Shown piece by piece: positions 1-64,000 of a stretch of DNA of 64,000 nt (position 1 is its first letter; every line of letters starts with the position of its first letter). The DNA lies in contig MSGS01000009.1 in assembly GCA_001940855.1 (NCBI GenBank), forward strand, positions 1 through 64,000, in the 5' to 3' direction. The notes under the pieces are model-generated. The model saw only the letters and a program-made list of their open reading frames with translations. It was not told where the DNA came from and did not search any database. This DNA comes from Christensenellaceae bacterium Phil1. GTDB taxonomy: Bacteria; Bacillota; Clostridia; Christensenellales; CAG-138. Both the position numbers and the translations under genes were made by a program.

Positions 1-109
1 CGTACCTCAATGCCATCCTCATGGGCATCTTTCGTGAACACAAGGAAATCCACTGTGCTGTTGCGGATTTGCAGTTTATCCTTCTTGGCGTCTGCCATAT
101 CGTTTCACC

Positions 110-1018
110 TCAATCTTCTTCGCTGGTTTTCTTCCCACGGCTCTTATAGACATTATACTGATTCTTGCACCGGGCGCTGCAAAATGCGGAATTGGCCCGG
201 CTGCCGAGGAACACCTTCTGGCAGTGCTTGCACAGCCGCAGGGGCTTTGCATCGTCCACCAGCATAAAGCTGAACATCATCTGGATGCCCAGCAGCAGGG
301 AATGGAAGTCCCAATAGATGGTGGGCTTCTCCAGCAGTTCAATATGATAAGTAGGCGCAATGCCGCCGAAGGCAGCCATAGCCTTGCGGTAAAGATTTCT
401 TGTGTCCTCATCAATGCTGTCGTAGTCGTTATAGTACAAAACGGAGGTGGTCAGCGTGAATGCCCAATCCTTGAACTGCTGTGCTACCCAGTCATACGGC
501 TCGGCGTACTCCCGCTGAAAGCTCATGTTCTTCGCCATTGGCTCATCCATGAAGGTCATTGTCAGGGCGATCATCATATTATCCCCGGAAACATTCCAAC
601 TGGATTCCACACCCTTTTTCACCACATCCAATTTATCAAAGGGATAGAACAGCGCAAGGTAGTCCTCTGTTTCCATGGATTCCTCTTTGATAAAATGATT
701 TTTCGGCAGATAAACCGCTTCATAATCCATAAAGGACGGCGTGGTAGGCAGTGCCGTCATCAGCCCCAACAGACCGTAGTGGGTCACAAAGGCCAGAATT
801 GCCTTCTGCACCTCGACCTTCGGACTGCGGTTCATCATCAGCATCCCTACGTTCAGCGCATCCAACACCATGTCGGAGGATTCCTTCAGCGGGTTATAGA
901 TGTCGGGCTTTGCCGTCTTTTCCGGTGTGATATAGCGTTTTCCGTCCTTACCGGTCGTGATCTCATGGCGGTCATACCGCACCCAATGGGAACGGGACTG
1001 CGCAAACAGATTGTTCAT
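110..1018 (-). CDS. DUF6076-like protein with C-terminal CxxC...CxxxC zinc-finger motif (integrative-element cargo)
   Basis: 302-aa ORF; C-terminus LCKHCQKVFLGSRANSAFCSARCKNQY; element context. Confidence 0.65.
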   Translation of the reverse strand: MNNLFAQSRSHWVRYDRHEITTGKDGKRYITPEKTAKPDIYNPLKESSDMVLDALNVGMLMMNRSPKVEVQKAILAFVTHYGLLGLMTALPTTPSFMDYEAVYLPKNHFIKEESMETEDYLALFYPFDKLDVVKKGVESSWNVSGDNMMIALTMTFMDEPMAKNMSFQREYAEPYDWVAQQFKDWAFTLTTSVLYYNDYDSIDEDTRNLYRKAMAAFGGIAPTYHIELLEKPTIYWDFHSLLLGIQMMFSFMLVDDAKPLRLCKHCQKVFLGSRANSAFCSARCKNQYNVYKSRGKKTSEED

Positions 1019-1031
1019 GACGCTGTTCCTC

Positions 1032-1801
1032 TTAATTCGTAATATATCTATATATTAACCATATTACGATTGTATCAACCGTCCTTGGCATCGTCAAGGG
1101 CGGCTTTCTTTTTCTCGGCTTCGTTTTGTTCTCTCGGCGGATCAAGGCATCTTTGCCCATGGTTTGCAGCGATGCTTCATATTTCTCCATGAATTCGTGC
1201 TCCCGTAGCGTAAGGCCCTGATCCTTTTCCAGCTTTTCGCTCAGGTGCTCATGCATCCGCCTTTGCAGCTTCTTTTGAATGGTCATCCACAGCTTTCGGA
1301 TATTTCGGTCGGACTGCCCCGCAGGACAGCAAGCCTTGTAGTGCTGTATTGCTTGACGAACAGGCAGTACAGCACCTCCTTCTGTTCATCACTGAGGGTG
1401 AAAAAGAGTTTGGAGATAAAGCAGTTTGCTGTCAGCTCATGCAGCTCGTAGGGACAGGAGAAAATGATGTCGAGGAAGTTTCCCTGACAGAGCTGGCGGA
1501 ATCTTGGCAGATTCATCCATAGCGGGGCGATATTCGGATCAGGTACAGCCTGAAACTCCAACGGAACATCCCCGCGCAGATTTTCGTGGTCACGCTCCCG
1601 GCGTTCCCGATTTCTGTCCAGCTTGTTCCACTCCTCAATAACCCACTGAAATTGTTCCAATGTTCTTGCCGCATCCTCTGTGCGCCGCAAGGCCTCTGCC
1701 AAAGTTTCTCATACCAATCGCTTTTTGCTTTTGGGCGCGGCTTCTTCTTCCCCCTCGGAAAAATCATCATCCAGCAGCAGTTCATCCTCCCATGGTTCCA
1801 C
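1032..1801 (-). pseudogene. Decayed sigma-70-region-4-like / HTH protein gene split over three ORFs
   Basis: VEPWEDELLLDDDFSEGEEEAAPKSKKRLV then in-frame TGA (1709-1711) then ETLAEALRRTEDAARTLEQF; later frame change near GGGG at ~1316-1320 that would join TRLAVLRG to QSDRNIRKLWMTIQKKLQRRMHEHL. Confidence 0.6.
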
Positions 1802-2055
1802 GACAGCTTCACCTCCCCGAAAAATTTTTTCTTTTTTTCAAAAACAGTTCCGATTTACACCCTGTATTTCTCCTATTAGCGAAAAGTAATTTGATGTGCG
1901 GTTACTTAGATTACTTTCTCGGCATAGAACAGCGGAAAAGGAGGAACGCAGAGTGCGGCAACGCTATGGAAAAGAGATATGACACATTCGGCTTACAATC
2001 GCCGGAACCGCAATTAGTATACCAAAATACGGTGGGTTTTTCAAGGAGGGACAGT

Positions 2056-2265
2056 ATGGAGCAGAACAAACGAGAACAGTTTATCATCTGCCGCATCGGC
2101 GGCACCACCTACAAGGTCAGAGTCGTGTTCAACGAAAACGGCGGCGAGACCATGGAGGATAAAATTTTACGGATTGTACGCAACGATATGGTTACAAACG
2201 ACGGAACATATGGTATAATGGAGGCACCACAAATGAGCCGACAGTCTGAAAGGAGCGCATCATGA
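2056..2265 (+). CDS. Transposon-encoded TnpW-like small protein
   Basis: MEQNKREQFIICRIGGTTYKVRVVFNENGGETMEDKILRIV...; SD AAGGAGGG; ATGA overlap with the recombinase start. Confidence 0.7.
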   Translation: MEQNKREQFIICRIGGTTYKVRVVFNENGGETMEDKILRIVRNDMVTNDGTYGIMEAPQMSRQSERSAS

Positions 2266-3968
2266 GCGTGAAACAGACTGAAAGCAAAATTACCGCTCTC
2301 TATGAGCGGCCGTCCCGCAACGATGACAACGCCGGTGATAGCAATTCCATCGTGAATCAGAAAAAATACCTCGAAGGCTATGCCCAGCAGAAAGGTTACA
2401 CCAACTGCCGGCACTATACGGACGACGGTTGGAGCGGCGGCAATTTCGAGCGCCCGGCATGGAAGCAACTCATCGCAGACATTGAGGCGGGCAAGGTATC
2501 CCATGTGATCGTCAAGGATATGAGCCGGGCGGGGCGTGACTATCTGCAAACCGGCTTTTACACAGAGGTATTCTTCCGGCAGCATGGCGTTCGCTTCGTT
2601 GCCATTGCAAACGGCGTTGACAGCGACAAGCGCGAAAGCAGCGAGTTTGCACCCTTTTTGAACATTATGAACGAGTATTATGCGAAAGACATTTCCAAGA
2701 AGCGCCGGATCGTGAACAAGATGAAAGGAAACGCAGGCGTTCCGCTTTCTCCGCCGCCCTACGGTTACATCAAAAACCCGGACGATCCCCGCTTTTGGGT
2801 GGTAGAGCTGGAGGCCGCCGAAGTGGTGCGCCGGATCTACCGCATGGCGCTGGAGGGGTACGGGCTGGCAGAAACGGCAGCGCAGCTTGCCGCCGATGGT
2901 GTGGTCAATCCCACCTATTACTGGCGCAGCCGTGGGACAAGCCGGGGCGGGTCAAAAAGTACCGTGGAGTCTACCAAATGGGGACACACCACCGTCAAGA
3001 AGATCCTCACCTTGCAGGAATACTGCGGCGATGTCATTAACTTCAAAAGCTACTCCAAGTCCTACAAGATGAAAAAGCGGATCGAAAACCCGGAGGAAAA
3101 CCGGGCGATCTTCCTCAATGTCCATGAGGCTATCATTGACCGCCAGACTTGGGAAAAGGTGCAGGCGCTCCAAAAAGGGACGCGCCGCAAAAAGCCCACG
3201 GTCACGCAGGAGCCCAGCGTATTCTCTGGCCTGCTGAAATGCCCGGAGTGCGGCGGCAACCTCAATTTCCACTTCAACCAGAACAACCACGACATCAAGT
3301 TTTTCAGTTGCCAAAATCACAACTCCGGCTATCGCAAGTGCAGCAAGACGCACTATATCCGGCTGGACTTCTTAGAGCAAGTCGTTTTGTACGAGGTCAA
3401 GCGGCTGGCCTGCTTTGCCAGCGAATACGAAAATGACTTTATCAAGGCCATGATCGGACGCTCAGCAAAGGTTGCGGAAAATACCGCGCTCCGCAAGCAG
3501 CGGGAGCTGGACGCTTTGACTGCCCGTGACCGGGAGCTGGATATGCTCTTTGAACGGCTCTATGAGGACAATGTAGCGGGAAAGATCGACGATGCCCGGT
3601 TTGCCAAAATGTCCAAACGCTACGAACAGGAGCAGGGTGAGAACGCAAAGAAGATCAAGGCTCTGCGGCTGGAACTGAAAAAGGACGAGAGCAAGCGCAT
3701 GGACATTGACGATTTTCTTGAAACGGCACGGCGGTACACGGATGTGGCCACCATTACAAAGCGCATGGTCGCAGAACTGATCGACCACATCGAGGTGTAC
3801 CACGCTGAAAAGCAGGACGGCATTACCAACCAGCGCGTCGTTATTCACTATAACTGCATCGGTGCCTTTGATGTGCCGGATCGCCGGAAGATCCCGGAGG
3901 CCGACATTATCATGGAAACAAGAAAAGGCGTAGCACTCAGCTACGCCCCGGAACAGGTTGCAGTATAA
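2262..3968 (+). CDS. Large serine recombinase (TnpX/Tn4451-type integrase, Zn-ribbon and coiled coil)
   Basis: 568 aa; ALYERPSRND...SRAGRDYLQTG resolvase domain, CPECGG...C zinc ribbon, DUF4368-like C-terminus. Confidence 0.93.
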   Translation: MSVKQTESKITALYERPSRNDDNAGDSNSIVNQKKYLEGYAQQKGYTNCRHYTDDGWSGGNFERPAWKQLIADIEAGKVSHVIVKDMSRAGRDYLQTGFYTEVFFRQHGVRFVAIANGVDSDKRESSEFAPFLNIMNEYYAKDISKKRRIVNKMKGNAGVPLSPPPYGYIKNPDDPRFWVVELEAAEVVRRIYRMALEGYGLAETAAQLAADGVVNPTYYWRSRGTSRGGSKSTVESTKWGHTTVKKILTLQEYCGDVINFKSYSKSYKMKKRIENPEENRAIFLNVHEAIIDRQTWEKVQALQKGTRRKKPTVTQEPSVFSGLLKCPECGGNLNFHFNQNNHDIKFFSCQNHNSGYRKCSKTHYIRLDFLEQVVLYEVKRLACFASEYENDFIKAMIGRSAKVAENTALRKQRELDALTARDRELDMLFERLYEDNVAGKIDDARFAKMSKRYEQEQGENAKKIKALRLELKKDESKRMDIDDFLETARRYTDVATITKRMVAELIDHIEVYHAEKQDGITNQRVVIHYNCIGAFDVPDRRKIPEADIIMETRKGVALSYAPEQVAV

Positions 3969-3982
3969 GGAGGTACGACACG

Positions 3983-4333
3983 ATGAAAGCCTATTTCTAT
4001 TGCCGCGTCGCTCACGATGATAGCTTTTCTTTGGAACGGCAGGCCGAGGAGCTTCGCCGCTATGCGGAACAAGCCGGGTACACCATCGTTGGTGCTGCCG
4101 CCGAGCATGGCTCTGGAATGACCCTTGACCGTCCGGCTCTGCAAGAGGTGATGGAGGCCGTTCTTGCCGGAAAGGTGGATGTGGTGCTGATAAGCAGCCT
4201 TGACCGTATAGGGCGGGACTGGGGCATGACAAAGCAGTACATCGCCCTGCTGACCGAGCATAAGGTCAAGCTGCTGTGCCTGCGGGAACGGGTGAGCAGC
4301 GACATCTCCGGCGTTTCACCATTCTCTACATAA
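3983..4333 (+). CDS. Second serine-recombinase N-terminal domain, probably truncated at the element end
   Basis: MKAYFYCRVAHDDSFSLERQAEELRRYAEQAGY...SSLDRIGRDWG; stops abruptly (GVSPFST) 57 nt from the tRNA. Confidence 0.75.
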   Translation: MKAYFYCRVAHDDSFSLERQAEELRRYAEQAGYTIVGAAAEHGSGMTLDRPALQEVMEAVLAGKVDVVLISSLDRIGRDWGMTKQYIALLTEHKVKLLCLRERVSSDISGVSPFST

Positions 4334-4384
4334 AAAAGCAGAGTGTCCATTACAGGATACTCAGATCCTATAAGGACACTCTGC
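4331..4384 (-). terminator. Intrinsic terminator of tRNA-Val
   Basis: Perfect 11-bp arms GCAGAGTGTCC (4338-4348) / GGACACTCTGC (4374-4384) with an inner AGGAT/ATCCT helix, followed on the minus strand by TTTTTT. Confidence 0.9.
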
Positions 4385-4386
4385 AT

Positions 4387-4462
4387 GGTGGGGATGGAGG
4401 GGCTCGAACCCCCGACCTCTTCGATGTGAGCGAAGCGCTCTAACCAGCTGGGCTACATCCCC
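4387..4462 (-). tRNA. tRNA-Val (anticodon CAC), CCA encoded
   Basis: Minus strand GGGGATGTAGCCCAGCTGGTTAGAGC GCTTCGCTCACATCGAAGAGGTCGGGGGTTCGAGCCCCTCCATCCCCACCA; 7-nt anticodon loop CTCACAT. Confidence 0.95.
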
Positions 4463-4549
4463 GGCGCAAGATATATTCTACAACAAATCCGCGCTTAATG
4501 CAACACCTAAATTTCATTCGCAGGAAAATAGCGGTGCGGCGTGCGAGTT

Positions 4550-5851
4550 TTACCTCTCCTGAATCGTTATATCGCCGGAAACGGTATCTATGTCAAAGTC
4601 CGCAGATGCATCGCCATAAACATAGTTTGAACCGTTTTTGGTCAGCCCGAAGGTGCTGCTCACGTCGCCGGATACGGTCGATACCATCATATTAAATCCG
4701 GCACCTTGTGGTAGCTGCATTGTGACATCGCCGGAAACCGTGCCGATTTTAAGCTCCTTTATTCCGTCGCTTTCGTCCGTGAACCATACTCCACCGGAGG
4801 TAGAATTAAGTTTGGCATTGCCATAGCCGCCGTCTATGGTCATCTCGCCGGATATAGACACAACCTTTATCGTGTCAGCCGCGCAGTCGTTTGCATTGAT
4901 AAGTCCGGATACGGTGTCCAGCTCCATTTCCTTTGCGGTAATGTTCTCAATATCTATATCACCCGATATGCTGTTTGCGTCCAACTCACCAAGCCTGGCG
5001 CTTGAAATATACGCATCATTGGATACGCCGTCAAGCTGTATATCCATCTCACCTGACTCCAGCATGGCCCGCGGCACGCTTACAACAAGCTCCTTCGGCT
5101 TTATTATTTCGTCCAGATTGAGCATGGCTGCATCCACGCCGTACCATGTATGCTTTTTGCAGAAACGCACCGTAAGCTTGCCGTCGGCTATTTTATAGCG
5201 CAGGGCGTATTCTTCGCTTATATTATTGTTGCTCATCTCATCAAGCTTTATGTCTGTTCCTTCATAAGGCTGCACCCTGACAAGGCCGCTTACCCATTCC
5301 ACGCGGATCTTATCTATGCCGTCCGCCGGTACGGAATACGAATTGGAGCCGGTGTATGCGTTGTTGAAGCCCGTATCGTCATCGCCAAAGCTGTACTCCA
5401 CGCCGTTTTCCATGGCATTGCCAACTATGCTGGATATGAAGCCATCCCTGCCGGTTATGCTCTTCATTATGCTTACGCCGGCAATGCAGCCGGCTATCGT
5501 GATCAGCAGCACCGTACCGCAGAGTACAGCCGCAATTATTGCTATTACTTTGCCAACGTTGCTCTTTTTCCGCGGCTGCTGAGCGTGTTGAACAGGCTGC
5601 TGAGCCGTGTTCTGCGTGCTCTGCTCTCCGCCGCCAAGGCTTTTTATAAGCTCGCTCACGTCGCCTATCCCGCCTATTGCCGCGGCATACGCCTGATCCG
5701 GTGTATAGCCCTTAGCAATGCCGTCATGGTAGCGCTCTATCGTGTTCATTATCATTTCTTCGCGCATGTTATACGCCTGCGCCGTGGTAGGCGCTGTAGC
5801 GAACAGCCGCTCAATATGCTGCCTTATCCTGTACTCGTTTACGTTTTCCAT
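4550..5851 (-). CDS. DUF1700-like N-terminus / DUF4097 beta-repeat membrane protein
   Basis: IGDVSELIKSLGG N-terminus, one TM, repeated VSGDVT/ISGDIDI beta-helix motifs. Confidence 0.8.
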   Translation of the reverse strand: MENVNEYRIRQHIERLFATAPTTAQAYNMREEMIMNTIERYHDGIAKGYTPDQAYAAAIGGIGDVSELIKSLGGGEQSTQNTAQQPVQHAQQPRKKSNVGKVIAIIAAVLCGTVLLITIAGCIAGVSIMKSITGRDGFISSIVGNAMENGVEYSFGDDDTGFNNAYTGSNSYSVPADGIDKIRVEWVSGLVRVQPYEGTDIKLDEMSNNNISEEYALRYKIADGKLTVRFCKKHTWYGVDAAMLNLDEIIKPKELVVSVPRAMLESGEMDIQLDGVSNDAYISSARLGELDANSISGDIDIENITAKEMELDTVSGLINANDCAADTIKVVSISGEMTIDGGYGNAKLNSTSGGVWFTDESDGIKELKIGTVSGDVTMQLPQGAGFNMMVSTVSGDVSSTFGLTKNGSNYVYGDASADFDIDTVSGDITIQER

Positions 5852-5855
5852 AGTT

Positions 5856-6191
5856 TTAATACCCTTCCTTATTCGTCAATTCGTCTATCATGGCGCGTGC
5901 GTCCTTCCATTCCTCAAGCAGCGCCTCGTAGTTCTTCCTGCCCTGTTCCGTTATGGCGTAATACCGCCTGCGCGCGCCCGTGGCCTCGTTCCCCCAGTAA
6001 GACGTTATGCTGCCGGATTCCTCCAGCCGCTTGAACGCCGTATACAGCGTAGCCTCCTTCAGCTCGTACCTGCCGTTGGTTTTGCGCAAAATGGCCTTAT
6101 TTATCTCGTACCCGTAGCTGTCACCCGCGCTGAGCCGCGCAAGTATGATAGCATCCGTATGGCCCCGAATTATATCCGATGCAATGGACAA
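5856..6191 (-). CDS. PadR-family transcriptional regulator
   Basis: DIIRGHTDAIILARLSAGDSYGYEINKAI...TLYTAFKRLEESG; TTG start at 6191 after SD AAGGAGG; the longer ORF start lies inside the promoter. Confidence 0.9.
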   Translation of the reverse strand: MSIASDIIRGHTDAIILARLSAGDSYGYEINKAILRKTNGRYELKEATLYTAFKRLEESGSITSYWGNEATGARRRYYAITEQGRKNYEALLEEWKDARAMIDELTNKEGY

Positions 6192-6226
6192 TGCGTTCGC
6201 CTCCTTACCTCGCCGTTGCGGGATAC

Positions 6227-6255
6227 AGTATACTTCGATATACATCATCTGTCAA
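6227..6255 (-). promoter_or_regulatory. Consensus sigma-A promoter of the padR-DUF4097 operon with overlapping inverted repeat
   Basis: TTGACA (6250-6255), 17-nt spacer, TATACT (6227-6232); GTATA-tcgaag-TATAC inverted repeat across spacer and -10. Confidence 0.8.
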
Positions 6256-6350
6256 GGTATATTTTAATTTTATGTATATTGTTTTTGATATATGCCTTAT
6301 CGTATAATAACACAAGAGTAGCTATTTCGTAGCCGCACCCGGAGGCATGC

Positions 6351-7082
6351 ATGCCAAGCATAAAGCTGAACGGCATAGTTACGCGCTATGCGGATTACAA
6401 GGATAACGACCGTATGCTTACCCTGTTCACATATGAGCAGGGGCTTGTTTCCTGCGCCGCGCGTGGGTGCCGCCGGGCAAAAAGCCCGCTTATGGGCGCA
6501 AGCGAGCTGTTCGTTTCCGGCGAATTTGTGCTGTTCAGCGCAAAGGATAAGCTTACGCTGGACAGCGCCGAAATATCCGAGCACTATTATCCGCTCAGGG
6601 AGGATATAGACCGCTTTGCCGCGGCAAGCTATATGCTTTCAATTGTGAACGCAGGTGCCGAGGAAACGGCAAACAGGCCGCTTTTCACGCTGCTCCGCTA
6701 TGCCCTTGCGTATACTGCATATGCAGAAGTGAACCCAACGGACATGGCGATATGCTTTGCGCTCAAGTGCCTTATGGCGCTTGGATACAGGCCAAGCATA
6801 ACCGAATGTGCGCTTTGTTCAAAGGATCTTCGCCGCCAGAGCAGCGCGGCGTTCAACGCGCGTTTCGGCGGGGCCCTTTGCGATAGCTGCGCGCGGGCCG
6901 TATCAGCGCAAGACATAAGCCCGCTTTCTCTTGAAGCCATGCGAAGGATGCTTATAATGAAAGATAGCGAAATTAATCGCGTGGTTTTGCCAGAAAAGCA
7001 GCGTGCGGAGCTTAAGCAGGCCGTGAACAGCTTCGCCGAATTTGCACTGGAAAAAAAGTTCCGCGCAATAGACATGATATAG
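6351..7082 (+). CDS. recO: DNA repair protein RecO
   Basis: LNGIVTRYADYKDNDRMLTLFTYEQGLVSCAARGCRR; CALCSKDL...CDSCA zinc site. Confidence 0.9.
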   Translation: MPSIKLNGIVTRYADYKDNDRMLTLFTYEQGLVSCAARGCRRAKSPLMGASELFVSGEFVLFSAKDKLTLDSAEISEHYYPLREDIDRFAAASYMLSIVNAGAEETANRPLFTLLRYALAYTAYAEVNPTDMAICFALKCLMALGYRPSITECALCSKDLRRQSSAAFNARFGGALCDSCARAVSAQDISPLSLEAMRRMLIMKDSEINRVVLPEKQRAELKQAVNSFAEFALEKKFRAIDMI

Positions 7083-7206
7083 CCGCCAAATGCCTTGACT
7101 TTAATTGAATTATGCGTTATATTCAGCTAAATGGGCTTGATCCTGCGCCGCGCAGGGATGGGCCCGTTTATTAGGCTATAAAATTTTTATTTATATAGGA
7201 GAGAAT

Positions 7207-8583
7207 ATGGAACGCACTATACGATCCGAGAACAGCATGGTCACGGGCGTTATCTGGAAGCAGTTGCTGCTTTTCTTCTTCCCGATAATGTTAGGTTCGC
7301 TGTTTCAGCAGCTTTATAACACCGTGGACGCAATCGTTGTTGGCAAATTCGTCGGCACGGATGCGCTGGCGGCGGTTGGCGGCAGCGCATCGAACATACT
7401 CAATCTTTTGATAGGCTTCTTCACCGGCGTATCAAGCGGCGCAACGGTAATAATATCCCAATATTTTGGTGCAAACGATCGCGACGGCGTGAATCGCGCT
7501 CTTCATACGGCTATGCTGTTTGCTTTGGTCGGCGGCGCGTTCATAATGGTGCTTGGCCTTGTCGGTACTGAATTCATGCTCCGGCTTATGGACACGCCTG
7601 AGGACACCATTGCCGGTTCTGCGCTGTATCTCAGGATAATGTTCATGGGCATGGTGCCCAACATGGTATATAACGTCGGCTCCGCCATTCTGCGCGCAAT
7701 GGGCGATTCAAAACGCCCGCTGTATTTCCTTATAGTGGCATGCCTTTCAAACGTTGTGCTGGACCTTGTGTTCGTGCTCGTATTCAAGATGGGCATTGCC
7801 GGCGTTGCCATAGCCAGCATACTGGCCCAGGCTATAAGCGCCGTTATGGTGGTCATGTCGCTTTCCGCGGAAAGCATGGAATACCGTTTCCGCTTCAGGC
7901 AGATGCGCTTTGAAGGGGACATACTTTCCCGTACGATACGCATAGGTCTGCCGGCCGGCTTCCAGTCCATAATGTACTCCCTTTCAAATATGCTGATTCA
8001 GGCATCCGTAAACCGCTTCGGCACGGACACGGTGGCATCCTGGGTAGTGCTTGGCAAGGTGGACGGCATAAATTGGATGATACTCGGCGCGCTCGGCATA
8101 GCCAGCATGACGTTCGTTGGCCAGAACTACGGCGCGGGCAGGTTGGATAGAATTCAAAAGAGCCTTAAGCTGAGCCTATTGATAGGCGTAAGCATATCGA
8201 TAGTGTTCGGCGGGGCGCTGCTGCTTTTCGGCTGGCCGCTGTTCGGCCTGTTTACAAGCGACGATACTGTGCTTGCAATGTCAATGCAGCTATTATGGTA
8301 CTTTGCGCCGTTCTATTGGATGTTTGTGCCGATAGAGATAATAAGCGGCGCGCTGCGCGGCATGGGCGATACGCTCATCCCAACCATCATCACCGCCACG
8401 GGCATATGCGTATTCCGCGTTGCATGGATATACACGGTCGTGCCCCTGCATAACAGCATGTTTACCGTGTCCCTCAGTTACCCGATTTCATGGGTGCTTA
8501 CAGCCATAGCCTTCGCCATATATTACATGATAGCGCGTAAAAAGCTGATCGCCAATGCACCCAAGCCCAGGACGGCTGAATAA
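7207..8583 (+). CDS. MATE-family efflux transporter
   Basis: 12-TM pattern, LYNTVDAIVVGKFVGTDALAAVG. Confidence 0.93.
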   Translation: MERTIRSENSMVTGVIWKQLLLFFFPIMLGSLFQQLYNTVDAIVVGKFVGTDALAAVGGSASNILNLLIGFFTGVSSGATVIISQYFGANDRDGVNRALHTAMLFALVGGAFIMVLGLVGTEFMLRLMDTPEDTIAGSALYLRIMFMGMVPNMVYNVGSAILRAMGDSKRPLYFLIVACLSNVVLDLVFVLVFKMGIAGVAIASILAQAISAVMVVMSLSAESMEYRFRFRQMRFEGDILSRTIRIGLPAGFQSIMYSLSNMLIQASVNRFGTDTVASWVVLGKVDGINWMILGALGIASMTFVGQNYGAGRLDRIQKSLKLSLLIGVSISIVFGGALLLFGWPLFGLFTSDDTVLAMSMQLLWYFAPFYWMFVPIEIISGALRGMGDTLIPTIITATGICVFRVAWIYTVVPLHNSMFTVSLSYPISWVLTAIAFAIYYMIARKKLIANAPKPRTAE

Positions 8584-8790
8584 AAAAACATATTTTAGGC
8601 AGCGACTAACCGAATATCAACAGCAAAATTCTGCGTATAGATTAGGCTGTGCGGAGGATTTTGCTTATTTATTCCTGCTTTTTCAATAAACACCTGCAGT
8701 CTTTTATGCTTCATTTTATCGATAAAATTTGATTTATTGGCAGCTATATGTTAGAATACTCCCTGCATTAAAACGTAAGCGAGGAAAACG

Positions 8791-9423
8791 ATGCAAACAC
8801 GCGAAATATCGCTCCCCACCCTCAGGCGGCTGCCTGTGTACCTTCATTATCTTACCTCCATAAGGGAGGAGCGCAAAAACATATCCGCAACGGCAATAGC
8901 CGCGTATTTCGGCATAAACGATGTCCAGGTCAGGAAAGACCTTGGCGTTGTCAGCGGCACAGGGCGGCCCAGAACCGGCTACGTTGTGGAAGAGCTCATT
9001 GCCCAGATACGGGATTGCCTTTGCTGCAAAAGCGATACCAAGGCCGTGCTCGTTGGCGTGGGCAACATCGGCAAGGCGTTGCTGTCCTATTCCGGCTTCG
9101 CCGATTACGGGCTGAAGATAGTTGCCGCGTTCGATACAGATTCGCGCCTTATGGGTTCATACATAAACGGAAAGCCGATATATTCCGTAAGCGAGCTTGA
9201 GCGCGTATGCAAAGAAGAAAACGCAAGCCTTGGCATAATTGCCGTGCCGGTCGCCTATGCGCAGACCATATGCGATAAGCTTGTATCCTCCGGTATAAAG
9301 GCCATATGGAACTTTGCCCCGGCAATACTGAAGAAGCCGGAAGGCGTGCTGATAGAAAACGAGAACCTTGCTTCCTCCCTGGCCATACTTTCGCGCCACT
9401 TGGGAGAAAGCGCCAATGAATAA
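8791..9423 (+). CDS. rex: Redox-sensing transcriptional repressor Rex
   Basis: LPTLRRLPVYLHYL..., VLVGVGNIGKALLSYSGF Rossmann motif. Confidence 0.95.
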   Translation: MQTREISLPTLRRLPVYLHYLTSIREERKNISATAIAAYFGINDVQVRKDLGVVSGTGRPRTGYVVEELIAQIRDCLCCKSDTKAVLVGVGNIGKALLSYSGFADYGLKIVAAFDTDSRLMGSYINGKPIYSVSELERVCKEENASLGIIAVPVAYAQTICDKLVSSGIKAIWNFAPAILKKPEGVLIENENLASSLAILSRHLGESANE

Positions 9424-9437
9424 AGGAGGCCGCAGCG

Positions 9438-10373
9438 ATGAATCTTTTGCACCTTAAATACGCCGTTATAGTGGCGGAGACCAATTCCATGACCAAGGCG
9501 GCGGAGATGCTGTTTACCGCACAGCCTAATTTGAGCCGCGCCATAAAGGAGCTTGAAAGCGGGCTTGGCATAACCATATTCCGCCGCACGCCAAAAGGCA
9601 TATTCCCCACCCCGCAGGGCGAGGAATTTTTGGGCTACGCGCGCAAGATACTTTCGCAGGTGGATGCGATGGAAGCAATGTATAAAAGCGGGGTTGAAAA
9701 GATACCGCAGTTTTCGCTTTCCGCACCGGGCGCGGGATATATAGAATCCGCCTTCGGCAGCTTCTGCAAAACCCTTGACCCTAAGATTCGCGCGGAAGTG
9801 ATATTCGCCGAGTCCACGCCCAACCGCACCATAACAAACGTTACCGATTCGGGCTATAACCTTGGTATACTGCGCTGCCGCCGCACGCAGGAGCAGGGCT
9901 ACAAAACGCTGCTTGTTGAAAAAGATCTCCGCTTTGAAATAATATGCGAATTTGATCCCGTGATACTCATGGCCACCTCTCACCCGCTTGCACAAAGCAC
10001 ACAGCTTACGCGCGAGGAGCTTGCCCGGTATACCGAAATAGCCGTTGCGGACGCGAACGCACCTTCCTTGCAGCTGAGCATTGCCCGCAAGAACGATATT
10101 GATTTCGACACAGCGCAGCATATATTCGTTTCCGATTGCTCCGCGGCGCTTTCGCTGCTTTCTTCCGTGCAAGGCGGCTTTATGCTCTCCTCCCCCATGA
10201 GCGCAGCCGCGCTCAAGGCGCGCAGCCTTTGCCAGTGCACCTATTCGGCCGAGGGCATCCGCAGCCGTGATATTCTTATTTATAAGAACAGCTATGCTCT
10301 TTCGGCACTGGACAAGGCCTTTATAGATGAACTGATGAAGGTAAAACGCTCGATGAAATTGGCCAACGATTGA
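9438..10373 (+). CDS. LysR-family transcriptional regulator
   Basis: N-terminal HTH AETNSMTKAAEMLFTAQPNLSRAIKELESGLGITIFRR. Confidence 0.93.
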   Translation: MNLLHLKYAVIVAETNSMTKAAEMLFTAQPNLSRAIKELESGLGITIFRRTPKGIFPTPQGEEFLGYARKILSQVDAMEAMYKSGVEKIPQFSLSAPGAGYIESAFGSFCKTLDPKIRAEVIFAESTPNRTITNVTDSGYNLGILRCRRTQEQGYKTLLVEKDLRFEIICEFDPVILMATSHPLAQSTQLTREELARYTEIAVADANAPSLQLSIARKNDIDFDTAQHIFVSDCSAALSLLSSVQGGFMLSSPMSAAALKARSLCQCTYSAEGIRSRDILIYKNSYALSALDKAFIDELMKVKRSMKLAND

Positions 10374-10402
10374 CATAAATCATGTTTAACATATTGTTGC
10401 TG

Positions 10403-10431
10403 TTTACAGAACACACTTTCTCTGTTATTAT
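10403..10431 (+). promoter_or_regulatory. Candidate promoter of the sensory-hydrogenase operon
   Basis: TTTACA, 17 nt, TATTAT. Confidence 0.55.
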
Positions 10432-10517
10432 ATAAGCAGGCTTTATGATTAAGATGCCTTAACACGGCTTTCGTTCAGCCTTACTTAGACCAATATAAGG
10501 AGACCTCCAAGCGACCG

Positions 10518-11264
10518 ATGAGCATAACTGCGGACAGGATAATAGCCGTAAGCACGGGAAAAACCGTATATAAAGATGGTGATTCCGTAATCAAGGTATT
10601 CTGCCGCCCTTATACCAAATTGGACGTTATGAAAGAGGCTTTCAACCAAACCCAGCTTGAAGCCGCCAAACTGAGCGTGCCGAAGGTGCAGGAGGTGTTC
10701 CTTTCCGAGGAAGGCTGGGCTATCCGATATGAATATGCACGCGGGAAGGCATTAAGCCATCTTATGGAAGCCATACCTGCTAAAGTCAGTGACTATATGG
10801 CGCAGCTTGTTAAGATACAGCGCGCCATTGCCGCGGCAGACGCACCGCTTCTCCCCTGCCTTACCGATAAGCTGAAACACGCCATATGCGAAGGCATACA
10901 GGATAAGGAGCAGCGCATATCCCTTTGCGCAGCGCTTGATTCCCTGCCCGGCGGTCAGGCCACGTGCCACGGCGCGCTCATGCCGCAGGACATAATAATG
11001 AATCAGGGCGGCTACTGCATACTGAACTGGGCGAACGCCGCGCGCGGCAATTCCCTGTTTGACGCTGCGGATACCTTTGTTCAGCTTACACTTGAAGATA
11101 ATGAGCAGCTTGCGCTGTCTCAATTATATCTCAGCACGTTCAGTGCAAGCGATCCCCCGATTGAGCGGGCGGTGCTCCGCTTTGTGCCCATTTGCGCGGC
11201 AGCGCGCATCGGCGGCGCAAACGAACGCGAGCGCAGCATACTGAACGGGCTGATAAATCAATAA
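10518..11264 (+). CDS. APH / protein-kinase-like fold phosphotransferase
   Basis: GKTVYKDGDSVIKVF N-lobe; TCHGALMPQDIIMNQGGYCILNWANAARGNSLFDAAD C-lobe resembles the catalytic region of APH/TIGR02172-like kinases with variant residues. Confidence 0.6.
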   Translation: MSITADRIIAVSTGKTVYKDGDSVIKVFCRPYTKLDVMKEAFNQTQLEAAKLSVPKVQEVFLSEEGWAIRYEYARGKALSHLMEAIPAKVSDYMAQLVKIQRAIAAADAPLLPCLTDKLKHAICEGIQDKEQRISLCAALDSLPGGQATCHGALMPQDIIMNQGGYCILNWANAARGNSLFDAADTFVQLTLEDNEQLALSQLYLSTFSASDPPIERAVLRFVPICAAARIGGANERERSILNGLINQ

Positions 11265-11291
11265 TGAATATTCGAGAAGGAGAACTGAGCA

Positions 11292-11537
11292 ATGAAGATC
11301 ACTATCTGCATAGGCAGCTCGTGCCACATAAAAGGCTCACGCCAAGTGGTAGAGCAGCTTCAAGCCCTTGTGAGCGAAAGAGGACTTATGGACAGAATTG
11401 AGCTTGCCGGCACGTTTTGCATAGGCCAATGCCAAAGCGGCGTAAACGTAATGATAGACGGCCAACGTTTCTCGGTAACTCCGGAAACCACCGCTTCATT
11501 TTTCAATAATGAAGTTCTGCCCAGGCTCGGCGCATAA
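11292..11537 (+). CDS. (2Fe-2S) thioredoxin-like ferredoxin
   Basis: ICIGSSCHIKGSRQVVEQL...GTFCIGQCQSGVNV. Confidence 0.85.
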   Translation: MKITICIGSSCHIKGSRQVVEQLQALVSERGLMDRIELAGTFCIGQCQSGVNVMIDGQRFSVTPETTASFFNNEVLPRLGA

Positions 11538-11557
11538 GCCGCGTTTAAGGAGATGCG

Positions 11558-13231
11558 ATGGAATACATCACATTCAAAAAATCAAATTGCCGCAATTGCC
11601 ATAAGTGCATTCGCTATTGCCCGGTAAAGTCAATTCGCTTTTCCGGCAATCAGGCCAACGTTATAAGCGACGAATGCATACTGTGCGGCGAGTGCTACGT
11701 TGTATGCCCGCAGAACGCAAAGCAGATTGCGGACGAAACGGAGATTGTGAGCGTTTTGCTCGGCTCCGGCGCGCCGGTATATGCAAGCGTTGCGCCGTCC
11801 TTCACTGCGTATTTCAATGGCATAGGCATTGCCTCCATACGGGCGGGGCTTAAGCAGCTTGGCTTTGCGGATGCGGAGGAGACTGCCATAGGCGCAACGT
11901 TCGTTAAGCGCGAATATGAACGCATATCCCGGGAAGGCGTGCAGAGCGTTGTTATAACCTCCTGCTGCCCAACCGTTAATACGCTTATAGAAAAATATTA
12001 TCCGGAAATAACCGAATGCCTTGCGCCGGTGATGACGCCGATGCAGGCGCACTGCACGGACATAAAGCGCCGCCACAGCGACGCAAAAACCGTTTTTATA
12101 GGCCCATGCCTTTCAAAGAAGGACGAAGCCGCGCGCGTTGGCGTTGACGCCGCGCTCACATTCGAAGAAATAGCCGCAATGTTTGAAAAAAAAGGCATTG
12201 TGCTTGAAAGCATGCGCGATCACGACGAAAAAAGCCGCGCAAGGCTTTTCCCCACAAGCGGCGGCGTACTTAACACAATGACATACAAAAACCCGCTCTA
12301 CGATTATTATACGATAGACGGGCTGGACAACGTTATTCCCGCGCTGGAGGATATCCGCCACGGCGGGATAGAGCATTGTTTCATAGAAATGTCCGCCTGT
12401 GCGGGAAGCTGCGTGCGCGGGCCGATAATGCGCAGGAAACATCCTTCCTCCGTGCGCGATTATCAGGCGGTTTCAAGCTATGCCGGCAAGGAGGACTTCA
12501 ATGTTGAGCAGCCGGAAGTGTCACAGCTTGTGAACGAATACCGCCCAGCGTTTTTGCATAAGGTCAAGCCAAGCCATACCGAGCTGATGGAGATACTGCG
12601 CAAAATGGGCAAGGTTAGCCCGGCGGACGAGCTTAACTGCGGCACCTGCGGATACAATACCTGCCGCGACAAGGCGGAGGCCATATACCAGGGCAAGGCG
12701 GAAATAAACATGTGTCTCCCCTACCTTATGGAAAAGTCCGAGCGCTTTGCCGACAATATTTTGGACAATACGCCAAACGGCATAATAGTGGTAAACGATT
12801 CATACGAGATACAGCAGCTTAACCGCGCCGCAATGCGCATGCTGCATGTGCGTTCCCGTTCAGACGTTATGGGCGAGCCGCTGATAAGGCTTATAGACCC
12901 CATAGACTTCATAAACGCCGCCCAGTACGGCAAGCGCATAGTGAACAAGCGGGACTATTACGCGGAGTATGACATATACCTTGAGCTGACGATAGTAAAC
13001 GATAAAAAGTCCGGCAACATGATTGGCATTCTCCGCGACGTTACGGACGAGGAAAGCGAGCGCAAGAGCAAGGAAGAGCTGAGCCGCCAAACCATAGAAA
13101 CAGCGGACAAAGTAGTGGACAAGCAGATGCGCATAGTGCAGGAGATAGCCTCACTGCTTGGCGAAACGGCTGCCGAAACAAAGATCGCCCTTACCAAGCT
13201 TAAGGAGTCCATAGCAAATGAAGACAGCTAA
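11558..13231 (+). CDS. Putative sensory [FeFe]-hydrogenase (HydS/HsfB-like) with 4Fe-4S, H-cluster-like and PAS domains
   Basis: CRNCHKCIRYCP / CILCGECYVVCP; TSCCPT, GPCLSKKDE, EMSACAGSCVRG variant H-cluster motifs; CGTCGYNTCRDKAEAIYQGKAEINMCLP; PAS LDNTPNGIIVVNDSYEIQQLNRAAMRML. Confidence 0.9.
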   Translation: MEYITFKKSNCRNCHKCIRYCPVKSIRFSGNQANVISDECILCGECYVVCPQNAKQIADETEIVSVLLGSGAPVYASVAPSFTAYFNGIGIASIRAGLKQLGFADAEETAIGATFVKREYERISREGVQSVVITSCCPTVNTLIEKYYPEITECLAPVMTPMQAHCTDIKRRHSDAKTVFIGPCLSKKDEAARVGVDAALTFEEIAAMFEKKGIVLESMRDHDEKSRARLFPTSGGVLNTMTYKNPLYDYYTIDGLDNVIPALEDIRHGGIEHCFIEMSACAGSCVRGPIMRRKHPSSVRDYQAVSSYAGKEDFNVEQPEVSQLVNEYRPAFLHKVKPSHTELMEILRKMGKVSPADELNCGTCGYNTCRDKAEAIYQGKAEINMCLPYLMEKSERFADNILDNTPNGIIVVNDSYEIQQLNRAAMRMLHVRSRSDVMGEPLIRLIDPIDFINAAQYGKRIVNKRDYYAEYDIYLELTIVNDKKSGNMIGILRDVTDEESERKSKEELSRQTIETADKVVDKQMRIVQEIASLLGETAAETKIALTKLKESIANEDS

Positions 13232-14402
13232 TAACCTTTGCGCGGACATTGGGTACCTTAGCATCAACCATACGGGCGAACAGCTTTGCGGCGACCATGT
13301 GGAAATAGTTGAGCCTGAGGACGGCGATTCAACCATAGTTGTGCTTGCGGACGGGCTCGGCAGCGGCGTTAAAGCAAGCATACTTTCCACCCTTACTTCA
13401 AAGATACTTTCAACCATGCTCGCAGCCGGACTGAAGCTTGAGGACGCCGTTGAAACGCTGGTGGAAACGCTGCCAGTGTGCTCGATAAGGCAAATTGCGT
13501 ACTCAACATTCACAATAGTGCGCATTGCCAACAACCGCAGGGTGGAAATAATACAGTACGACAATCCACGCGTTATAATGCTGCGCGACGGCAAAAGCGT
13601 GGATATCCCCTTCCGTGAAAGCTACATAGGGGACAAAAAGGTCATAAAGGCCGAAATAGACGTGCAGGAGCACGACACATTTCTCGCCTTTACCGATGGT
13701 GTTGAGCATGCCGGCATTGGCCTAAGCTACAACTTTGGCTGGAAACGCGAAGATATAATTGACTATATTACCGCCTTCTGGAACGTTGGGTACACGGCCA
13801 AGACCCTTTCAACCATACTGATAGGCGAAACCAATCGCCTTTACGAAGGCAAGCCCGGCGACGATGCGACCGTATGCACAATACGGATACGCCGCCGCGA
13901 ACCCGTGAGCCTTATAATAGGCCCGCCGTCCAATAGGGACGACTGCAACAAGATGATGTCCTTGTTCTTCGCAAAGGAGGGCAAGCACATAGTATGCGGC
14001 GGAACCACAAGCACCATTGCCGCAGAATACTTGAAAAAGCCGCTGAGGCCGAACCTTGACTTCTACGACCCAACCATTCCGCCCACGGCGGAAATAGAGG
14101 GCGTGGACCTTGTTACGGAGGGCGTGGTGACCATAAACAGGGTGCTTGAATATGCGATAAACTACCTGGCGGACAATACGTCCTTTGAAAAATGGAGCTA
14201 CAAAAAGGACGGCGCCAGCAGAATAGCCAGGATGTTGTTTGAGGATGCGACGGACATAAACTTCTTCGTTGGAAAGGCCGTAAATCCCGCGCACCAGAAC
14301 ACAGACCTGCCCATCAACTTCACCATAAAGATGCAGCTTGTGAGGGAACTTGCAAAATGCCTTGAAAAGATGGGCAAAAAGATAAACGTGAGTTATTTTT
14401 AA
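13218..14402 (+). CDS. SpoIIE/PP2C-type protein phosphatase with ~180-aa C-terminal extension
   Basis: VLADGLGSGVKAS, FLAFTDGVEHAG, PGDDATVCTIRI; overlaps the preceding gene by 14 nt. Confidence 0.85.
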   Translation: MKTANNLCADIGYLSINHTGEQLCGDHVEIVEPEDGDSTIVVLADGLGSGVKASILSTLTSKILSTMLAAGLKLEDAVETLVETLPVCSIRQIAYSTFTIVRIANNRRVEIIQYDNPRVIMLRDGKSVDIPFRESYIGDKKVIKAEIDVQEHDTFLAFTDGVEHAGIGLSYNFGWKREDIIDYITAFWNVGYTAKTLSTILIGETNRLYEGKPGDDATVCTIRIRRREPVSLIIGPPSNRDDCNKMMSLFFAKEGKHIVCGGTTSTIAAEYLKKPLRPNLDFYDPTIPPTAEIEGVDLVTEGVVTINRVLEYAINYLADNTSFEKWSYKKDGASRIARMLFEDATDINFFVGKAVNPAHQNTDLPINFTIKMQLVRELAKCLEKMGKKINVSYF

Positions 14403-14448
14403 GTTTTGCTTATAAAAAGCAAGTATATTCAGGAGGATCTACAAAACC

Positions 14449-14937
14449 ATGCAAACCCAATTCGACTTCACCGTGGTCGATCGCATAATAGACGATCATG
14501 GTGCAAAGCAAAGCGCGACGATTGCGATTTTGCAGGATATTCAGGAGCATTATCACTATTTGCCCCGCGAAATATTCACCCATCTTGCAAAGCGCCTTGG
14601 TATGCCGAGCGCGAGTATCTATTCCGTGGCCACGTTTTACGAAAACTTCTCCCTGGAACCCAAGGGAAAGTACGTTATAAAGTGCTGCGACGGTACGGCC
14701 TGCCATGTACGCGGCTCCATGCCCATACTCAACCGTCTGCGTGAAGAGCTTAAGCTTGCGGAGGGGAAAAAGACTACCGAGGACCTTCTTTTCACGCTGG
14801 ATACCGTGCATTGCCTTGGCGCGTGCGGACTTGCCCCCGTTATTATGATAAACGAAAACGTTTATCCCACAATGACGCCGGACGCGGCAGCCAAGCTGAT
14901 AAGCGACCTGAGGGAGAAGGAGAACGAGAATGCTTAA
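14449..14937 (+). CDS. NuoE-like subunit of electron-bifurcating [FeFe]-hydrogenase (HydC/HndA)
   Basis: LQDIQEHYHYLPREIFTHLAKRLGMPSASIYSVATFY; CCDGTACHVRGS, CLGACGLAPV. Confidence 0.93.
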   Translation: MQTQFDFTVVDRIIDDHGAKQSATIAILQDIQEHYHYLPREIFTHLAKRLGMPSASIYSVATFYENFSLEPKGKYVIKCCDGTACHVRGSMPILNRLREELKLAEGKKTTEDLLFTLDTVHCLGACGLAPVIMINENVYPTMTPDAAAKLISDLREKENENA

Positions 14938-16804
14938 ATCACGCCAGGAACTTATAGATATCCGCAAGGAATACGCAAAGTATCTTACCGCGCAGCAGCA
15001 TAAGATACTGGTTTGCGCAGGTACCGGCTGCATAGCTTCCGGTTCGCTTAAGGTATATGCCGAGTTTAAGCGCCTGCTTGAGCAGAAGGGTCTGCCCTGC
15101 CTGGTTGAACTGAAAAAGGAAAACGAGGAAAACGGCATCAGCGTTAAAAAGACCGGCTGCCAGGGCCTTTGCGAAATGGGTCCCCTTGTTACCATAGAGC
15201 CTGAGGGCTTCCTGTACATGAAGGTGCAGGTTTCTGACTGCGAGGAGATAATCGAAAAGACCGTGCTCAACGGCGAGCATATCGCCCGCCTTGCCTTCCA
15301 GAAGGGCGGCATAGTGCGCAAAAAGCAGTCCGATATTCCCTATTATCAGAAGCAGACCCGCATAATGCTGGAGCACTGCGGTCATATAGACGCCACAAGT
15401 ATAAAGGAATACATAGCCGTGGGCGGTTATACCGCGTTTGAAAAGGCGCTGTTCGAAATGGGTCCTGACGATATAGTAAAGACCATATCCGATTCCAATC
15501 TGCGCGGACGCGGCGGCGGAGGATTCCCCACCGGCCGTAAATGGAGCCAGGTCGCCCGGCAGAAGTCCCCGATAAAGTACATCGTCTGCAACGGCGACGA
15601 AGGCGACCCCGGCGCATTTATGGATTGCTCCGTTATGGAAGGCGACCCGCACAGGATGCTGGAAGGCATGATGATTGCCGGCCGTGCCTGCGGCGCGCAT
15701 GACGGCTACATATACGTCCGTGCGGAATACCCCATGGCCGTTGAAAGGCTGAAGAACGCCATAGCTCAGGCGGAAGAAATGGGCCTGCTGGGCGAGAACA
15801 TACTCGGCAGCGGTTTCGATTTCCATATGCATATAAATAAGGGCGCCGGCGCATTCGTTTGCGGCGAAGGCAGCGCGCTTACCGCCTCAATAGAAGGCAA
15901 ACGCGGCTTCCCGCGCGTAAAGCCCCCGCGCACGGTTGAGCATGGCCTTTTCAATGAGCCTACCGTGCTGAACAACGTTGAAACGTTTGCTAACGTTCCC
16001 CTTATAATCACCAACGGCGCCGATTGGTATAAGACTATAGGCCCCGAAAACAGCCCCGGCACAAAGGCCTTCGCCCTTACCGGCAACATTGAGAACACCG
16101 GCCTTATAGAGGTTCCCATGGGCACCACGCTTGAAGAGGTTATATACGGCGTTGGCGGCGGCATGCGCGGCGGATCGGAATTCAAGGCCGTGCAGATAGG
16201 CGGCCCGAGCGGCGGCTGCCTCACCACCGAGCACCTCAAGATACCTCTTGATTTCGACTCTCTCAAGAAGGTCGGCGCAATGATAGGCTCCGGCGGCATG
16301 GTCGTTATGGACAGCAAGACCTGCATGGTGGAGGTTGCGCGCTTCTTCATGAGCTTTACGCAGAACGAATCCTGCGGCAAGTGCGTACCCTGCCGCGAAG
16401 GCACCAAGCGCATGCTGGAGGTGCTGGAGCGCATAGTTGCCGGCAAAGGTCAGGACGGCGACATAGAACTGCTGGAGGATCTGGCGGACACCATTTCCGC
16501 GGCCGCGCTGTGCGGACTGGGCAAAACCGCACCCAGCCCCGTAATGAGCACCATAAAGTATTTCCGCGATGAGTACGAGGCGCACATTTACGATAAACGC
16601 TGCCCGGCAGGCGCATGCCCCAGGCTCAAGCGCATACATATCGATCCGGAGCTTTGCCGCGGCTGCTCCCGCTGCGCCAAGGGCTGCCCCGTGGGCGCCA
16701 TATCCGGCCAGATTAAATCCCCCTTCGTCATTGACGAGAAGAAGTGCATAAAGTGCGGCGCGTGCGTATCCACCTGCGCATTCCACGCCATTAAGGAGGA
16801 CTGA
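14930..16804 (+). CDS. NuoF-like subunit of bifurcating hydrogenase (HydB/HndC)
   Basis: SNLRGRGGGGFPTGRKW, FMSFTQNESCGKCVPCREG, two C-terminal 4Fe-4S motifs. Confidence 0.95.
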   Translation: MLKSRQELIDIRKEYAKYLTAQQHKILVCAGTGCIASGSLKVYAEFKRLLEQKGLPCLVELKKENEENGISVKKTGCQGLCEMGPLVTIEPEGFLYMKVQVSDCEEIIEKTVLNGEHIARLAFQKGGIVRKKQSDIPYYQKQTRIMLEHCGHIDATSIKEYIAVGGYTAFEKALFEMGPDDIVKTISDSNLRGRGGGGFPTGRKWSQVARQKSPIKYIVCNGDEGDPGAFMDCSVMEGDPHRMLEGMMIAGRACGAHDGYIYVRAEYPMAVERLKNAIAQAEEMGLLGENILGSGFDFHMHINKGAGAFVCGEGSALTASIEGKRGFPRVKPPRTVEHGLFNEPTVLNNVETFANVPLIITNGADWYKTIGPENSPGTKAFALTGNIENTGLIEVPMGTTLEEVIYGVGGGMRGGSEFKAVQIGGPSGGCLTTEHLKIPLDFDSLKKVGAMIGSGGMVVMDSKTCMVEVARFFMSFTQNESCGKCVPCREGTKRMLEVLERIVAGKGQDGDIELLEDLADTISAAALCGLGKTAPSPVMSTIKYFRDEYEAHIYDKRCPAGACPRLKRIHIDPELCRGCSRCAKGCPVGAISGQIKSPFVIDEKKCIKCGACVSTCAFHAIKED

Positions 16805-16809
16805 GCAAA

Positions 16810-18504
16810 ATGGAAAACAAAGAATATATGCTCATAGACGGCAATCCCGTTGAGATAAACGGCGAGAAGAACCTGCTGGAGGTTATACGCAAGGCAGGCA
16901 TAGAGCTGCCCACCTTCTGCTATCACAGCGAGCTTTCCGTATACGGCGCATGCCGCATGTGCATGGTAGAAAACAGCCACGGCGGCATGGAAGCCGCCTG
17001 CTCCACCGTGCCCAAGGCCGGCATGGAGATATATACCAACACCGAAAGGCTGCATAAGCACCGCAAGATGATACTGGAGCTGCTGCTGGCCAACCATTGC
17101 CGCGACTGCACCACCTGCCAGAAGAATGGCAAATGCCGCCTGCAGGAGCTTGCCTCCCTGTTCGGGCTGGAAAGCATACGCTTCAAGAATCTCAAGCCCG
17201 AACCCGAGCTTGACACTTCAAGCCTGAGCATAATTCGCGACGCTCACAAGTGCATACTGTGCGGCGACTGCGTGCGCATGTGCAACGAAATCCAGAACGT
17301 TGGCGCGATAGACTTCGTGAACCGCGGTTCCAAAATGGTCATAGGTCCCGCGTTCAACGAACCCATTGCCAATTCCCCCTGCGTGGGCTGCGGCCAGTGC
17401 GCCGCCGTTTGCCCCACCGGCGCAATAGTCATCCGCAAGGATACCGGCCGCGTATGGCCCGAACTTAACGACAAGAACACCAAGGTTGTGGCTCAGGTCG
17501 CTCCCGCGGTGCGCGTCGCCATGGCTAAAGAATTCGGCCTACCCGAAAACGAAAACTCCATGGGCCGCATCACCGCCGCGCTGCGCCGCCTCGGCTTCGA
17601 CGAGGTGTATGATACCGCCACCGGCGCCGACCTTACCGTGCTTGAAGAATCCAACGAGTTCCTTCAGCGCATAGAGGCGGGCGAAAACCTGCCCCTTATC
17701 ACAAGCTGCTGCCCGGCATGGATACAGTATTGCGAAAAGAACCATCCGGAGCTTATGAAGAACGTCTCCACCTGCAAGTCCCCCATGCAGATGTTCTCCT
17801 CCGTCATAAAAGCCAAGTATGCCACGTCATCAAGGCGCGTGGTATGCGTAGCCGTCATGCCCTGCACGGCGAAGAAGTTCGAGTGCGCACGCGAGGAGTT
17901 CATGCACGATGGCGTACCCGAAACCGATTACGTCATCACCACGCAGGAACTTATACAGATGATACACAAGGCCGGCATAGTATTTGACGAGTTGGAGCCC
18001 GAAGCGGTCGATTCCGTGTTCAGCACCTGCACCGGCGCGGGCGTCATATTCGGCGTTACCGGCGGCGTTACCGAGGCCGTTCTCCGCCGCCTTTCCACCG
18101 ACAAGAGCAAGAAGGCGCTCATGTCCATTGCCTTCAACGACGTGCGCGGCATGAAGGGCGTTAAGGAAACCACCATTCCTTACGGCGATAAGGAAGTTCG
18201 CATTGCCATAGTGAGCGGCCTTAAGAACGCGGAAAAGGTTATTCAGGCGCTCAAGAACGGCGAGCATTTCGACTTCATAGAAGTCATGGCCTGCCCGGGC
18301 GGCTGCGTAGCCGGCGGCGGACAGCCCTTCGGCACCAATGCCACCAAGGAAGTGCGCGGCAAGGCGCTTTACAGCGCGGACAAGATGCTGAGCATAAAGC
18401 GCAGCGAAGAAAACCCGCTGATGCTAAGCCTGTACGACGGCGTGCTAAAGGGCCGTGTACACGAGCTGCTGCATGTGCATTACAATCATAAGGAGGAGGA
18501 GTAA
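16810..18504 (+). CDS. NADH-dependent [FeFe]-hydrogenase catalytic subunit (HydA/HndD)
   Basis: N-terminal 2Fe-2S; TSCCPAWIQYCEKNHPEL, MPCTAKKFE, EVMACPGGCVAGGGQP H-cluster motifs. Confidence 0.97.
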   Translation: MENKEYMLIDGNPVEINGEKNLLEVIRKAGIELPTFCYHSELSVYGACRMCMVENSHGGMEAACSTVPKAGMEIYTNTERLHKHRKMILELLLANHCRDCTTCQKNGKCRLQELASLFGLESIRFKNLKPEPELDTSSLSIIRDAHKCILCGDCVRMCNEIQNVGAIDFVNRGSKMVIGPAFNEPIANSPCVGCGQCAAVCPTGAIVIRKDTGRVWPELNDKNTKVVAQVAPAVRVAMAKEFGLPENENSMGRITAALRRLGFDEVYDTATGADLTVLEESNEFLQRIEAGENLPLITSCCPAWIQYCEKNHPELMKNVSTCKSPMQMFSSVIKAKYATSSRRVVCVAVMPCTAKKFECAREEFMHDGVPETDYVITTQELIQMIHKAGIVFDELEPEAVDSVFSTCTGAGVIFGVTGGVTEAVLRRLSTDKSKKALMSIAFNDVRGMKGVKETTIPYGDKEVRIAIVSGLKNAEKVIQALKNGEHFDFIEVMACPGGCVAGGGQPFGTNATKEVRGKALYSADKMLSIKRSEENPLMLSLYDGVLKGRVHELLHVHYNHKEEE

Positions 18505-18759
18505 ATGGTAGAGGTAAAGGTCTGCATAGGCACGTCCTGCCATCTGCACGGCTCCTATAACGTTATGATGAGCTTTAAGCAGCTCATCGAGGAATACAAT
18601 CTGCACGACAAGATAAATCTTGCCGGACGGTTCTGCACCGGCTGCTGCCAAAATGGCGTTTCCGTAACGGTTAACGATACGGAATACGGCGTGTCCCCCG
18701 AAACAGCGGGCAGTTTCTTTAGGGAAACGATACTGCCCCTGGCTTCGGAAAATAAATAA
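18505..18759 (+). CDS. (2Fe-2S) thioredoxin-like ferredoxin, paralogue of 11292-11537
   Basis: VCIGTSCHLHGSYNVMMSFKQLIEEYNLHDKINLAGRFCTGCCQNGVSV. Confidence 0.85.
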   Translation: MVEVKVCIGTSCHLHGSYNVMMSFKQLIEEYNLHDKINLAGRFCTGCCQNGVSVTVNDTEYGVSPETAGSFFRETILPLASENK

Positions 18760-18778
18760 TCAGCCAAATTTTACACAC

Positions 18779-18806
18779 AAAGGGCGGGGTTCTCCCCCGC
18801 CCTTTT
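18779..18806 (+). terminator. Intrinsic terminator of the hydrogenase operon
   Basis: AAAGGGCGGGG-ttctc-CCCCGCCCTTTT. Confidence 0.85.
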
Positions 18807-18875
18807 CCTATATCTATTTACTTAATAGCGGCTTTGTGCTAAAATTATTATATTATTATAAAGAAAAGGATTTTT

Positions 18876-20084
18876 ATGTCTCAAAGCAGCGAATACGAAA
18901 TACGTTATCTTACCACGGATGATTTGGAGCAGTATAACGCGCTTTTGCGCTACGCTTTTCAAATAACAGAGCAGGAATTGTATCAATGCGGTTGGCAGGA
19001 TGAAGAAATAAAGCAATCCAAGTTCCCTATATTGGAACGCGCCGATGTTATAGGCTGTTTTGATCATAATAACCTTGTGTCGCAAATAGCGGTTTATCCG
19101 CTGAAGATGAATATATATGGTGCCGTGTACCCCATTGGTTTCGTCACCAGCGTTTGCACATATCCAGAATATACGGGACGGGGCATAATGAAGCAGCTTA
19201 TGCTGAAAAGCCTTCACCATATGCGCCAAAGGCAGCAGTCCTTGGCGCTCCTGTTCCCGTATTCCATCCCGCTATACCGAAAAATGGGCTGGGAAATAGT
19301 TTCAAACAAAATAACATACACAGTAAAGGATAGGCAGCTTCCTGCGAAAGCTTCCGCGCCCGGCATAGTGCGGCGCGTTGATTGGGAAAACGAGGATTTT
19401 CGCAATCTGCATGCTAAATTTGCAGCCTTAACGCACGGCTGCCTGTTTCGCAACGCCCTTGCGTGGGAAGAATACTGGCGCTGGGATGCGGACGATACCA
19501 TGGTAGCAATATATTATGATGTAAACGGCAAGCCGTGCGGATATATGGTCTATCTTATTAAAGACGATGTTATGCACATAAAGGAGATGATATATCTCAA
19601 CAGAGAGGCTCAGGAGGGCCTGTGGGAATATATCAGGGCGCATGATTCAATGATAGATGAAGTAACGGGAAGTTCCTATTTCAGTGATTTGATAGCGTTC
19701 GAACTTGACGATGGCGATATTTGCGAAACCATTCGCCCCTATATAATGGGACGCATAGTGGACGTGGAACAGTTTTTTACAAAGTATCATTGCTCGCCGT
19801 CCGCCAATGATATTCGCATAGCGTTCGAAATAGCCGATAGCTTTTTGCCGTGGAACAACCGCACCATATCAGTATGCTTCAATAACGGCGAATGCACTCT
19901 GCTTGAATCCGAACCTTCGCATAAGGTAACGCTGTCCATAGCAACGCTTACAACGCTGCTGCTTGGTTATAAAACGGCCGCTAAGCTATATAAGCTGGGG
20001 CGTATAACCGCAAACGAGCAGACAATACTTATGCTTGACGATGCGTTGCTGCATGAAATGCCATATATTTCTGACTACATTTAA
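18876..20084 (+). CDS. Eis-like GNAT N-acetyltransferase
   Basis: YPIGFVTSVCTYPEYTGRGIMKQLMLKSLHHMRQRQQSLALLFP. Confidence 0.85.
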   Translation: MSQSSEYEIRYLTTDDLEQYNALLRYAFQITEQELYQCGWQDEEIKQSKFPILERADVIGCFDHNNLVSQIAVYPLKMNIYGAVYPIGFVTSVCTYPEYTGRGIMKQLMLKSLHHMRQRQQSLALLFPYSIPLYRKMGWEIVSNKITYTVKDRQLPAKASAPGIVRRVDWENEDFRNLHAKFAALTHGCLFRNALAWEEYWRWDADDTMVAIYYDVNGKPCGYMVYLIKDDVMHIKEMIYLNREAQEGLWEYIRAHDSMIDEVTGSSYFSDLIAFELDDGDICETIRPYIMGRIVDVEQFFTKYHCSPSANDIRIAFEIADSFLPWNNRTISVCFNNGECTLLESEPSHKVTLSIATLTTLLLGYKTAAKLYKLGRITANEQTILMLDDALLHEMPYISDYI

Positions 20085-20128
20085 TAATATAGTGCCGGAT
20101 ATACCACGTGATATATCCGGCTTTTCTT

Positions 20129-20647
20129 TCACTTCATCTCAACCTCGGCAACCGTATCCCATTTTTCAACATCGTACCAGAAATAGCCTTCCGTTTTGTC
20201 CGCCATGCAATAATATATAAGCAGCATTCTGCCGTCCTTGCTCCATTGCAGGAACCTGTATTCGGTATCGGCATATGGAAAAACATTATTCATAATTGTT
20301 ACGTTACTCCTTGCCCATGTGGTCATCAATATCAATATTGTGCCGCCTTCGCGGTTTTCCATTACCATTCTTTCCCCGTCCGGCGACCACCAATGCCCCA
20401 TGTATTCGCTCTTCGGGTATGTCACTCGATATTCGCCCCTGCGTTTATCCGCATTGTGCACAATGTATGAATATCCGCCGCGAACCCACGGCAGATTGCT
20501 GCTTCCCGTTCCCATGGCGCGGCTGTACAGCGTTATGCTCCATTCGCCGCCCGGCGCAGTATCCTTCCCCATTATGTAAAAGTACCCCTGCACCCAAAGA
20601 TGCCGCGCCGTAAAGCCTATTATAACCGCCAAGCACAGCACCGCCAC
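20129..20647 (-). CDS. Membrane-anchored beta-propeller-like hypothetical protein
   Basis: N-terminal TM, MGHWWSPDGERMVMENREGGTILILMTT repeat-like blades. Confidence 0.55.
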   Translation of the reverse strand: MAVLCLAVIIGFTARHLWVQGYFYIMGKDTAPGGEWSITLYSRAMGTGSSNLPWVRGGYSYIVHNADKRRGEYRVTYPKSEYMGHWWSPDGERMVMENREGGTILILMTTWARSNVTIMNNVFPYADTEYRFLQWSKDGRMLLIYYCMADKTEGYFWYDVEKWDTVAEVEMK

Positions 20648-20694
20648 GCAAACATACGTATGCCGTGTGCTGCTAAGCTTTAATTGTTTTAGCT

Positions 20695-20760
20695 ATATCG
20701 ATATTGTTATATCGTTATCGGCATATCGTATTTCCTTTATCGATATGAATGTATTATAAT
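20695..20760 (+). promoter_or_regulatory. Four-unit 14-bp-period ATATCG array overlapping the -35 region, followed by TATAAT, upstream of Fe-ADH
   Basis: Cores start at 20695, 20709, 20723, 20737 (last is TTATCG); TATAAT at 20755-20760; poor -35. Confidence 0.65.
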
Positions 20761-20806
20761 AGCATCATCAAACATGACTGAAACAAGTCAGGAAAGGATT
20801 TTGACT

Positions 20807-22024
20807 ATGGCACGTTTTACTCTACCCCGTGATCTTTACCACGGAAAAGGATCCCTTGAGGCGCTGAAAACATTTGAAGGCAAGCGCGCAATGATTTGCG
20901 TTGGCGGCGGCAGCATGAAGAAATTCGGGTTCCTCGACAGAGCTGTTTCTTATCTGAAGGAAGCCGGCATGGAAGTTGAACTTTTTGAAGGTATCGAGCC
21001 CGATCCCTCCGTTGAAACCGTTATGCGCGGCGCCGATGCCATGCTCAAGTTCCAGCCTGATTGGATAATTGCCATGGGCGGCGGCTCGCCGATAGACGCG
21101 GCCAAGGCCATGTGGATAAAGTATGAATACCCCGAGGTAACCTTCGAGGATATGTGCAAGGTGTTCGGCCTGCCCAAGCTTCGCAAGAAGGCTCACTTCT
21201 GCGCCATTTCCTCCACCTCCGGCACCGCGACCGAGGTAACCGCGTTCTCCATCATTACCGATTATTCCAAGGGCATCAAGTACCCCATAGCGGACTTTGA
21301 GATCACCCCTGACGTGGCAATAGTTGACCCCGATCTGGCGGAGACCATGCCCAAAAAGCTGGTTGCCCACACCGGTATGGACGCCATGACCCACGCCATC
21401 GAAGCCTATGTTTCCACCGCGCATTGCGATTATACCGATCCTCTGGCGATATTCGCCATAAAGATGATCGAAAACGATTTGGTGGATTCCTACAATGGTG
21501 ATATGGCCAAGCGCGACACCATGCATAACGCCCAGTGCCTTGCCGGTATGGCCTTCTCCAACGCCCTGCTCGGCATAGTCCACTCCATGGCGCATAAGAC
21601 CGGCGCAGCCTTTGCAGACTACGGCGCGCACATTATCCACGGCGCGGCCAACGCAATGTATCTGCCCAAGGTTATAGCCTTCAATGCCAAGAATGACGAG
21701 GCTAAAAAACGCTACGGCGTAATAGCGGATTACATGGGCCTTGGCGGCAGCAACGACGACGAGAAGGTCGCCCTGCTCATCAAATACCTGCGCGGCATGA
21801 ACGATGCGCTCAATATCCCGCACTGCATAAAGAATTACGGCGCGGACAGCTATCCCACCGAACAGGGCTTCGTTCCCGAGAACGTATTCCTCGAGAGGCT
21901 GCCTGAGATAGCCAAGAACGCCATTGGTGACGCTTGCACCGGCTCCAATCCCCGTATTCCCACCCAGGAAGAAATGGAAAAGCTGCTCAAGTGCTGCTAC
22001 TATGATACCGAGGTTGACTTTTAA
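20807..22024 (+). CDS. Iron-containing alcohol dehydrogenase
   Basis: MGGGSPIDAAKAMW, HTGMDAMTHAIEAYVS, GIVHSMAHKTGA; SD AGGAAAGG before ATG 20807. Confidence 0.93.
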   Translation: MARFTLPRDLYHGKGSLEALKTFEGKRAMICVGGGSMKKFGFLDRAVSYLKEAGMEVELFEGIEPDPSVETVMRGADAMLKFQPDWIIAMGGGSPIDAAKAMWIKYEYPEVTFEDMCKVFGLPKLRKKAHFCAISSTSGTATEVTAFSIITDYSKGIKYPIADFEITPDVAIVDPDLAETMPKKLVAHTGMDAMTHAIEAYVSTAHCDYTDPLAIFAIKMIENDLVDSYNGDMAKRDTMHNAQCLAGMAFSNALLGIVHSMAHKTGAAFADYGAHIIHGAANAMYLPKVIAFNAKNDEAKKRYGVIADYMGLGGSNDDEKVALLIKYLRGMNDALNIPHCIKNYGADSYPTEQGFVPENVFLERLPEIAKNAIGDACTGSNPRIPTQEEMEKLLKCCYYDTEVDF

Positions 22025-22040
22025 TCCATATTCTCTCTAA

Positions 22041-22077
22041 GCAAAGCCCCTCCGCCCCCTGCGGAAGGGGCTTTGTG
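22041..22077 (+). terminator. Intrinsic terminator
   Basis: AAAGCCCCTCCGC-cccct-GCGGAAGGGGCTTT. Confidence 0.85.
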
Positions 22078-22238
22078 CTTATTCGCCCAATTGCGCATTT
22101 ATTCTATATATTCCAAAACTTATGACCCTATAAGGCTTGATTTTGTGTCGATACTGCGTTATCATTAACGATGGTAATTATGGCTTCCGCGCGGGCTGCA
22201 CATGCGCCTGCGCACAACAAAATAAGGAGAAAAGGGAC

Positions 22239-23093
22239 ATGTACCAAATTGTTAACAAGCAAAACCTGAACCCGACGGTTACTCTTATGGACATCAAAGC
22301 TCCGTATGTAGCGGCCAAGGCTGAGGCGGGCCAGTTTATAATACTGCGCGTTGACGCCGACGGCGAACGCATACCGCTCACCGTTGCGGGTTACGACCGC
22401 CAGAACGGCACCGTAAGGATAATATTCCAGATAGTCGGCGCAACAACCGAAAAGCTGAACCACCTTAACGTGGGCGACAGCATACACGACTTCGTCGGCC
22501 CCCTTGGCACCGCCACAAAGCTGGACGGCCTTAAGAAGGTTTGCATAGTCGGCGGCGGCGTTGGCTGCGCAATCGCCCTGCCCATAGCGCAGAAGCTGCA
22601 CGAGATGGGCTGCAACGTCACCAGCATAATCGGCTTCCGCTCCAAGGATATAGTAATACTTGAGGATGATTTCCGCGCCGTGTCCGACAGGATGTTCCTC
22701 ATGACCGACGATGGTTCCTACGGCCGCCATGGCAACGTGTGCGTACCGCTTAACGAAATGTTTGCCGAGGGCGAGAAGTTTGACGAAGTCATAACCATCG
22801 GTCCCTTGATAATGATGAAATTCGTGGTCAAGGCCACTCAGCCCACCGGCATCCCCTGCACGGTATCCATGAACCCCATCATGGTAGACGGTACCGGCAT
22901 GTGCGGCGGCTGCCGCCTGACGCTGCACCGCGACGGCGAAAGCATAACCAAGTTTGCCTGCGTTGACGGCCCCGACTTCAACGGCTATGAAGTTGACTTC
23001 GACGAGGCCATGTCCCGCGGAACCACCTATAAGGAGTTCGAGCGCGCGGCGCATGAGCATGTATGCAATCTCTTTAAGCAGGAGGTAAAATAA
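22239..23093 (+). CDS. NfnA-like sulfide dehydrogenase / ferredoxin-NADP reductase subunit
   Basis: AGQFIILRVDADGERIPLTVAGYD; GTGMCGGCRLT; SD AAGGAGAAAAGG before ATG 22239. Confidence 0.9.
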   Translation: MYQIVNKQNLNPTVTLMDIKAPYVAAKAEAGQFIILRVDADGERIPLTVAGYDRQNGTVRIIFQIVGATTEKLNHLNVGDSIHDFVGPLGTATKLDGLKKVCIVGGGVGCAIALPIAQKLHEMGCNVTSIIGFRSKDIVILEDDFRAVSDRMFLMTDDGSYGRHGNVCVPLNEMFAEGEKFDEVITIGPLIMMKFVVKATQPTGIPCTVSMNPIMVDGTGMCGGCRLTLHRDGESITKFACVDGPDFNGYEVDFDEAMSRGTTYKEFERAAHEHVCNLFKQEVK

Positions 23094-23094
23094 A

Positions 23095-24480
23095 ATGCCT
23101 AACATGAACCCCAAGAAGAACCCCATGCCCTCCCAGGAGCCGGACGTTCGCAACCATAATTTCAAAGAAGTTGCCCTTGGCTACACCGAGGAGATAGCCC
23201 TTGACGAGGCCGCCCGCTGCCTTAACTGCAAGAATATGCCCTGCGTAAACGGCTGCCCAGTAAACATACACATTCCCGAATTTATCGCAAAGATACGCGA
23301 AATGGACTTTGAAGGCGCATACCAGGTGATTTCCCGCGATTCCAGCCTGCCCGCGGTTTGCGGCCGTGTTTGCCCGCAGGAAACCCAGTGCGAATCCAAG
23401 TGCGTGCGCGGCATAAAGGGCGAACCCGTCGGCATAGGCCGTCTGGAGCGCTTTGTTGCCGATTGGCATAACGCCCATTCCACCACCCCCAGCGATATTC
23501 CCGCCTCCAACGGTCACAAGGTTGCCATAGTCGGCAGCGGCCCTTCCGGCCTCACCTGCGCGGGCGATCTGGCGCGCAAAGGCTACAAGGTCAGCGTATT
23601 TGAAGCGCTGCACACCGCCGGCGGCGTGCTGGTATACGGCATACCGGAATTCCGTCTTCCCAAGGCCATAGTTCAGAAGGAAATAGACAACCTGAGCGCA
23701 CTTGGCGTGGACGTAGAGACTAACATGGTAATAGGCAAGACCCTGACCATAGACGAGCTGTTCGACATGGGCTACGAGGCCGTGTTCATCGGCTCCGGCG
23801 CAGGTCTGCCCATGTTTATGAACATCCCCGGCGAAAACCTGAAGGGCGTATATTCCGCCAACGAGTTCCTTACCCGCATAAACCTGATGAAGGCTTATCG
23901 TGAAGACAGCGACACTCCCATCATGCACGGCAAGCACGTTGCGGTAGTTGGCGGCGGCAACGTTGCCATGGATGCCGCGCGCTGCGCAAGAAGGCTCGGC
24001 GCCGAGGTCAAGATAGTATATCGCCGCAGCGAGAGCGAGCTGCCCGCCAGGCGTGAAGAAGTTGAGCATGCAAAGGAAGAAGGCATTGAATTCTGCCTGC
24101 TGACCACTCCCCTTTCCATAAAGGGCGATGACAAGTTCAGCGTATGCGCCATGAACTGCCAGAAGATGGAACTTGGCGAACCCGATGCTTCCGGCCGCCG
24201 CCGTCCCATACCCGTGGAAGGCAGCGAATATGATATAGATGTAGACTGTGTCATAATGGCGCTGGGCACCTCCCCCAACCCCCTTATCAAGTCCACCACC
24301 AAGGGCCTTGAGGTCAACCGCAAGGGCGGCATAATCGTTGAGGAAGCCACCGGCAAGACCAGCCGTGACGCCGTGTATGCCGGCGGCGATGCCGTTACCG
24401 GTGCGGCTACCGTCATATCCGCCATGGGCGCGGGCAAAACCGCTGCCAAGGCCATAGACGAATACCTTGCCAACAAATAA
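23095..24480 (+). CDS. NfnB / GltA-like NADPH-dependent glutamate synthase small-subunit homologue
   Basis: CLNCKNMPCVNGCPVNIHIPEFI, CGRVCPQETQCESKC, IVGSGPSGLTCAGDLA, GGGNVAMDAAR. Confidence 0.92.
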   Translation: MPNMNPKKNPMPSQEPDVRNHNFKEVALGYTEEIALDEAARCLNCKNMPCVNGCPVNIHIPEFIAKIREMDFEGAYQVISRDSSLPAVCGRVCPQETQCESKCVRGIKGEPVGIGRLERFVADWHNAHSTTPSDIPASNGHKVAIVGSGPSGLTCAGDLARKGYKVSVFEALHTAGGVLVYGIPEFRLPKAIVQKEIDNLSALGVDVETNMVIGKTLTIDELFDMGYEAVFIGSGAGLPMFMNIPGENLKGVYSANEFLTRINLMKAYREDSDTPIMHGKHVAVVGGGNVAMDAARCARRLGAEVKIVYRRSESELPARREEVEHAKEEGIEFCLLTTPLSIKGDDKFSVCAMNCQKMELGEPDASGRRRPIPVEGSEYDIDVDCVIMALGTSPNPLIKSTTKGLEVNRKGGIIVEEATGKTSRDAVYAGGDAVTGAATVISAMGAGKTAAKAIDEYLANK

Positions 24481-24507
24481 GCAGTAAGCTGAAAAGCTAT
24501 GCATAAA

Positions 24508-24548
24508 TGCGCCGGACGATGACATATCGCCCGGCGCATTGTTTTTGT
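24508..24548 (+). terminator. Intrinsic terminator
   Basis: TGCGCCGG...CCGGCGCA-TTGTTTTTGTT. Confidence 0.75.
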
Positions 24549-24626
24549 TGTATCCTGCCGCATTTATATGTATAATCATGTATACAGGCGGATGCGTACT
24601 CCGCCGAGAAAGAGGAACACACGAAT

Positions 24627-27002
24627 TTGGAAAGCTTTACACTTGATAGGGAAATGAAGCTGCCCGGCGTACCGCTGAGAGGGCTGGTAATGCTCCCGGG
24701 TGAGCTTTTGCATTTTGACATAGCGCGGGAGGAAAGCCGCCGTGCCGTCCGCGCGGCCGAAGAAAAGGACTCCTTCGTATTCCTTACCACGCAGAAGGAC
24801 AGCGCAAAAACCACCGTTAAGGCCGAAGACGTATTCAGTATGGGCGTGATATGCCGCATACGGCAAACCGTCAATATGCCGGGCGGCATGCTCCGCGCGC
24901 TTGTGCTGGGTCTTTGCCGTGCGCGTATAAAGGATGCGCAGTACGGCAGCTATACCACAGTTACTGTGGAAACAATCGAGGACGAGCCCTGCAACCCGCT
25001 GGTAGCCGAAGCGCTGCGCCGCAGGATAGATTCTTCCTTTAACGATTACCTCAGCGTGACCACCCGCATAAATGCAGAAACCGCCGAAAATATACGCCAG
25101 CTGCCCTCAGCGGGCCAGTATGCCGATGCGGTAGCCAACGCCGTGTTTGTTAAGTCAAACATGCGCCAGGCCGCGCTGGACGCAATAAGCGTTGAAGAAA
25201 GGCTGAAAATCGTGCTTGCGGGCGTAATGGGCGAAGTTGAAATAACAAAGCTTGATAAGCGCATCGCCGCAGAAGTGAAGCGCAGCATGGACCAAAACCA
25301 GCGCGAATATTATCTGCACGAGCAGATAAAGGCCATACGCAAGGAGCTTGGCGAAACCGAGCAGAACGAAGCAGAAGAATACATGCGCAGGCTTAAGGAA
25401 AAGCAAATGCCGCAGACCGTGCGCGAAAAGCTGGAGCGCGAGATAGCGCGCTTTGGCGACCTGCCCGCCGCATCTCACGAGCAGCCGCCCATGCGCAACT
25501 ATATAGAATGCATGCTCGATTTGCCGTGGAGCGAAGAAACCAAGGATGATTTGGACATTGAGCACGCCCGCGCAATACTTGATAACGACCATTACGGCAT
25601 GGAAAAGGTGAAGCAGCGCATATTGGAGCACATTGCCGTTGCGCGCCTTACGGGCAAAGTGAACGGGCAGATAATTTGCTTTGTAGGCCCGCCGGGCGTT
25701 GGCAAAACAAGCATTGCATCCAGCATTGCAAGGGCGCTTGGGCGCAACTTTGTGCGCATGAGCCTCGGCGGCATACATGACGAGGCCGAGATACGCGGCC
25801 ATAGGCGCACATACATAGGCGCAATGCCGGGCCGTGTTATCGCCGCCATGCGCCAAGCGGGCAGCATAAATCCGCTGCTACTTTTTGACGAGATAGACAA
25901 GCTTACCGCAGACATGCGCGGCGACCCCGCCGCAGCCATGCTGGAGGTATTGGACAGCGCACAGAATTTCGCCTTCCGCGATCATTTTCTGGAGCAGGAA
26001 TACGATTTGTCCAAGGTCATGTTCATAACCACGGCAAACGATAAGGACGCCATCCCCCGCCCGCTTCTGGACAGAATGGAAGTGATAGAGCTGAGCGGCT
26101 ACCTTGAAACCGAAAAGATGGAAATAGCCAAGCGTCACCTTATCCCCAAGCAGCTTGAAAAGCACGGGCTGAAGAAATGCCAGCTTACCATAGCGGATGA
26201 AGCGATAGTTGAACTGATACGCGGTTATACCCATGAAGCAGGCGTAAGGGAGCTGGAGCGCGAAACAGCCGCCGTTTGCCGCAAGGCCGCAATGGATATA
26301 GGCAGCGGCAAAACCCGCGTGCGCGTAGGCAAGCAAAAGCTGGCGGCCTATCTTGGCGCGCCAAAGTATACCCACGGCGCAATAGATGCCATAAATGAAA
26401 TAGGCCTTGCGAACGGCCTTGCATGGACAAGCTTCGGCGGGGAAACGCTGCAAATAGAGGTTCAGATAGTGCCGGGTTCCGGCCAGGTGATATTGACCGG
26501 CAAGCTTGGCGATGTTATGCAGGAAAGCGCAAAGGCTGCGCTGACATTCATAAAGGCCCATGCGGAAGAATTCAGCATAACGCTGCCGCTGGACAAAAAG
26601 GACATACATCTGCACGTTCCCGAAGGCGCCGTGCCAAAGGATGGCCCAAGCGCCGGCATAACCATAATGACGGCTATGCTCAGCGCGCTGAGCGGCATAC
26701 CCGCACGGGCAGACACAGCCATGACCGGCGAAATAACGCTGCGCGGGCGCGTGCTTGAAATAGGCGGGCTCAGGGAAAAGCTGCTTGCGGCGTACCGCGC
26801 GGGCATAAAGCGCGTGCTTATTCCCAAGGCCAACGAAAAGGATTTAAGCGACGTGCCGGACGAAGTGAAGGCCAACATGGAAATAATAGGCGTTGCAAGC
26901 GCATTTGACGTTATTCCTCTTGCGCTTGAGCACACTCCGCAAAAGACAGCGGATGCATTCATACCGCAGCATGCGCACAGCGGCGCGGCTGCCGCGCAAT
27001 AG
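24627..27002 (+). CDS. lon: ATP-dependent endopeptidase Lon
   Basis: FVGPPGVGKTSIASSIARALGR; PKDGPSAGITIMTAMLSAL Ser-Lys protease. Confidence 0.97.
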   Translation: MESFTLDREMKLPGVPLRGLVMLPGELLHFDIAREESRRAVRAAEEKDSFVFLTTQKDSAKTTVKAEDVFSMGVICRIRQTVNMPGGMLRALVLGLCRARIKDAQYGSYTTVTVETIEDEPCNPLVAEALRRRIDSSFNDYLSVTTRINAETAENIRQLPSAGQYADAVANAVFVKSNMRQAALDAISVEERLKIVLAGVMGEVEITKLDKRIAAEVKRSMDQNQREYYLHEQIKAIRKELGETEQNEAEEYMRRLKEKQMPQTVREKLEREIARFGDLPAASHEQPPMRNYIECMLDLPWSEETKDDLDIEHARAILDNDHYGMEKVKQRILEHIAVARLTGKVNGQIICFVGPPGVGKTSIASSIARALGRNFVRMSLGGIHDEAEIRGHRRTYIGAMPGRVIAAMRQAGSINPLLLFDEIDKLTADMRGDPAAAMLEVLDSAQNFAFRDHFLEQEYDLSKVMFITTANDKDAIPRPLLDRMEVIELSGYLETEKMEIAKRHLIPKQLEKHGLKKCQLTIADEAIVELIRGYTHEAGVRELERETAAVCRKAAMDIGSGKTRVRVGKQKLAAYLGAPKYTHGAIDAINEIGLANGLAWTSFGGETLQIEVQIVPGSGQVILTGKLGDVMQESAKAALTFIKAHAEEFSITLPLDKKDIHLHVPEGAVPKDGPSAGITIMTAMLSALSGIPARADTAMTGEITLRGRVLEIGGLREKLLAAYRAGIKRVLIPKANEKDLSDVPDEVKANMEIIGVASAFDVIPLALEHTPQKTADAFIPQHAHSGAAAAQ

Positions 27003-27010
27003 GGAGCATT

Positions 27011-27613
27011 ATGGGAAAGTTCGATATAAAAAAAGCCGTATTTGAAACCAGCTTCGGCCTTGGCGGAAAGTTTATACAGGATGGCCCGCAGATAGCTATG
27101 GTCGGCCGCTCAAACGTGGGCAAATCCAGCCTTATCAATTCGCTTTGCCGCAATTCAAAGCTGGCGCGAATATCCGCAAGCCCCGGCAAAACGCGGCTGA
27201 TAAACTATTTCAGGATAAACGACAGCTTTTATCTTGTTGACCTTCCCGGTTACGGCTACGCCAAGGTCTCAAAGGCGGAGCAGGAAAGCTGGGGCAAGCT
27301 GATGGAAAGTTACCTTTCCGGCGGAAGCGTAAGCCATATATTCATGCTTATAGATATTCGCCACGAGCCTACCGCCGCCGATAAGCAGATGCTTGAATGG
27401 ATAATATATTACGGCATTCCGTATACGCTCATTGCCACCAAGGCGGATAAGCTTTCCCGTTCAAAGCGGCAGCAGGCGGCAAATGCAAACGCCAAACTGC
27501 TCGGCGCGCCGCCGTGGGCGCTCTGTTACAGCGCGGAAACAGGCGATGGACGCGAAGAATTGGTGGCCAGAATTGGCGCAATAGTGAACGACAGTTTGTC
27601 AAATGCAAAGTAA
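27011..27613 (+). CDS. engB: Ribosome-biogenesis GTPase EngB/YsxC
   Basis: AMVGRSNVGKSSLINSLC, DLPGYGYAKVSKAEQESW; directly follows lon as in many Firmicutes. Confidence 0.95.
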   Translation: MGKFDIKKAVFETSFGLGGKFIQDGPQIAMVGRSNVGKSSLINSLCRNSKLARISASPGKTRLINYFRINDSFYLVDLPGYGYAKVSKAEQESWGKLMESYLSGGSVSHIFMLIDIRHEPTAADKQMLEWIIYYGIPYTLIATKADKLSRSKRQQAANANAKLLGAPPWALCYSAETGDGREELVARIGAIVNDSLSNAK

Positions 27614-27714
27614 TGCACAAATATTGCAGACTTTTTGCATATGCTACTTGACATAACTATATGCTGTACGCATAATAGTGAAAGTAAAAAACAAACTGTG
27701 GAGGATGTGGCAAT

Positions 27715-28164
27715 ATGGCTTTGAGAAAATGCCCGCGCTGCGAACTGAATTATATAAAAGACGATGAAAAATACTGCAATGTGTGCCGCCGCGAAATGAA
27801 GGGCGGGGACAGCGAGCCGGAGGACAGCATAGTAATGTGCAGCGAGTGCGGCGAGAATCCCGCCGTTAAGGGCAGCGACCTTTGCGCGATATGCCTTAGG
27901 GAAGCCCGTAGGCAGGAGATGCAATCCGGCAACGTTGCGGAGCCGATAACGGATCCTGAGGAACTCGTACTTGGCAGCGTTGGGCTGGACGAAATAGAGG
28001 TGCCCATGCCCAGCGACGGTGAAATCCCCGAAAGCGAGCTGAGCGAAATAGATAAGGAACTCTCCTCCGACGACGATTTGAATGACGAGGAAGAGGAAGA
28101 AGAAACAGAGCCCGAGCCTGAACCAGAGCCGGAGCAGAAGCCCAAGCGCGGCAGGAGAAAGTGA
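27715..28164 (+). CDS. Small double zinc-ribbon protein with acidic tail and basic C-terminus
   Basis: CPRCELNY...CNVCRR, CSECGEN...CAICLRE, EEEEETEPEPEPEPEQKPKRGRRK. Confidence 0.7.
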   Translation: MALRKCPRCELNYIKDDEKYCNVCRREMKGGDSEPEDSIVMCSECGENPAVKGSDLCAICLREARRQEMQSGNVAEPITDPEELVLGSVGLDEIEVPMPSDGEIPESELSEIDKELSSDDDLNDEEEEEETEPEPEPEPEQKPKRGRRK

Positions 28165-28173
28165 TATCACCCA

Positions 28174-28896
28174 ATGAAGGTATTCGCCATAGGAGATCTA
28201 CATTTAAGCGGAAGTTCAAATAAGCCAATGGATGTGTTCGGCTCAACATGGGCCGATCATCCGCAGCGCGTGATCTCCGCCTGGCGCGATGCCGTTGGTG
28301 AAAACGATCTGGTGCTGATACCGGGAGACATAAGCTGGGCAATGCGGCTGGAGGACGCGATATGCGACCTTGAATTCATAGGCGCATTACCCGGCACAAA
28401 GCTGCTTTTGCGCGGCAATCATGATTACTGGTGGAGCGCGCTCGGCAAGGTTCGCGCCGCATTGCCCAATGGCTGCTTTGCACTTCAAAACGACTGTTTT
28501 ACCATTGACAATATATCTGTATGTGGAAGCCGGGGCTGGGTATGTCCCGGTTCTTCGGGGTACAGCGAAACAAAGGACAGGGCCATATATGAACGCGAGC
28601 TTATTCGGCTGAGGATGAGCCTTAACCGCCTGCCGGAAGGCACGGTGCGCATATTGATGCTGCACTTTCCTCCCTTCAATGAAAAGCGGCAGGATTCCGG
28701 TTTTACGCAGCTTGCCGAAGAATACGGCATAAATTATCTCATATATGCCCATCTTCACAACAAAGCCTGTCTTGGTGCGTTTGAAGGCGAACGTAACGGA
28801 ATACAGTATTCGCTCTGTTCCGCGGATCATTTAGGCTTCGCCCCGCGGTTGATTTTGGATGCCAAGGAGCCTGCTAAAAAAAGTTCTTGCGATTAA
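28174..28896 (+). CDS. Calcineurin-like metallophosphoesterase
   Basis: AIGDLHLSG...PGDISW...LRGNHDYWW. Confidence 0.9.
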   Translation: MKVFAIGDLHLSGSSNKPMDVFGSTWADHPQRVISAWRDAVGENDLVLIPGDISWAMRLEDAICDLEFIGALPGTKLLLRGNHDYWWSALGKVRAALPNGCFALQNDCFTIDNISVCGSRGWVCPGSSGYSETKDRAIYERELIRLRMSLNRLPEGTVRILMLHFPPFNEKRQDSGFTQLAEEYGINYLIYAHLHNKACLGAFEGERNGIQYSLCSADHLGFAPRLILDAKEPAKKSSCD

Positions 28897-28981
28897 ACAT
28901 AATTTCTGCTTGCATTTTACCCCCACAGCATGATATAGTAATCGGCAGAAAAAATGCGGAAGCGAAAGGACGGTGCAAAAA

Positions 28982-29062
28982 ATGCTTGGTTTCATGAACA
29001 GAACGCCCCTTACCACCTTCTTTCCCTATTCCCGCTTTTCAATATTTAACGGACGGATTTAA
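28982..29062 (+). CDS. Putative 26-aa leader peptide upstream of NCS2 permease
   Basis: MLGFMNRTPLTTFFPYSRFSIFNGRI; SD-like AAAGGA upstream; stop codon lies in the loop of the following terminator. Confidence 0.5.
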   Translation: MLGFMNRTPLTTFFPYSRFSIFNGRI

Positions 29063-29077
29063 TATCCGTCTTTTTTT
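29052..29077 (+). terminator. Attenuator-like intrinsic terminator in the permease leader
   Basis: GACGGAT-ttaat-ATCCGTC then T7. Confidence 0.8.
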
Positions 29078-29144
29078 ATGTGTGCAATGGGCCGCAAGGC
29101 TCTCGCAATAATATTTAATCATCACGCAGGAGGTAACTTTCGCA

Positions 29145-30506
29145 ATGAACCAGAAAAACGAAGGCATTTACGACGCCAGAGGCCAGCTTGGTTGGCCCAA
29201 GACAATCGTACTCGGCTTCCAGCATATGTTCGCCATGTTTGGCGCAACGGTGCTCGTGCCCGCCCTTACTGGATTGAGCGTATCGGCCACGCTGCTGTTC
29301 GCCGGTCTCGGCACGCTGCTGTTCCATCTTTTGACCAAGCGCAAGGTCCCCGCATTCCTGGGTTCTTCCTTCGCCTTCATCGGCGGCTATGCGGCAATAG
29401 CGCCCATGCTTGAGGGTCCGGCAAACCCCGGCGTATTCAACGTGCCCAATACCGAGCTTCTGCCCTATGCCTGCTTCGGCGTGCTGATAGCCGGCCTGAT
29501 GTACGTCATCCTTGCCGCCTGCTTCAAGATTTTCGGCATGAAGAAAGTTATGCGCTTCTTCCCGCCCATCGTGGTAGGCCCCATCATAATCTGCATCGGT
29601 CTCACCCTTTCATCTTCCGCCATCAATAACTGCAATACCAACTGGCTCATAGCGCTGCTTGCCATCGCGGTCGTAATAATCTGCAACATTTGGGGCAAGG
29701 GCATGATAAAGATAATCCCCATACTGCTCGGCTTCCTTGTGTCCTACATTGTGGCTGCCATCTGCGGCGAAGTTGACTTCACCCCCGTTAAGGAGGCCGC
29801 CTGGATAGGCCTGCCCTTCCATATGCAGGATACCGTAATAGGTCTGCTCTCCAAGCCGGACCTTGATACCGGCCTGCTCGTGACCTCTATCTTCACCATA
29901 GCGCCCCTTTCCCTCGCCACCATGGTTGAGCATATCGGCGACATTTGCGCCATATCCTCCACCTGCGAACGCAACTTCATAACCGACCCCGGCCTGCACC
30001 GCACCCTGCTGGGCGATGGCCTGGCCACCTCCCTCGCCGCCCTGTTCGGCGCCCCTGCCAACACCACTTACGGCGAAAACACCGGCGTGCTTGCACTCAG
30101 CAAGGTTTATGACCCCTTCGTAATCCGCATAGCGGCAGTGCTTGCCATAGTGTTCAGCTTCTGCCCCAAGTTTGCGGCTCTCATCCGCATAATGCCTGCG
30201 GCTACCATCGGCGGCGTATCAATGGTTCTTTACGGCATGATATCCGCGGTCGGTGTGCGCAACGTGGTTGAAAACAAGGTTGACTTCACCAAGTCCCGCA
30301 ACGTTATAATCGCGGCAATAATAATGGTGCTTGCGCTCGGCATATCCAACTCCGACGCCGGCTGCGTGACCATAGGCAGCATCAGCCTCTCCGGCCTGGC
30401 CGTAGCCAGCATAGTAGGCATACTGCTTAACGCCATACTTCCCGGCAAGGACTACGAGTTCGGCAAGGATGAGCAGGGCGATACCAGCGTAAACTTCAAG
30501 GTCTGA
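29145..30506 (+). CDS. NCS2 uracil/xanthine permease
   Basis: LGFQHMFAMFGATVLVPALTGLSVSATLLFAGLGTLLFH; FGAPANTTYGENTGVLALSKVYDP. Confidence 0.92.
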   Translation: MNQKNEGIYDARGQLGWPKTIVLGFQHMFAMFGATVLVPALTGLSVSATLLFAGLGTLLFHLLTKRKVPAFLGSSFAFIGGYAAIAPMLEGPANPGVFNVPNTELLPYACFGVLIAGLMYVILAACFKIFGMKKVMRFFPPIVVGPIIICIGLTLSSSAINNCNTNWLIALLAIAVVIICNIWGKGMIKIIPILLGFLVSYIVAAICGEVDFTPVKEAAWIGLPFHMQDTVIGLLSKPDLDTGLLVTSIFTIAPLSLATMVEHIGDICAISSTCERNFITDPGLHRTLLGDGLATSLAALFGAPANTTYGENTGVLALSKVYDPFVIRIAAVLAIVFSFCPKFAALIRIMPAATIGGVSMVLYGMISAVGVRNVVENKVDFTKSRNVIIAAIIMVLALGISNSDAGCVTIGSISLSGLAVASIVGILLNAILPGKDYEFGKDEQGDTSVNFKV

Positions 30507-30526
30507 TAAAGTCCAACATCAAGCTA

Positions 30527-30562
30527 AAGCGGCTTCCCGATAAGCAGGAGCCGCTTGTTTTA
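30527..30562 (+). terminator. Intrinsic terminator
   Basis: AAGCGGCT...AGCCGCTT-GTTTTATT. Confidence 0.75.
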
Positions 30563-30572
30563 TTGTCCAGTC

Positions 30573-31091
30573 TTAAGTCCGCTTGCTTTTTATTGCGTTG
30601 ATCAGCTTTAATCCGTCGCTCTCCTCGCCCTTTATCTCTCCCAAGAAATAGCGAAACGGCAGAACGGATGTAAGAAATATAAAAATATTGCTTATAAGCG
30701 CGTAGTTTATAAAATATTCTATCGCGCTTGATAGGATAATATCCGAATCGAACGCCATGCCGCCGAATCGCAAAAGCAACAGCACCGCAACCGATATGAA
30801 GGATAAAATCGGGCCGCCCGAAAGCGTGGATATAAGCTTTGCTTTTGAATCCACGGTATTCCCGGCGACGGTGAATTCGCCGTCAAACACAAGCAATTTA
30901 ACAGTCAGCCTTTTTGTTTTAAGCAGTCTTTTCCCCGAGCCTACCCGTATATGCCAATGCCTGTTCAGCGTCGAAAGCATATAGCCCAGCGCATGTCCAA
31001 GCTCATGCATGAATATGGCCATGAAGGACAGAAGCCACAGCGCACATACGAAAACAACCGTTTCCATTATTACAGCAATCATTTTCGGCAT
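30573..31091 (-). CDS. M50-like membrane metalloprotease homologue
   Basis: AIFMHELGHALGYMLS HExxH motif and TM segments. Confidence 0.6.
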   Translation of the reverse strand: MPKMIAVIMETVVFVCALWLLSFMAIFMHELGHALGYMLSTLNRHWHIRVGSGKRLLKTKRLTVKLLVFDGEFTVAGNTVDSKAKLISTLSGGPILSFISVAVLLLLRFGGMAFDSDIILSSAIEYFINYALISNIFIFLTSVLPFRYFLGEIKGEESDGLKLINAIKSKRT

Positions 31092-31207
31092 ATATTTATC
31101 CTCCTTCAGCCCGTAATCCGCTCCTTTATTAAAGCATAGCAGAAATATGTATAATAATCCAGATTTTATTAAAGCTTATTCGAATTTACTTGCGGAATTT
31201 ACGGGCA

Positions 31208-31246
31208 CACAAAAAGCGGAAGCTTTATGCTCCCGCTCGTTGTTTA
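31208..31246 (-). terminator. Intrinsic terminator of clpX
   Basis: Minus strand AGCGGGAGC-ataaa-GCTTCCGCT-TTTTTG. Confidence 0.75.
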
Positions 31247-31258
31247 TGTATTGTCTGC

Positions 31259-32518
31259 TCAGCTTACCGCGTTGCCTTCGGGTAATGCCGTCTGAGCCTT
31301 GCCATAGATGGGTGCGGACGTGCCGTCTATAACGCCCTTGGTTATTTCGCAGCTCTTTACATCCGGCATCGAGGGTACGTCGTACATTATGTTCATCATG
31401 GCGTTTTCCAGTATCGCGCGCAGTCCGCGTGCGCCTGTCTTGCGCTCTATTGCCAAATGCGCAACTTCCCTCAGCGCATCCTCGTCAAAGTCAAGCTTGA
31501 CCCCATCCATTTCAAACAGCCGCTTATACTGCCGCGCCAATGCGTTCTTAGGCTTGGTCAATATGTCCATAAGCGCGTTTTCGTCCAACTGCTCCAGCGT
31601 AACGATTATAGGCACGCGGCCTATGAATTCCGGTATCAGGCCGTATTTTAGCAGGTCCTCCGGCAGTATCTTCTTCAGTATCTCGCCCACGTTCTTCTCC
31701 GTTTGGCTGGATACCTCCGCGCCGAAGCCAAGCAGCTTCTTCGCCGTGCGGCGGGATATGATATCCTCTATCCCCGCGAACGCGCCGCCGCAGATAAACA
31801 GTATTTTGGACGTATTTATCTGTATAAACTCCTGATGCGGATGCTTGCGCCCGCCCTGCGGCGGCACGCTTGCAACAGTGCCTTCGATTATCTTCAGCAG
31901 GGCCTGCTGCACGCCTTCTCCGCTTACGTCCCGCGTGATGGAGGGGTTCTCGCTCTTGCGGGCAATCTTGTCTATCTCATCAATATACACTATGCCCTTT
32001 TCAGCACGGGAAACGTCAAAGTCCGCCGCCTGAATAAGCTTGAGCAGTATATTCTCCACATCCTCGCCAACGTAGCCGGCCTCGGTAAGGCTTGTGGCAT
32101 CGGCCACGGCAAACGGCACCTGCAGCACGCGCGCCAGCGTTTCCGCAAGCAGAGTTTTGCCGCTGCCCGTAGGCCCAAGCATGACAATGTTGCTCTTTTG
32201 CAGTTCAACATCGTCCTTGGAATCATCCGCATTTATGCGCTTATAGTGATTATATACGGCCACGGCAAGCGCGCGCTTTGCGTCCGCCTGACCGACTACG
32301 TATTGATCCAATACGTCCACTATGTCCTTAGGCTTGGGCAGATCCTTCAGTTCCTCGGGTTCTTCGGGATAATCGTCGTCAATAATATCCTTGCACAGTT
32401 CTATGCAGTCTGAGCATATGTATACGCCCGGTCCGGCTATTATACGACTGACCTCGTCCTGAGATTTGCCGCAGAAGGAGCATTTGATCGTTCCATTGTC
32501 GTCACTTTTTGGCATCAA
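31259..32518 (-). CDS. clpX: ATP-dependent Clp protease ATP-binding subunit ClpX
   Basis: [46 protein letters not shown]. Confidence 0.97.
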
Positions 32519-32519
32519 T

Positions 32520-33104
32520 TTACCTCCTTGGAGGGATTATCTCGTCGATCAGCCCATAGTTTAGCGCTTCCTCGGCGGTCATATAATGATCGCGTTCGGT
32601 ATCCAGCGCTATCTGTTCAACGGTTTGGCCCGTGCGTTCAGCCAGTATCTTATTCATCTTTTCCCTGGTCTTTATCAGCTGCTCCGCGTGTATGGCAACT
32701 TCCGTCGCCTGTCCGCGTGCACCGCCAAGGGGCTGATGAATGAGTATTTCGCCGTTAGGCAGCGCGCGGCGCTTGCCCTTCGCACCCGCTGCCAGCAGGA
32801 ATGCGCCCATGCTTGCCGCCATGCCAATGCATATAGTTGAAACATCGCAGCGGATATACTGCATTGTGTCATATATCGCCATGCCGGCGGTTATGCTTCC
32901 GCCGGGGCTATTTATATACAGGCTTATGTCCTTATCCGGGTCATCCGCCTCAAGGAAAAGCATCTGCGCAACGATAAGGTTAGCCTCGTCGTCCGTCACT
33001 TCCCCGCCAAGGAATATTATCCTGTCTTTAAGCAGCCTTGAGTAAATGTCGTATGAACGTTCACCCTTATTGGTCTGCTCTATTACCATAGGTATAAGGC
33101 CCAT
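32520..33104 (-). CDS. clpP: ATP-dependent Clp protease proteolytic subunit ClpP
   Basis: [46 protein letters not shown]. Confidence 0.97.
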
Positions 33105-33146
33105 TTTTTGCGCCTCCTTTATGTTATTGTCAGCGCGTTTATGCGC

Positions 33147-34427
33147 TTATTTCTCCACTGCGCTGTCGCAAAGCATCTCCAGCGTCTTATCAAGCACGGC
33201 CTGATCTTCGAAGTATGCCTTGTCGTCCTCGCTCAGCTTTTCTTTGAATTCCGCCGCCCTGTCGCCAAACTGAGCACAGTATTCGTCCAGCTTCTTTTCA
33301 ACGGCTTCGGGATCGGCCTTTATATCCTCCGCCTTTACTATGGCATCCAGCACCAGCTGGGTCTTAACGCGGCGTTCCGCGTCGCCCTTCATCTCGGCCT
33401 TCATGGCGTCCATAGTGGTTCCGGTGAATTTGCAGTAATCTTCAAGCGATATGCCCTGCATGCTGAGACGATAGCGGATATCGTTGAGCATACGGTCCAT
33501 CTGGCGCTCTATCATCACTTCTGGAATGTCAACGGTCGCGTTCTCAACGGCCTTGGCCACCACCTCGTTCTCCTTGTTTATCTTGGCTTCCTGCTTGGCC
33601 TTTTCTTCCAGCTCTTCCTTCTTATGGGCGCGGAACTGCTCCATGGTGTCGAAATCGGACACATCCTTGGCCAGCTCGTCGTCTATTTCGGGCAGCTCCT
33701 TGGTGCGGATGGCGTGTACCTTAACGTGGAACACGGCGTCCTTGCCCTTGAGCTCGTCGCTGTGGTATTCATCGGGGAACTTAACGTTAAGATCCTTCTC
33801 CTCGCCAACATTCATGCCTACCATCTGCTCTTCAAAGCCGGGTATGAACATGCCGCTGCCGATGGTCAGCTGCTGATGCTCTGCCGTGCCGCCGTCGAAC
33901 TTAACGCCGTCCACTGTGCCGCTGTAATCAAGCTCAACTTCGTCGCCGTTTTCAACGGGGCGCTCAACGTCTATCATGCGGGCGACCTTCTCGCGCTCGC
34001 GCTCGATCTCGGCGTCCACCATTTCATCCGTAACATTATACTCTTGCTTTGCCACTTCTATACCCTTATACTGGCCCAAAGTGACCTCGGGCATAACGGT
34101 AACAACAGCCTCAAACTCCACATCCTTGCCCTTTTCGGCGCTGAGAATGGTTATTTCCGGCCTGTCTACGGGCTTAACATCGTGCTCCTTAACGGCGGCT
34201 TCGTAAACCGCAGGATACGCTATATCAAACGCATCGTCCACAAATACATACCAACCGTAGGTCTTTTCGATAACGCCCTTGGGCGCATGTCCCTTGCGGA
34301 AGCCGGGTATCGCGATGGTCTTGCGCAGCTTAAGATACGCGCTGTCTATCGCCTTTTCAAAATCCGCAGCGGGAATGCTCATAGTGAGCTTCACCTGATT
34401 GCCCTCAAGCTTTTCAAAACTTGCCAT
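33147..34427 (-). CDS. tig: Trigger factor
   Basis: GNQVKLTMSIPAADFEKAIDSAYLKLRKTIAIPGFRKGHAPKGVIEKTYG; start ATG 34427. Confidence 0.96.
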   Translation of the reverse strand: MASFEKLEGNQVKLTMSIPAADFEKAIDSAYLKLRKTIAIPGFRKGHAPKGVIEKTYGWYVFVDDAFDIAYPAVYEAAVKEHDVKPVDRPEITILSAEKGKDVEFEAVVTVMPEVTLGQYKGIEVAKQEYNVTDEMVDAEIEREREKVARMIDVERPVENGDEVELDYSGTVDGVKFDGGTAEHQQLTIGSGMFIPGFEEQMVGMNVGEEKDLNVKFPDEYHSDELKGKDAVFHVKVHAIRTKELPEIDDELAKDVSDFDTMEQFRAHKKEELEEKAKQEAKINKENEVVAKAVENATVDIPEVMIERQMDRMLNDIRYRLSMQGISLEDYCKFTGTTMDAMKAEMKGDAERRVKTQLVLDAIVKAEDIKADPEAVEKKLDEYCAQFGDRAAEFKEKLSEDDKAYFEDQAVLDKTLEMLCDSAVEK

Positions 34428-34568
34428 AATATCCTCCGAACAATAAATAATCGTTGCCAAACAGGCGGACATACCGCCGTCAGTATAGCTTATCACAACC
34501 CAATGCCTTTTGCAAACATAGTTTGTGCCAAAATGCGCCTTTTTTCATTACGTTTACAGTTTTGCTCA

Positions 34569-34610
34569 TTGACTTTTTTCTATTCAGGTAATATAATTTA
34601 GGTAACCTAA
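34569..34610 (+). promoter_or_regulatory. Consensus promoter immediately followed by TTAGGT-A-ACCTAA inverted repeat
   Basis: TTGACT (34569-34574), 17 nt, TATAAT (34592-34597), TTAGGTAACCTAA (34598-34610). Confidence 0.7.
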
Positions 34611-34690
34611 TTTCCCGAATTAGATATAGACGTTTCAATTAACAGAATATGCAGAAATGTTGTACATCATGTGAAAGGAGAGCGTACGAT

Positions 34691-35383
34691 ATGAAGCAGA
34701 TACTTCGCGCCAAGATATACGGCGATTCCATAATGAAAGGCACCATACTTGATGCCGGATACCGCTACCATGCCATAATGAACGAATACCTGATAAAGCT
34801 ATATGACCGTTTTGGCATAGAGGCTGAAAACCGCGCCCGTTTCGGCATAACCGTGAAGCGTGGGCACAGCATACTGCTGCGCGATATTGACGAAGGATTA
34901 GATTGCGAGCTGGCGCTCGTCGAATTCGGCGGGAACGACAGCGACTTCAAATGGAGCGAAATAAGCATGGAGCCGGATAAGGAGCACCTGCCGCTGACCA
35001 GCATGGCCGATTTTAAGCAGAACATAGCCGCCATGACAGAGGAACTGCGCGCGCAAGGCGTGCAGCCTATTATGATGACTCTGCCGCCAATAGAGCCGAA
35101 CAGGTATCTGGACTTTGTTTCGCGCAACGGCAACAGCCGCGAAAACATACTGAAATGGCTGGGTTATGTTGAAAAGATATACGAAACGCATAAGTCCTAT
35201 TCAGATGCCGTGGCAGAAATAGCGCAGGAGCGCATTGTGCCGCTGGTGGACGTGCGCAGCGCCTTCCCTTCCGGCAATGCGCTTGGCGAATACATGTGCA
35301 TAGACGGCGTGCATCCTGACAAGAAGGGCTATCAGCTTATAGCGGACAGCTTTGCTTCATTCTTTGAAAAAGCGTTAGCGTAA
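34691..35383 (+). CDS. SGNH/GDSL-family hydrolase
   Basis: KIYGDSIMKGT; VEFGGNDSDFKW; DGVHPDKKGYQ. Confidence 0.88.
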   Translation: MKQILRAKIYGDSIMKGTILDAGYRYHAIMNEYLIKLYDRFGIEAENRARFGITVKRGHSILLRDIDEGLDCELALVEFGGNDSDFKWSEISMEPDKEHLPLTSMADFKQNIAAMTEELRAQGVQPIMMTLPPIEPNRYLDFVSRNGNSRENILKWLGYVEKIYETHKSYSDAVAEIAQERIVPLVDVRSAFPSGNALGEYMCIDGVHPDKKGYQLIADSFASFFEKALA

Positions 35384-35489
35384 CCGAATTTATTTTCCAT
35401 TCTTTGGCGCATATCATGTATGCGCCTTTTTGCCATACTATCGTCAGATTGATTTTTATATTCGTGGCGAAAGGCGGGCAAAACAACAG

Positions 35490-37154
35490 ATGGAAATAGC
35501 AATATGGATAGCGGTGCAGGCGGCTATGTTCGGCCTGGTATGGTGGTTTGTATCCTCCCGGCGTGCAAAGGCGGAAGGAACGATAAAGCGCCGCCCAACC
35601 GAACGCGCGCGTGAGGAAAACGCAGAGCTCAGGCAGCTTAGGGCAATGCGAGCAAAGTCGCTGAATATGCCGCTGAGCGAAAAGGCGCGGCCCACACGCA
35701 TGGAGGACATAGTAGGCCAGCAGGAGGGCATACGCGCATTGCGCGCGGCAATGTGCGGCCCAAACCCGCAGCATGTGCTTATATACGGCCCGCCGGGCAT
35801 AGGCAAAACCTGCGCGGCAAGGCTTGTTTTGGAGGAGGCGAAGCGGCGCGCGGATTCGCCGTTCAATGCGGATTCAAAGTTCATTGAGCTTGACGCGACC
35901 TGCATCCGCTTTGACGAAAGGAGCATTGCCGATCCGCTCATCGGTTCCGTGCACGACCCTATCTATCAGGGCGCGGGCCCGCTCGGCGCGCAGGGCATAC
36001 CCCAGCCCAAGCCTGGCGCGGTCACAAAGGCGCATTGCGGCGTGCTGTTTTTGGATGAAATAGGTGAACTGCACCCCGTGCAGATGAATAAGCTGCTGAA
36101 GGTGCTTGAGGACAGGCGCGTATTCTTCGAAAGCGCATATTATTCGCCGGATAATACAGCCATCCCGCAGCACATACATGATATTTTTGCGCACGGTCTG
36201 CCCGCTGATTTCCGCCTGATAGGCGCAACAACGCGCAGTCCGGAGGATATCCCCGCGGCGCTGAGATCCCGCTGCGTGGAGCTGTTTTTCAATCAACTTG
36301 GGCAGGAGGAGCTGGAAACGATAGCAAGCGACGCGGCAAAGCGGCTTGGCTTCGGCATAGACAGCGACGCCGTATGCGAATGCGCGCGGTACAGCGGCGG
36401 CGGACGCGACGCCGTGAATATGATTCAGCTTGCTGCGGGCGCCGCACTTGAGGAAGGCCGCGGTGATATAGTGACGGATGACATACAATGGGTCGCGCGA
36501 ACATGTCACCATGCGCGCCGCACATACGGCGAAATACGGCGCGAAAGCGCGGCGGGCGTATGCGCCGGACTTGCCGTAACAGGCAGCGGCGGCGGTGTAA
36601 GCATAGAAATAGAATGCACGGCACGCCGCGTGGGCAAAGGGCAGGGCAAGCTGAGGCTGCTTGGCATGGTTGAAGAAGAGGAGATAGACCTCCGTTCAAG
36701 GAAGCTGCGCCGCAAGGGTACTGCTCTCGTGAGCGCACAGAACGCAGCACTGTGCTTCATGACACGCTTTGGGCTGGACATAAGCGATTATGACATAACG
36801 TTCAACGTGCCCGGCGGCATACCAATGGACGGGCCGAGCGCGGGCGTTGCGTTATGCGTTGCGCTGATGAGCGCAATAACGCTCAAGCCGCCTATACCCA
36901 TGCTTGCCATGACTGGCGAAATAACCTCCCGCGGAGAAGTTAAGCCAGTAGGCGGCGTGCGCGAAAAGCTGGCCGCAGGCATAGAAGCGGGCGCGCAAAC
37001 GCTTATAATCCCCTCCGCCAATTATGAGCCGGACTTTGATAAGCTTAACGCCACAATACTCTCCGTATCCGACATAACGGACGTTATGCGCATATCCTTC
37101 GGGCTCAGTTCCAAGGAAGAATGGATAGACGGCGTTATACCGCTCATGGCATAG
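35490..37154 (+). CDS. lonB: ATP-dependent protease LonB-type
   Basis: N-terminal TM; VLIYGPPGIGKTCAARLVLEEAKRR; MDGPSAGVALCVALMSAI. Confidence 0.9.
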   Translation: MEIAIWIAVQAAMFGLVWWFVSSRRAKAEGTIKRRPTERAREENAELRQLRAMRAKSLNMPLSEKARPTRMEDIVGQQEGIRALRAAMCGPNPQHVLIYGPPGIGKTCAARLVLEEAKRRADSPFNADSKFIELDATCIRFDERSIADPLIGSVHDPIYQGAGPLGAQGIPQPKPGAVTKAHCGVLFLDEIGELHPVQMNKLLKVLEDRRVFFESAYYSPDNTAIPQHIHDIFAHGLPADFRLIGATTRSPEDIPAALRSRCVELFFNQLGQEELETIASDAAKRLGFGIDSDAVCECARYSGGGRDAVNMIQLAAGAALEEGRGDIVTDDIQWVARTCHHARRTYGEIRRESAAGVCAGLAVTGSGGGVSIEIECTARRVGKGQGKLRLLGMVEEEEIDLRSRKLRRKGTALVSAQNAALCFMTRFGLDISDYDITFNVPGGIPMDGPSAGVALCVALMSAITLKPPIPMLAMTGEITSRGEVKPVGGVREKLAAGIEAGAQTLIIPSANYEPDFDKLNATILSVSDITDVMRISFGLSSKEEWIDGVIPLMA

Positions 37155-37170
37155 CGTTCATCATACAAAA

Positions 37171-37200
37171 GGCAGCTTATTTCAAGCTGCCCTGTTTTTT
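37171..37200 (+). terminator. Intrinsic terminator
   Basis: GGCAGCTT-atttc-AAGCTGCC-CTGTTTTTT. Confidence 0.8.
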
Positions 37201-37208
37201 CTATTCTT

Positions 37209-37619
37209 TTACTGCATTTTCATGAACGCGCAGCACCTCATTTCCCCGGCTTCCTTAAAGCCGAGCGAGCGATAGAACGCAACTGTGCGTTCCTCATTGT
37301 CCGTCATAAGTTCGGTTTGATACATATTGCCGTATTTTTCCATAAGCGCGTTCATAAGCCGCGTTCCTATTCCCATGCGCTGATACTGCGGCAGAATGAG
37401 CAGATCCTGTATAAACATTATGCTTGCCCCGTCGCCCACCGCGCGCACTATGCCGACAAGCTTTTCGCCATCATATGCCCCAAGTACGCACATCGACCCT
37501 ACGTATGCCCTCTTCAGCATATCCGGTGCGGCGGCATATACAGTCCAGCCCACGCTGCTGTACAGCTCCACTATCTCCGCTTCATCAAAGTTTTCATATG
37601 GTTTGATTTGGATGTTCAT
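37209..37619 (-). CDS. GNAT N-acetyltransferase
   Basis: IQDLLILPQYQRMGIGTRLMNALMEKY. Confidence 0.88.
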   Translation of the reverse strand: MNIQIKPYENFDEAEIVELYSSVGWTVYAAAPDMLKRAYVGSMCVLGAYDGEKLVGIVRAVGDGASIMFIQDLLILPQYQRMGIGTRLMNALMEKYGNMYQTELMTDNEERTVAFYRSLGFKEAGEMRCCAFMKMQ

Positions 37620-37630
37620 TTTATTCTCCT

Positions 37631-38455
37631 TCACATTTCGCCATGTTCGCGCAGCCACAATATCGATTGTTTCAGCGCCGCAACTGTTTTGGTTTCTATC
37701 ACGCACCTTGCGCCGCACTCCTCGGCAAGCTTCAACCGTTGTGCTATGTCTATTTCCCCATCACCAAGCGCAAGATGGTTCTTTTTTTCTTCTGTTCCGT
37801 CATGGATATGAAAGTGCTTCAACCGTTCTTTATCTTCCAATATGAACGGCGTGTCCTTTTCACCGGTTGCTTTTGAATGTCCTATATCCCATGTTAAGCC
37901 AAACTTGGGACTTTCCAGAAGATATTCTATCGTTTTCTTCTCATAGCCGCGGAATCCATCCGTATTTTCAACAACAATCGCAATATTCTTACCGCCTATC
38001 CATTCTTCACAAAGTTTACGGAAACGCATATACGATTTCATATATGCATCGAAGTCTCTCTCGTACATGTTCACCTTTTTATTCGGCAGGGTAATATATA
38101 CGCCATGGTTCATATGCATATTTATTGTAAGCGGCAAATTAGCTTCTCCGTACTTTTCACTTAAGTATATCAGTTTCTTCGCCGCTTCTATCGTGCGCCG
38201 CACGGTTTCAAAATACGCCGTGGCAACAAGGTCGTTAAAGTCCGCCACATTTAGATTTTCATCAAGATGTATCGTGTAATAAATGCCGTATTGCTCCGCA
38301 GTCTGTATAAGCTTTTCCGTCTGTTCCAAATTTTCCGTTTGATATTCCGGAAAATTCATGTTCAGCTCAACAAAGCTCAGCCCAAATTCAGCGCATAATA
38401 GCGCATTATCCTCAAGCGTGCAATTTTCTATCAGCGTAGGCATCCCGAACTGCAT
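37631..38455 (-). CDS. TIM-barrel sugar phosphate isomerase/epimerase-like protein
   Basis: LIENCTLEDNALLCAEFGLSFVELNMNFPEY; GLTWDIGHSKATG; FHIHDGTEEKKNHLALGDGEID. Confidence 0.8.
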   Translation of the reverse strand: MQFGMPTLIENCTLEDNALLCAEFGLSFVELNMNFPEYQTENLEQTEKLIQTAEQYGIYYTIHLDENLNVADFNDLVATAYFETVRRTIEAAKKLIYLSEKYGEANLPLTINMHMNHGVYITLPNKKVNMYERDFDAYMKSYMRFRKLCEEWIGGKNIAIVVENTDGFRGYEKKTIEYLLESPKFGLTWDIGHSKATGEKDTPFILEDKERLKHFHIHDGTEEKKNHLALGDGEIDIAQRLKLAEECGARCVIETKTVAALKQSILWLREHGEM

Positions 38456-38460
38456 ATAAC

Positions 38461-39909
38461 CTATTCTACCCTTTCTATCAAGGTGCACTCCCTTGTCTGC
38501 TCGTCTATTTCGCTTATTTCAAGGCCTCTTGCGCCGTTGCCCTTCTTCCATGTTTTATGGAGAACAAAGTACAGCTTCCCGTTGGCGCGGATGTTTGCGG
38601 CAAAGCCTATAATATACGGCTCGTCCGTTTCAACCCCGTTTTCATCCGTTCTGTTTCGGATAGCTTCCGCCGGACCAGGCTTATCAACGTATTCATAGTC
38701 CGTGCCTAATATGCGCCGCCATGCTTCGCACTGTTCAAAGCATTCCTTCGCCGCCTCGGTATGCTCCTTTTCCATGGCAGCCATATCCCTTTGGCTTTCT
38801 ATCTCCTGCCGATTTCTCTCAGTCGCATCTTTATCGAGTTCTATCTTCAATTCTGTTATGTTCAGCTTTTCGTCCGCCTTAGCGTCTATGTTGTATTCTT
38901 CCCCGTTTGAAAAAACCAAAGTGCGCTCCAAATGCGGGCTTGACGGCAGCGAATAGCCGTAATCGCCAACGTCATAGTAGATTTCCATATATGAATCTAT
39001 CCTGTAATATCCGTCCGGGTCAACATAAAACGGGTCCATCCAGCCGCTTTCGTCGTAGCCTATCTGTCCGTTCCATTTTTCGCGCCCGTATATAAGGTTA
39101 ATGTATTCTTCGCTGTTCTCAACGTTTGCGATAAGCTTGGCCTTGCGCTCCGCCGCGGCCTTGTTGGCCCTGTCCATAGCAACCCTGTCTGTTATGGCTA
39201 TCGCAATGATTATTGCCGCCGCCGCAAAGCCGGCTATGGCCCAGTTGCGCTGCACGCGGCGAAAATGCTCCTCATCTTCCCAATATTTGTTTTTCCATGC
39301 CAGCTCGTTGCCGTGCTTGCCAAGATAGAAACTCATGAATATGCCCACTATCGGTATAAAGCATAAAAACGCCTGATACACCCTGTTTCCTATTCCCCAC
39401 CATACCGGCAGCAGGAACGCGCCCCAGTTCCATTTATCCCGTATGCCTATCGGCACATAGCGGCAACGCTGCCCCATGCCCGATTCGTTGCCCTCGTCCG
39501 CCTTGGGCAGCGGCAGCGGGTTCGGTATCATTTTGGGGCGCGCGGCATATGCGCGGCAGCGGTTGGCCAGTTCCTCTATGCTGTCCGCATCGTCGGCATT
39601 TATGCCGCTTAGTATGCGCTCCGTTTCATTTGCAATTTTGCTTTCGCTCTCCGCCGCCTGCCGCCTTTCGGCAACTATCTGCGGAATAAGCCCAGGCTCC
39701 GCCTGCATGGAGCGTATAGCCTCCACGCTGAAGCCAAGTTCCCTCAGCGTTGCCACGGCCTTCAGCCTTGCTATGTCCGTTTCGTCAAATTCGGTATATT
39801 CCCTTCCGTTGCGCCATTGGCCGTGCGGCGCAATAAGCCCCTTTTCCATATAATAGCGCACGGTGCGCTCGGTAAGCCCCGTCCGTTCCGTAACCTCTTT
39901 CATCTTCAT
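38461..39909 (-). CDS. MerR-family HTH protein fused to membrane region and large C-terminal domain
   Basis: MKMKEVTERTGLTERTVRYYMEKGLIAP; two to three TM segments (FLCFIPIVGIFMSFYLG, WAIAGFAAAAIIIAIAI). Confidence 0.8.
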   Translation of the reverse strand: MKMKEVTERTGLTERTVRYYMEKGLIAPHGQWRNGREYTEFDETDIARLKAVATLRELGFSVEAIRSMQAEPGLIPQIVAERRQAAESESKIANETERILSGINADDADSIEELANRCRAYAARPKMIPNPLPLPKADEGNESGMGQRCRYVPIGIRDKWNWGAFLLPVWWGIGNRVYQAFLCFIPIVGIFMSFYLGKHGNELAWKNKYWEDEEHFRRVQRNWAIAGFAAAAIIIAIAITDRVAMDRANKAAAERKAKLIANVENSEEYINLIYGREKWNGQIGYDESGWMDPFYVDPDGYYRIDSYMEIYYDVGDYGYSLPSSPHLERTLVFSNGEEYNIDAKADEKLNITELKIELDKDATERNRQEIESQRDMAAMEKEHTEAAKECFEQCEAWRRILGTDYEYVDKPGPAEAIRNRTDENGVETDEPYIIGFAANIRANGKLYFVLHKTWKKGNGARGLEISEIDEQTRECTLIERVE

Positions 39910-39962
39910 GGCAAATACCCTCCGTTTCTAATGATACCATACATTCTTACGCAGGGTAAGTG

Positions 39963-40385
39963 TCAACACTTTTCCTGAAAAATATCGCCTTCTATGCCTA
40001 TTATGTCCCCAAACGCTATGCTGCCGCCGCCCGTTATACAAACCGCGCGCGCGTATGCGTCAACCCGCCTTACGCAGACCTGCTCCGTAACATACGCGCC
40101 GCCCTGCTTTCGCTCGTCCGGCACAAAGTGCGTTATGCAAACCACGGGCCGCTCCTTTACGCAGCCGCGAAGGAGATTCAGCTTTTCGTCAAGCCGCTGC
40201 TGCTCCTGCTCGTCCAGCTCTATGCGCTCGTCCGTAACCCGTGCGGACTCGCTCAGCGCCGCTTCATATCCCGTCAGCGCGGAAAACGGCGAGAACTGCG
40301 CCGCGCGGTCGCTTTGGCTCATGCGCTGATGCCGCGTGGACACATGATGCGGCATATTTATAATGTCGTCATATTTGCCGCTCAT
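39963..40385 (-). CDS. YolD-like protein
   Basis: DDIINMPHHVSTRHQRMSQSDRAAQFSPFSALTGYEAAL; coupled to the Y-family polymerase. Confidence 0.85.
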   Translation of the reverse strand: MSGKYDDIINMPHHVSTRHQRMSQSDRAAQFSPFSALTGYEAALSESARVTDERIELDEQEQQRLDEKLNLLRGCVKERPVVCITHFVPDERKQGGAYVTEQVCVRRVDAYARAVCITGGGSIAFGDIIGIEGDIFQEKC

Positions 40386-41893
40386 TCCCTGTGTCCCCCT
40401 ATTTGATGGTTGCGTTCGCGCGCGGTTGCCCCCTCTTTCAGATTCATGCCCTTGAGTATAGCATTTTTGCCGAATTTTTTCTTTATGGCAAGCATGGCCT
40501 TCTGCGCCTGTCTTTCGCGCGCCAGTTCCGCCTGCTTCTCGCTTTCGGCTGCCGCGTCGCAGAACAGGCTCATCTGCTGCGCGCGCGGCCTGGCGTTCAG
40601 CTCCGCCTCCCGCTCTATTCCGTTTGCGCATACGGTTATGCGCCGCACCAGCAGCCCCTTATCCGCTATCCTATCGAATATGCCGAGTATGGCTTCGGTT
40701 ATCAGCCTTGTGCTTGCCGTGGGCTTTTCAAGGTTCGCGCTGCCGTGCGCCTGTTTTGGTATGCTCCGCCCGTAGCGGTCGCGCACTACTTCGCCGGAAT
40801 AATGCCGCCTGCGTTCGGCGTCCTTTATGTTTTCTATGTCGTAGCCTATATACAGCGCCATCTGCTGCGCCACAAGGCCCTTATCCACCAATTCAAGCGC
40901 CATGTTCTCCGCCATTTCGCGCACGACTATGCGCGTTTTAGTGTTGGTATACGGGCATTGCAGCACCTGACCGCTGTTTATGCTGCGCGAGGACGGCTTA
41001 TATGCCTTTATGTCCGCTATGGTGCAGCTTTCCCAGCCCCACGCATGGTCTATCAGCAGCTCCGCGTTCACACCGAACAGCTTATACAGCAGTTCTTCAT
41101 TATAATATTCATTCGGCTTACCGACAGAGCAGCGCGCAACGTCCCCCATGGTATGCAGTCCAACGGAACTCAGTCTTCGTTCATACCCGCCGCCGACGCG
41201 CCAGAAATCCGTTATAGGAGTATGCTCCCAAAGCGTGCGGCGGTAGCTCATTTCGTCAAGTTCCGCTATGCGCACGCCGTTCTTATCCGGCTCGGTATGC
41301 TTCGCGCCTATGTCCATGGCTATTTTGGCAAGATAAAGATTGGTGCCTATGCCCGCCGTGGCCGTAACGCCCGTGTTTTTCAGCACGTCAAGTATAAGCC
41401 GCATTGCAAATTCGCGCGCAGTAAGGCAGTATTTTGAAAGATACGGCGTTGCGTCTATAAAAACCTCGTCTATTGAATAAACGTGTATATCGTCCGGCGC
41501 AACATATTTAAGATAGGTATTATATACACGGGTGCTGTACTGCATATAATAACTCATTCGCGGCTTGGCTATTATGTATTCCACCTTCAGCGCAGGGTCG
41601 TTTTTCAGTTCATCCGCGTCGCACGATTCGCCGCTGAACTGCTTGCGCGGCGCCTTCGCGCGGCGTAGTGCATTTACCTCCTTCACCCGCTCCACGGCCT
41701 CAAACAGCCGCGCCCGCCCGCTTATGCCGTATGCCTTCAGCGCTGGTGACACCGCAAGGCATATCGTTTTTTCAGTCCTGCTTTCGTCCGCAACGACAAG
41801 ATTTGTTTTGAGCGGATCAAGCCCGCGTTCCACGCATTCTACCGATGCAAAGAAAGACTTTAAGTCTATGGCTATATATGTTTTGTCGTTCAT
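40382..41893 (-). CDS. Y-family DNA polymerase (DinB/UmuC-like)
   Basis: YIAIDLKSFFASVECVERGLDPLKTNLVVAD; YSIDEVFIDATPYL. Confidence 0.93.
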   Translation of the reverse strand: MNDKTYIAIDLKSFFASVECVERGLDPLKTNLVVADESRTEKTICLAVSPALKAYGISGRARLFEAVERVKEVNALRRAKAPRKQFSGESCDADELKNDPALKVEYIIAKPRMSYYMQYSTRVYNTYLKYVAPDDIHVYSIDEVFIDATPYLSKYCLTAREFAMRLILDVLKNTGVTATAGIGTNLYLAKIAMDIGAKHTEPDKNGVRIAELDEMSYRRTLWEHTPITDFWRVGGGYERRLSSVGLHTMGDVARCSVGKPNEYYNEELLYKLFGVNAELLIDHAWGWESCTIADIKAYKPSSRSINSGQVLQCPYTNTKTRIVVREMAENMALELVDKGLVAQQMALYIGYDIENIKDAERRRHYSGEVVRDRYGRSIPKQAHGSANLEKPTASTRLITEAILGIFDRIADKGLLVRRITVCANGIEREAELNARPRAQQMSLFCDAAAESEKQAELARERQAQKAMLAIKKKFGKNAILKGMNLKEGATARERNHQIGGHRE

Positions 41894-41916
41894 AGTCGTC
41901 CTCCTTCGCGCATGCA

Positions 41917-41940
41917 GAACGTATGTTTGCATTCAGTATA
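41917..41940 (-). promoter_or_regulatory. Candidate LexA (SOS) box next to extended -10 promoter of dinB-yolD
   Basis: GAACGTATGTTT (41917-41928) vs B. subtilis-type GAACATATGTTC, 10/12; minus-strand TGGTATACT (-10 at 41935-41940). Confidence 0.55.
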
Positions 41941-42058
41941 CCACAGCTTTGCCGTCCGCGCCATAGGTTTATTCATGAAAGTTTGCTTTTCTTATTCCGA
42001 GTATGATGATATACTTTAATAGGAAATGGATAAAACATTAACTTTAGGAGGTAAATAT

Positions 42059-43486
42059 ATGAAGGTTTCAGCCAGCGCCTTTTTGCAGGGCAAAAAACCG
42101 GCGCTGAAAGAGCTGCTGAATAAGCTGCTCAGCGAATATGAATATGCAAGCATTCTTGGGCAGGACAGCGTAGCCAAGAACTATACCGTATCCGCCGGCG
42201 GCACAAATGCATCACAGGACAATGTGCTTACAAAGCGCGGCTTCATCGTGCGCGTTATGGACAAAAACGGCTACGGCGAATATTCTTTCAGCGATATTGA
42301 CGAAAGCGCTATCGATTCAATATGTATATCAATACGCGAAGGCATAGCGCAGCTTAATTCGTTGCCGAACGGCGTATCCTTCATGGAAAAGGGTATCCCT
42401 GCAGACGAAGCGGCCACGCTTGCCGCAGCCAGCGAATATGAACTGCATCCATCTAAGCTTGGCGATAAGGAAATAATTTCCCGCCTTACCGCGCTTAGGG
42501 AAAAGGGCGTGGCAACAGACGAGCGTATGGTGGATTTCTATGTTGCTTTCTCCTATCAGGAAATACACAAGCTGTTCCTTTCCGCAAATCGCGACCTGAT
42601 GCAGGATCTGCTTTGGTCAAGCGGTGCGCTGATGGGCATGGCCCGCAAGGGGGAGGAAATAAAAACTTCCTACCGCGGATGCAGCATGCAGGGCGGCGCG
42701 GAACTGATATACAAGCTTGACGCGGACATTGAAAACGTTGCAAAAACCACGCTGGAGCTGCTGGACTGCGAACCAATAATCCCCGGCGAATACGAATGCA
42801 TTTGTGATCCTGACGTTACGGGCATGATAGTCCACGAAGCGTTCGGCCACGGCGTGGAGATGGACATGTTCGTTAAGGACAGGGCGCTTGCGCAAAGCTA
42901 CGTTGGCAAGCAGGTTGCAAGCGAACTCGTTACGATGCACGACGGCGCATGCGTTGGCGACCAGACCGGCAGCTATTTCTTCGACGATGAAGGTACGCTT
43001 GCACACGACACCATAATAATAGACCACGGCATACTGAAAACCGGCATAAGCGACATACGCTCAGCCGAGGCGCTTTCCACCCCGCCCACGGGCAACGGCA
43101 GGCGCGAAAGCTTTGAGCGCAAGGCATACACCCGCATGACCAACACCTTCTTTGAAGGCAGCAAGGACAAGGTGGAGGACATGATAGCCTCCATCAAATA
43201 CGGTTTCCTGCTGGAAGAACCCACGTCCGGCATGGAGGATCCAAAAAACTGGGGCATACAATGCATGGTGTCCATCGCGCGCGAAATAAAGGACGGCAAG
43301 CTGACCGGCAAGATATTCTCCCCCATAGTGCTTACGGGTTATGTGCCGGATCTTCTCAAGTCCATAACCATGATGAGCGGGGATGTTAAGCTTGCGGGCG
43401 GCGGCTTCTGCGGCAAGGGATACAAAGAATGGGTAAAGGTATCCGACGGCGGCCCGTACATAAAGGCCAAAATACGCCTGGGTTAA
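42059..43486 (+). CDS. tldD: TldD-family metalloprotease
   Basis: GMIVHEAFGHGVEMDMF HExxxH; SD GGAGG before ATG 42059. Confidence 0.92.
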   Translation: MKVSASAFLQGKKPALKELLNKLLSEYEYASILGQDSVAKNYTVSAGGTNASQDNVLTKRGFIVRVMDKNGYGEYSFSDIDESAIDSICISIREGIAQLNSLPNGVSFMEKGIPADEAATLAAASEYELHPSKLGDKEIISRLTALREKGVATDERMVDFYVAFSYQEIHKLFLSANRDLMQDLLWSSGALMGMARKGEEIKTSYRGCSMQGGAELIYKLDADIENVAKTTLELLDCEPIIPGEYECICDPDVTGMIVHEAFGHGVEMDMFVKDRALAQSYVGKQVASELVTMHDGACVGDQTGSYFFDDEGTLAHDTIIIDHGILKTGISDIRSAEALSTPPTGNGRRESFERKAYTRMTNTFFEGSKDKVEDMIASIKYGFLLEEPTSGMEDPKNWGIQCMVSIAREIKDGKLTGKIFSPIVLTGYVPDLLKSITMMSGDVKLAGGGFCGKGYKEWVKVSDGGPYIKAKIRLG

Positions 43487-43498
43487 GGAGGAAAAGCC

Positions 43499-44770
43499 AT
43501 GAAACAAGCCATACTGAATGCGCTAAGCGCGCTGAACATAAGCGATTACAGCATAACGGAGCAGCAGCGTTCATCCGCAGAGCTGTTCTTCATAAAAAAG
43601 CGGCTGGATATGCGCCGCGTTAAGGATACGCACGAATACAGCGTTACCGTATACAATGTTTTTGAAGAGGACGGCAAAAAATTCCGCGGCAGCAGCACCG
43701 TTATTCTGTTCCCCGGAACGGAAGCGGCGGAAATAACAAGGCAGCTTTATGATGCGTACAACGCCGCAGGCTACGTTAAGAATCCGTATTACGACCTTTA
43801 CGAAGGCCCTAAGGAAGCCGTTAAGGAAGTGCCTTCCACCCTGTCCGTGCACACGCTCAGCCAGAATGCGGAGCTGATGGCGGCGGCGCTTTTCGCGGCG
43901 GATACGCGGGAGGATGCATGGCTCAACAGCGCGGAAATATTCGCCTGCCGCGACCATATTTCGATTTTCGCATCAACCGGCACGGATGTATCATACGTCA
44001 AATACAGCTGCAAGGGCGAATTTGTTGCGCAGGCTAAGGAGCCGCAGGACGTGGAGCAGTATTTCTCGTTTACATATAACGACCTTGATACCGATGCCCT
44101 TACCGACAAAGTGCGCCATGCGCTCGATGCCGTTTGCGACCGCGCGCATGCAACCGACTGCCCAGAAGCGGGAACATACGACGTTGTGCTCAGCGACCGC
44201 CACATGGCCACGCTGATGGAGCTTTACGTTACGCGTTCGCGCGCGGCAATGATCTACCCGCATTATTCGGATTGGGAAATAGGTACGGCGGCGCAGGGCG
44301 AGGTAACCACGGGCGAAGCGCTGAACGTAACGCTTATGCCGCACGTTCCGTATTCTCCGGAGGGCATACCCATGCGCGAGCGCACGCTGCTCAAGGACGG
44401 CACCGTGCAATACATACACGGCACAACGCGCTTCTGCCGCTACCTTGGCATAGAACCCACAGGCGATTATTTCAACACTAAATTGGACAACGGCACGGTA
44501 AGCTTTGATGAACTGAAGAAGGGCTGCCTGTACCCCGTCTCCTTCTCCGATTTCCAGATGGACCCAATGGACGGCCATTTCGGCGGGGAAATACGCCTTG
44601 CATACCTTTACACCGAATCAGGTGTAAAGCTGCTTACCGGCGGCAGCATAAACGGCAGCATGTTCGATAAGCAGGGCATGCTAACCTTCTCCCGCGAACG
44701 CTATACCGACGCCGATTATTCCGGCCCCTTCGCCGTGCGCATAAAAGGCGTGAACGTGTCGGGGAAATAA
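43499..44770 (+). CDS. TldE/PmbA-like protein
   Basis: Paired with TldD; LDNGTVSFDELKKG... lacks HExxH. Confidence 0.8.
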   Translation: MKQAILNALSALNISDYSITEQQRSSAELFFIKKRLDMRRVKDTHEYSVTVYNVFEEDGKKFRGSSTVILFPGTEAAEITRQLYDAYNAAGYVKNPYYDLYEGPKEAVKEVPSTLSVHTLSQNAELMAAALFAADTREDAWLNSAEIFACRDHISIFASTGTDVSYVKYSCKGEFVAQAKEPQDVEQYFSFTYNDLDTDALTDKVRHALDAVCDRAHATDCPEAGTYDVVLSDRHMATLMELYVTRSRAAMIYPHYSDWEIGTAAQGEVTTGEALNVTLMPHVPYSPEGIPMRERTLLKDGTVQYIHGTTRFCRYLGIEPTGDYFNTKLDNGTVSFDELKKGCLYPVSFSDFQMDPMDGHFGGEIRLAYLYTESGVKLLTGGSINGSMFDKQGMLTFSRERYTDADYSGPFAVRIKGVNVSGK

Positions 44771-44950
44771 GCCCGAAATCCAGCAATATAAGCAGCCGCA
44801 GGCCCTAACCGGCTACGGCTGCTTTATGCATATATAAATGCCATTATATACCAAATAATATCAAAATTCTTCATTCAGCTATTGCGTTTTTTCGGAATTT
44901 GATATATCCTATTAGATGTTACATGGTAGACTTTTATTCACGGAGGACGC

Positions 44951-45976
44951 ATGGATAAAATTCGTCTTGGACGCACAGAATTGATGGTCACCGCCTGCTC
45001 TTTCGGCGCGCTGCCCGTGCAGAGGCGCGGCGTTGAGGACGCGGTAAAGCTGCTGAGAAAGGCTTACGACGGCGGCATCAATTACTTTGACACCGCCAAC
45101 ATGTATACAGACAGCGAGATGAAGCTCGGACTTGCGCTCAGCGACGTTAGGCACAATATAGTCATTTCCACCAAGTCCGGCGGGAAGGACAAGGCCACCG
45201 TTACAGCCCATATTGAGAACAGCCTGCGTATGCTGAAAACGGATTATATAGACCTGTTCCAGTTCCATAATCCCGCCGCCATGCCCATGCCGGACGATGA
45301 AAACGGCCCCTATGCCGCCGCGCTTGAAGCCAAGAAAAAGGGCTACATTCGCCACATAGGCATAACCAACCACCGGCTCAAGCTTGCCCAAAGCTGCATA
45401 GACAGCGGCCTGTTTGAAACGATGCAGTTCCCCTTTAGCTATATCGGCACGGCCGAGGAAATAGACCTGGCACGCCGCTGCAAAAAGGCGGACATGGGCT
45501 TCATAGCCATGAAGGGACTTGCGGGCGGCCTGCTCAACAACGCAAAGGCCTGCATGAACTTCATCAAGCAATACGACAATGTTGTTCCCATTTGGGGAAT
45601 ACAGACCGAAGAAGAGTTGGACGAATGGCTGGCGCTCGAAAATGCGGGCGACTTTGCCATTACCGATGAAATAAAGGCCATTATAGAGCGCGACCGCAAG
45701 GAGCTTTGCGGTAACTTCTGCCGCAGCTGCGGATACTGCCTGCCCTGCCCTGCCGGGATAGACATTCCCCAGGCCGCACGCATGAGCCGCCTGCTCCGCC
45801 GTTCTCCCTATAAGCCATATATGTCCGACGAGTGGCACAAAAAGATGCACATGATAGACGATTGCCGCGGCTGCGGCGCGTGCGCATCCCGTTGCCCATA
45901 TGGGCTGAATACGCCCAAGTTGCTCAAGGAAATGCTTGCCGATTACGACGAGTTTTACGCAGAGCATAAGGATTAA
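44951..45976 (+). CDS. Aldo/keto reductase with 4Fe-4S domain
   Basis: RLGRTELMVTACSFGALPVQRR; CGNFCRSCGYCLPCPAGIDIP, CRGCGACASRCPYGL. Confidence 0.92.
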   Translation: MDKIRLGRTELMVTACSFGALPVQRRGVEDAVKLLRKAYDGGINYFDTANMYTDSEMKLGLALSDVRHNIVISTKSGGKDKATVTAHIENSLRMLKTDYIDLFQFHNPAAMPMPDDENGPYAAALEAKKKGYIRHIGITNHRLKLAQSCIDSGLFETMQFPFSYIGTAEEIDLARRCKKADMGFIAMKGLAGGLLNNAKACMNFIKQYDNVVPIWGIQTEEELDEWLALENAGDFAITDEIKAIIERDRKELCGNFCRSCGYCLPCPAGIDIPQAARMSRLLRRSPYKPYMSDEWHKKMHMIDDCRGCGACASRCPYGLNTPKLLKEMLADYDEFYAEHKD

Positions 45977-46032
45977 TCACGCCAGTTTCCGCCTGCTGTG
46001 TGACCCCCCTCCCGCCGCAGGCAGTTTATCGT

Positions 46033-46070
46033 CCGGAGTCGTTCCTTAACCGCAGAACGGCTCCGGTTTT
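46033..46070 (+). terminator. Intrinsic terminator
   Basis: CCGGAGTCGTTC...GAACGGCTCCGG-TTTTTATT. Confidence 0.8.
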
Positions 46071-46142
46071 TATTTGCTCTTTCTTTTATTGGCGTTATCT
46101 GATAGAATTCTAATATAAACATGTAATAAGGTGATTTAATAT

Positions 46143-47294
46143 ATGGCACGCAAAAAATCTCTGCTCGTAATGCTTAGGCCCCAGCTTATATTGATAGGCA
46201 CAATAATACTCGGCGTGGGCATATTTGCCCTGTGCTACAATGCGGGCGGAGTAAATATGCTGAGCGACCCGCAATTTGCCCCGGCGGATACGCAGCCAGC
46301 GGCAAGCCCGCTGCCGGACGAGTCCCCCGCCGTTTCCGATTCGCCACAGCCCACAGAAACGCCAAAGCCTTCAACAACGGGCAGGCTGATACCCTATTAT
46401 GCCGAAAACGGCATGTGGGGATACAAAAACACATCAGGCCAAGTTGTCATAGAAGCCATGTTCTCCGATGCCAATGAGTTCGATGGCGAAATTGCCTTTG
46501 CTGCACAGAGTAGCATGTGGGGGCTTATCAATCGCTCCGGCGCATGGGTAGTGGAGCCTGTATGGGGCAGCGTGCGCAGCTTCAGCGAGGATAAGGCAGC
46601 CGTTGAATCAGGCGACAGATGGGGCTATATAGACCGCACGGGCAAGCTGATAATAGACTATACTTACCGCGAAGTGGGCGATTTTCATTGCGGAAGGGCC
46701 ATGGCACGCTCCGGCTCCGAATACGGATTCATAGACATAAACGGTGACATTGCCGTATCCCAAAAATGGAGCGAAGTTAGCGACTACGGTGCGGACGTTG
46801 CATTCGCCCGTTCCTCAAGCGGCAACAGCTATATTATTGATAAGGTCGGTGAAAAGATAGCCACGCTGTCCTCCAAGCAATATGGCACGGCATACAGCGA
46901 AGGCTACGCCCTTATACGCGACGGCAGCGAGGTTTATTATTTCAACAGTAAGGCGCAGACGGCCTATAAAACCCGCTATCAGGACGGGCTCAGCTTCGTG
47001 GGCGGATATGCTGCGGTGCAGCTGGACGGCAAATGGGGATATATAGATACACGCGGCTCGCTTGAAATTGCCAATAAATACCGCGATGCGCGCTCCTTCT
47101 CAAACGGGCTTGCCGCCGTGCTGGATGACGAAACAGGGCTTTGGGGATACATAAGCACCTCCGGCGAATATGTTATTCATCCGCAGTTCGATACGGCAGA
47201 GCCGTTCAGCGAAGGCTATGCACTCGTAAGCCAGAACGGCGAATATTCGCTGATCAATAAGTCCGCAGAATTGACACACATGTATTTCAAATAA
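46143..47294 (+). CDS. WG-repeat-containing secreted/membrane protein
   Basis: N-terminal TM, PT-rich linker, repeats MWGYKNTSGQVVIEAMF / RWGYIDRTGKLIIDYTY / KWGYIDTRGSLEIANKY. Confidence 0.9.
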   Translation: MARKKSLLVMLRPQLILIGTIILGVGIFALCYNAGGVNMLSDPQFAPADTQPAASPLPDESPAVSDSPQPTETPKPSTTGRLIPYYAENGMWGYKNTSGQVVIEAMFSDANEFDGEIAFAAQSSMWGLINRSGAWVVEPVWGSVRSFSEDKAAVESGDRWGYIDRTGKLIIDYTYREVGDFHCGRAMARSGSEYGFIDINGDIAVSQKWSEVSDYGADVAFARSSSGNSYIIDKVGEKIATLSSKQYGTAYSEGYALIRDGSEVYYFNSKAQTAYKTRYQDGLSFVGGYAAVQLDGKWGYIDTRGSLEIANKYRDARSFSNGLAAVLDDETGLWGYISTSGEYVIHPQFDTAEPFSEGYALVSQNGEYSLINKSAELTHMYFK

Positions 47295-47491
47295 AGCCAC
47301 ACGGAATTTGTCCGCATTCAACACACACAAGTATATTTACAGCGAACAGGTCAAAGCAGCATTTTTGTTGTATTTGGCCTTTTATTTATATATGCCATTG
47401 ATTTTAGACGGATAAAACCGTATAATATGTCTGTACAGCGTGGACAGCGCGGTAACACATCTACAAAATAATTTATAGCGAGGTTTATGGT

Positions 47492-48532
47492 ATGCAGAAA
47501 ATGATGGATGCGCTTGTTAAACCGGAGCGTGCAAAAGGACTTATTCTTACCCAGGTACCCGTTCCCGAGCCGGGAATAGGCGAGGTGCTTATCAAAATAC
47601 ACAAAACTGCCATATGCGGCACGGATGTGCATATTTACAATTGGGACCCGTGGAGCCAGCAGCATATCAATCCGCCCATGGTAATAGGCCACGAATACGT
47701 TGGCGAAATCGCCGCGCTCGGCCCGGGCGTTACCGAATATAAAGTCGGCCAAATCGTTTCCGGCGAGGGGCACATAGTATGCGGCCATTGCCGCAACTGC
47801 CGCGCGGGCAACGGCCAATGGTGCAAGGAGACCAAGGGCGTGGGCGTGGACAGGCAGGGCGCGTTTGCGGAATACGTATGCATACCCAAGACCAATGTTA
47901 TACTTATGCCGGACGATATTCCGGAGGACATAATTTCCTTCTTTGACGCATACGGCAACGCCACGCACACCGCCACAATGTTCGACGTTGTGGGCGAGGA
48001 CGTGCTCATAACCGGCGCAGGCCCCATAGGCATGATGGCCGTTGGCATCTGCCGCCAGAACGGCGCGCGCAACATAATAGTGACCGACGTAAATGATTAC
48101 AGACTGAACATAGCAAAGCAGATGGGCGCCACCGCAACAGTAAACCTGACCCATGAAAAACTTGAGGATGCCATGGCTGCGCACAGGATGGTTGAAGGCT
48201 TTGACGTTGGCCTTGAAATGAGCGGCAACGGCAAGGCGCTCAATCAGCTGCTCAAGTCCATGCGCAACGGCGGCAAGGTGGCCCTGCTTGGCATAGCCGG
48301 CCCGGGCACGGTTATTGACTGGAACGACGTTATATTCAAGGGACTGAACATTCAGGGCATTTACGGCCGGAAGATGTTTGAAACCTGGTACAAGATGATA
48401 GCCATGATACAGGCGGGCCTTGACCTGACCCCAATAATAACGCACCGCTATCATTACACGGAATTTGAAAAGGGCTTTGAAGCCATGAACAGCGGCCATT
48501 CCGGAAAGGTAATACTTTCCTGGGAGAAATAA
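47492..48532 (+). CDS. tdh: L-threonine 3-dehydrogenase
   Basis: [33 protein letters not shown]. Confidence 0.95.
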
Positions 48533-48551
48533 AAAGGAGGAGCAAAGCACA

Positions 48552-49733
48552 ATGAAGAACGCATACGAGATCTACGCAAAAGAGCTTGAAGGCATCCGCG
48601 AGGCGGGAACGTACAAGGACGAGCGCATCATAACCACAGAGCAGCGCGCCCGTATAGACACCACCACCACGCACGGCGTGCTGAACATGTGCGCCAACAA
48701 CTATCTTGGCCTTTCCAACAACAAGGAGCTTATTGAAGCAGCCAAGGAAAGCTACGACAAATGGGGTTTCGGCCTTTCCAGCGTTCGCTTTATCTGCGGC
48801 ACGCAGGGCATACACAAGCAGCTTGAAAAGAAGCTCGCCGAGTTCGTAGGCACAGAGGACTGCATACTTTATTCCTCCTGCTTCGACGCAAACGGCGGCC
48901 TGTTTGAAACGCTTCTCGGCGCGGAGGACGCCATAATATCCGATGAGCTGAACCACGCCAGCATAATAGACGGCATTCGCCTTTGCAAGGCCAAGCGTTT
49001 CCGCTATAAGAACAACGACATGGCCGATCTTAAGGCTCAGCTTGAGGCCGCAAAGGATTGCCGCATAAAGCTTATAGCTACCGATGGCGTATTCAGCATG
49101 GATGGCTACATTGCCAACCTCCCCGCCATATGCGATTTGGCCGATGAATACGGCGCGCTCGTAATGGTGGACGATTCCCATGCAGTTGGCTTCATGGGCG
49201 AACACGGCCGCGGCACGGCGGAAGCCTGCGGCGTTATGGGCCGCGTGGACATAGTTACCGGTACGCTTGGCAAGGCCCTTGGCGGAGCGAGCGGCGGCTA
49301 CACCTGCGCAAAGAAGGAGATAATAGATCTACTCAGGCAGCGCAGCAGGCCGTATCTTTTCAGCAATGCGCTTGCCCCGGCCATATGCGCCGCCAGCTTG
49401 AAGGTGCTGGAGATGCTCACCACCTCCACCGCCCTTCGCGACAAGGTGCATGAAAACACGGCCTTCTTCCGCAGTGAGCTCGGCAAGCTTGGCTTCGATG
49501 TGCTGCCCGGCACGCACCCAATAGTGCCCGTTATGCTTTACGATGCCCGCACTGCGCAGGAATTTGCCGCGCGCATGCTTGAAAAGGGCGTGTATGTAAT
49601 AGGCTTCTGCTACCCCGTTGTGCCCATGGGCAAGGCGCGCATCCGTACGCAGGTCTCCGCAGGGCACAGTAAGGAAGACCTTGAATTTGCCGTCAAGTGC
49701 TTCAAGGAAGTCAAAGAGGAAATGGGACTGTAA
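48552..49733 (+). CDS. kbl: Glycine C-acetyltransferase (2-amino-3-ketobutyrate CoA ligase)
   Basis: [40 protein letters not shown] motif; follows tdh. Confidence 0.94.
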
Positions 49734-49744
49734 ATCAAGCAACT

Positions 49745-49770
49745 AAAAAGGCGGCTCATGCCGCCTTTTT
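49745..49770. terminator. Bidirectional terminator between kbl and psuG
   Basis: AAAAAGGCGGC-tcat-GCCGCCTTTTT. Confidence 0.9.
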
Positions 49771-49773
49771 AAT

Positions 49774-50694
49774 TTACTCCATGTCACTGAGCGCTTTGGC
49801 TATTTTTGCCGCGCAGCGGGCGTTGTTCAGCGCCAGCTTTACGTTGGCCTCGAATGCCTTGCCGCCGGTTATGTCCTTTATGCTTGCAAGCAGGAACGGC
49901 GTTATATTCTTGCCGTACACGCCTGCTTCGTCCGCCTTAACAAGCGCCTTTTGTATAACTTCTTCCATGTAGTCAAAGTCCATGGCATATTCTTCGGGTA
50001 TGGGGTTGCCTATCAGCATGCCGCCCTTCAGGCCCAATTCCTGCTTGGTATGGATAAGCTTGGCAATGTCAGCTTCATCCTTAGCGGCATAATCCACGCC
50101 GTAGCCGCTCTTGCGGCAATAGAAGGCGGGGAAATCACTTGTGCCGTTGCCTATAACGGGCACGCCCATGGTTTCAAGATATTCAAGCGTGCGGCCTATA
50201 TCCAATATCTGCTTCGCTCCCGCGCAGACGACTGCCACGTTGGTATGCGCAAGTTCCTGCAAATCGGCAGAAACGTCCATGGTGACCTCGCCGTGCCTAT
50301 GCACGCCGCCTATGCCGCCGGTAGCGAACACCTGTATGCCCGCGTATGCGCAGCACATCATTGTGCTGGCAACTGTTGTTGCGCCGTCGCGCCCCTCTGC
50401 AACGTATATCGCAAAGTCGCGGCGGCTCACCTTGCCAACGTTTTCCGCTTTGCACATCAGCTCAAGTTCATCCTTGGTAAGGCCTATTTTCACCCGACCG
50501 CCTACTATTGCCATTGTGGCAGGGATAGCGCCTTCGCTGCGCACAGCGCGCTCCACTTCCGCCGCAAAGTCAAGGTTTTCGGGATACGGCATACCGTGGC
50601 TCAGTATCGTGCTTTCAAGCGCGACTACAGGCAGGTTTTCCGTAAGTGCCTCGGCTATTTCCGGCTGAATGTCGATATATTTGTTCAGTTCCAT
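49774..50694 (-). CDS. psuG: Pseudouridine-5'-phosphate glycosidase
   Basis: VALESTILSHGMPYPENL; FATGGIGGVHRHGEVTMDVSADLQEL. Confidence 0.95.
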   Translation of the reverse strand: MELNKYIDIQPEIAEALTENLPVVALESTILSHGMPYPENLDFAAEVERAVRSEGAIPATMAIVGGRVKIGLTKDELELMCKAENVGKVSRRDFAIYVAEGRDGATTVASTMMCCAYAGIQVFATGGIGGVHRHGEVTMDVSADLQELAHTNVAVVCAGAKQILDIGRTLEYLETMGVPVIGNGTSDFPAFYCRKSGYGVDYAAKDEADIAKLIHTKQELGLKGGMLIGNPIPEEYAMDFDYMEEVIQKALVKADEAGVYGKNITPFLLASIKDITGGKAFEANVKLALNNARCAAKIAKALSDME

Positions 50695-50712
50695 AAAAGT
50701 TTTATCCTCCCT

Positions 50713-51669
50713 TTAGCTGTATTTTTCTATAATATTTCTTATGAGCGCATCGCTCATGTTTTCATTTATTGTTTTTTCGCTCATTATTGCCGCTATGCCC
50801 GCCGCAAGCGCATAGTTCACGCTGCATCGCATATTCATCCCGCGCACAATGCTGCTCACCAGCCCCGCCATAAACGCATCCCCCGCGCCGGTGGCATTCG
50901 CCATTGTATCAATCGGTTTAAGCGCGGCAAAAAAGCTTTCCCCGCTTTTGTCAGCATAATAGCAGCCACGTTTGCCAAGGCTTACCGCAACAGCATACGT
51001 TCCGCGCGCAAGCACGGCACCCGCTGCGGCAATTATCTCCGCATCCGTTTCCGCCTTAATGCCACTGAGCACTTCAAGCTCCATAAGGTTTGGCTTAACA
51101 AGATGCAGTCTGTCCGTAAATTTGGCTATTGTTCGGGCATAGGCCGTTGATACAGGGTCAGCAAATACTTTTGCGCAGCCTGCAACATTCAGTATCTCCG
51201 CTATGGTTTCCTCCGCAAGGCAGCCGTCTATTATCACGGCATCCGCATTGGCTATAAGTTCGGCGTTTTTACGGATATGCTCCGCGCTGAGCTTTTTAAG
51301 TATGCGCATATCGCTCATGCCCAGCAGCATGTCGCCGTTATCATCCAGCATGGCAATATAGCTGGAGCTTGTTTCCCCGCTCAGCCGCAGCACATGCGTA
51401 GTGCCTATGCCGGCCGCTGCGCAGCTTTCCATTATTCTTTCGCCGAAAACATCCGTGCCTATGGCGCTTATAAGCTGCACATCCATGCCCATGCGGCTCA
51501 TGTTTTCAAGTATGTTCCTTGTTACGCCGCCGGCGGACATATTAAGCCTGCCGGGATTTGAATCCCTTAGTTTTATGCTGTTTATGCTGCGCCCATGCAC
51601 ATCCAAATTGGCCGCGCCTATGCCAACAACGTATCCTGCCATGCGCATATCCATCCTTTCCTGCCGCAT
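50713..51669 (-). CDS. PfkB-family kinase, probable pseudouridine kinase
   Basis: GAGDAFMAGLVSSI; operon with psuG. Confidence 0.88.
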   Translation of the reverse strand: MRQERMDMRMAGYVVGIGAANLDVHGRSINSIKLRDSNPGRLNMSAGGVTRNILENMSRMGMDVQLISAIGTDVFGERIMESCAAAGIGTTHVLRLSGETSSSYIAMLDDNGDMLLGMSDMRILKKLSAEHIRKNAELIANADAVIIDGCLAEETIAEILNVAGCAKVFADPVSTAYARTIAKFTDRLHLVKPNLMELEVLSGIKAETDAEIIAAAGAVLARGTYAVAVSLGKRGCYYADKSGESFFAALKPIDTMANATGAGDAFMAGLVSSIVRGMNMRCSVNYALAAGIAAIMSEKTINENMSDALIRNIIEKYS

Positions 51670-51729
51670 TATACCATAAACCGCTGCAAAAGCACACCGG
51701 ATAAAAAGTGTACTATATGTAAAATTGCG

Positions 51730-52602
51730 TTACGCATGGGACATTTCGGGGAAAAGAAGTCGTTGCTCTCCTATGCTTTTCAGCTTGTCACCAATATAAA
51801 ATAAGCGGTAATCATCCGCGCCGTCATATGCAGCGAAATCAAACATATCTGCATCCTCCGCAACAGGTGTAAAGCCAAGCATAAGGCTGTCGTACTCTGC
51901 GGTTATGCGCGGCAGCACATTGCGAAGCGATATTTTGTTTTGGCAAATAACACTTTGCAGCGTCAGCGCGCCGCCATCCTGCTCCATTACGGCAAAGCAG
52001 TCAATATCGCCCGCATAGAATACGCTGTCCATATCCGCTGTATAGAACATCTGCAAGCCGAAACGGTTCAGCTGATCGAACGCGGCATTCGGCGCGGCGT
52101 TTCTTACGGCGGCAGTATATTTTTGCCTCATGCCCTCCCCCGCTTTTGTGAACGCACCGCCGTTTGCGGCCTTGGTTATCATGTTCGGCTTCAGCGTGCA
52201 GCGGTACTCCTTAACGCCTTCTGAAAAGCCTGTTTTACTGTAAAATCCGAGCGCTTCAAGATTGGCAAAAAGATATATGCCGTCGCATTTATCCTTATAT
52301 TCCGCCACAACATACTCTATAAGCCGCCTTGCTAAGCCCTTGTTTCGGTGTACTTCATCCGTCATAACGGTGCCTATCTGAATATAGTTGCGTTCTACGC
52401 CGTTTTGCAAAAAGCGCATTCTGTTGGCAGAGACGTTTGAAAGCATCTTCCCGTTTTCAACGAACGAATACGGGATATAGTCGCCTTCATAATAGCCGTT
52501 CGCGACCCACTTTTCAAAATCAAAGCCGAATGTTTTCCTTGTTAGCGCGTTAAGCTGATGCCTTAGCGCATCGTTCCTTATATAATCAAAGACAAGTTCC
52601 AT
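51730..52602 (-). CDS. GNAT-family acetyltransferase
   Basis: IGTVMTDEVHRNKGLARRLIEYVVAEY. Confidence 0.85.
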   Translation of the reverse strand: MELVFDYIRNDALRHQLNALTRKTFGFDFEKWVANGYYEGDYIPYSFVENGKMLSNVSANRMRFLQNGVERNYIQIGTVMTDEVHRNKGLARRLIEYVVAEYKDKCDGIYLFANLEALGFYSKTGFSEGVKEYRCTLKPNMITKAANGGAFTKAGEGMRQKYTAAVRNAAPNAAFDQLNRFGLQMFYTADMDSVFYAGDIDCFAVMEQDGGALTLQSVICQNKISLRNVLPRITAEYDSLMLGFTPVAEDADMFDFAAYDGADDYRLFYIGDKLKSIGEQRLLFPEMSHA

Positions 52603-52983
52603 ATGCTTTTCCTCCGTATAATCAAGTTTATTTTACCACATTCCGTCACACAGGGCTACGATAAAGCAATTTCAAAAGGCTTGTTGACATTTTTTACTCA
52701 AACGGACACTATGTTCATTCTAACCAATATTAGTTAGGCAGGATTTTGCAATCAGATAGCCAACTTTTGCTTTTCTTTTTGCCCGATATGTTTTAACATA
52801 AAGAATGATAAAGAGAGGACGCAATGAAGCCGGTATCGGTAGACTCCACCATGACCGCCCGTGCGGCGTTGCTCAATTCAACCGCGACTATCTTGCCATT
52901 GCGGCAGGTGGCGCAAAGCTGCCAAAACCACGACATGACGGAGCATAGCGAACATTGATTACATAGCTAAGGATGCATAATTC

Positions 52984-53574
52984 ATGAAAACCATCTATTT
53001 GTTCAGACATTCCGCGCCGGACAGGCAAAGCACCGCCGCCAATAGTCAGATCCCGCTCACGGCGGACGGCAAAGCCGCCGCGAAACGATTCTGGAACAAA
53101 ATAAGGCCAAGCGAAGCCGTGGCGGTTTATTCTTCGCCATACAGGCGGGCATATGAAACCGCAGAAGCGATAAGCAAAATCATAATAACAGATGCGCGGC
53201 TTGCCGAGCGGGAAACGGGCGAGCAAGGCACGTTCACCATACAGGCATGGGCACGTCAATATACCGACTGCGACTTTGCCAACACGGGCGGCGAGTCCTT
53301 CCGTACCGCCCGCACGCGGATGACGGCAGCCATAAGCTATATTCTTACACGAACAAAAGACGGCGAGGCTGCGGCAGTAGTATCCCATGCGGCTGCGATA
53401 TGCGCCTATCTTCAGCAATACTGCACCATAACCGTTACGGATGCCGATAAAAAGCTGCGCCGCATCACGTTCAGCGGCGCCACCGTGCTCAACGGCCCGA
53501 TCTCCACACCGTCATGCTTCGTGCTGAGGTTTGAGGACGGGGTGCTGAGGGGGATAGAGTACATAAATTTTTAG
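52984..53574 (+). CDS. Histidine phosphatase family protein
   Basis: YLFRHSAPDRQ RHxxP-like; VYSSPYRRAYETAEAI. Confidence 0.88.
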   Translation: MKTIYLFRHSAPDRQSTAANSQIPLTADGKAAAKRFWNKIRPSEAVAVYSSPYRRAYETAEAISKIIITDARLAERETGEQGTFTIQAWARQYTDCDFANTGGESFRTARTRMTAAISYILTRTKDGEAAAVVSHAAAICAYLQQYCTITVTDADKKLRRITFSGATVLNGPISTPSCFVLRFEDGVLRGIEYINF

Positions 53575-53759
53575 GCACGCAATTTTATGTCTCGCTCATG
53601 GATTGATTTTCCTTAATCAATCGTTTATAATGGCAAATAATGACAAATAAGTTGTTTTTCAGCTTATTAATTAAAACTTATGGCGGTGAGATTATGCAAG
53701 AGTCAAGTTTAGAGCGGGTTACGGTACATACTCATTTAATGAATTTATCACTCTAAGAG

Positions 53760-54974
53760 TTGAAGAACTCAGTAGATGCTAATGATATTATCACAGACCC
53801 AGATTATCAACGCAATTACGTTTATGATGATAAGCGTGCATCTTGCCTTGTTGAATCAATTTTAATAGGAATTCCAATACCGGTAATCTATCTTGCCGAA
53901 GAAGATGAAAGTATTTATTCCGTTATAGATGGCCAGCAGCGCATAACTTCATTTGTGCGTTATTTGAAGAATGAATTCCCTCTCGTGGGTCTAAAAAAGC
54001 TTCAAAGTCTGAATGGTTTGTATTTCAAGCAACTTGATAAAAATCTCCAACGGCGCTTAAATCACCAGTCTCTTTCAATAGTCTGTATAGAAAAGGACTC
54101 TCGTGATTTAAAGTATGAAATTTTCTCGCGTTTAAACCTTGGCGCGGTTAAGCTTAAAGACCAAGAGGTACGTAATTGCATTTATCGGGGCAAGTTCAAT
54201 GACATGCTAAAGGATATAGCAAATACAAATACGTATCTTCCAATTCTATTCCATGATAGCAATGACCGTTATTCATACGAAGAGCGCATTCTTCGCTTCT
54301 TTGCATTGCGCCCGATGGTATTAAAGGGCACATACAAAATAATGATGAATAAATGCATGGAGTCACACGCCGATGACGATGATAATGCGATAAAGAACTA
54401 TAAAACCAAATACAACGCTTTGATTGACTTGGTTAAAACCGTTCTTGGGGAAGATGCATTTTTCGCATCAGACCAAAGAAAGAAATTCAACGGTGCCGTA
54501 TATGACTCAATAATGATTCCTTTTTCTCTTTTCCCCAAAAGGGATATCATTAAACATGCCGATGAAATTCGTAGTGCTATCCAAAAGCTAAAAGCAGAAA
54601 ATAAAGACTATCAGGATTGGGTTTTTGCTGGCACTAATGCAAGCAAGCGTATTCGGTCCCGTGTATGTGCCGTGATGGATATTTTGAGCAATGTCATATC
54701 CGCTGACAGTTCCAGCCATGAGTCTAATAAGCGGTTATTTGCGCCTCATATAAAGGAAGAATTATTCTATCCCGGCTATATTTGTAAATACTGCGGGAAT
54801 CAGATTCTTAGCATAGATGATTGCGAAGTCGACCATATAATCCCGTATGATGCTGGCGGCCCTACTGAAATAGAGAATGCACAGCTTCTGCACAAGTGGT
54901 GCAATAGAAGTAAGGGTAGCAAAGTGCAGGTTGATTCTGATTTTGAAGATGACAGCTCCGAAGATGAAGATTAA
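53760..54974 (+). CDS. DUF262 / HNH endonuclease protein (GmrSD-like or ParB-like fold), probably missing its native N-terminus
   Basis: YQRNYVYDDKRASCLVESILIGIPIPVIYLAEEDESIYSVIDGQQRITSFV; CKYCG...CEVDHIIPYDAGGPTEIENAQLLHKWCN; TTG start only. Confidence 0.8.
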   Translation: MKNSVDANDIITDPDYQRNYVYDDKRASCLVESILIGIPIPVIYLAEEDESIYSVIDGQQRITSFVRYLKNEFPLVGLKKLQSLNGLYFKQLDKNLQRRLNHQSLSIVCIEKDSRDLKYEIFSRLNLGAVKLKDQEVRNCIYRGKFNDMLKDIANTNTYLPILFHDSNDRYSYEERILRFFALRPMVLKGTYKIMMNKCMESHADDDDNAIKNYKTKYNALIDLVKTVLGEDAFFASDQRKKFNGAVYDSIMIPFSLFPKRDIIKHADEIRSAIQKLKAENKDYQDWVFAGTNASKRIRSRVCAVMDILSNVISADSSSHESNKRLFAPHIKEELFYPGYICKYCGNQILSIDDCEVDHIIPYDAGGPTEIENAQLLHKWCNRSKGSKVQVDSDFEDDSSEDED

Positions 54975-55053
54975 CCTCACAAGTGATAATTCTTAATATT
55001 ACAGCAAAACAACCTCCGAAATATACCTGGAGGTCGTTTTAGTTTATGTCATG

Positions 55054-56427
55054 CTATTTTCCCAGCGCGTCGCGGTGGCGAACTTGTTCAAAACCATGTA
55101 CCCAGTTGGAGAAATGATAGTACAGGAAGTATATTACCGAGCTTATTGACCAGGTGAGCGGATAAGCGAAGTACACAAGCTGTATATCGTGCGATATGCG
55201 CATGGCTATTGTTATATAGGTTATGCGCAGCACGCACCAAACTACGAGCATTATAGTCATTGGCACAAATGCCTTGCCCGCGCCACGGCATACGGACGCC
55301 ACCGCGTGGGAATACGCCAGCAGGCAGAAGAACAGTGCAATTGTGCGCGCCTGCTTGGTAGCGTAGGCTATTACCTCCGGCGTGCTGCTGAACAGCGCGG
55401 CAAGCTTGGGCATGAATATATACATTGCAACGCCTATCAGCTCCGCCATTATCATTGCGCAGATTATGCCGAAGCGTGCGCCCTTCTTGGCGCGCTCGTA
55501 TTCACAAGCGCCAAGGTTTTGGCTGGTGTATGTTGTAAGCGCCATAGTGAAGCTGGTAATCGGCAGAAAGGCGAAGCCCTCAAGCTTTGCGTAGGTGCCG
55601 TATGCCGCCATGGCGATTTTGCCGAAGGAGTTTATATTCGTCTGCACGATAACGTTTGCAAGGCCAATTACGGAATTTTGCACGCCGGAAGGCAGGCCGT
55701 AGCGCACTATCTGGCCCAGCATCTCGCGGTCTATGCGCAGATTTTTCCATTGGATATGGAACGCCGTGTTTTTGGAGGACAAATGTATCATACAAAGCAC
55801 CATGCTGATGGTTTGCGAAATTGTAGTTGCAAACGCCGCCGACCACACGCCCCAATGGAACACGCCTATGAACAGCACGTCCAGCACTATGTTCGTAAGC
55901 GATGACAGCAACAGATAATAAAGCGGCCTGCGGCTGTCGCCAAGCGCGTTCATTATGCTTTTGCATGCGTTATAGAGCACCACGGACAATATGCCCATGA
56001 AATAATAGCGGAAATAAGCTATCGCGTCCGGCAGCACCTCAGGATCGGTACCCATCCAGCCGAGTATATGCGGCGTCATGATTATGCCGAAGCCCGTAAG
56101 GAAAAGGCCGCTCATGGTGCTGACCAGAATGTTTGTATGTATGGCGCGCTGCACCCGTTCCTTATCATCCGCGCCGAAATAGCGCGAAATGGTGACGCTT
56201 GCGCCCATGGTAAGGCCTTCAAAAAAGCTGATAAGCAGGAATATCAGCGGACCGGACGAACTGACCGCCGCCAGCGCCTCGTCCCCCAAAAAGCGACCCA
56301 CGATAAGTGTGTCCGCCGTGTTATAAAGCTGCTGAAATATTTGACTGAGCAAAACAGGCAGAGCAAAGCCCGCTATCAGCTTCCATGGGCTGCCCTTTGT
56401 CATGTCCCGCGTTGTGCTTTTCACCAT
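55054..56427 (-). CDS. MATE-family efflux transporter
   Basis: QQLYNTADTLIVGRFLGDEALAAVSSSGPL. Confidence 0.93.
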   Translation of the reverse strand: MVKSTTRDMTKGSPWKLIAGFALPVLLSQIFQQLYNTADTLIVGRFLGDEALAAVSSSGPLIFLLISFFEGLTMGASVTISRYFGADDKERVQRAIHTNILVSTMSGLFLTGFGIIMTPHILGWMGTDPEVLPDAIAYFRYYFMGILSVVLYNACKSIMNALGDSRRPLYYLLLSSLTNIVLDVLFIGVFHWGVWSAAFATTISQTISMVLCMIHLSSKNTAFHIQWKNLRIDREMLGQIVRYGLPSGVQNSVIGLANVIVQTNINSFGKIAMAAYGTYAKLEGFAFLPITSFTMALTTYTSQNLGACEYERAKKGARFGIICAMIMAELIGVAMYIFMPKLAALFSSTPEVIAYATKQARTIALFFCLLAYSHAVASVCRGAGKAFVPMTIMLVVWCVLRITYITIAMRISHDIQLVYFAYPLTWSISSVIYFLYYHFSNWVHGFEQVRHRDALGK

Positions 56428-56820
56428 AATTCTCTCCGACTAAGTATTCGCCTTTTTGGCATACATTTTATTATAACACACAAACAGACCGCATGGAACG
56501 GTGAAAAGGCATCCTGCGATCTGTTTGGATATAACTTATATTCTTTTCAGTTTAGGCTTATTCCCACTCAAGTCTTAGGCTTTGATTTGGGGTTATAAAA
56601 TGCACTCTCGATACGCATTTTGTCCAAATAATCCACGTATTTCGGGCTGTACATAGGTTCCTTACGAATTTTGTAGCCGTTTTGTAGCCAGCCATTTTAT
56701 GCGTACTAACCATTCGCAACGACTTATTTTGAATGATTTGCGGCAGATTTCGATATGATTCCCGCCAATAATCACCCGGAAATTGACCGCCTGATTCACC
56801 TCAAAAAACATCTTGGAGGT

Positions 56821-57075
56821 ATGACCATGAGCAAACTTATATCCTGTCAATTCAACATAGACACGGCCTGCGTGGAATTGGTTTTTGACGATGGAAGCCA
56901 GATTTCCATTGACTGCACCGCCGTTGAAAACGAAGTTGCCGACAACCGCTTCCAGCGGTCAGAGCTGGATTATCTGATTTACAATGATCCACTTGCGTAT
57001 GCCGATCTGGTTCTGAACGGCGATCCCGAATCCTATTTGAAGGCTGTGACGGAACACAAGCCTTTTGATAGCTGA
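56821..57075 (+). CDS. DUF6061-like small protein (mobile-element associated)
   Basis: SKLISCQFNIDTACVELVFDDGSQISIDCTAVENEVADN...SELDYLIYNDPLAYADL; SD GGAGG. Confidence 0.6.
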   Translation: MTMSKLISCQFNIDTACVELVFDDGSQISIDCTAVENEVADNRFQRSELDYLIYNDPLAYADLVLNGDPESYLKAVTEHKPFDS

Positions 57076-57174
57076 CGTAAAGACTATAGCGCAGCAGCCG
57101 ACCTCCGTCAATGGTCAAAATAAACGCTTCGCGCCATTGACTGCCGCCGCCTGCCGCGCTTTTTGGGCAGACAA

Positions 57175-57205
57175 GGCGGGCAGGTGCAGATTGTGCCTGC
57201 CCGCC
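57175..57205. repeat. Perfect 10-bp-stem inverted repeat
   Basis: GGCGGGCAGG-tgcagattgtg-CCTGCCCGCC, no clear T-tract. Confidence 0.8.
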
Positions 57206-57318
57206 AACATCCAGTATTAAATAGGTTTAATGTTAGGTGCTTGGGTGTGGTTTGTATACGCTTTGCATTATATTGTTCGCGCTTTAACTTTTCATTCCTG
57301 TACAAGTCTCCTTTCAGA

Positions 57319-57362
57319 TAATTAAAAAAACAAAAGCGACCAACTTTTTTACGGTTGATCGC
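57319..57362 (-). terminator. Intrinsic terminator of the restriction-modification/accessory operon
   Basis: Minus strand GCGATCAAC-cgtaaaaaa-GTTGGTCGC-TTTTGTTTTTTT. Confidence 0.85.
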
Positions 57363-57374
57363 CTTGGGGTGTTA

Positions 57375-59345
57375 TTAGGCGCTTGTGCTTTTTCCTGAAT
57401 CCTTTTTCAGATATTTTTCTTTGTCTTTCTTTAATGCGGACCAGAGCGTGTATATCACACCAACTGCATTTACACCCATAGAGATATACATTGGAATTTT
57501 TGAGTTGCACTTGCTTTCTAAATAAATCGCCAATGCTGTTATTCCAACAAGAACACCTAACTTCCAAACAATACTCCAAATAAATCGAAGAATATTACGC
57601 CAGCGATTCTTTTTTCTCAACGCTTCTGCTTCTTTCAGATGGTACTTATTGAGTTCATCACGGAGCAGAGCATTTTCTTCAGAAGAATCTTTAATTGTAT
57701 TTGCTTGCGCTGCAATTGTTTCATCTTTTTCAGATAGTTTTCGCTCCGAGTCAGCTTTTAGACTTTCAATAACCGCTTCTTTTTCGCTGAGAGCCTTTTG
57801 GTTATTTTTAATCTGTTCTTCATATCTACTCAAATATTCAGGGGTGAAATTCATTATTTCGTCAATATCATCTCCTTTCAAATCTTCTGGGAGAACAGGT
57901 TTGTTTCTAAGCGTAATGATACGAGCAGCAACCTGATCATCATCAATAATGCCGTCTGCATATTCTTTTTTTATTCTTGAAAACTCCTTTTCTGCATTTC
58001 TTGCTATGCTGGCAGACAGAACAATTCGAGCTTTCAATGCTGCGTTCACGCTTGAAGGGAACTTGCTTTGTGAGAAACCATTGCCAAGCTTATACCAAAG
58101 CAAACTGGTTATTCTGTCAAGAGAGACTGCAAAATTACAGATGCTATCTAATCCCTCTGATACTTTGATACTATCTGCCTGTTCTTTTGATATAAGGAGG
58201 GTGGCACGGGTATTTGTTACAATAATGTGTTCAGCTTCGATATCACTACAAAAGCGGTTCCCATTACGGAGCTTGTTAATATGGCTGATAAGTTTAATCG
58301 CCGTTTCTTTTTTCTTTCTCTTATCTTCCTCATCATCATAATCAAAGCTCTCCAAATTGCTGGTGAAGTTTTCTTCACTGTAGTAATCATTTCGGGAATC
58401 TTCCGTAATGCCGAAACCATATTGCAATTCGTAATAAAAATCAGATTTTTTTACATCGACATCGGCAGCAGTTTGACATCCCTCCGTTATTGCTTTCATG
58501 GCAGGTTTATCGAGCAGTCGAACTCGTTTACACTCCACTATTTCACTTGCCGTCCCAAAAAAGTCATCGATTTCTTTTTTGATTTCCGAGAAATAACGAA
58601 GAGTTATCTTTTTCGATTTTTCAGAGTTTGCTATACGAACTTGAGCAAAAAAATCGTTGGCAAATTGTTGAAAAATCGCTCCATTGTATCCGGCAAGACT
58701 AAACAAAACCTCTGTCCCAAGATAAAGCGTTAGCGGCTTTTTGATACTTCCAGTTTCTCCGATACTATGACTTAATCCAATATAGAGGATACTACCTTGG
58801 CGAATTTTATTCAGGCATTCTTGAATCTCCTTGTTCTGCTCATTTTTTAGGACAAACTCACCAATGAATTCTGCATATTTCGTTGAATGCGAAGATACAT
58901 CTTCCACTAAAAAATAGGTAAGTTCCTGCGAAAGGATTTCATCACTAATCGTATTATTGCCAGTTCTAACAGATATGTATTCAGACAGCTGCTGAATTAT
59001 GCGTGTTTCGTATTCATCGGCTTCTCTTTTCGTTTTTTCAAATAGCTCATCCGAGCGCAAATCGGCTTTTGAGATAGTGTATATGCCGTCCGTCAGGTTT
59101 GCACCAGGCATATTTTTAAGAGCGGTCTTAACAACTGCCTCCGGAATCGAAAAAGAGAAATGACTGTTCAAACAGTTCTTCATTTCAACAGCAGAAAATG
59201 AATACAACGAATCAGAAACAATGATATAGTTGATGAACTCTCTAAGAATCTGATAAGGGCTTTGATATTTCTTCACATCCGACAGGCTTTTCAGCGTAGC
59301 AAAAGATGCCATAATCGATGTCCTGTTTGTTTTTTGCAACGTCAT
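57375..59345 (-). CDS. Unknown 656-aa protein: long coiled coil and two C-terminal TM helices, candidate defence accessory
   Basis: SLKADSERKLSEKDETIAAQANTIKDSSEENALLRDELNKYHLKEAEALRKK; ILRFIWSIVWKLGVLVGITALAIYL, IPMYISMGVNAVGVIYTLWSAL. Confidence 0.7.
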   Translation of the reverse strand: MTLQKTNRTSIMASFATLKSLSDVKKYQSPYQILREFINYIIVSDSLYSFSAVEMKNCLNSHFSFSIPEAVVKTALKNMPGANLTDGIYTISKADLRSDELFEKTKREADEYETRIIQQLSEYISVRTGNNTISDEILSQELTYFLVEDVSSHSTKYAEFIGEFVLKNEQNKEIQECLNKIRQGSILYIGLSHSIGETGSIKKPLTLYLGTEVLFSLAGYNGAIFQQFANDFFAQVRIANSEKSKKITLRYFSEIKKEIDDFFGTASEIVECKRVRLLDKPAMKAITEGCQTAADVDVKKSDFYYELQYGFGITEDSRNDYYSEENFTSNLESFDYDDEEDKRKKKETAIKLISHINKLRNGNRFCSDIEAEHIIVTNTRATLLISKEQADSIKVSEGLDSICNFAVSLDRITSLLWYKLGNGFSQSKFPSSVNAALKARIVLSASIARNAEKEFSRIKKEYADGIIDDDQVAARIITLRNKPVLPEDLKGDDIDEIMNFTPEYLSRYEEQIKNNQKALSEKEAVIESLKADSERKLSEKDETIAAQANTIKDSSEENALLRDELNKYHLKEAEALRKKNRWRNILRFIWSIVWKLGVLVGITALAIYLESKCNSKIPMYISMGVNAVGVIYTLWSALKKDKEKYLKKDSGKSTSA

Positions 59346-59383
59346 CTTTTTTACCTCATTTCAGCCGCTCACACAGCGGCAGA
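59343..59383 (-). repeat. Copy A of hsdS-end/SD/start repeat
   Basis: Minus strand CTGCCGCTGTGTGAGCGGCTGAAATGAGGTAAAAAAGATG; same peptide LPLCERLK-stop as the hsdS end. Confidence 0.85.
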
Positions 59384-59401
59384 TTTTATCTTTTTAGTAC
59401 A

Positions 59402-60109
59402 TCATGGATTCTTCTTCAACATACGAGCACGCTTCTTCAATAGGCGTACCAGTCTCCAGCGATCAATACGCTTGGGCATCTTTTGATAAATCTCTCGATA
59501 ATCTGCTTCTTCCGGAATCCAACGTCCGTTTTGAGTAATGCTATGCCCATCAAGCAGATGAAGGAAGAAAGAGGCCTCGATAATCACGGAAATAGAATTG
59601 CTTACACCGGAGCCAATATGATTGTGTTGGTACAGATTACGAGGCCCCTGAAAGAATCCCATAAGCATATGCCTGATGCCGTCCTGCTCATTGCGCTCAG
59701 ATTCGTTTTTCAGATCATTGATTGCAATAAGGGGAGCCCTCTTTATTTCACCGGTTTGCTTGTCTATTTCAAAAGAAAGCGCTCTTGTTGCCAAATCGAA
59801 TCCATGCGAATCCAAGCCTGACTTCTTTTTGAGATAACTCTCCACAGCCACAAAAGCTTCACGTGCTGCTGATTCAAACTCCGATTTATATATGAGTTGT
59901 ACCGCATCCGATAACGCTGCGTGGATATTGTATACCTCAAAAAATCCTTTGAGCTTCTTTAGCGAATATGGCATTAAACTGCCGCAACAAGGACAGAATG
60001 TGAAATCATAAAAGTCAAACCCATATGTTCCGTCGTTATATTCCCTAAGTTGCTTTCTTCTGGGCGGAAGAGAACACCCATTAGGACAAGCGTATTCTTT
60101 TCTCCTCAT
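59402..60109 (-). CDS. TIGR02391/Ymh-like protein with N-terminal zinc ribbon; HEPN-like RNLYQH motif
   Basis: ACPNGCS...CPCCGSLMPY; EFESAAREAFVAVESYLKKKSG; MGFFQGPRNLYQHNHIGS. Confidence 0.75.
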   Translation of the reverse strand: MRRKEYACPNGCSLPPRRKQLREYNDGTYGFDFYDFTFCPCCGSLMPYSLKKLKGFFEVYNIHAALSDAVQLIYKSEFESAAREAFVAVESYLKKKSGLDSHGFDLATRALSFEIDKQTGEIKRAPLIAINDLKNESERNEQDGIRHMLMGFFQGPRNLYQHNHIGSGVSNSISVIIEASFFLHLLDGHSITQNGRWIPEEADYREIYQKMPKRIDRWRLVRLLKKRARMLKKNP

Positions 60110-60163
60110 TGCGGCTCACCTCATTTTATTCAGCATCACAGGGATTCTCTTTTGGGCGATGCC

Positions 60164-61018
60164 TTAAGTACAGTTGTCTTTTAGTACAGCCGATAACCAC
60201 GGACTCTCGTCTGTATACCCTTGCAGTACATCGATGACGTGCTTATCGGTTGTCATCGCAAATACAAATGGCGCAATATGATGCGATGACAATACGGCTT
60301 TAAACTCATCACCTTCACGAATTTCTTTGGGCGGAATAGTGTTTTCGTTTAAGTTGTGTGTTTTCTGTGGTGGTGGATTCTTATATACCAACCATGCAAT
60401 TTCGTAAGAAATTGTACTTTCACACCATTGCCCCATTAAGTTTTTAAAAAACACACGAATAATAAGTTTAGCACCGGTATAATGATGATAGCTAGGATTT
60501 GTTCTGATGCGTTCCCAGTTTTTTTCTGAGGCTTTTCTTAGTTCGCAAATCAACGCCTTGACTTCGGAGGTTTCAAAATGGATATTAATATCCGTCTCCT
60601 CTTCTGCTGATAATGCTTGTGTAAAACCTGGGAGTAAAGATGCTGGAAGCAACTTTTTATTCCCGGCAGAATCCTCCGAAAACTGCAATTCAATATCGGC
60701 TAACGTATAAACATTAATTGCGGGCGAATCACCAACATTTCTAAGCTTGATTGTAAATCCCAGCTGCATACGGGTATAGTCCGTGGTATCCCAAGCAGAT
60801 CCACATGAATCAGTTACATATGGAACAATACACGGTTGCTTATCTATTTTCATTTGTTTCGCAACGAGCTCTGCTGATTCCTTAGCGTAATTTGCTTGAC
60901 GCTTGGTGTGTCCAACATAAATGATCGTGACAACAACCATAATCAGCGAAGAAAGCAGAGATAGTACTCCTGCATAGTCACTGTTGATGATTTTTATAAA
61001 TTCCAGCATCTTTTTCAC
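60164..61018 (-). CDS. Unknown membrane-anchored 284-aa protein (probable start ATG 61009)
   Basis: N-terminal TM AGVLSLLSSLIMVVVTIIYVG then soluble domain; follows hsdS closely. Confidence 0.65.
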   Translation of the reverse strand: MKKMLEFIKIINSDYAGVLSLLSSLIMVVVTIIYVGHTKRQANYAKESAELVAKQMKIDKQPCIVPYVTDSCGSAWDTTDYTRMQLGFTIKLRNVGDSPAINVYTLADIELQFSEDSAGNKKLLPASLLPGFTQALSAEEETDINIHFETSEVKALICELRKASEKNWERIRTNPSYHHYTGAKLIIRVFFKNLMGQWCESTISYEIAWLVYKNPPPQKTHNLNENTIPPKEIREGDEFKAVLSSHHIAPFVFAMTTDKHVIDVLQGYTDESPWLSAVLKDNCT

Positions 61019-61047
61019 CTCATTTCAGCCGTTCACACAACGGCAGG
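61007..61047 (-). repeat. Copy B of repeat, at the authentic hsdS 3' end
   Basis: Minus strand CTGCCGTTGTGTGAACGGCTGAAATGAGGTGAAAAAGATG. Confidence 0.85.
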
Positions 61048-62477
61048 ATTCCTTCCAGTTTGGCGACGATACGATTTTGCTCGGCCAGAGGAGGGAGCGG
61101 AATCAAAACATTACCCAATTCTTTTGCGGGTAATTGTCTCACAGCTGTTCCGGTTACCTTAGAATCAATATACCTAAGGTAAAATGGGGAAGCCAGAAAA
61201 CTTGCCATATAGTGACAAAGCGCTGTATTTATGCATCGAATAATAACCATTTGAGCACAAATAAATCCTGTATGGTGCTGTTCGTCCGCAACAAACAATG
61301 CACACTTACCGACCGAACCACGCAGTAAACAGATAAAGTCTTTGTCTTGTAATTTGCCATTTCCAAGTTCAGCAAACTTCTCCATAGATATGTAGCGTAC
61401 ATTATCGAATGACATTACTGCATCACACATATCTTTTGCTCCGAAAAACGGTACGCCAAAATCAACATAATCCTTCTCAACTGGATATTTGCCACTGCGG
61501 TCTCCGTTTTCTAATATTGCAATCTGAGATAGTCTAACCCATTTCCAACTCTCAGGAATGTCAAACGGAATCTCATCCTCTGCAATTTCAGCCAACGGTT
61601 TTTCCTTTTTGATTGTGCCTTCTTTGATCAGTCGCTTTTTTTCTTCCTGAATCTGCCGATATAGTTCTTCACCGGTTCCTTCTTCCGATCTTTGATCCAC
61701 AAGCTTACCTTGGATGGCATATTGCAGAATGGACTTCTTCATATCCTCCGGGAACTTGGCGTTAAACTGCTCCAGCTTCTCATAGGAAGCAGCATAGCGG
61801 TCAACCAAAGGGAGGAGTTCTTCAATCTTGGCAACGATGCGCTGTAGCTCGTTTAACGGTGCCAATGGAATCATCAAGTTGGCGATGCTTTTACTATTCA
61901 AGGTTTTTCCCTTAATAGCATTTTTACTATCTCCCCATTGGGTGACAATCGGGAGAATGTAGAACAAATAGTCTCTAAAATAATTCTCAGTATCTACATA
62001 TGGATAAATCGAGATTATCGCCTCGTTATGAACAGCATCAATATCCAATATGGAAGTTCTTCCAACTGTGAGTTTAAAGCTCATAAGCAAGGTTCCTTTA
62101 GTTGAGATACCTCCAAATTTTTCTTCCAGTGCTTTTTGAGATACCATTTCTTTTGTGTAACTGATATGGCCATAATCTTTCATATCAGAGATTGAAACCC
62201 AGTGAATATCATTCTGCCACCAAACGGGTTCAGCTCTTGGTGGAGTTTTGCCCATTGAGCAATCCACCAATTCTCCAAATTTACACCATTTCCAAGAAGA
62301 TGGAATATCGAAAGGAATTTCTTCCTCCACTATAGGTGTCACGTTTTTGTTCGGTTTCGAGACTTGTTGCATTTTGCAAAAAAGATCCTCGCCTGTACCA
62401 TCCTCTGGCTTTTGTTCTACGAGCTTGCCTTGCATAGCGTACTTCAGAATACTTGCCTTTAACTGTTGGGGGGTCAT
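61020..62477 (-). CDS. hsdS: Type I restriction-modification specificity subunit HsdS
   Basis: Two TRDs with repeated SILKYAMQGKLVEQ / SILQYAIQGKLVDQ and LQRIVAKIEELLPLVDRY / QNRIVAKLEGILPLCERLK. Confidence 0.95.
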   Translation of the reverse strand: MTPQQLKASILKYAMQGKLVEQKPEDGTGEDLFCKMQQVSKPNKNVTPIVEEEIPFDIPSSWKWCKFGELVDCSMGKTPPRAEPVWWQNDIHWVSISDMKDYGHISYTKEMVSQKALEEKFGGISTKGTLLMSFKLTVGRTSILDIDAVHNEAIISIYPYVDTENYFRDYLFYILPIVTQWGDSKNAIKGKTLNSKSIANLMIPLAPLNELQRIVAKIEELLPLVDRYAASYEKLEQFNAKFPEDMKKSILQYAIQGKLVDQRSEEGTGEELYRQIQEEKKRLIKEGTIKKEKPLAEIAEDEIPFDIPESWKWVRLSQIAILENGDRSGKYPVEKDYVDFGVPFFGAKDMCDAVMSFDNVRYISMEKFAELGNGKLQDKDFICLLRGSVGKCALFVADEQHHTGFICAQMVIIRCINTALCHYMASFLASPFYLRYIDSKVTGTAVRQLPAKELGNVLIPLPPLAEQNRIVAKLEGILPLCERLK

Positions 62478-63994
62478 TCTGTTACACCTCCCGGCAGCAA
62501 TGCTTCCAGCTCTGCAAGCACCTTGTCGATTTCGGCATTGAGGGCGGTTCGTCTCTCCTGATACTCTCTGATCGTATCAAGTGGATCGAGAACTTCTTCT
62601 TCCTCATGAGGATAACCGCAGAAATCGATGTTGCATCCCTGTTCATTCAGCAGATAATCAGCGGTATATTTCTGCGCCTTAAAATATTCGCCGTCGGAAA
62701 TTACCTCTCTGTTGTTCCACCAAGCAATACAATCATCAAAGTGCTTTAACTCCATCGGCTTGGTTTTGGAAAAGTGCTTTCTGTCAGACGGAATATCCAC
62801 TCTATAGAACCATGTTTCTGTTGTCTGCTTTGTGTTATCGAAGAACAACAGATTGGTGGTAATGGAAGTATAGGGACTGAACACGGAGCCGGGCAGTCTG
62901 ACAAGGGTGTGCAGGTTAAACTCGCCAATGAGCTTTTTCTTGATATTCACTTTCGCATTGTCCAGACCGAACAAGAAACCATCAGGCACGACAACAGCAG
63001 CTCTGCCGTTTTTCTTCAAACGGTACAGGATCACCGACATGAACAGATCGGCGGTCTCAGAGCTTGCCAGATCATCGGGGAAGAATCCCTGAATGGACTT
63101 GTCCTCATGTCCGCCATAAGGAGGGTTCATCAGAATCACATCGAACTTATCATCATCCGTATAGTCCAAAAGATTATGCTTCAGCGAGTTCGTGTGATAG
63201 ATGTTTGGAACCTCAATGTCATGTAGCAGCATATTGGTTACGCAGAGCAGATACGGGAACGGCTTTTTCTCGACTCCGTAAATGCTGTCATCAAGCTGCT
63301 TTTGAGCAGAAGTATCGGTTACCTGCTTGGATAACTGTCCAAGCCAGGAAGTAATAAAGCCACCCGTACCGCAAGCGAAGTCAGCCATCTTTTCTCCCAG
63401 TTTCGGCTTGATCATCAGCGCCATGAACTCGGTAACTGCTCTCGGCGTGTAAAACTCACCGGAGGAACCGGCAGACTGCAATTCTCTCAGAATTTCTTCA
63501 TAGACAAAACCGAAAGCATGACTTTCCTTGACATCATCAAATTCGATTTCATCAATGACATCAATGACCTGACGGAGATAAACGCCGTCCTTCATGTAGT
63601 TATTAGCATCCTCAAAGGTCGATTTCACGATTGCTTTCTTTATCGGAGTGTCAGGTGTAACCTTGATACCCTCATAGACAATCGTGTCGCCTTCTTTTAC
63701 ATCATTGCCTTTCAGCACCGGGAACAAGGTGTTGTTGACGAAATTCAGCAGCTTATCTCCGGTCATAGCGTGACCGTTGCTGTCTGCCTTTGCCCAATTT
63801 CTCCATCTGAGGTCTTCGGGAATTATGGATTCGTAGTTGTCCTCATTCAGTTCCCAATCGTCTTCTTTGGCATCATAGACTTTCAGGAAGAGCATCCATA
63901 CTATCTGCTCAATTCGCTGAGCATCGCCGTTGATACCTGCGTCCATGCGCATAATATCACGGATTCTTTTTATAAAACCTGACTGCATCGCCAT
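62474..63994 (-). CDS. hsdM: Type I N6-adenine DNA methyltransferase HsdM
   Basis: EFYTPRAVTEFM, FACGTGGFITSWL, ILMNPPYGGHED; 4-nt overlap with hsdS. Confidence 0.96.
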   Translation of the reverse strand: MAMQSGFIKRIRDIMRMDAGINGDAQRIEQIVWMLFLKVYDAKEDDWELNEDNYESIIPEDLRWRNWAKADSNGHAMTGDKLLNFVNNTLFPVLKGNDVKEGDTIVYEGIKVTPDTPIKKAIVKSTFEDANNYMKDGVYLRQVIDVIDEIEFDDVKESHAFGFVYEEILRELQSAGSSGEFYTPRAVTEFMALMIKPKLGEKMADFACGTGGFITSWLGQLSKQVTDTSAQKQLDDSIYGVEKKPFPYLLCVTNMLLHDIEVPNIYHTNSLKHNLLDYTDDDKFDVILMNPPYGGHEDKSIQGFFPDDLASSETADLFMSVILYRLKKNGRAAVVVPDGFLFGLDNAKVNIKKKLIGEFNLHTLVRLPGSVFSPYTSITTNLLFFDNTKQTTETWFYRVDIPSDRKHFSKTKPMELKHFDDCIAWWNNREVISDGEYFKAQKYTADYLLNEQGCNIDFCGYPHEEEEVLDPLDTIREYQERRTALNAEIDKVLAELEALLPGGVTE

Positions 63995-64000
63995 AATTAA

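Follow-up and report, generated by a model that had tools for sequence, protein, structure and literature searches.

The type I restriction-modification (R-M) operon described here, hsdRMS on a mobilizable element at guaA, has probably acquired three additional genes, one after another, at the hsdS 3′ end, a reading to which we assign a probability of about 0.6. Scars of the hsdS end lie between genes of the operon, and related operons have exchanged genes at the same joint. The features concerned are listed below; all but hsdR lie in the window, by which we mean the whole analysed stretch of 64,000 nt.

56558..56569, plus strand: left att core of the integrative element, TTATTCCCACTC, the reverse complement of the guaA 3′ end GAGTGGGAATAA
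56672..56689, plus strand: arm-type integrase-site-like repeat, TTTTGTAGCC...TTTGTAGCC, just inside the element end
56755..57075, plus strand: DUF6061 gene inside the element (PF19537, E = 4.3e-43)
57319..57366, minus strand: intrinsic terminator closing the operon (MFE -14.6 kcal/mol, z = -3.72, T-tract)
57375..59345, minus strand: ORF656, with a predicted N-terminal wHTH-like region, conserved core, long coiled coil and C-terminal TM segment(s)
59343..59382, minus strand: orphan hsdS 3′ tail, CTGCCGCTGTGTGAGCGGCTGAAATGAGGTAAAAAAGATG, reading LPLCERLK-stop just before ORF656 (37/40 nt to the true tail)
59402..60109, minus strand: ORF235, with N-terminal Cys pairs (zinc-ribbon-like) and a Ymh HEPN domain (motif R157-N158-x3-H162)
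60116..60126, minus strand: stop/SD-type motif AAATGAGGTGA before ORF235
60164..61009, minus strand: ORF284, 281 aa from the conserved ATG, with an N-terminal TM segment, a helix and a predicted beta-rich domain
61007..61046, minus strand: true hsdS 3′ tail, LPLCERLK-TGA overlapping GAGGTGA, the Shine-Dalgarno (SD) sequence of the next gene
61020..62477, minus strand: hsdS, type I specificity subunit (PADLOC Specificity_I, E = 2.9e-135; PF01420, E = 5.3e-20)
62474..63994, minus strand: hsdM, type I methyltransferase with NPPY motif (PADLOC MTase_I, E = 5.2e-167)
G000:C9:63997-66339: hsdR, upstream of hsdM and just outside the window (780 aa; SWI2/SNF2, E = 5.9e-22)

The original prediction had described a type I R-M operon with accessory genes attached, and this layout is supported. 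hsdM and hsdS overlap by 4 nt (62474-63994 and 61020-62477, both on the minus strand), and three close ORFs follow 3′ of hsdS on the same strand (60164-61018, 59402-60109 and 57375-59345, with gaps of 1-10, 54 and 56 nt). The strong terminator expected behind the operon is seen as a hairpin with a T-tract; a standard terminator scan, limited to loops of 8 nt, did not report it, probably owing to its 9-nt loop. The AT content is raised as described, with a GC content of 38-46% in the operon and about 50-55% in most of the window. As hsdR is present just beyond the window, the gene order is hsdR-hsdM-hsdS-ORF284-ORF235-ORF656, and an HsdR with an SF2 SWI2/SNF2 motor, HsdM and HsdS are encoded at one locus. 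Membership in the MADS systems was considered and rejected: the type I models score far better than mad2/mad5, and the operon has no other mad genes.

A mobilizable element of ~15.8 kb, located at the guaA 3′ end and equipped with an integrase and a Mob_Pre relaxase, carries the operon as cargo. Both hsdR and this status as cargo had been overlooked in the original prediction. The relaxase was assigned by profile match (Mob_Pre, E = 1.5e-30), and the putative integrase is a 357-aa tyrosine-integrase-like ORF assigned by sequence only. The left att core matches the guaA 3′ end at G000:C9:72396-72407 as a direct repeat in 12 of 12 positions. Integrase, relaxase and att direct repeats, the marks of an integrative mobilizable element, are all present. 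The repeat at 56672..56689 matches a repeat beside the integrase at the opposite element end in 16 of 18 positions and may be an arm-type integrase site. In a same-genus genome checked for an empty guaA site, the left flanking gene was absent beside guaA and the flank differed. The att core GAGTGGGA is common to the guaA-targeting GIsul2 (PMC9376610) and the present element. GIsul2 and other guaA-targeting integrative elements are alike in their insertion at the guaA 3′ end, but differ in cargo, which here consists of the Mob_Pre relaxase, hsdRMS and the accessory genes.

The joints between the genes carry the argument for stepwise gain. ORF284 is placed directly behind the intact hsdS tail (LPLCERLK-TGAGGTGAAAAAG-ATG). 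The hsdS stop codon overlaps the SD sequence of the next gene (AAA-TGA-GGTGA...ATG), and a gene joining at the conserved tail would therefore become part of the R-M transcript and find a ribosome-binding site in place; the overlap may also couple translation. An orphan tail with 37/40 matching nucleotides, as found before ORF656, was expected 0 times in 100 shuffles. In the 64 kb, the stop/SD motif AAATGAGGT[AG]A has exactly three copies, one immediately ahead of each of the three genes, compared with 0.06 expected; the copy before ORF235 is possibly a decayed hsdS tail. A convergent origin of the shared motif, in which translational coupling favoured a strong stop/SD junction and common descent played no part, is highly improbable. 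GAGGTGA does make a good SD sequence, stop/SD overlap is common and the ORF235 leader has the motif alone in common, but before ORF656 the match (37/40) extends upstream through the LPLCERLK codons in non-coding DNA, and the hsdS fragment of another locus (L079) is 75% identical over 32 residues. With gain at the hsdS end, a newcomer joining at the tail would drag along a short hsdS piece, which would stay as a scar once later cassettes inserted ahead of it. Homologous or illegitimate recombination may have caused the joints.

To look for the tail elsewhere, a degenerate pattern was run against 391 genomes of the class. It was found at four places in three genomes (two in the own genome and one each in L093 and L079), and the reversed control pattern gave none. 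The exact 21-nt joint was absent from the viral contigs searched; tail-pattern matches in two viral contigs (L087, L088) lie inside unrelated phage genes and were dismissed as chance. Most other hsdS genes of the class that were examined end without this tail, and we thus assign the joint to one hsdS lineage. A hairpin-based mobile unit was also considered and rejected. The tail can fold in the own two copies (-9 and -12 kcal/mol), whereas in L009, L079 and L093 folding is poor or absent, which makes the hairpin a by-product of the coding sequence. Our full-text searches, in which literature coverage was incomplete, returned no description of hsdS-tail scars.

Outside the own genome, the sample of joints is small, which weighs against this reading: it comprises four loci with an hsdS tail and an accessory gene, and one with the motif only. 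The sister R-M operon L093 (hsdR 70%, hsdM 72% and hsdS 41% identical) has the same tail, followed by a different HEPN-like protein (RNKFEH) and an AAA/nSTAND ATPase. In L008, an ORF284 homolog after the hsdS tail precedes zinc ribbon, TM-beta and HEPN-like genes, and the adjoining hsd genes are broken, with an hsdR/hsdS deletion. In L009, the ORF284 homolog stands behind an orphan tail (TPSLCERLK-stop), with no R-M gene within the 16.8 kb covered at this locus. In L079, an hsdS fragment of 32 codons (75% identical) immediately precedes a bSEFIR gene (PADLOC, E = 5.6e-70) accompanied by a Swt1-type HEPN gene (E = 9.4e-5); the joint is of the same type, and bSEFIR itself is absent from the window. 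The motif-only locus, L040, has the 3′ end of an ORF235 relative (89% DNA identity), then a DUF6236 gene joined at the motif, and no ORF656. That established defence families stand at comparable joints in sister loci supports the defence context of the original prediction.

These loci also bear on a rather unlikely alternative: that complete hsdS genes, each with a follower, were once duplicated and later deleted, and that the orphan tails are their remains and not scars of capture. Extra hsdS genes are frequent in type I loci, L079 retains 32 hsdS codons and L008 has its hsdR/hsdS deletion. Yet the own scar spans only about nine codons, and those of L009 and L079 adjoin unrelated genes with no R-M nearby.

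ORF235 is a Ymh HEPN protein and probably an RNase effector. Of the zinc-ribbon/Ymh-like identity originally proposed, the Ymh part is confirmed by the match to Hypoth_Ymh PF09509 (E = 1.4e-14; 54.4 bits against a curated cut-off of 25), and the N-terminal Cys pairs are zinc-ribbon-like. TIGR02391 is matched as well (E = 6e-11; 42.5 bits against 39.45). The Rx4H motif is intact, with R157, N158 and H162 invariant in an alignment of five sequences, which supports a HEPN-like protein in the cassette. With both curated cut-offs exceeded, the invariant motif, the mobile element and the R-M neighbour, ORF235 falls within the Ymh HEPN family, whose association with R-M is already published (PMC3710099). 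It differs in its fusion to an N-terminal Cys-rich zinc-ribbon-like segment and not to pMORC, AbiJ-NTD1 or AbiTii. Profile searches found only the Ymh HEPN domain and the Cys pairs, with no ATPase or PrrC-type regulatory domain. The match to PADLOC PD-Lambda-3_B is weak and partial (E = 1.6e-6, 111 aa) and no A-subunit relative was found among the neighbours, so the B plus A pair of PD-Lambda-3 is lacking. When plasmid DNA was searched with the full stretch of the three genes, the sole match was a 176-nt ORF235 end in Pusillibacter.

ORF284 is a membrane-anchored protein, with a single N-terminal TM segment (13-39 by GTG numbering). It had been given as a TM protein of 284 aa; the TM part stands, while the start is probably the ATG at 61009 (281 aa), since both homologs begin there. 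These are 90% (L008) and 78% (L009) identical, and dN/dS values of 0.11-0.14 indicate purifying selection. Profile searches gave no HMM match, and the AlphaFold model (pLDDT 43) was too poor for use. Further matches in L010 and L011 were discarded as spurious, being short and inside LpxC/FabZ fusions. We suggest that ORF284 is a membrane-anchored partner or sensor able to move alone.

ORF656 represents an undescribed membrane-protein family of mobile elements. Its expected coiled-coil/TM character is seen in hydropathy and a low-confidence model, where a long predicted helix precedes a C-terminal hydrophobic stretch at 585-610; together with ORF284 this supports two membrane proteins in the cassette. 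Homologs 21-32% identical were found at seven loci (L012-L015, L038, L039 and L042). The family occurs solo on plasmids and in prophages, where relatives adjoin a CI-type repressor or sit in other mobile cargo. Pfam, NCBIfam, PADLOC and solved structures gave no meaningful match for it; sequence searches of solved structures returned nothing meaningful. With the AlphaFold model, likewise too poor for use (pLDDT 54), the PDB search gave nothing at E ≤ 0.001 and only weak winged-helix matches. A PIN-like motif in the conserved core, also without Pfam or PDB match, reads LDTE in relatives and LGTE in the own copy, and because Gly replaces Asp, nuclease activity is doubtful. As a membrane-anchored cytoplasmic effector that would meet incoming DNA, ORF656 may be likened to the membrane-bound nuclease SNIPE (PD-Lambda-1), from which it differs in lacking DUF4041 and GIY-YIG, in its C-terminal TM and in the absence of the motif Asp from the own copy. 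It may derive from the phage/plasmid pool and act on its own, as an exclusion or defence protein anchored in the membrane, and its family would be a simple one-gene candidate.

The original prediction had gone further and joined ORF284 as sensor, ORF235 as HEPN RNase and the coiled-coil ORF656 into one composite system, perhaps triggered by R-M inhibition. This is improbable. The genes share a strand, gaps of 10-56 nt and one terminator, the HEPN motif of ORF235 is intact and HEPN-type genes occur at three other hsdS-tail loci. However, all three genes, or relatives of them, are also found apart: ORF284 without ORF235 or ORF656 in L008 and L009, the ORF235 relative of L040 with DUF6236 in place of ORF656, and ORF656 relatives without the other two at seven loci. 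The trio was found in no other genome among those searched, which covered the taxonomic family for all three ORFs and the order for ORF656, and the joints fall exactly at gene borders. Within this sample, the lack of co-conservation that the original prediction had itself named as refuting was thus observed. A backup role when R-M is inhibited could be imagined by analogy with PrrC, but for ORF284 it is opposed by the intact L009 copy, which has no R-M gene in the 16.8 kb covered.

A narrower version, in which the R-M complex keeps a guardian pair of ORF284 and ORF235 inactive until anti-restriction proteins free it, as with PrrC, and in which ORF656 is an unrelated neighbour, also seems unlikely. 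It draws on HEPN genes behind hsdS at several loci, on the joint presence of a TM/beta protein, a zinc ribbon and a HEPN protein here and in L008, and on the precedent of PrrC and the proposal of R-M-linked HEPN proteins (PMC3710099; PMC12707154). PrrC in EcoprrI and HEPN proteins in R-M neighbourhoods (PMC3710099) are indeed alike in having a HEPN-type gene in an operon with full hsdRMS and in the proposed second line of defence. ORF235 likewise lies in a type I R-M operon, but as a Ymh HEPN protein without the ATPase that PrrC-type guardians have fused to a HEPN anticodon nuclease or their regulatory domain, and behind hsdS with two unrelated membrane proteins. Moreover, ORF284 is intact (dN/dS 0.11-0.14) both in L009 and beside the broken hsd genes of L008.

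We return to gain one by one at the hsdS end, in which the three genes would be neighbours on a shared transcript and not subunits of a single machine. ORF235 may then form a second line of defence behind R-M, as a HEPN effector of the ribonuclease type by which infected cells are shut down.

Defence islands are known for swapping genes, but one rarely sees the molecular joints. In the present operon the joint is readable: the stop codon of hsdS also serves as ribosome-binding site for the gene behind it, and former cassette positions are marked by orphan copies. Our best reading is that the hsdS 3′ end is a site for swapping in and co-expressing genes with a presumed defence function. More tentatively, and at somewhat less than even odds, the hsdS 3′ end in one gut Clostridia R-M lineage could be a general docking site, where tail-bearing cassettes recombine in, stack and exchange, integron-like but with no dedicated integrase, and where orphan tails mark defence genes, including undescribed ones. 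If this is general, LPLCERLK-TGAGGT, like the corresponding strings of other hsdS lineages, would provide a search handle for new defence genes. The tail string already leads to a bSEFIR gene and several HEPN-type genes.

The window comes from contig C9 in a draft genome of 2.85 Mb. In profile searches, HsdM and HsdS of its type I restriction-modification (R-M) operon matched the type I models (E = 5e-167 and E = 3e-135), and HsdR contains the SWI2/SNF2 motor. The 4-nt overlap of hsdM and hsdS in the original prediction was confirmed, and the observation as a whole was mostly correct, although the setting is larger than it described:

Minus strand: hsdR (just beyond the window), followed inside the window by hsdM and hsdS
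60164-61009, minus strand: ORF284
59402-60109, minus strand: ORF235
57375-59345, minus strand: ORF656, followed by the terminator
Upstream of the R-M operon, assigned from sequence: RecA/RepA-like ATPase; XRE-type regulator; tyrosine-integrase-like gene, its end adjoining guaA
53760-54974, plus strand: GmrSD-N/HNH gene (GC 39%, PADLOC NsnA E = 5.6e-71), a separate AT-rich restriction-type gene just beyond the element boundary

The start of ORF284 is very likely the ATG at 61009, since both homologs start there.

The R-M operon is the cargo of an element about 15.8 kb long, which also carries a Mob_Pre relaxase upstream of the operon (E = 1.5e-30). The final 12 nt of guaA (GAGTGGGAATAA) form a direct repeat at 56558-56569, and TTTGTAGCC repeats just within each end of the element. 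The guaA core, GAGTGGGA, is identical to that of GIsul2 (PMC9376610). No empty guaA site was found, because the same-genus genome has a different flank.

The three genes behind hsdS had been proposed to act as one composite module. This was not borne out, as relatives of the genes occur apart and no trio was seen in the searched genomes. Apart from the own genome, all three were absent from the 103 family genomes searched, and ORF656 from the 396 order genomes. A cassette array at the 3' end of hsdS is the better reading. hsdS ends in LPLCERLK (AAA-TGA-GGTGAAAAAG-ATG), its stop overlapping the ORF284 Shine-Dalgarno sequence. The 40 nt around this joint recur (37/40) as non-coding sequence just before ORF656, while shuffled sequences gave 0. 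The 64 kb contain the shorter pattern AAATGAGGT[AG]A three times (0.06 expected), each time immediately before ORF284, ORF235 or ORF656. A degenerate tail pattern, searched for in 391 class genomes, turned up in four places, two of them in the own genome; its reversed control turned up in none. Two matches in viral contigs were dismissed as chance.

The other two places lie in L093 and L079. A sister R-M operon, L093 (hsdR 70%, hsdM 72%, hsdS 41%), shares the tail, behind which stand a HEPN-like gene (RNKFEH) and its partner, an AAA/nSTAND ATPase (L093:7043-9112) that also has an RxxxxH motif in its C-terminus. In L079, an hsdS remnant of 32 codons (75%) lies immediately 5' of a bSEFIR gene (E = 5.6e-70), with a Swt1-type HEPN gene. 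ORF284 has two close relatives, in L008 (90%) and L009 (78%), both open and under purifying selection (dN/dS 0.11–0.14). In L008 the hsdS tail is followed by the ORF284 homolog and then by zinc-ribbon, TM-beta and HEPN-like genes. The start of hsdR is fused to the end of hsdS there (L008:7215-7995), with ORF284 intact, which reflects decay of the R-M operon or else a MAG misassembly. The ORF284 homolog of L009 is preceded by an orphan tail, and an N-terminally shortened ThsB (Thoeris TIR; L009:9008-9463) directly follows it. No R-M genes were found in the 16.8 kb of this locus, and the persistence of ORF284 there argues that this gene at least is independent of R-M. L009 also encodes a PHP/ATPase protein (L009:3824-5932) with a match to PDC-M49A, a candidate defence family (E = 1.5e-276).

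The ORF235 region shares its last 176 nt, at 89%, with the beginning of a Pusillibacter plasmid record (L040). This record starts inside the gene, and DUF6236, not ORF656, comes next. The DUF6236 gene (L040:186-1238) has a TM segment and adjoins AIPR and methylase genes. Alignments between loci stop at the joints, that of L008 at the ORF235 leader and that of L040 at the ORF656 leader. The gene array, its scars and gene exchange at the tail are demonstrated.

A zinc-ribbon gene and a TM/beta gene form a conserved pair (L008:8903-9621, L094:6615-7384, L095:4552-5288) that occurs in a Lachnospiraceae hsdS locus, on a plasmid of Paenisporosarcina close to Hachiman and GmrSD-type genes, and on E. 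coli ColV-type plasmids, followed by a different third gene at each site. It is possibly an undescribed defence pair.

ORF284 has a single N-terminal TM segment and probably a beta-rich domain; profile and solved-structure sequence searches gave no match. ORF235 belongs to the Ymh HEPN proteins. When it is aligned with four plasmid relatives, R157, N158 and H162 do not vary, so that its RNase-type motif is intact. Weak profile matches were to PD-Lambda-3_B and an Argonaute-associated HEPN model. A published HEPN survey counts Ymh proteins among the active HEPN domains and among the neighbours of R-M genes (PMC3710099). In ORF656, a coiled coil and a C-terminal membrane segment accompany a conserved core; the core's family motif LDTE (LGTE in the own copy) is reminiscent of PIN nucleases, but no profile or structure match supported a PIN identity. 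Its relatives (21–32%) are solitary genes, found on plasmids of Citrobacter, Duffyella and Pantoea, in a Helicobacter prophage and in two P2-like viral contigs. In a third viral contig, the likewise solitary relative adjoins a CI-type XRE/S24 repressor (L042:5384-7261). The vicinity of such repressors is a classic location of superinfection-exclusion cargo.

We propose that the conserved hsdS 3' end is where genes join, and that they would be expressed from the R-M transcript. ORF284 would be a membrane-bound protein, ORF235 a growth-stopping RNase effector, possibly a PrrC-like guardian, and ORF656 an independent exclusion or defence protein. Each element belongs to a known kind; what is new is a scar mechanism that can be read, together with the ORF656 family.
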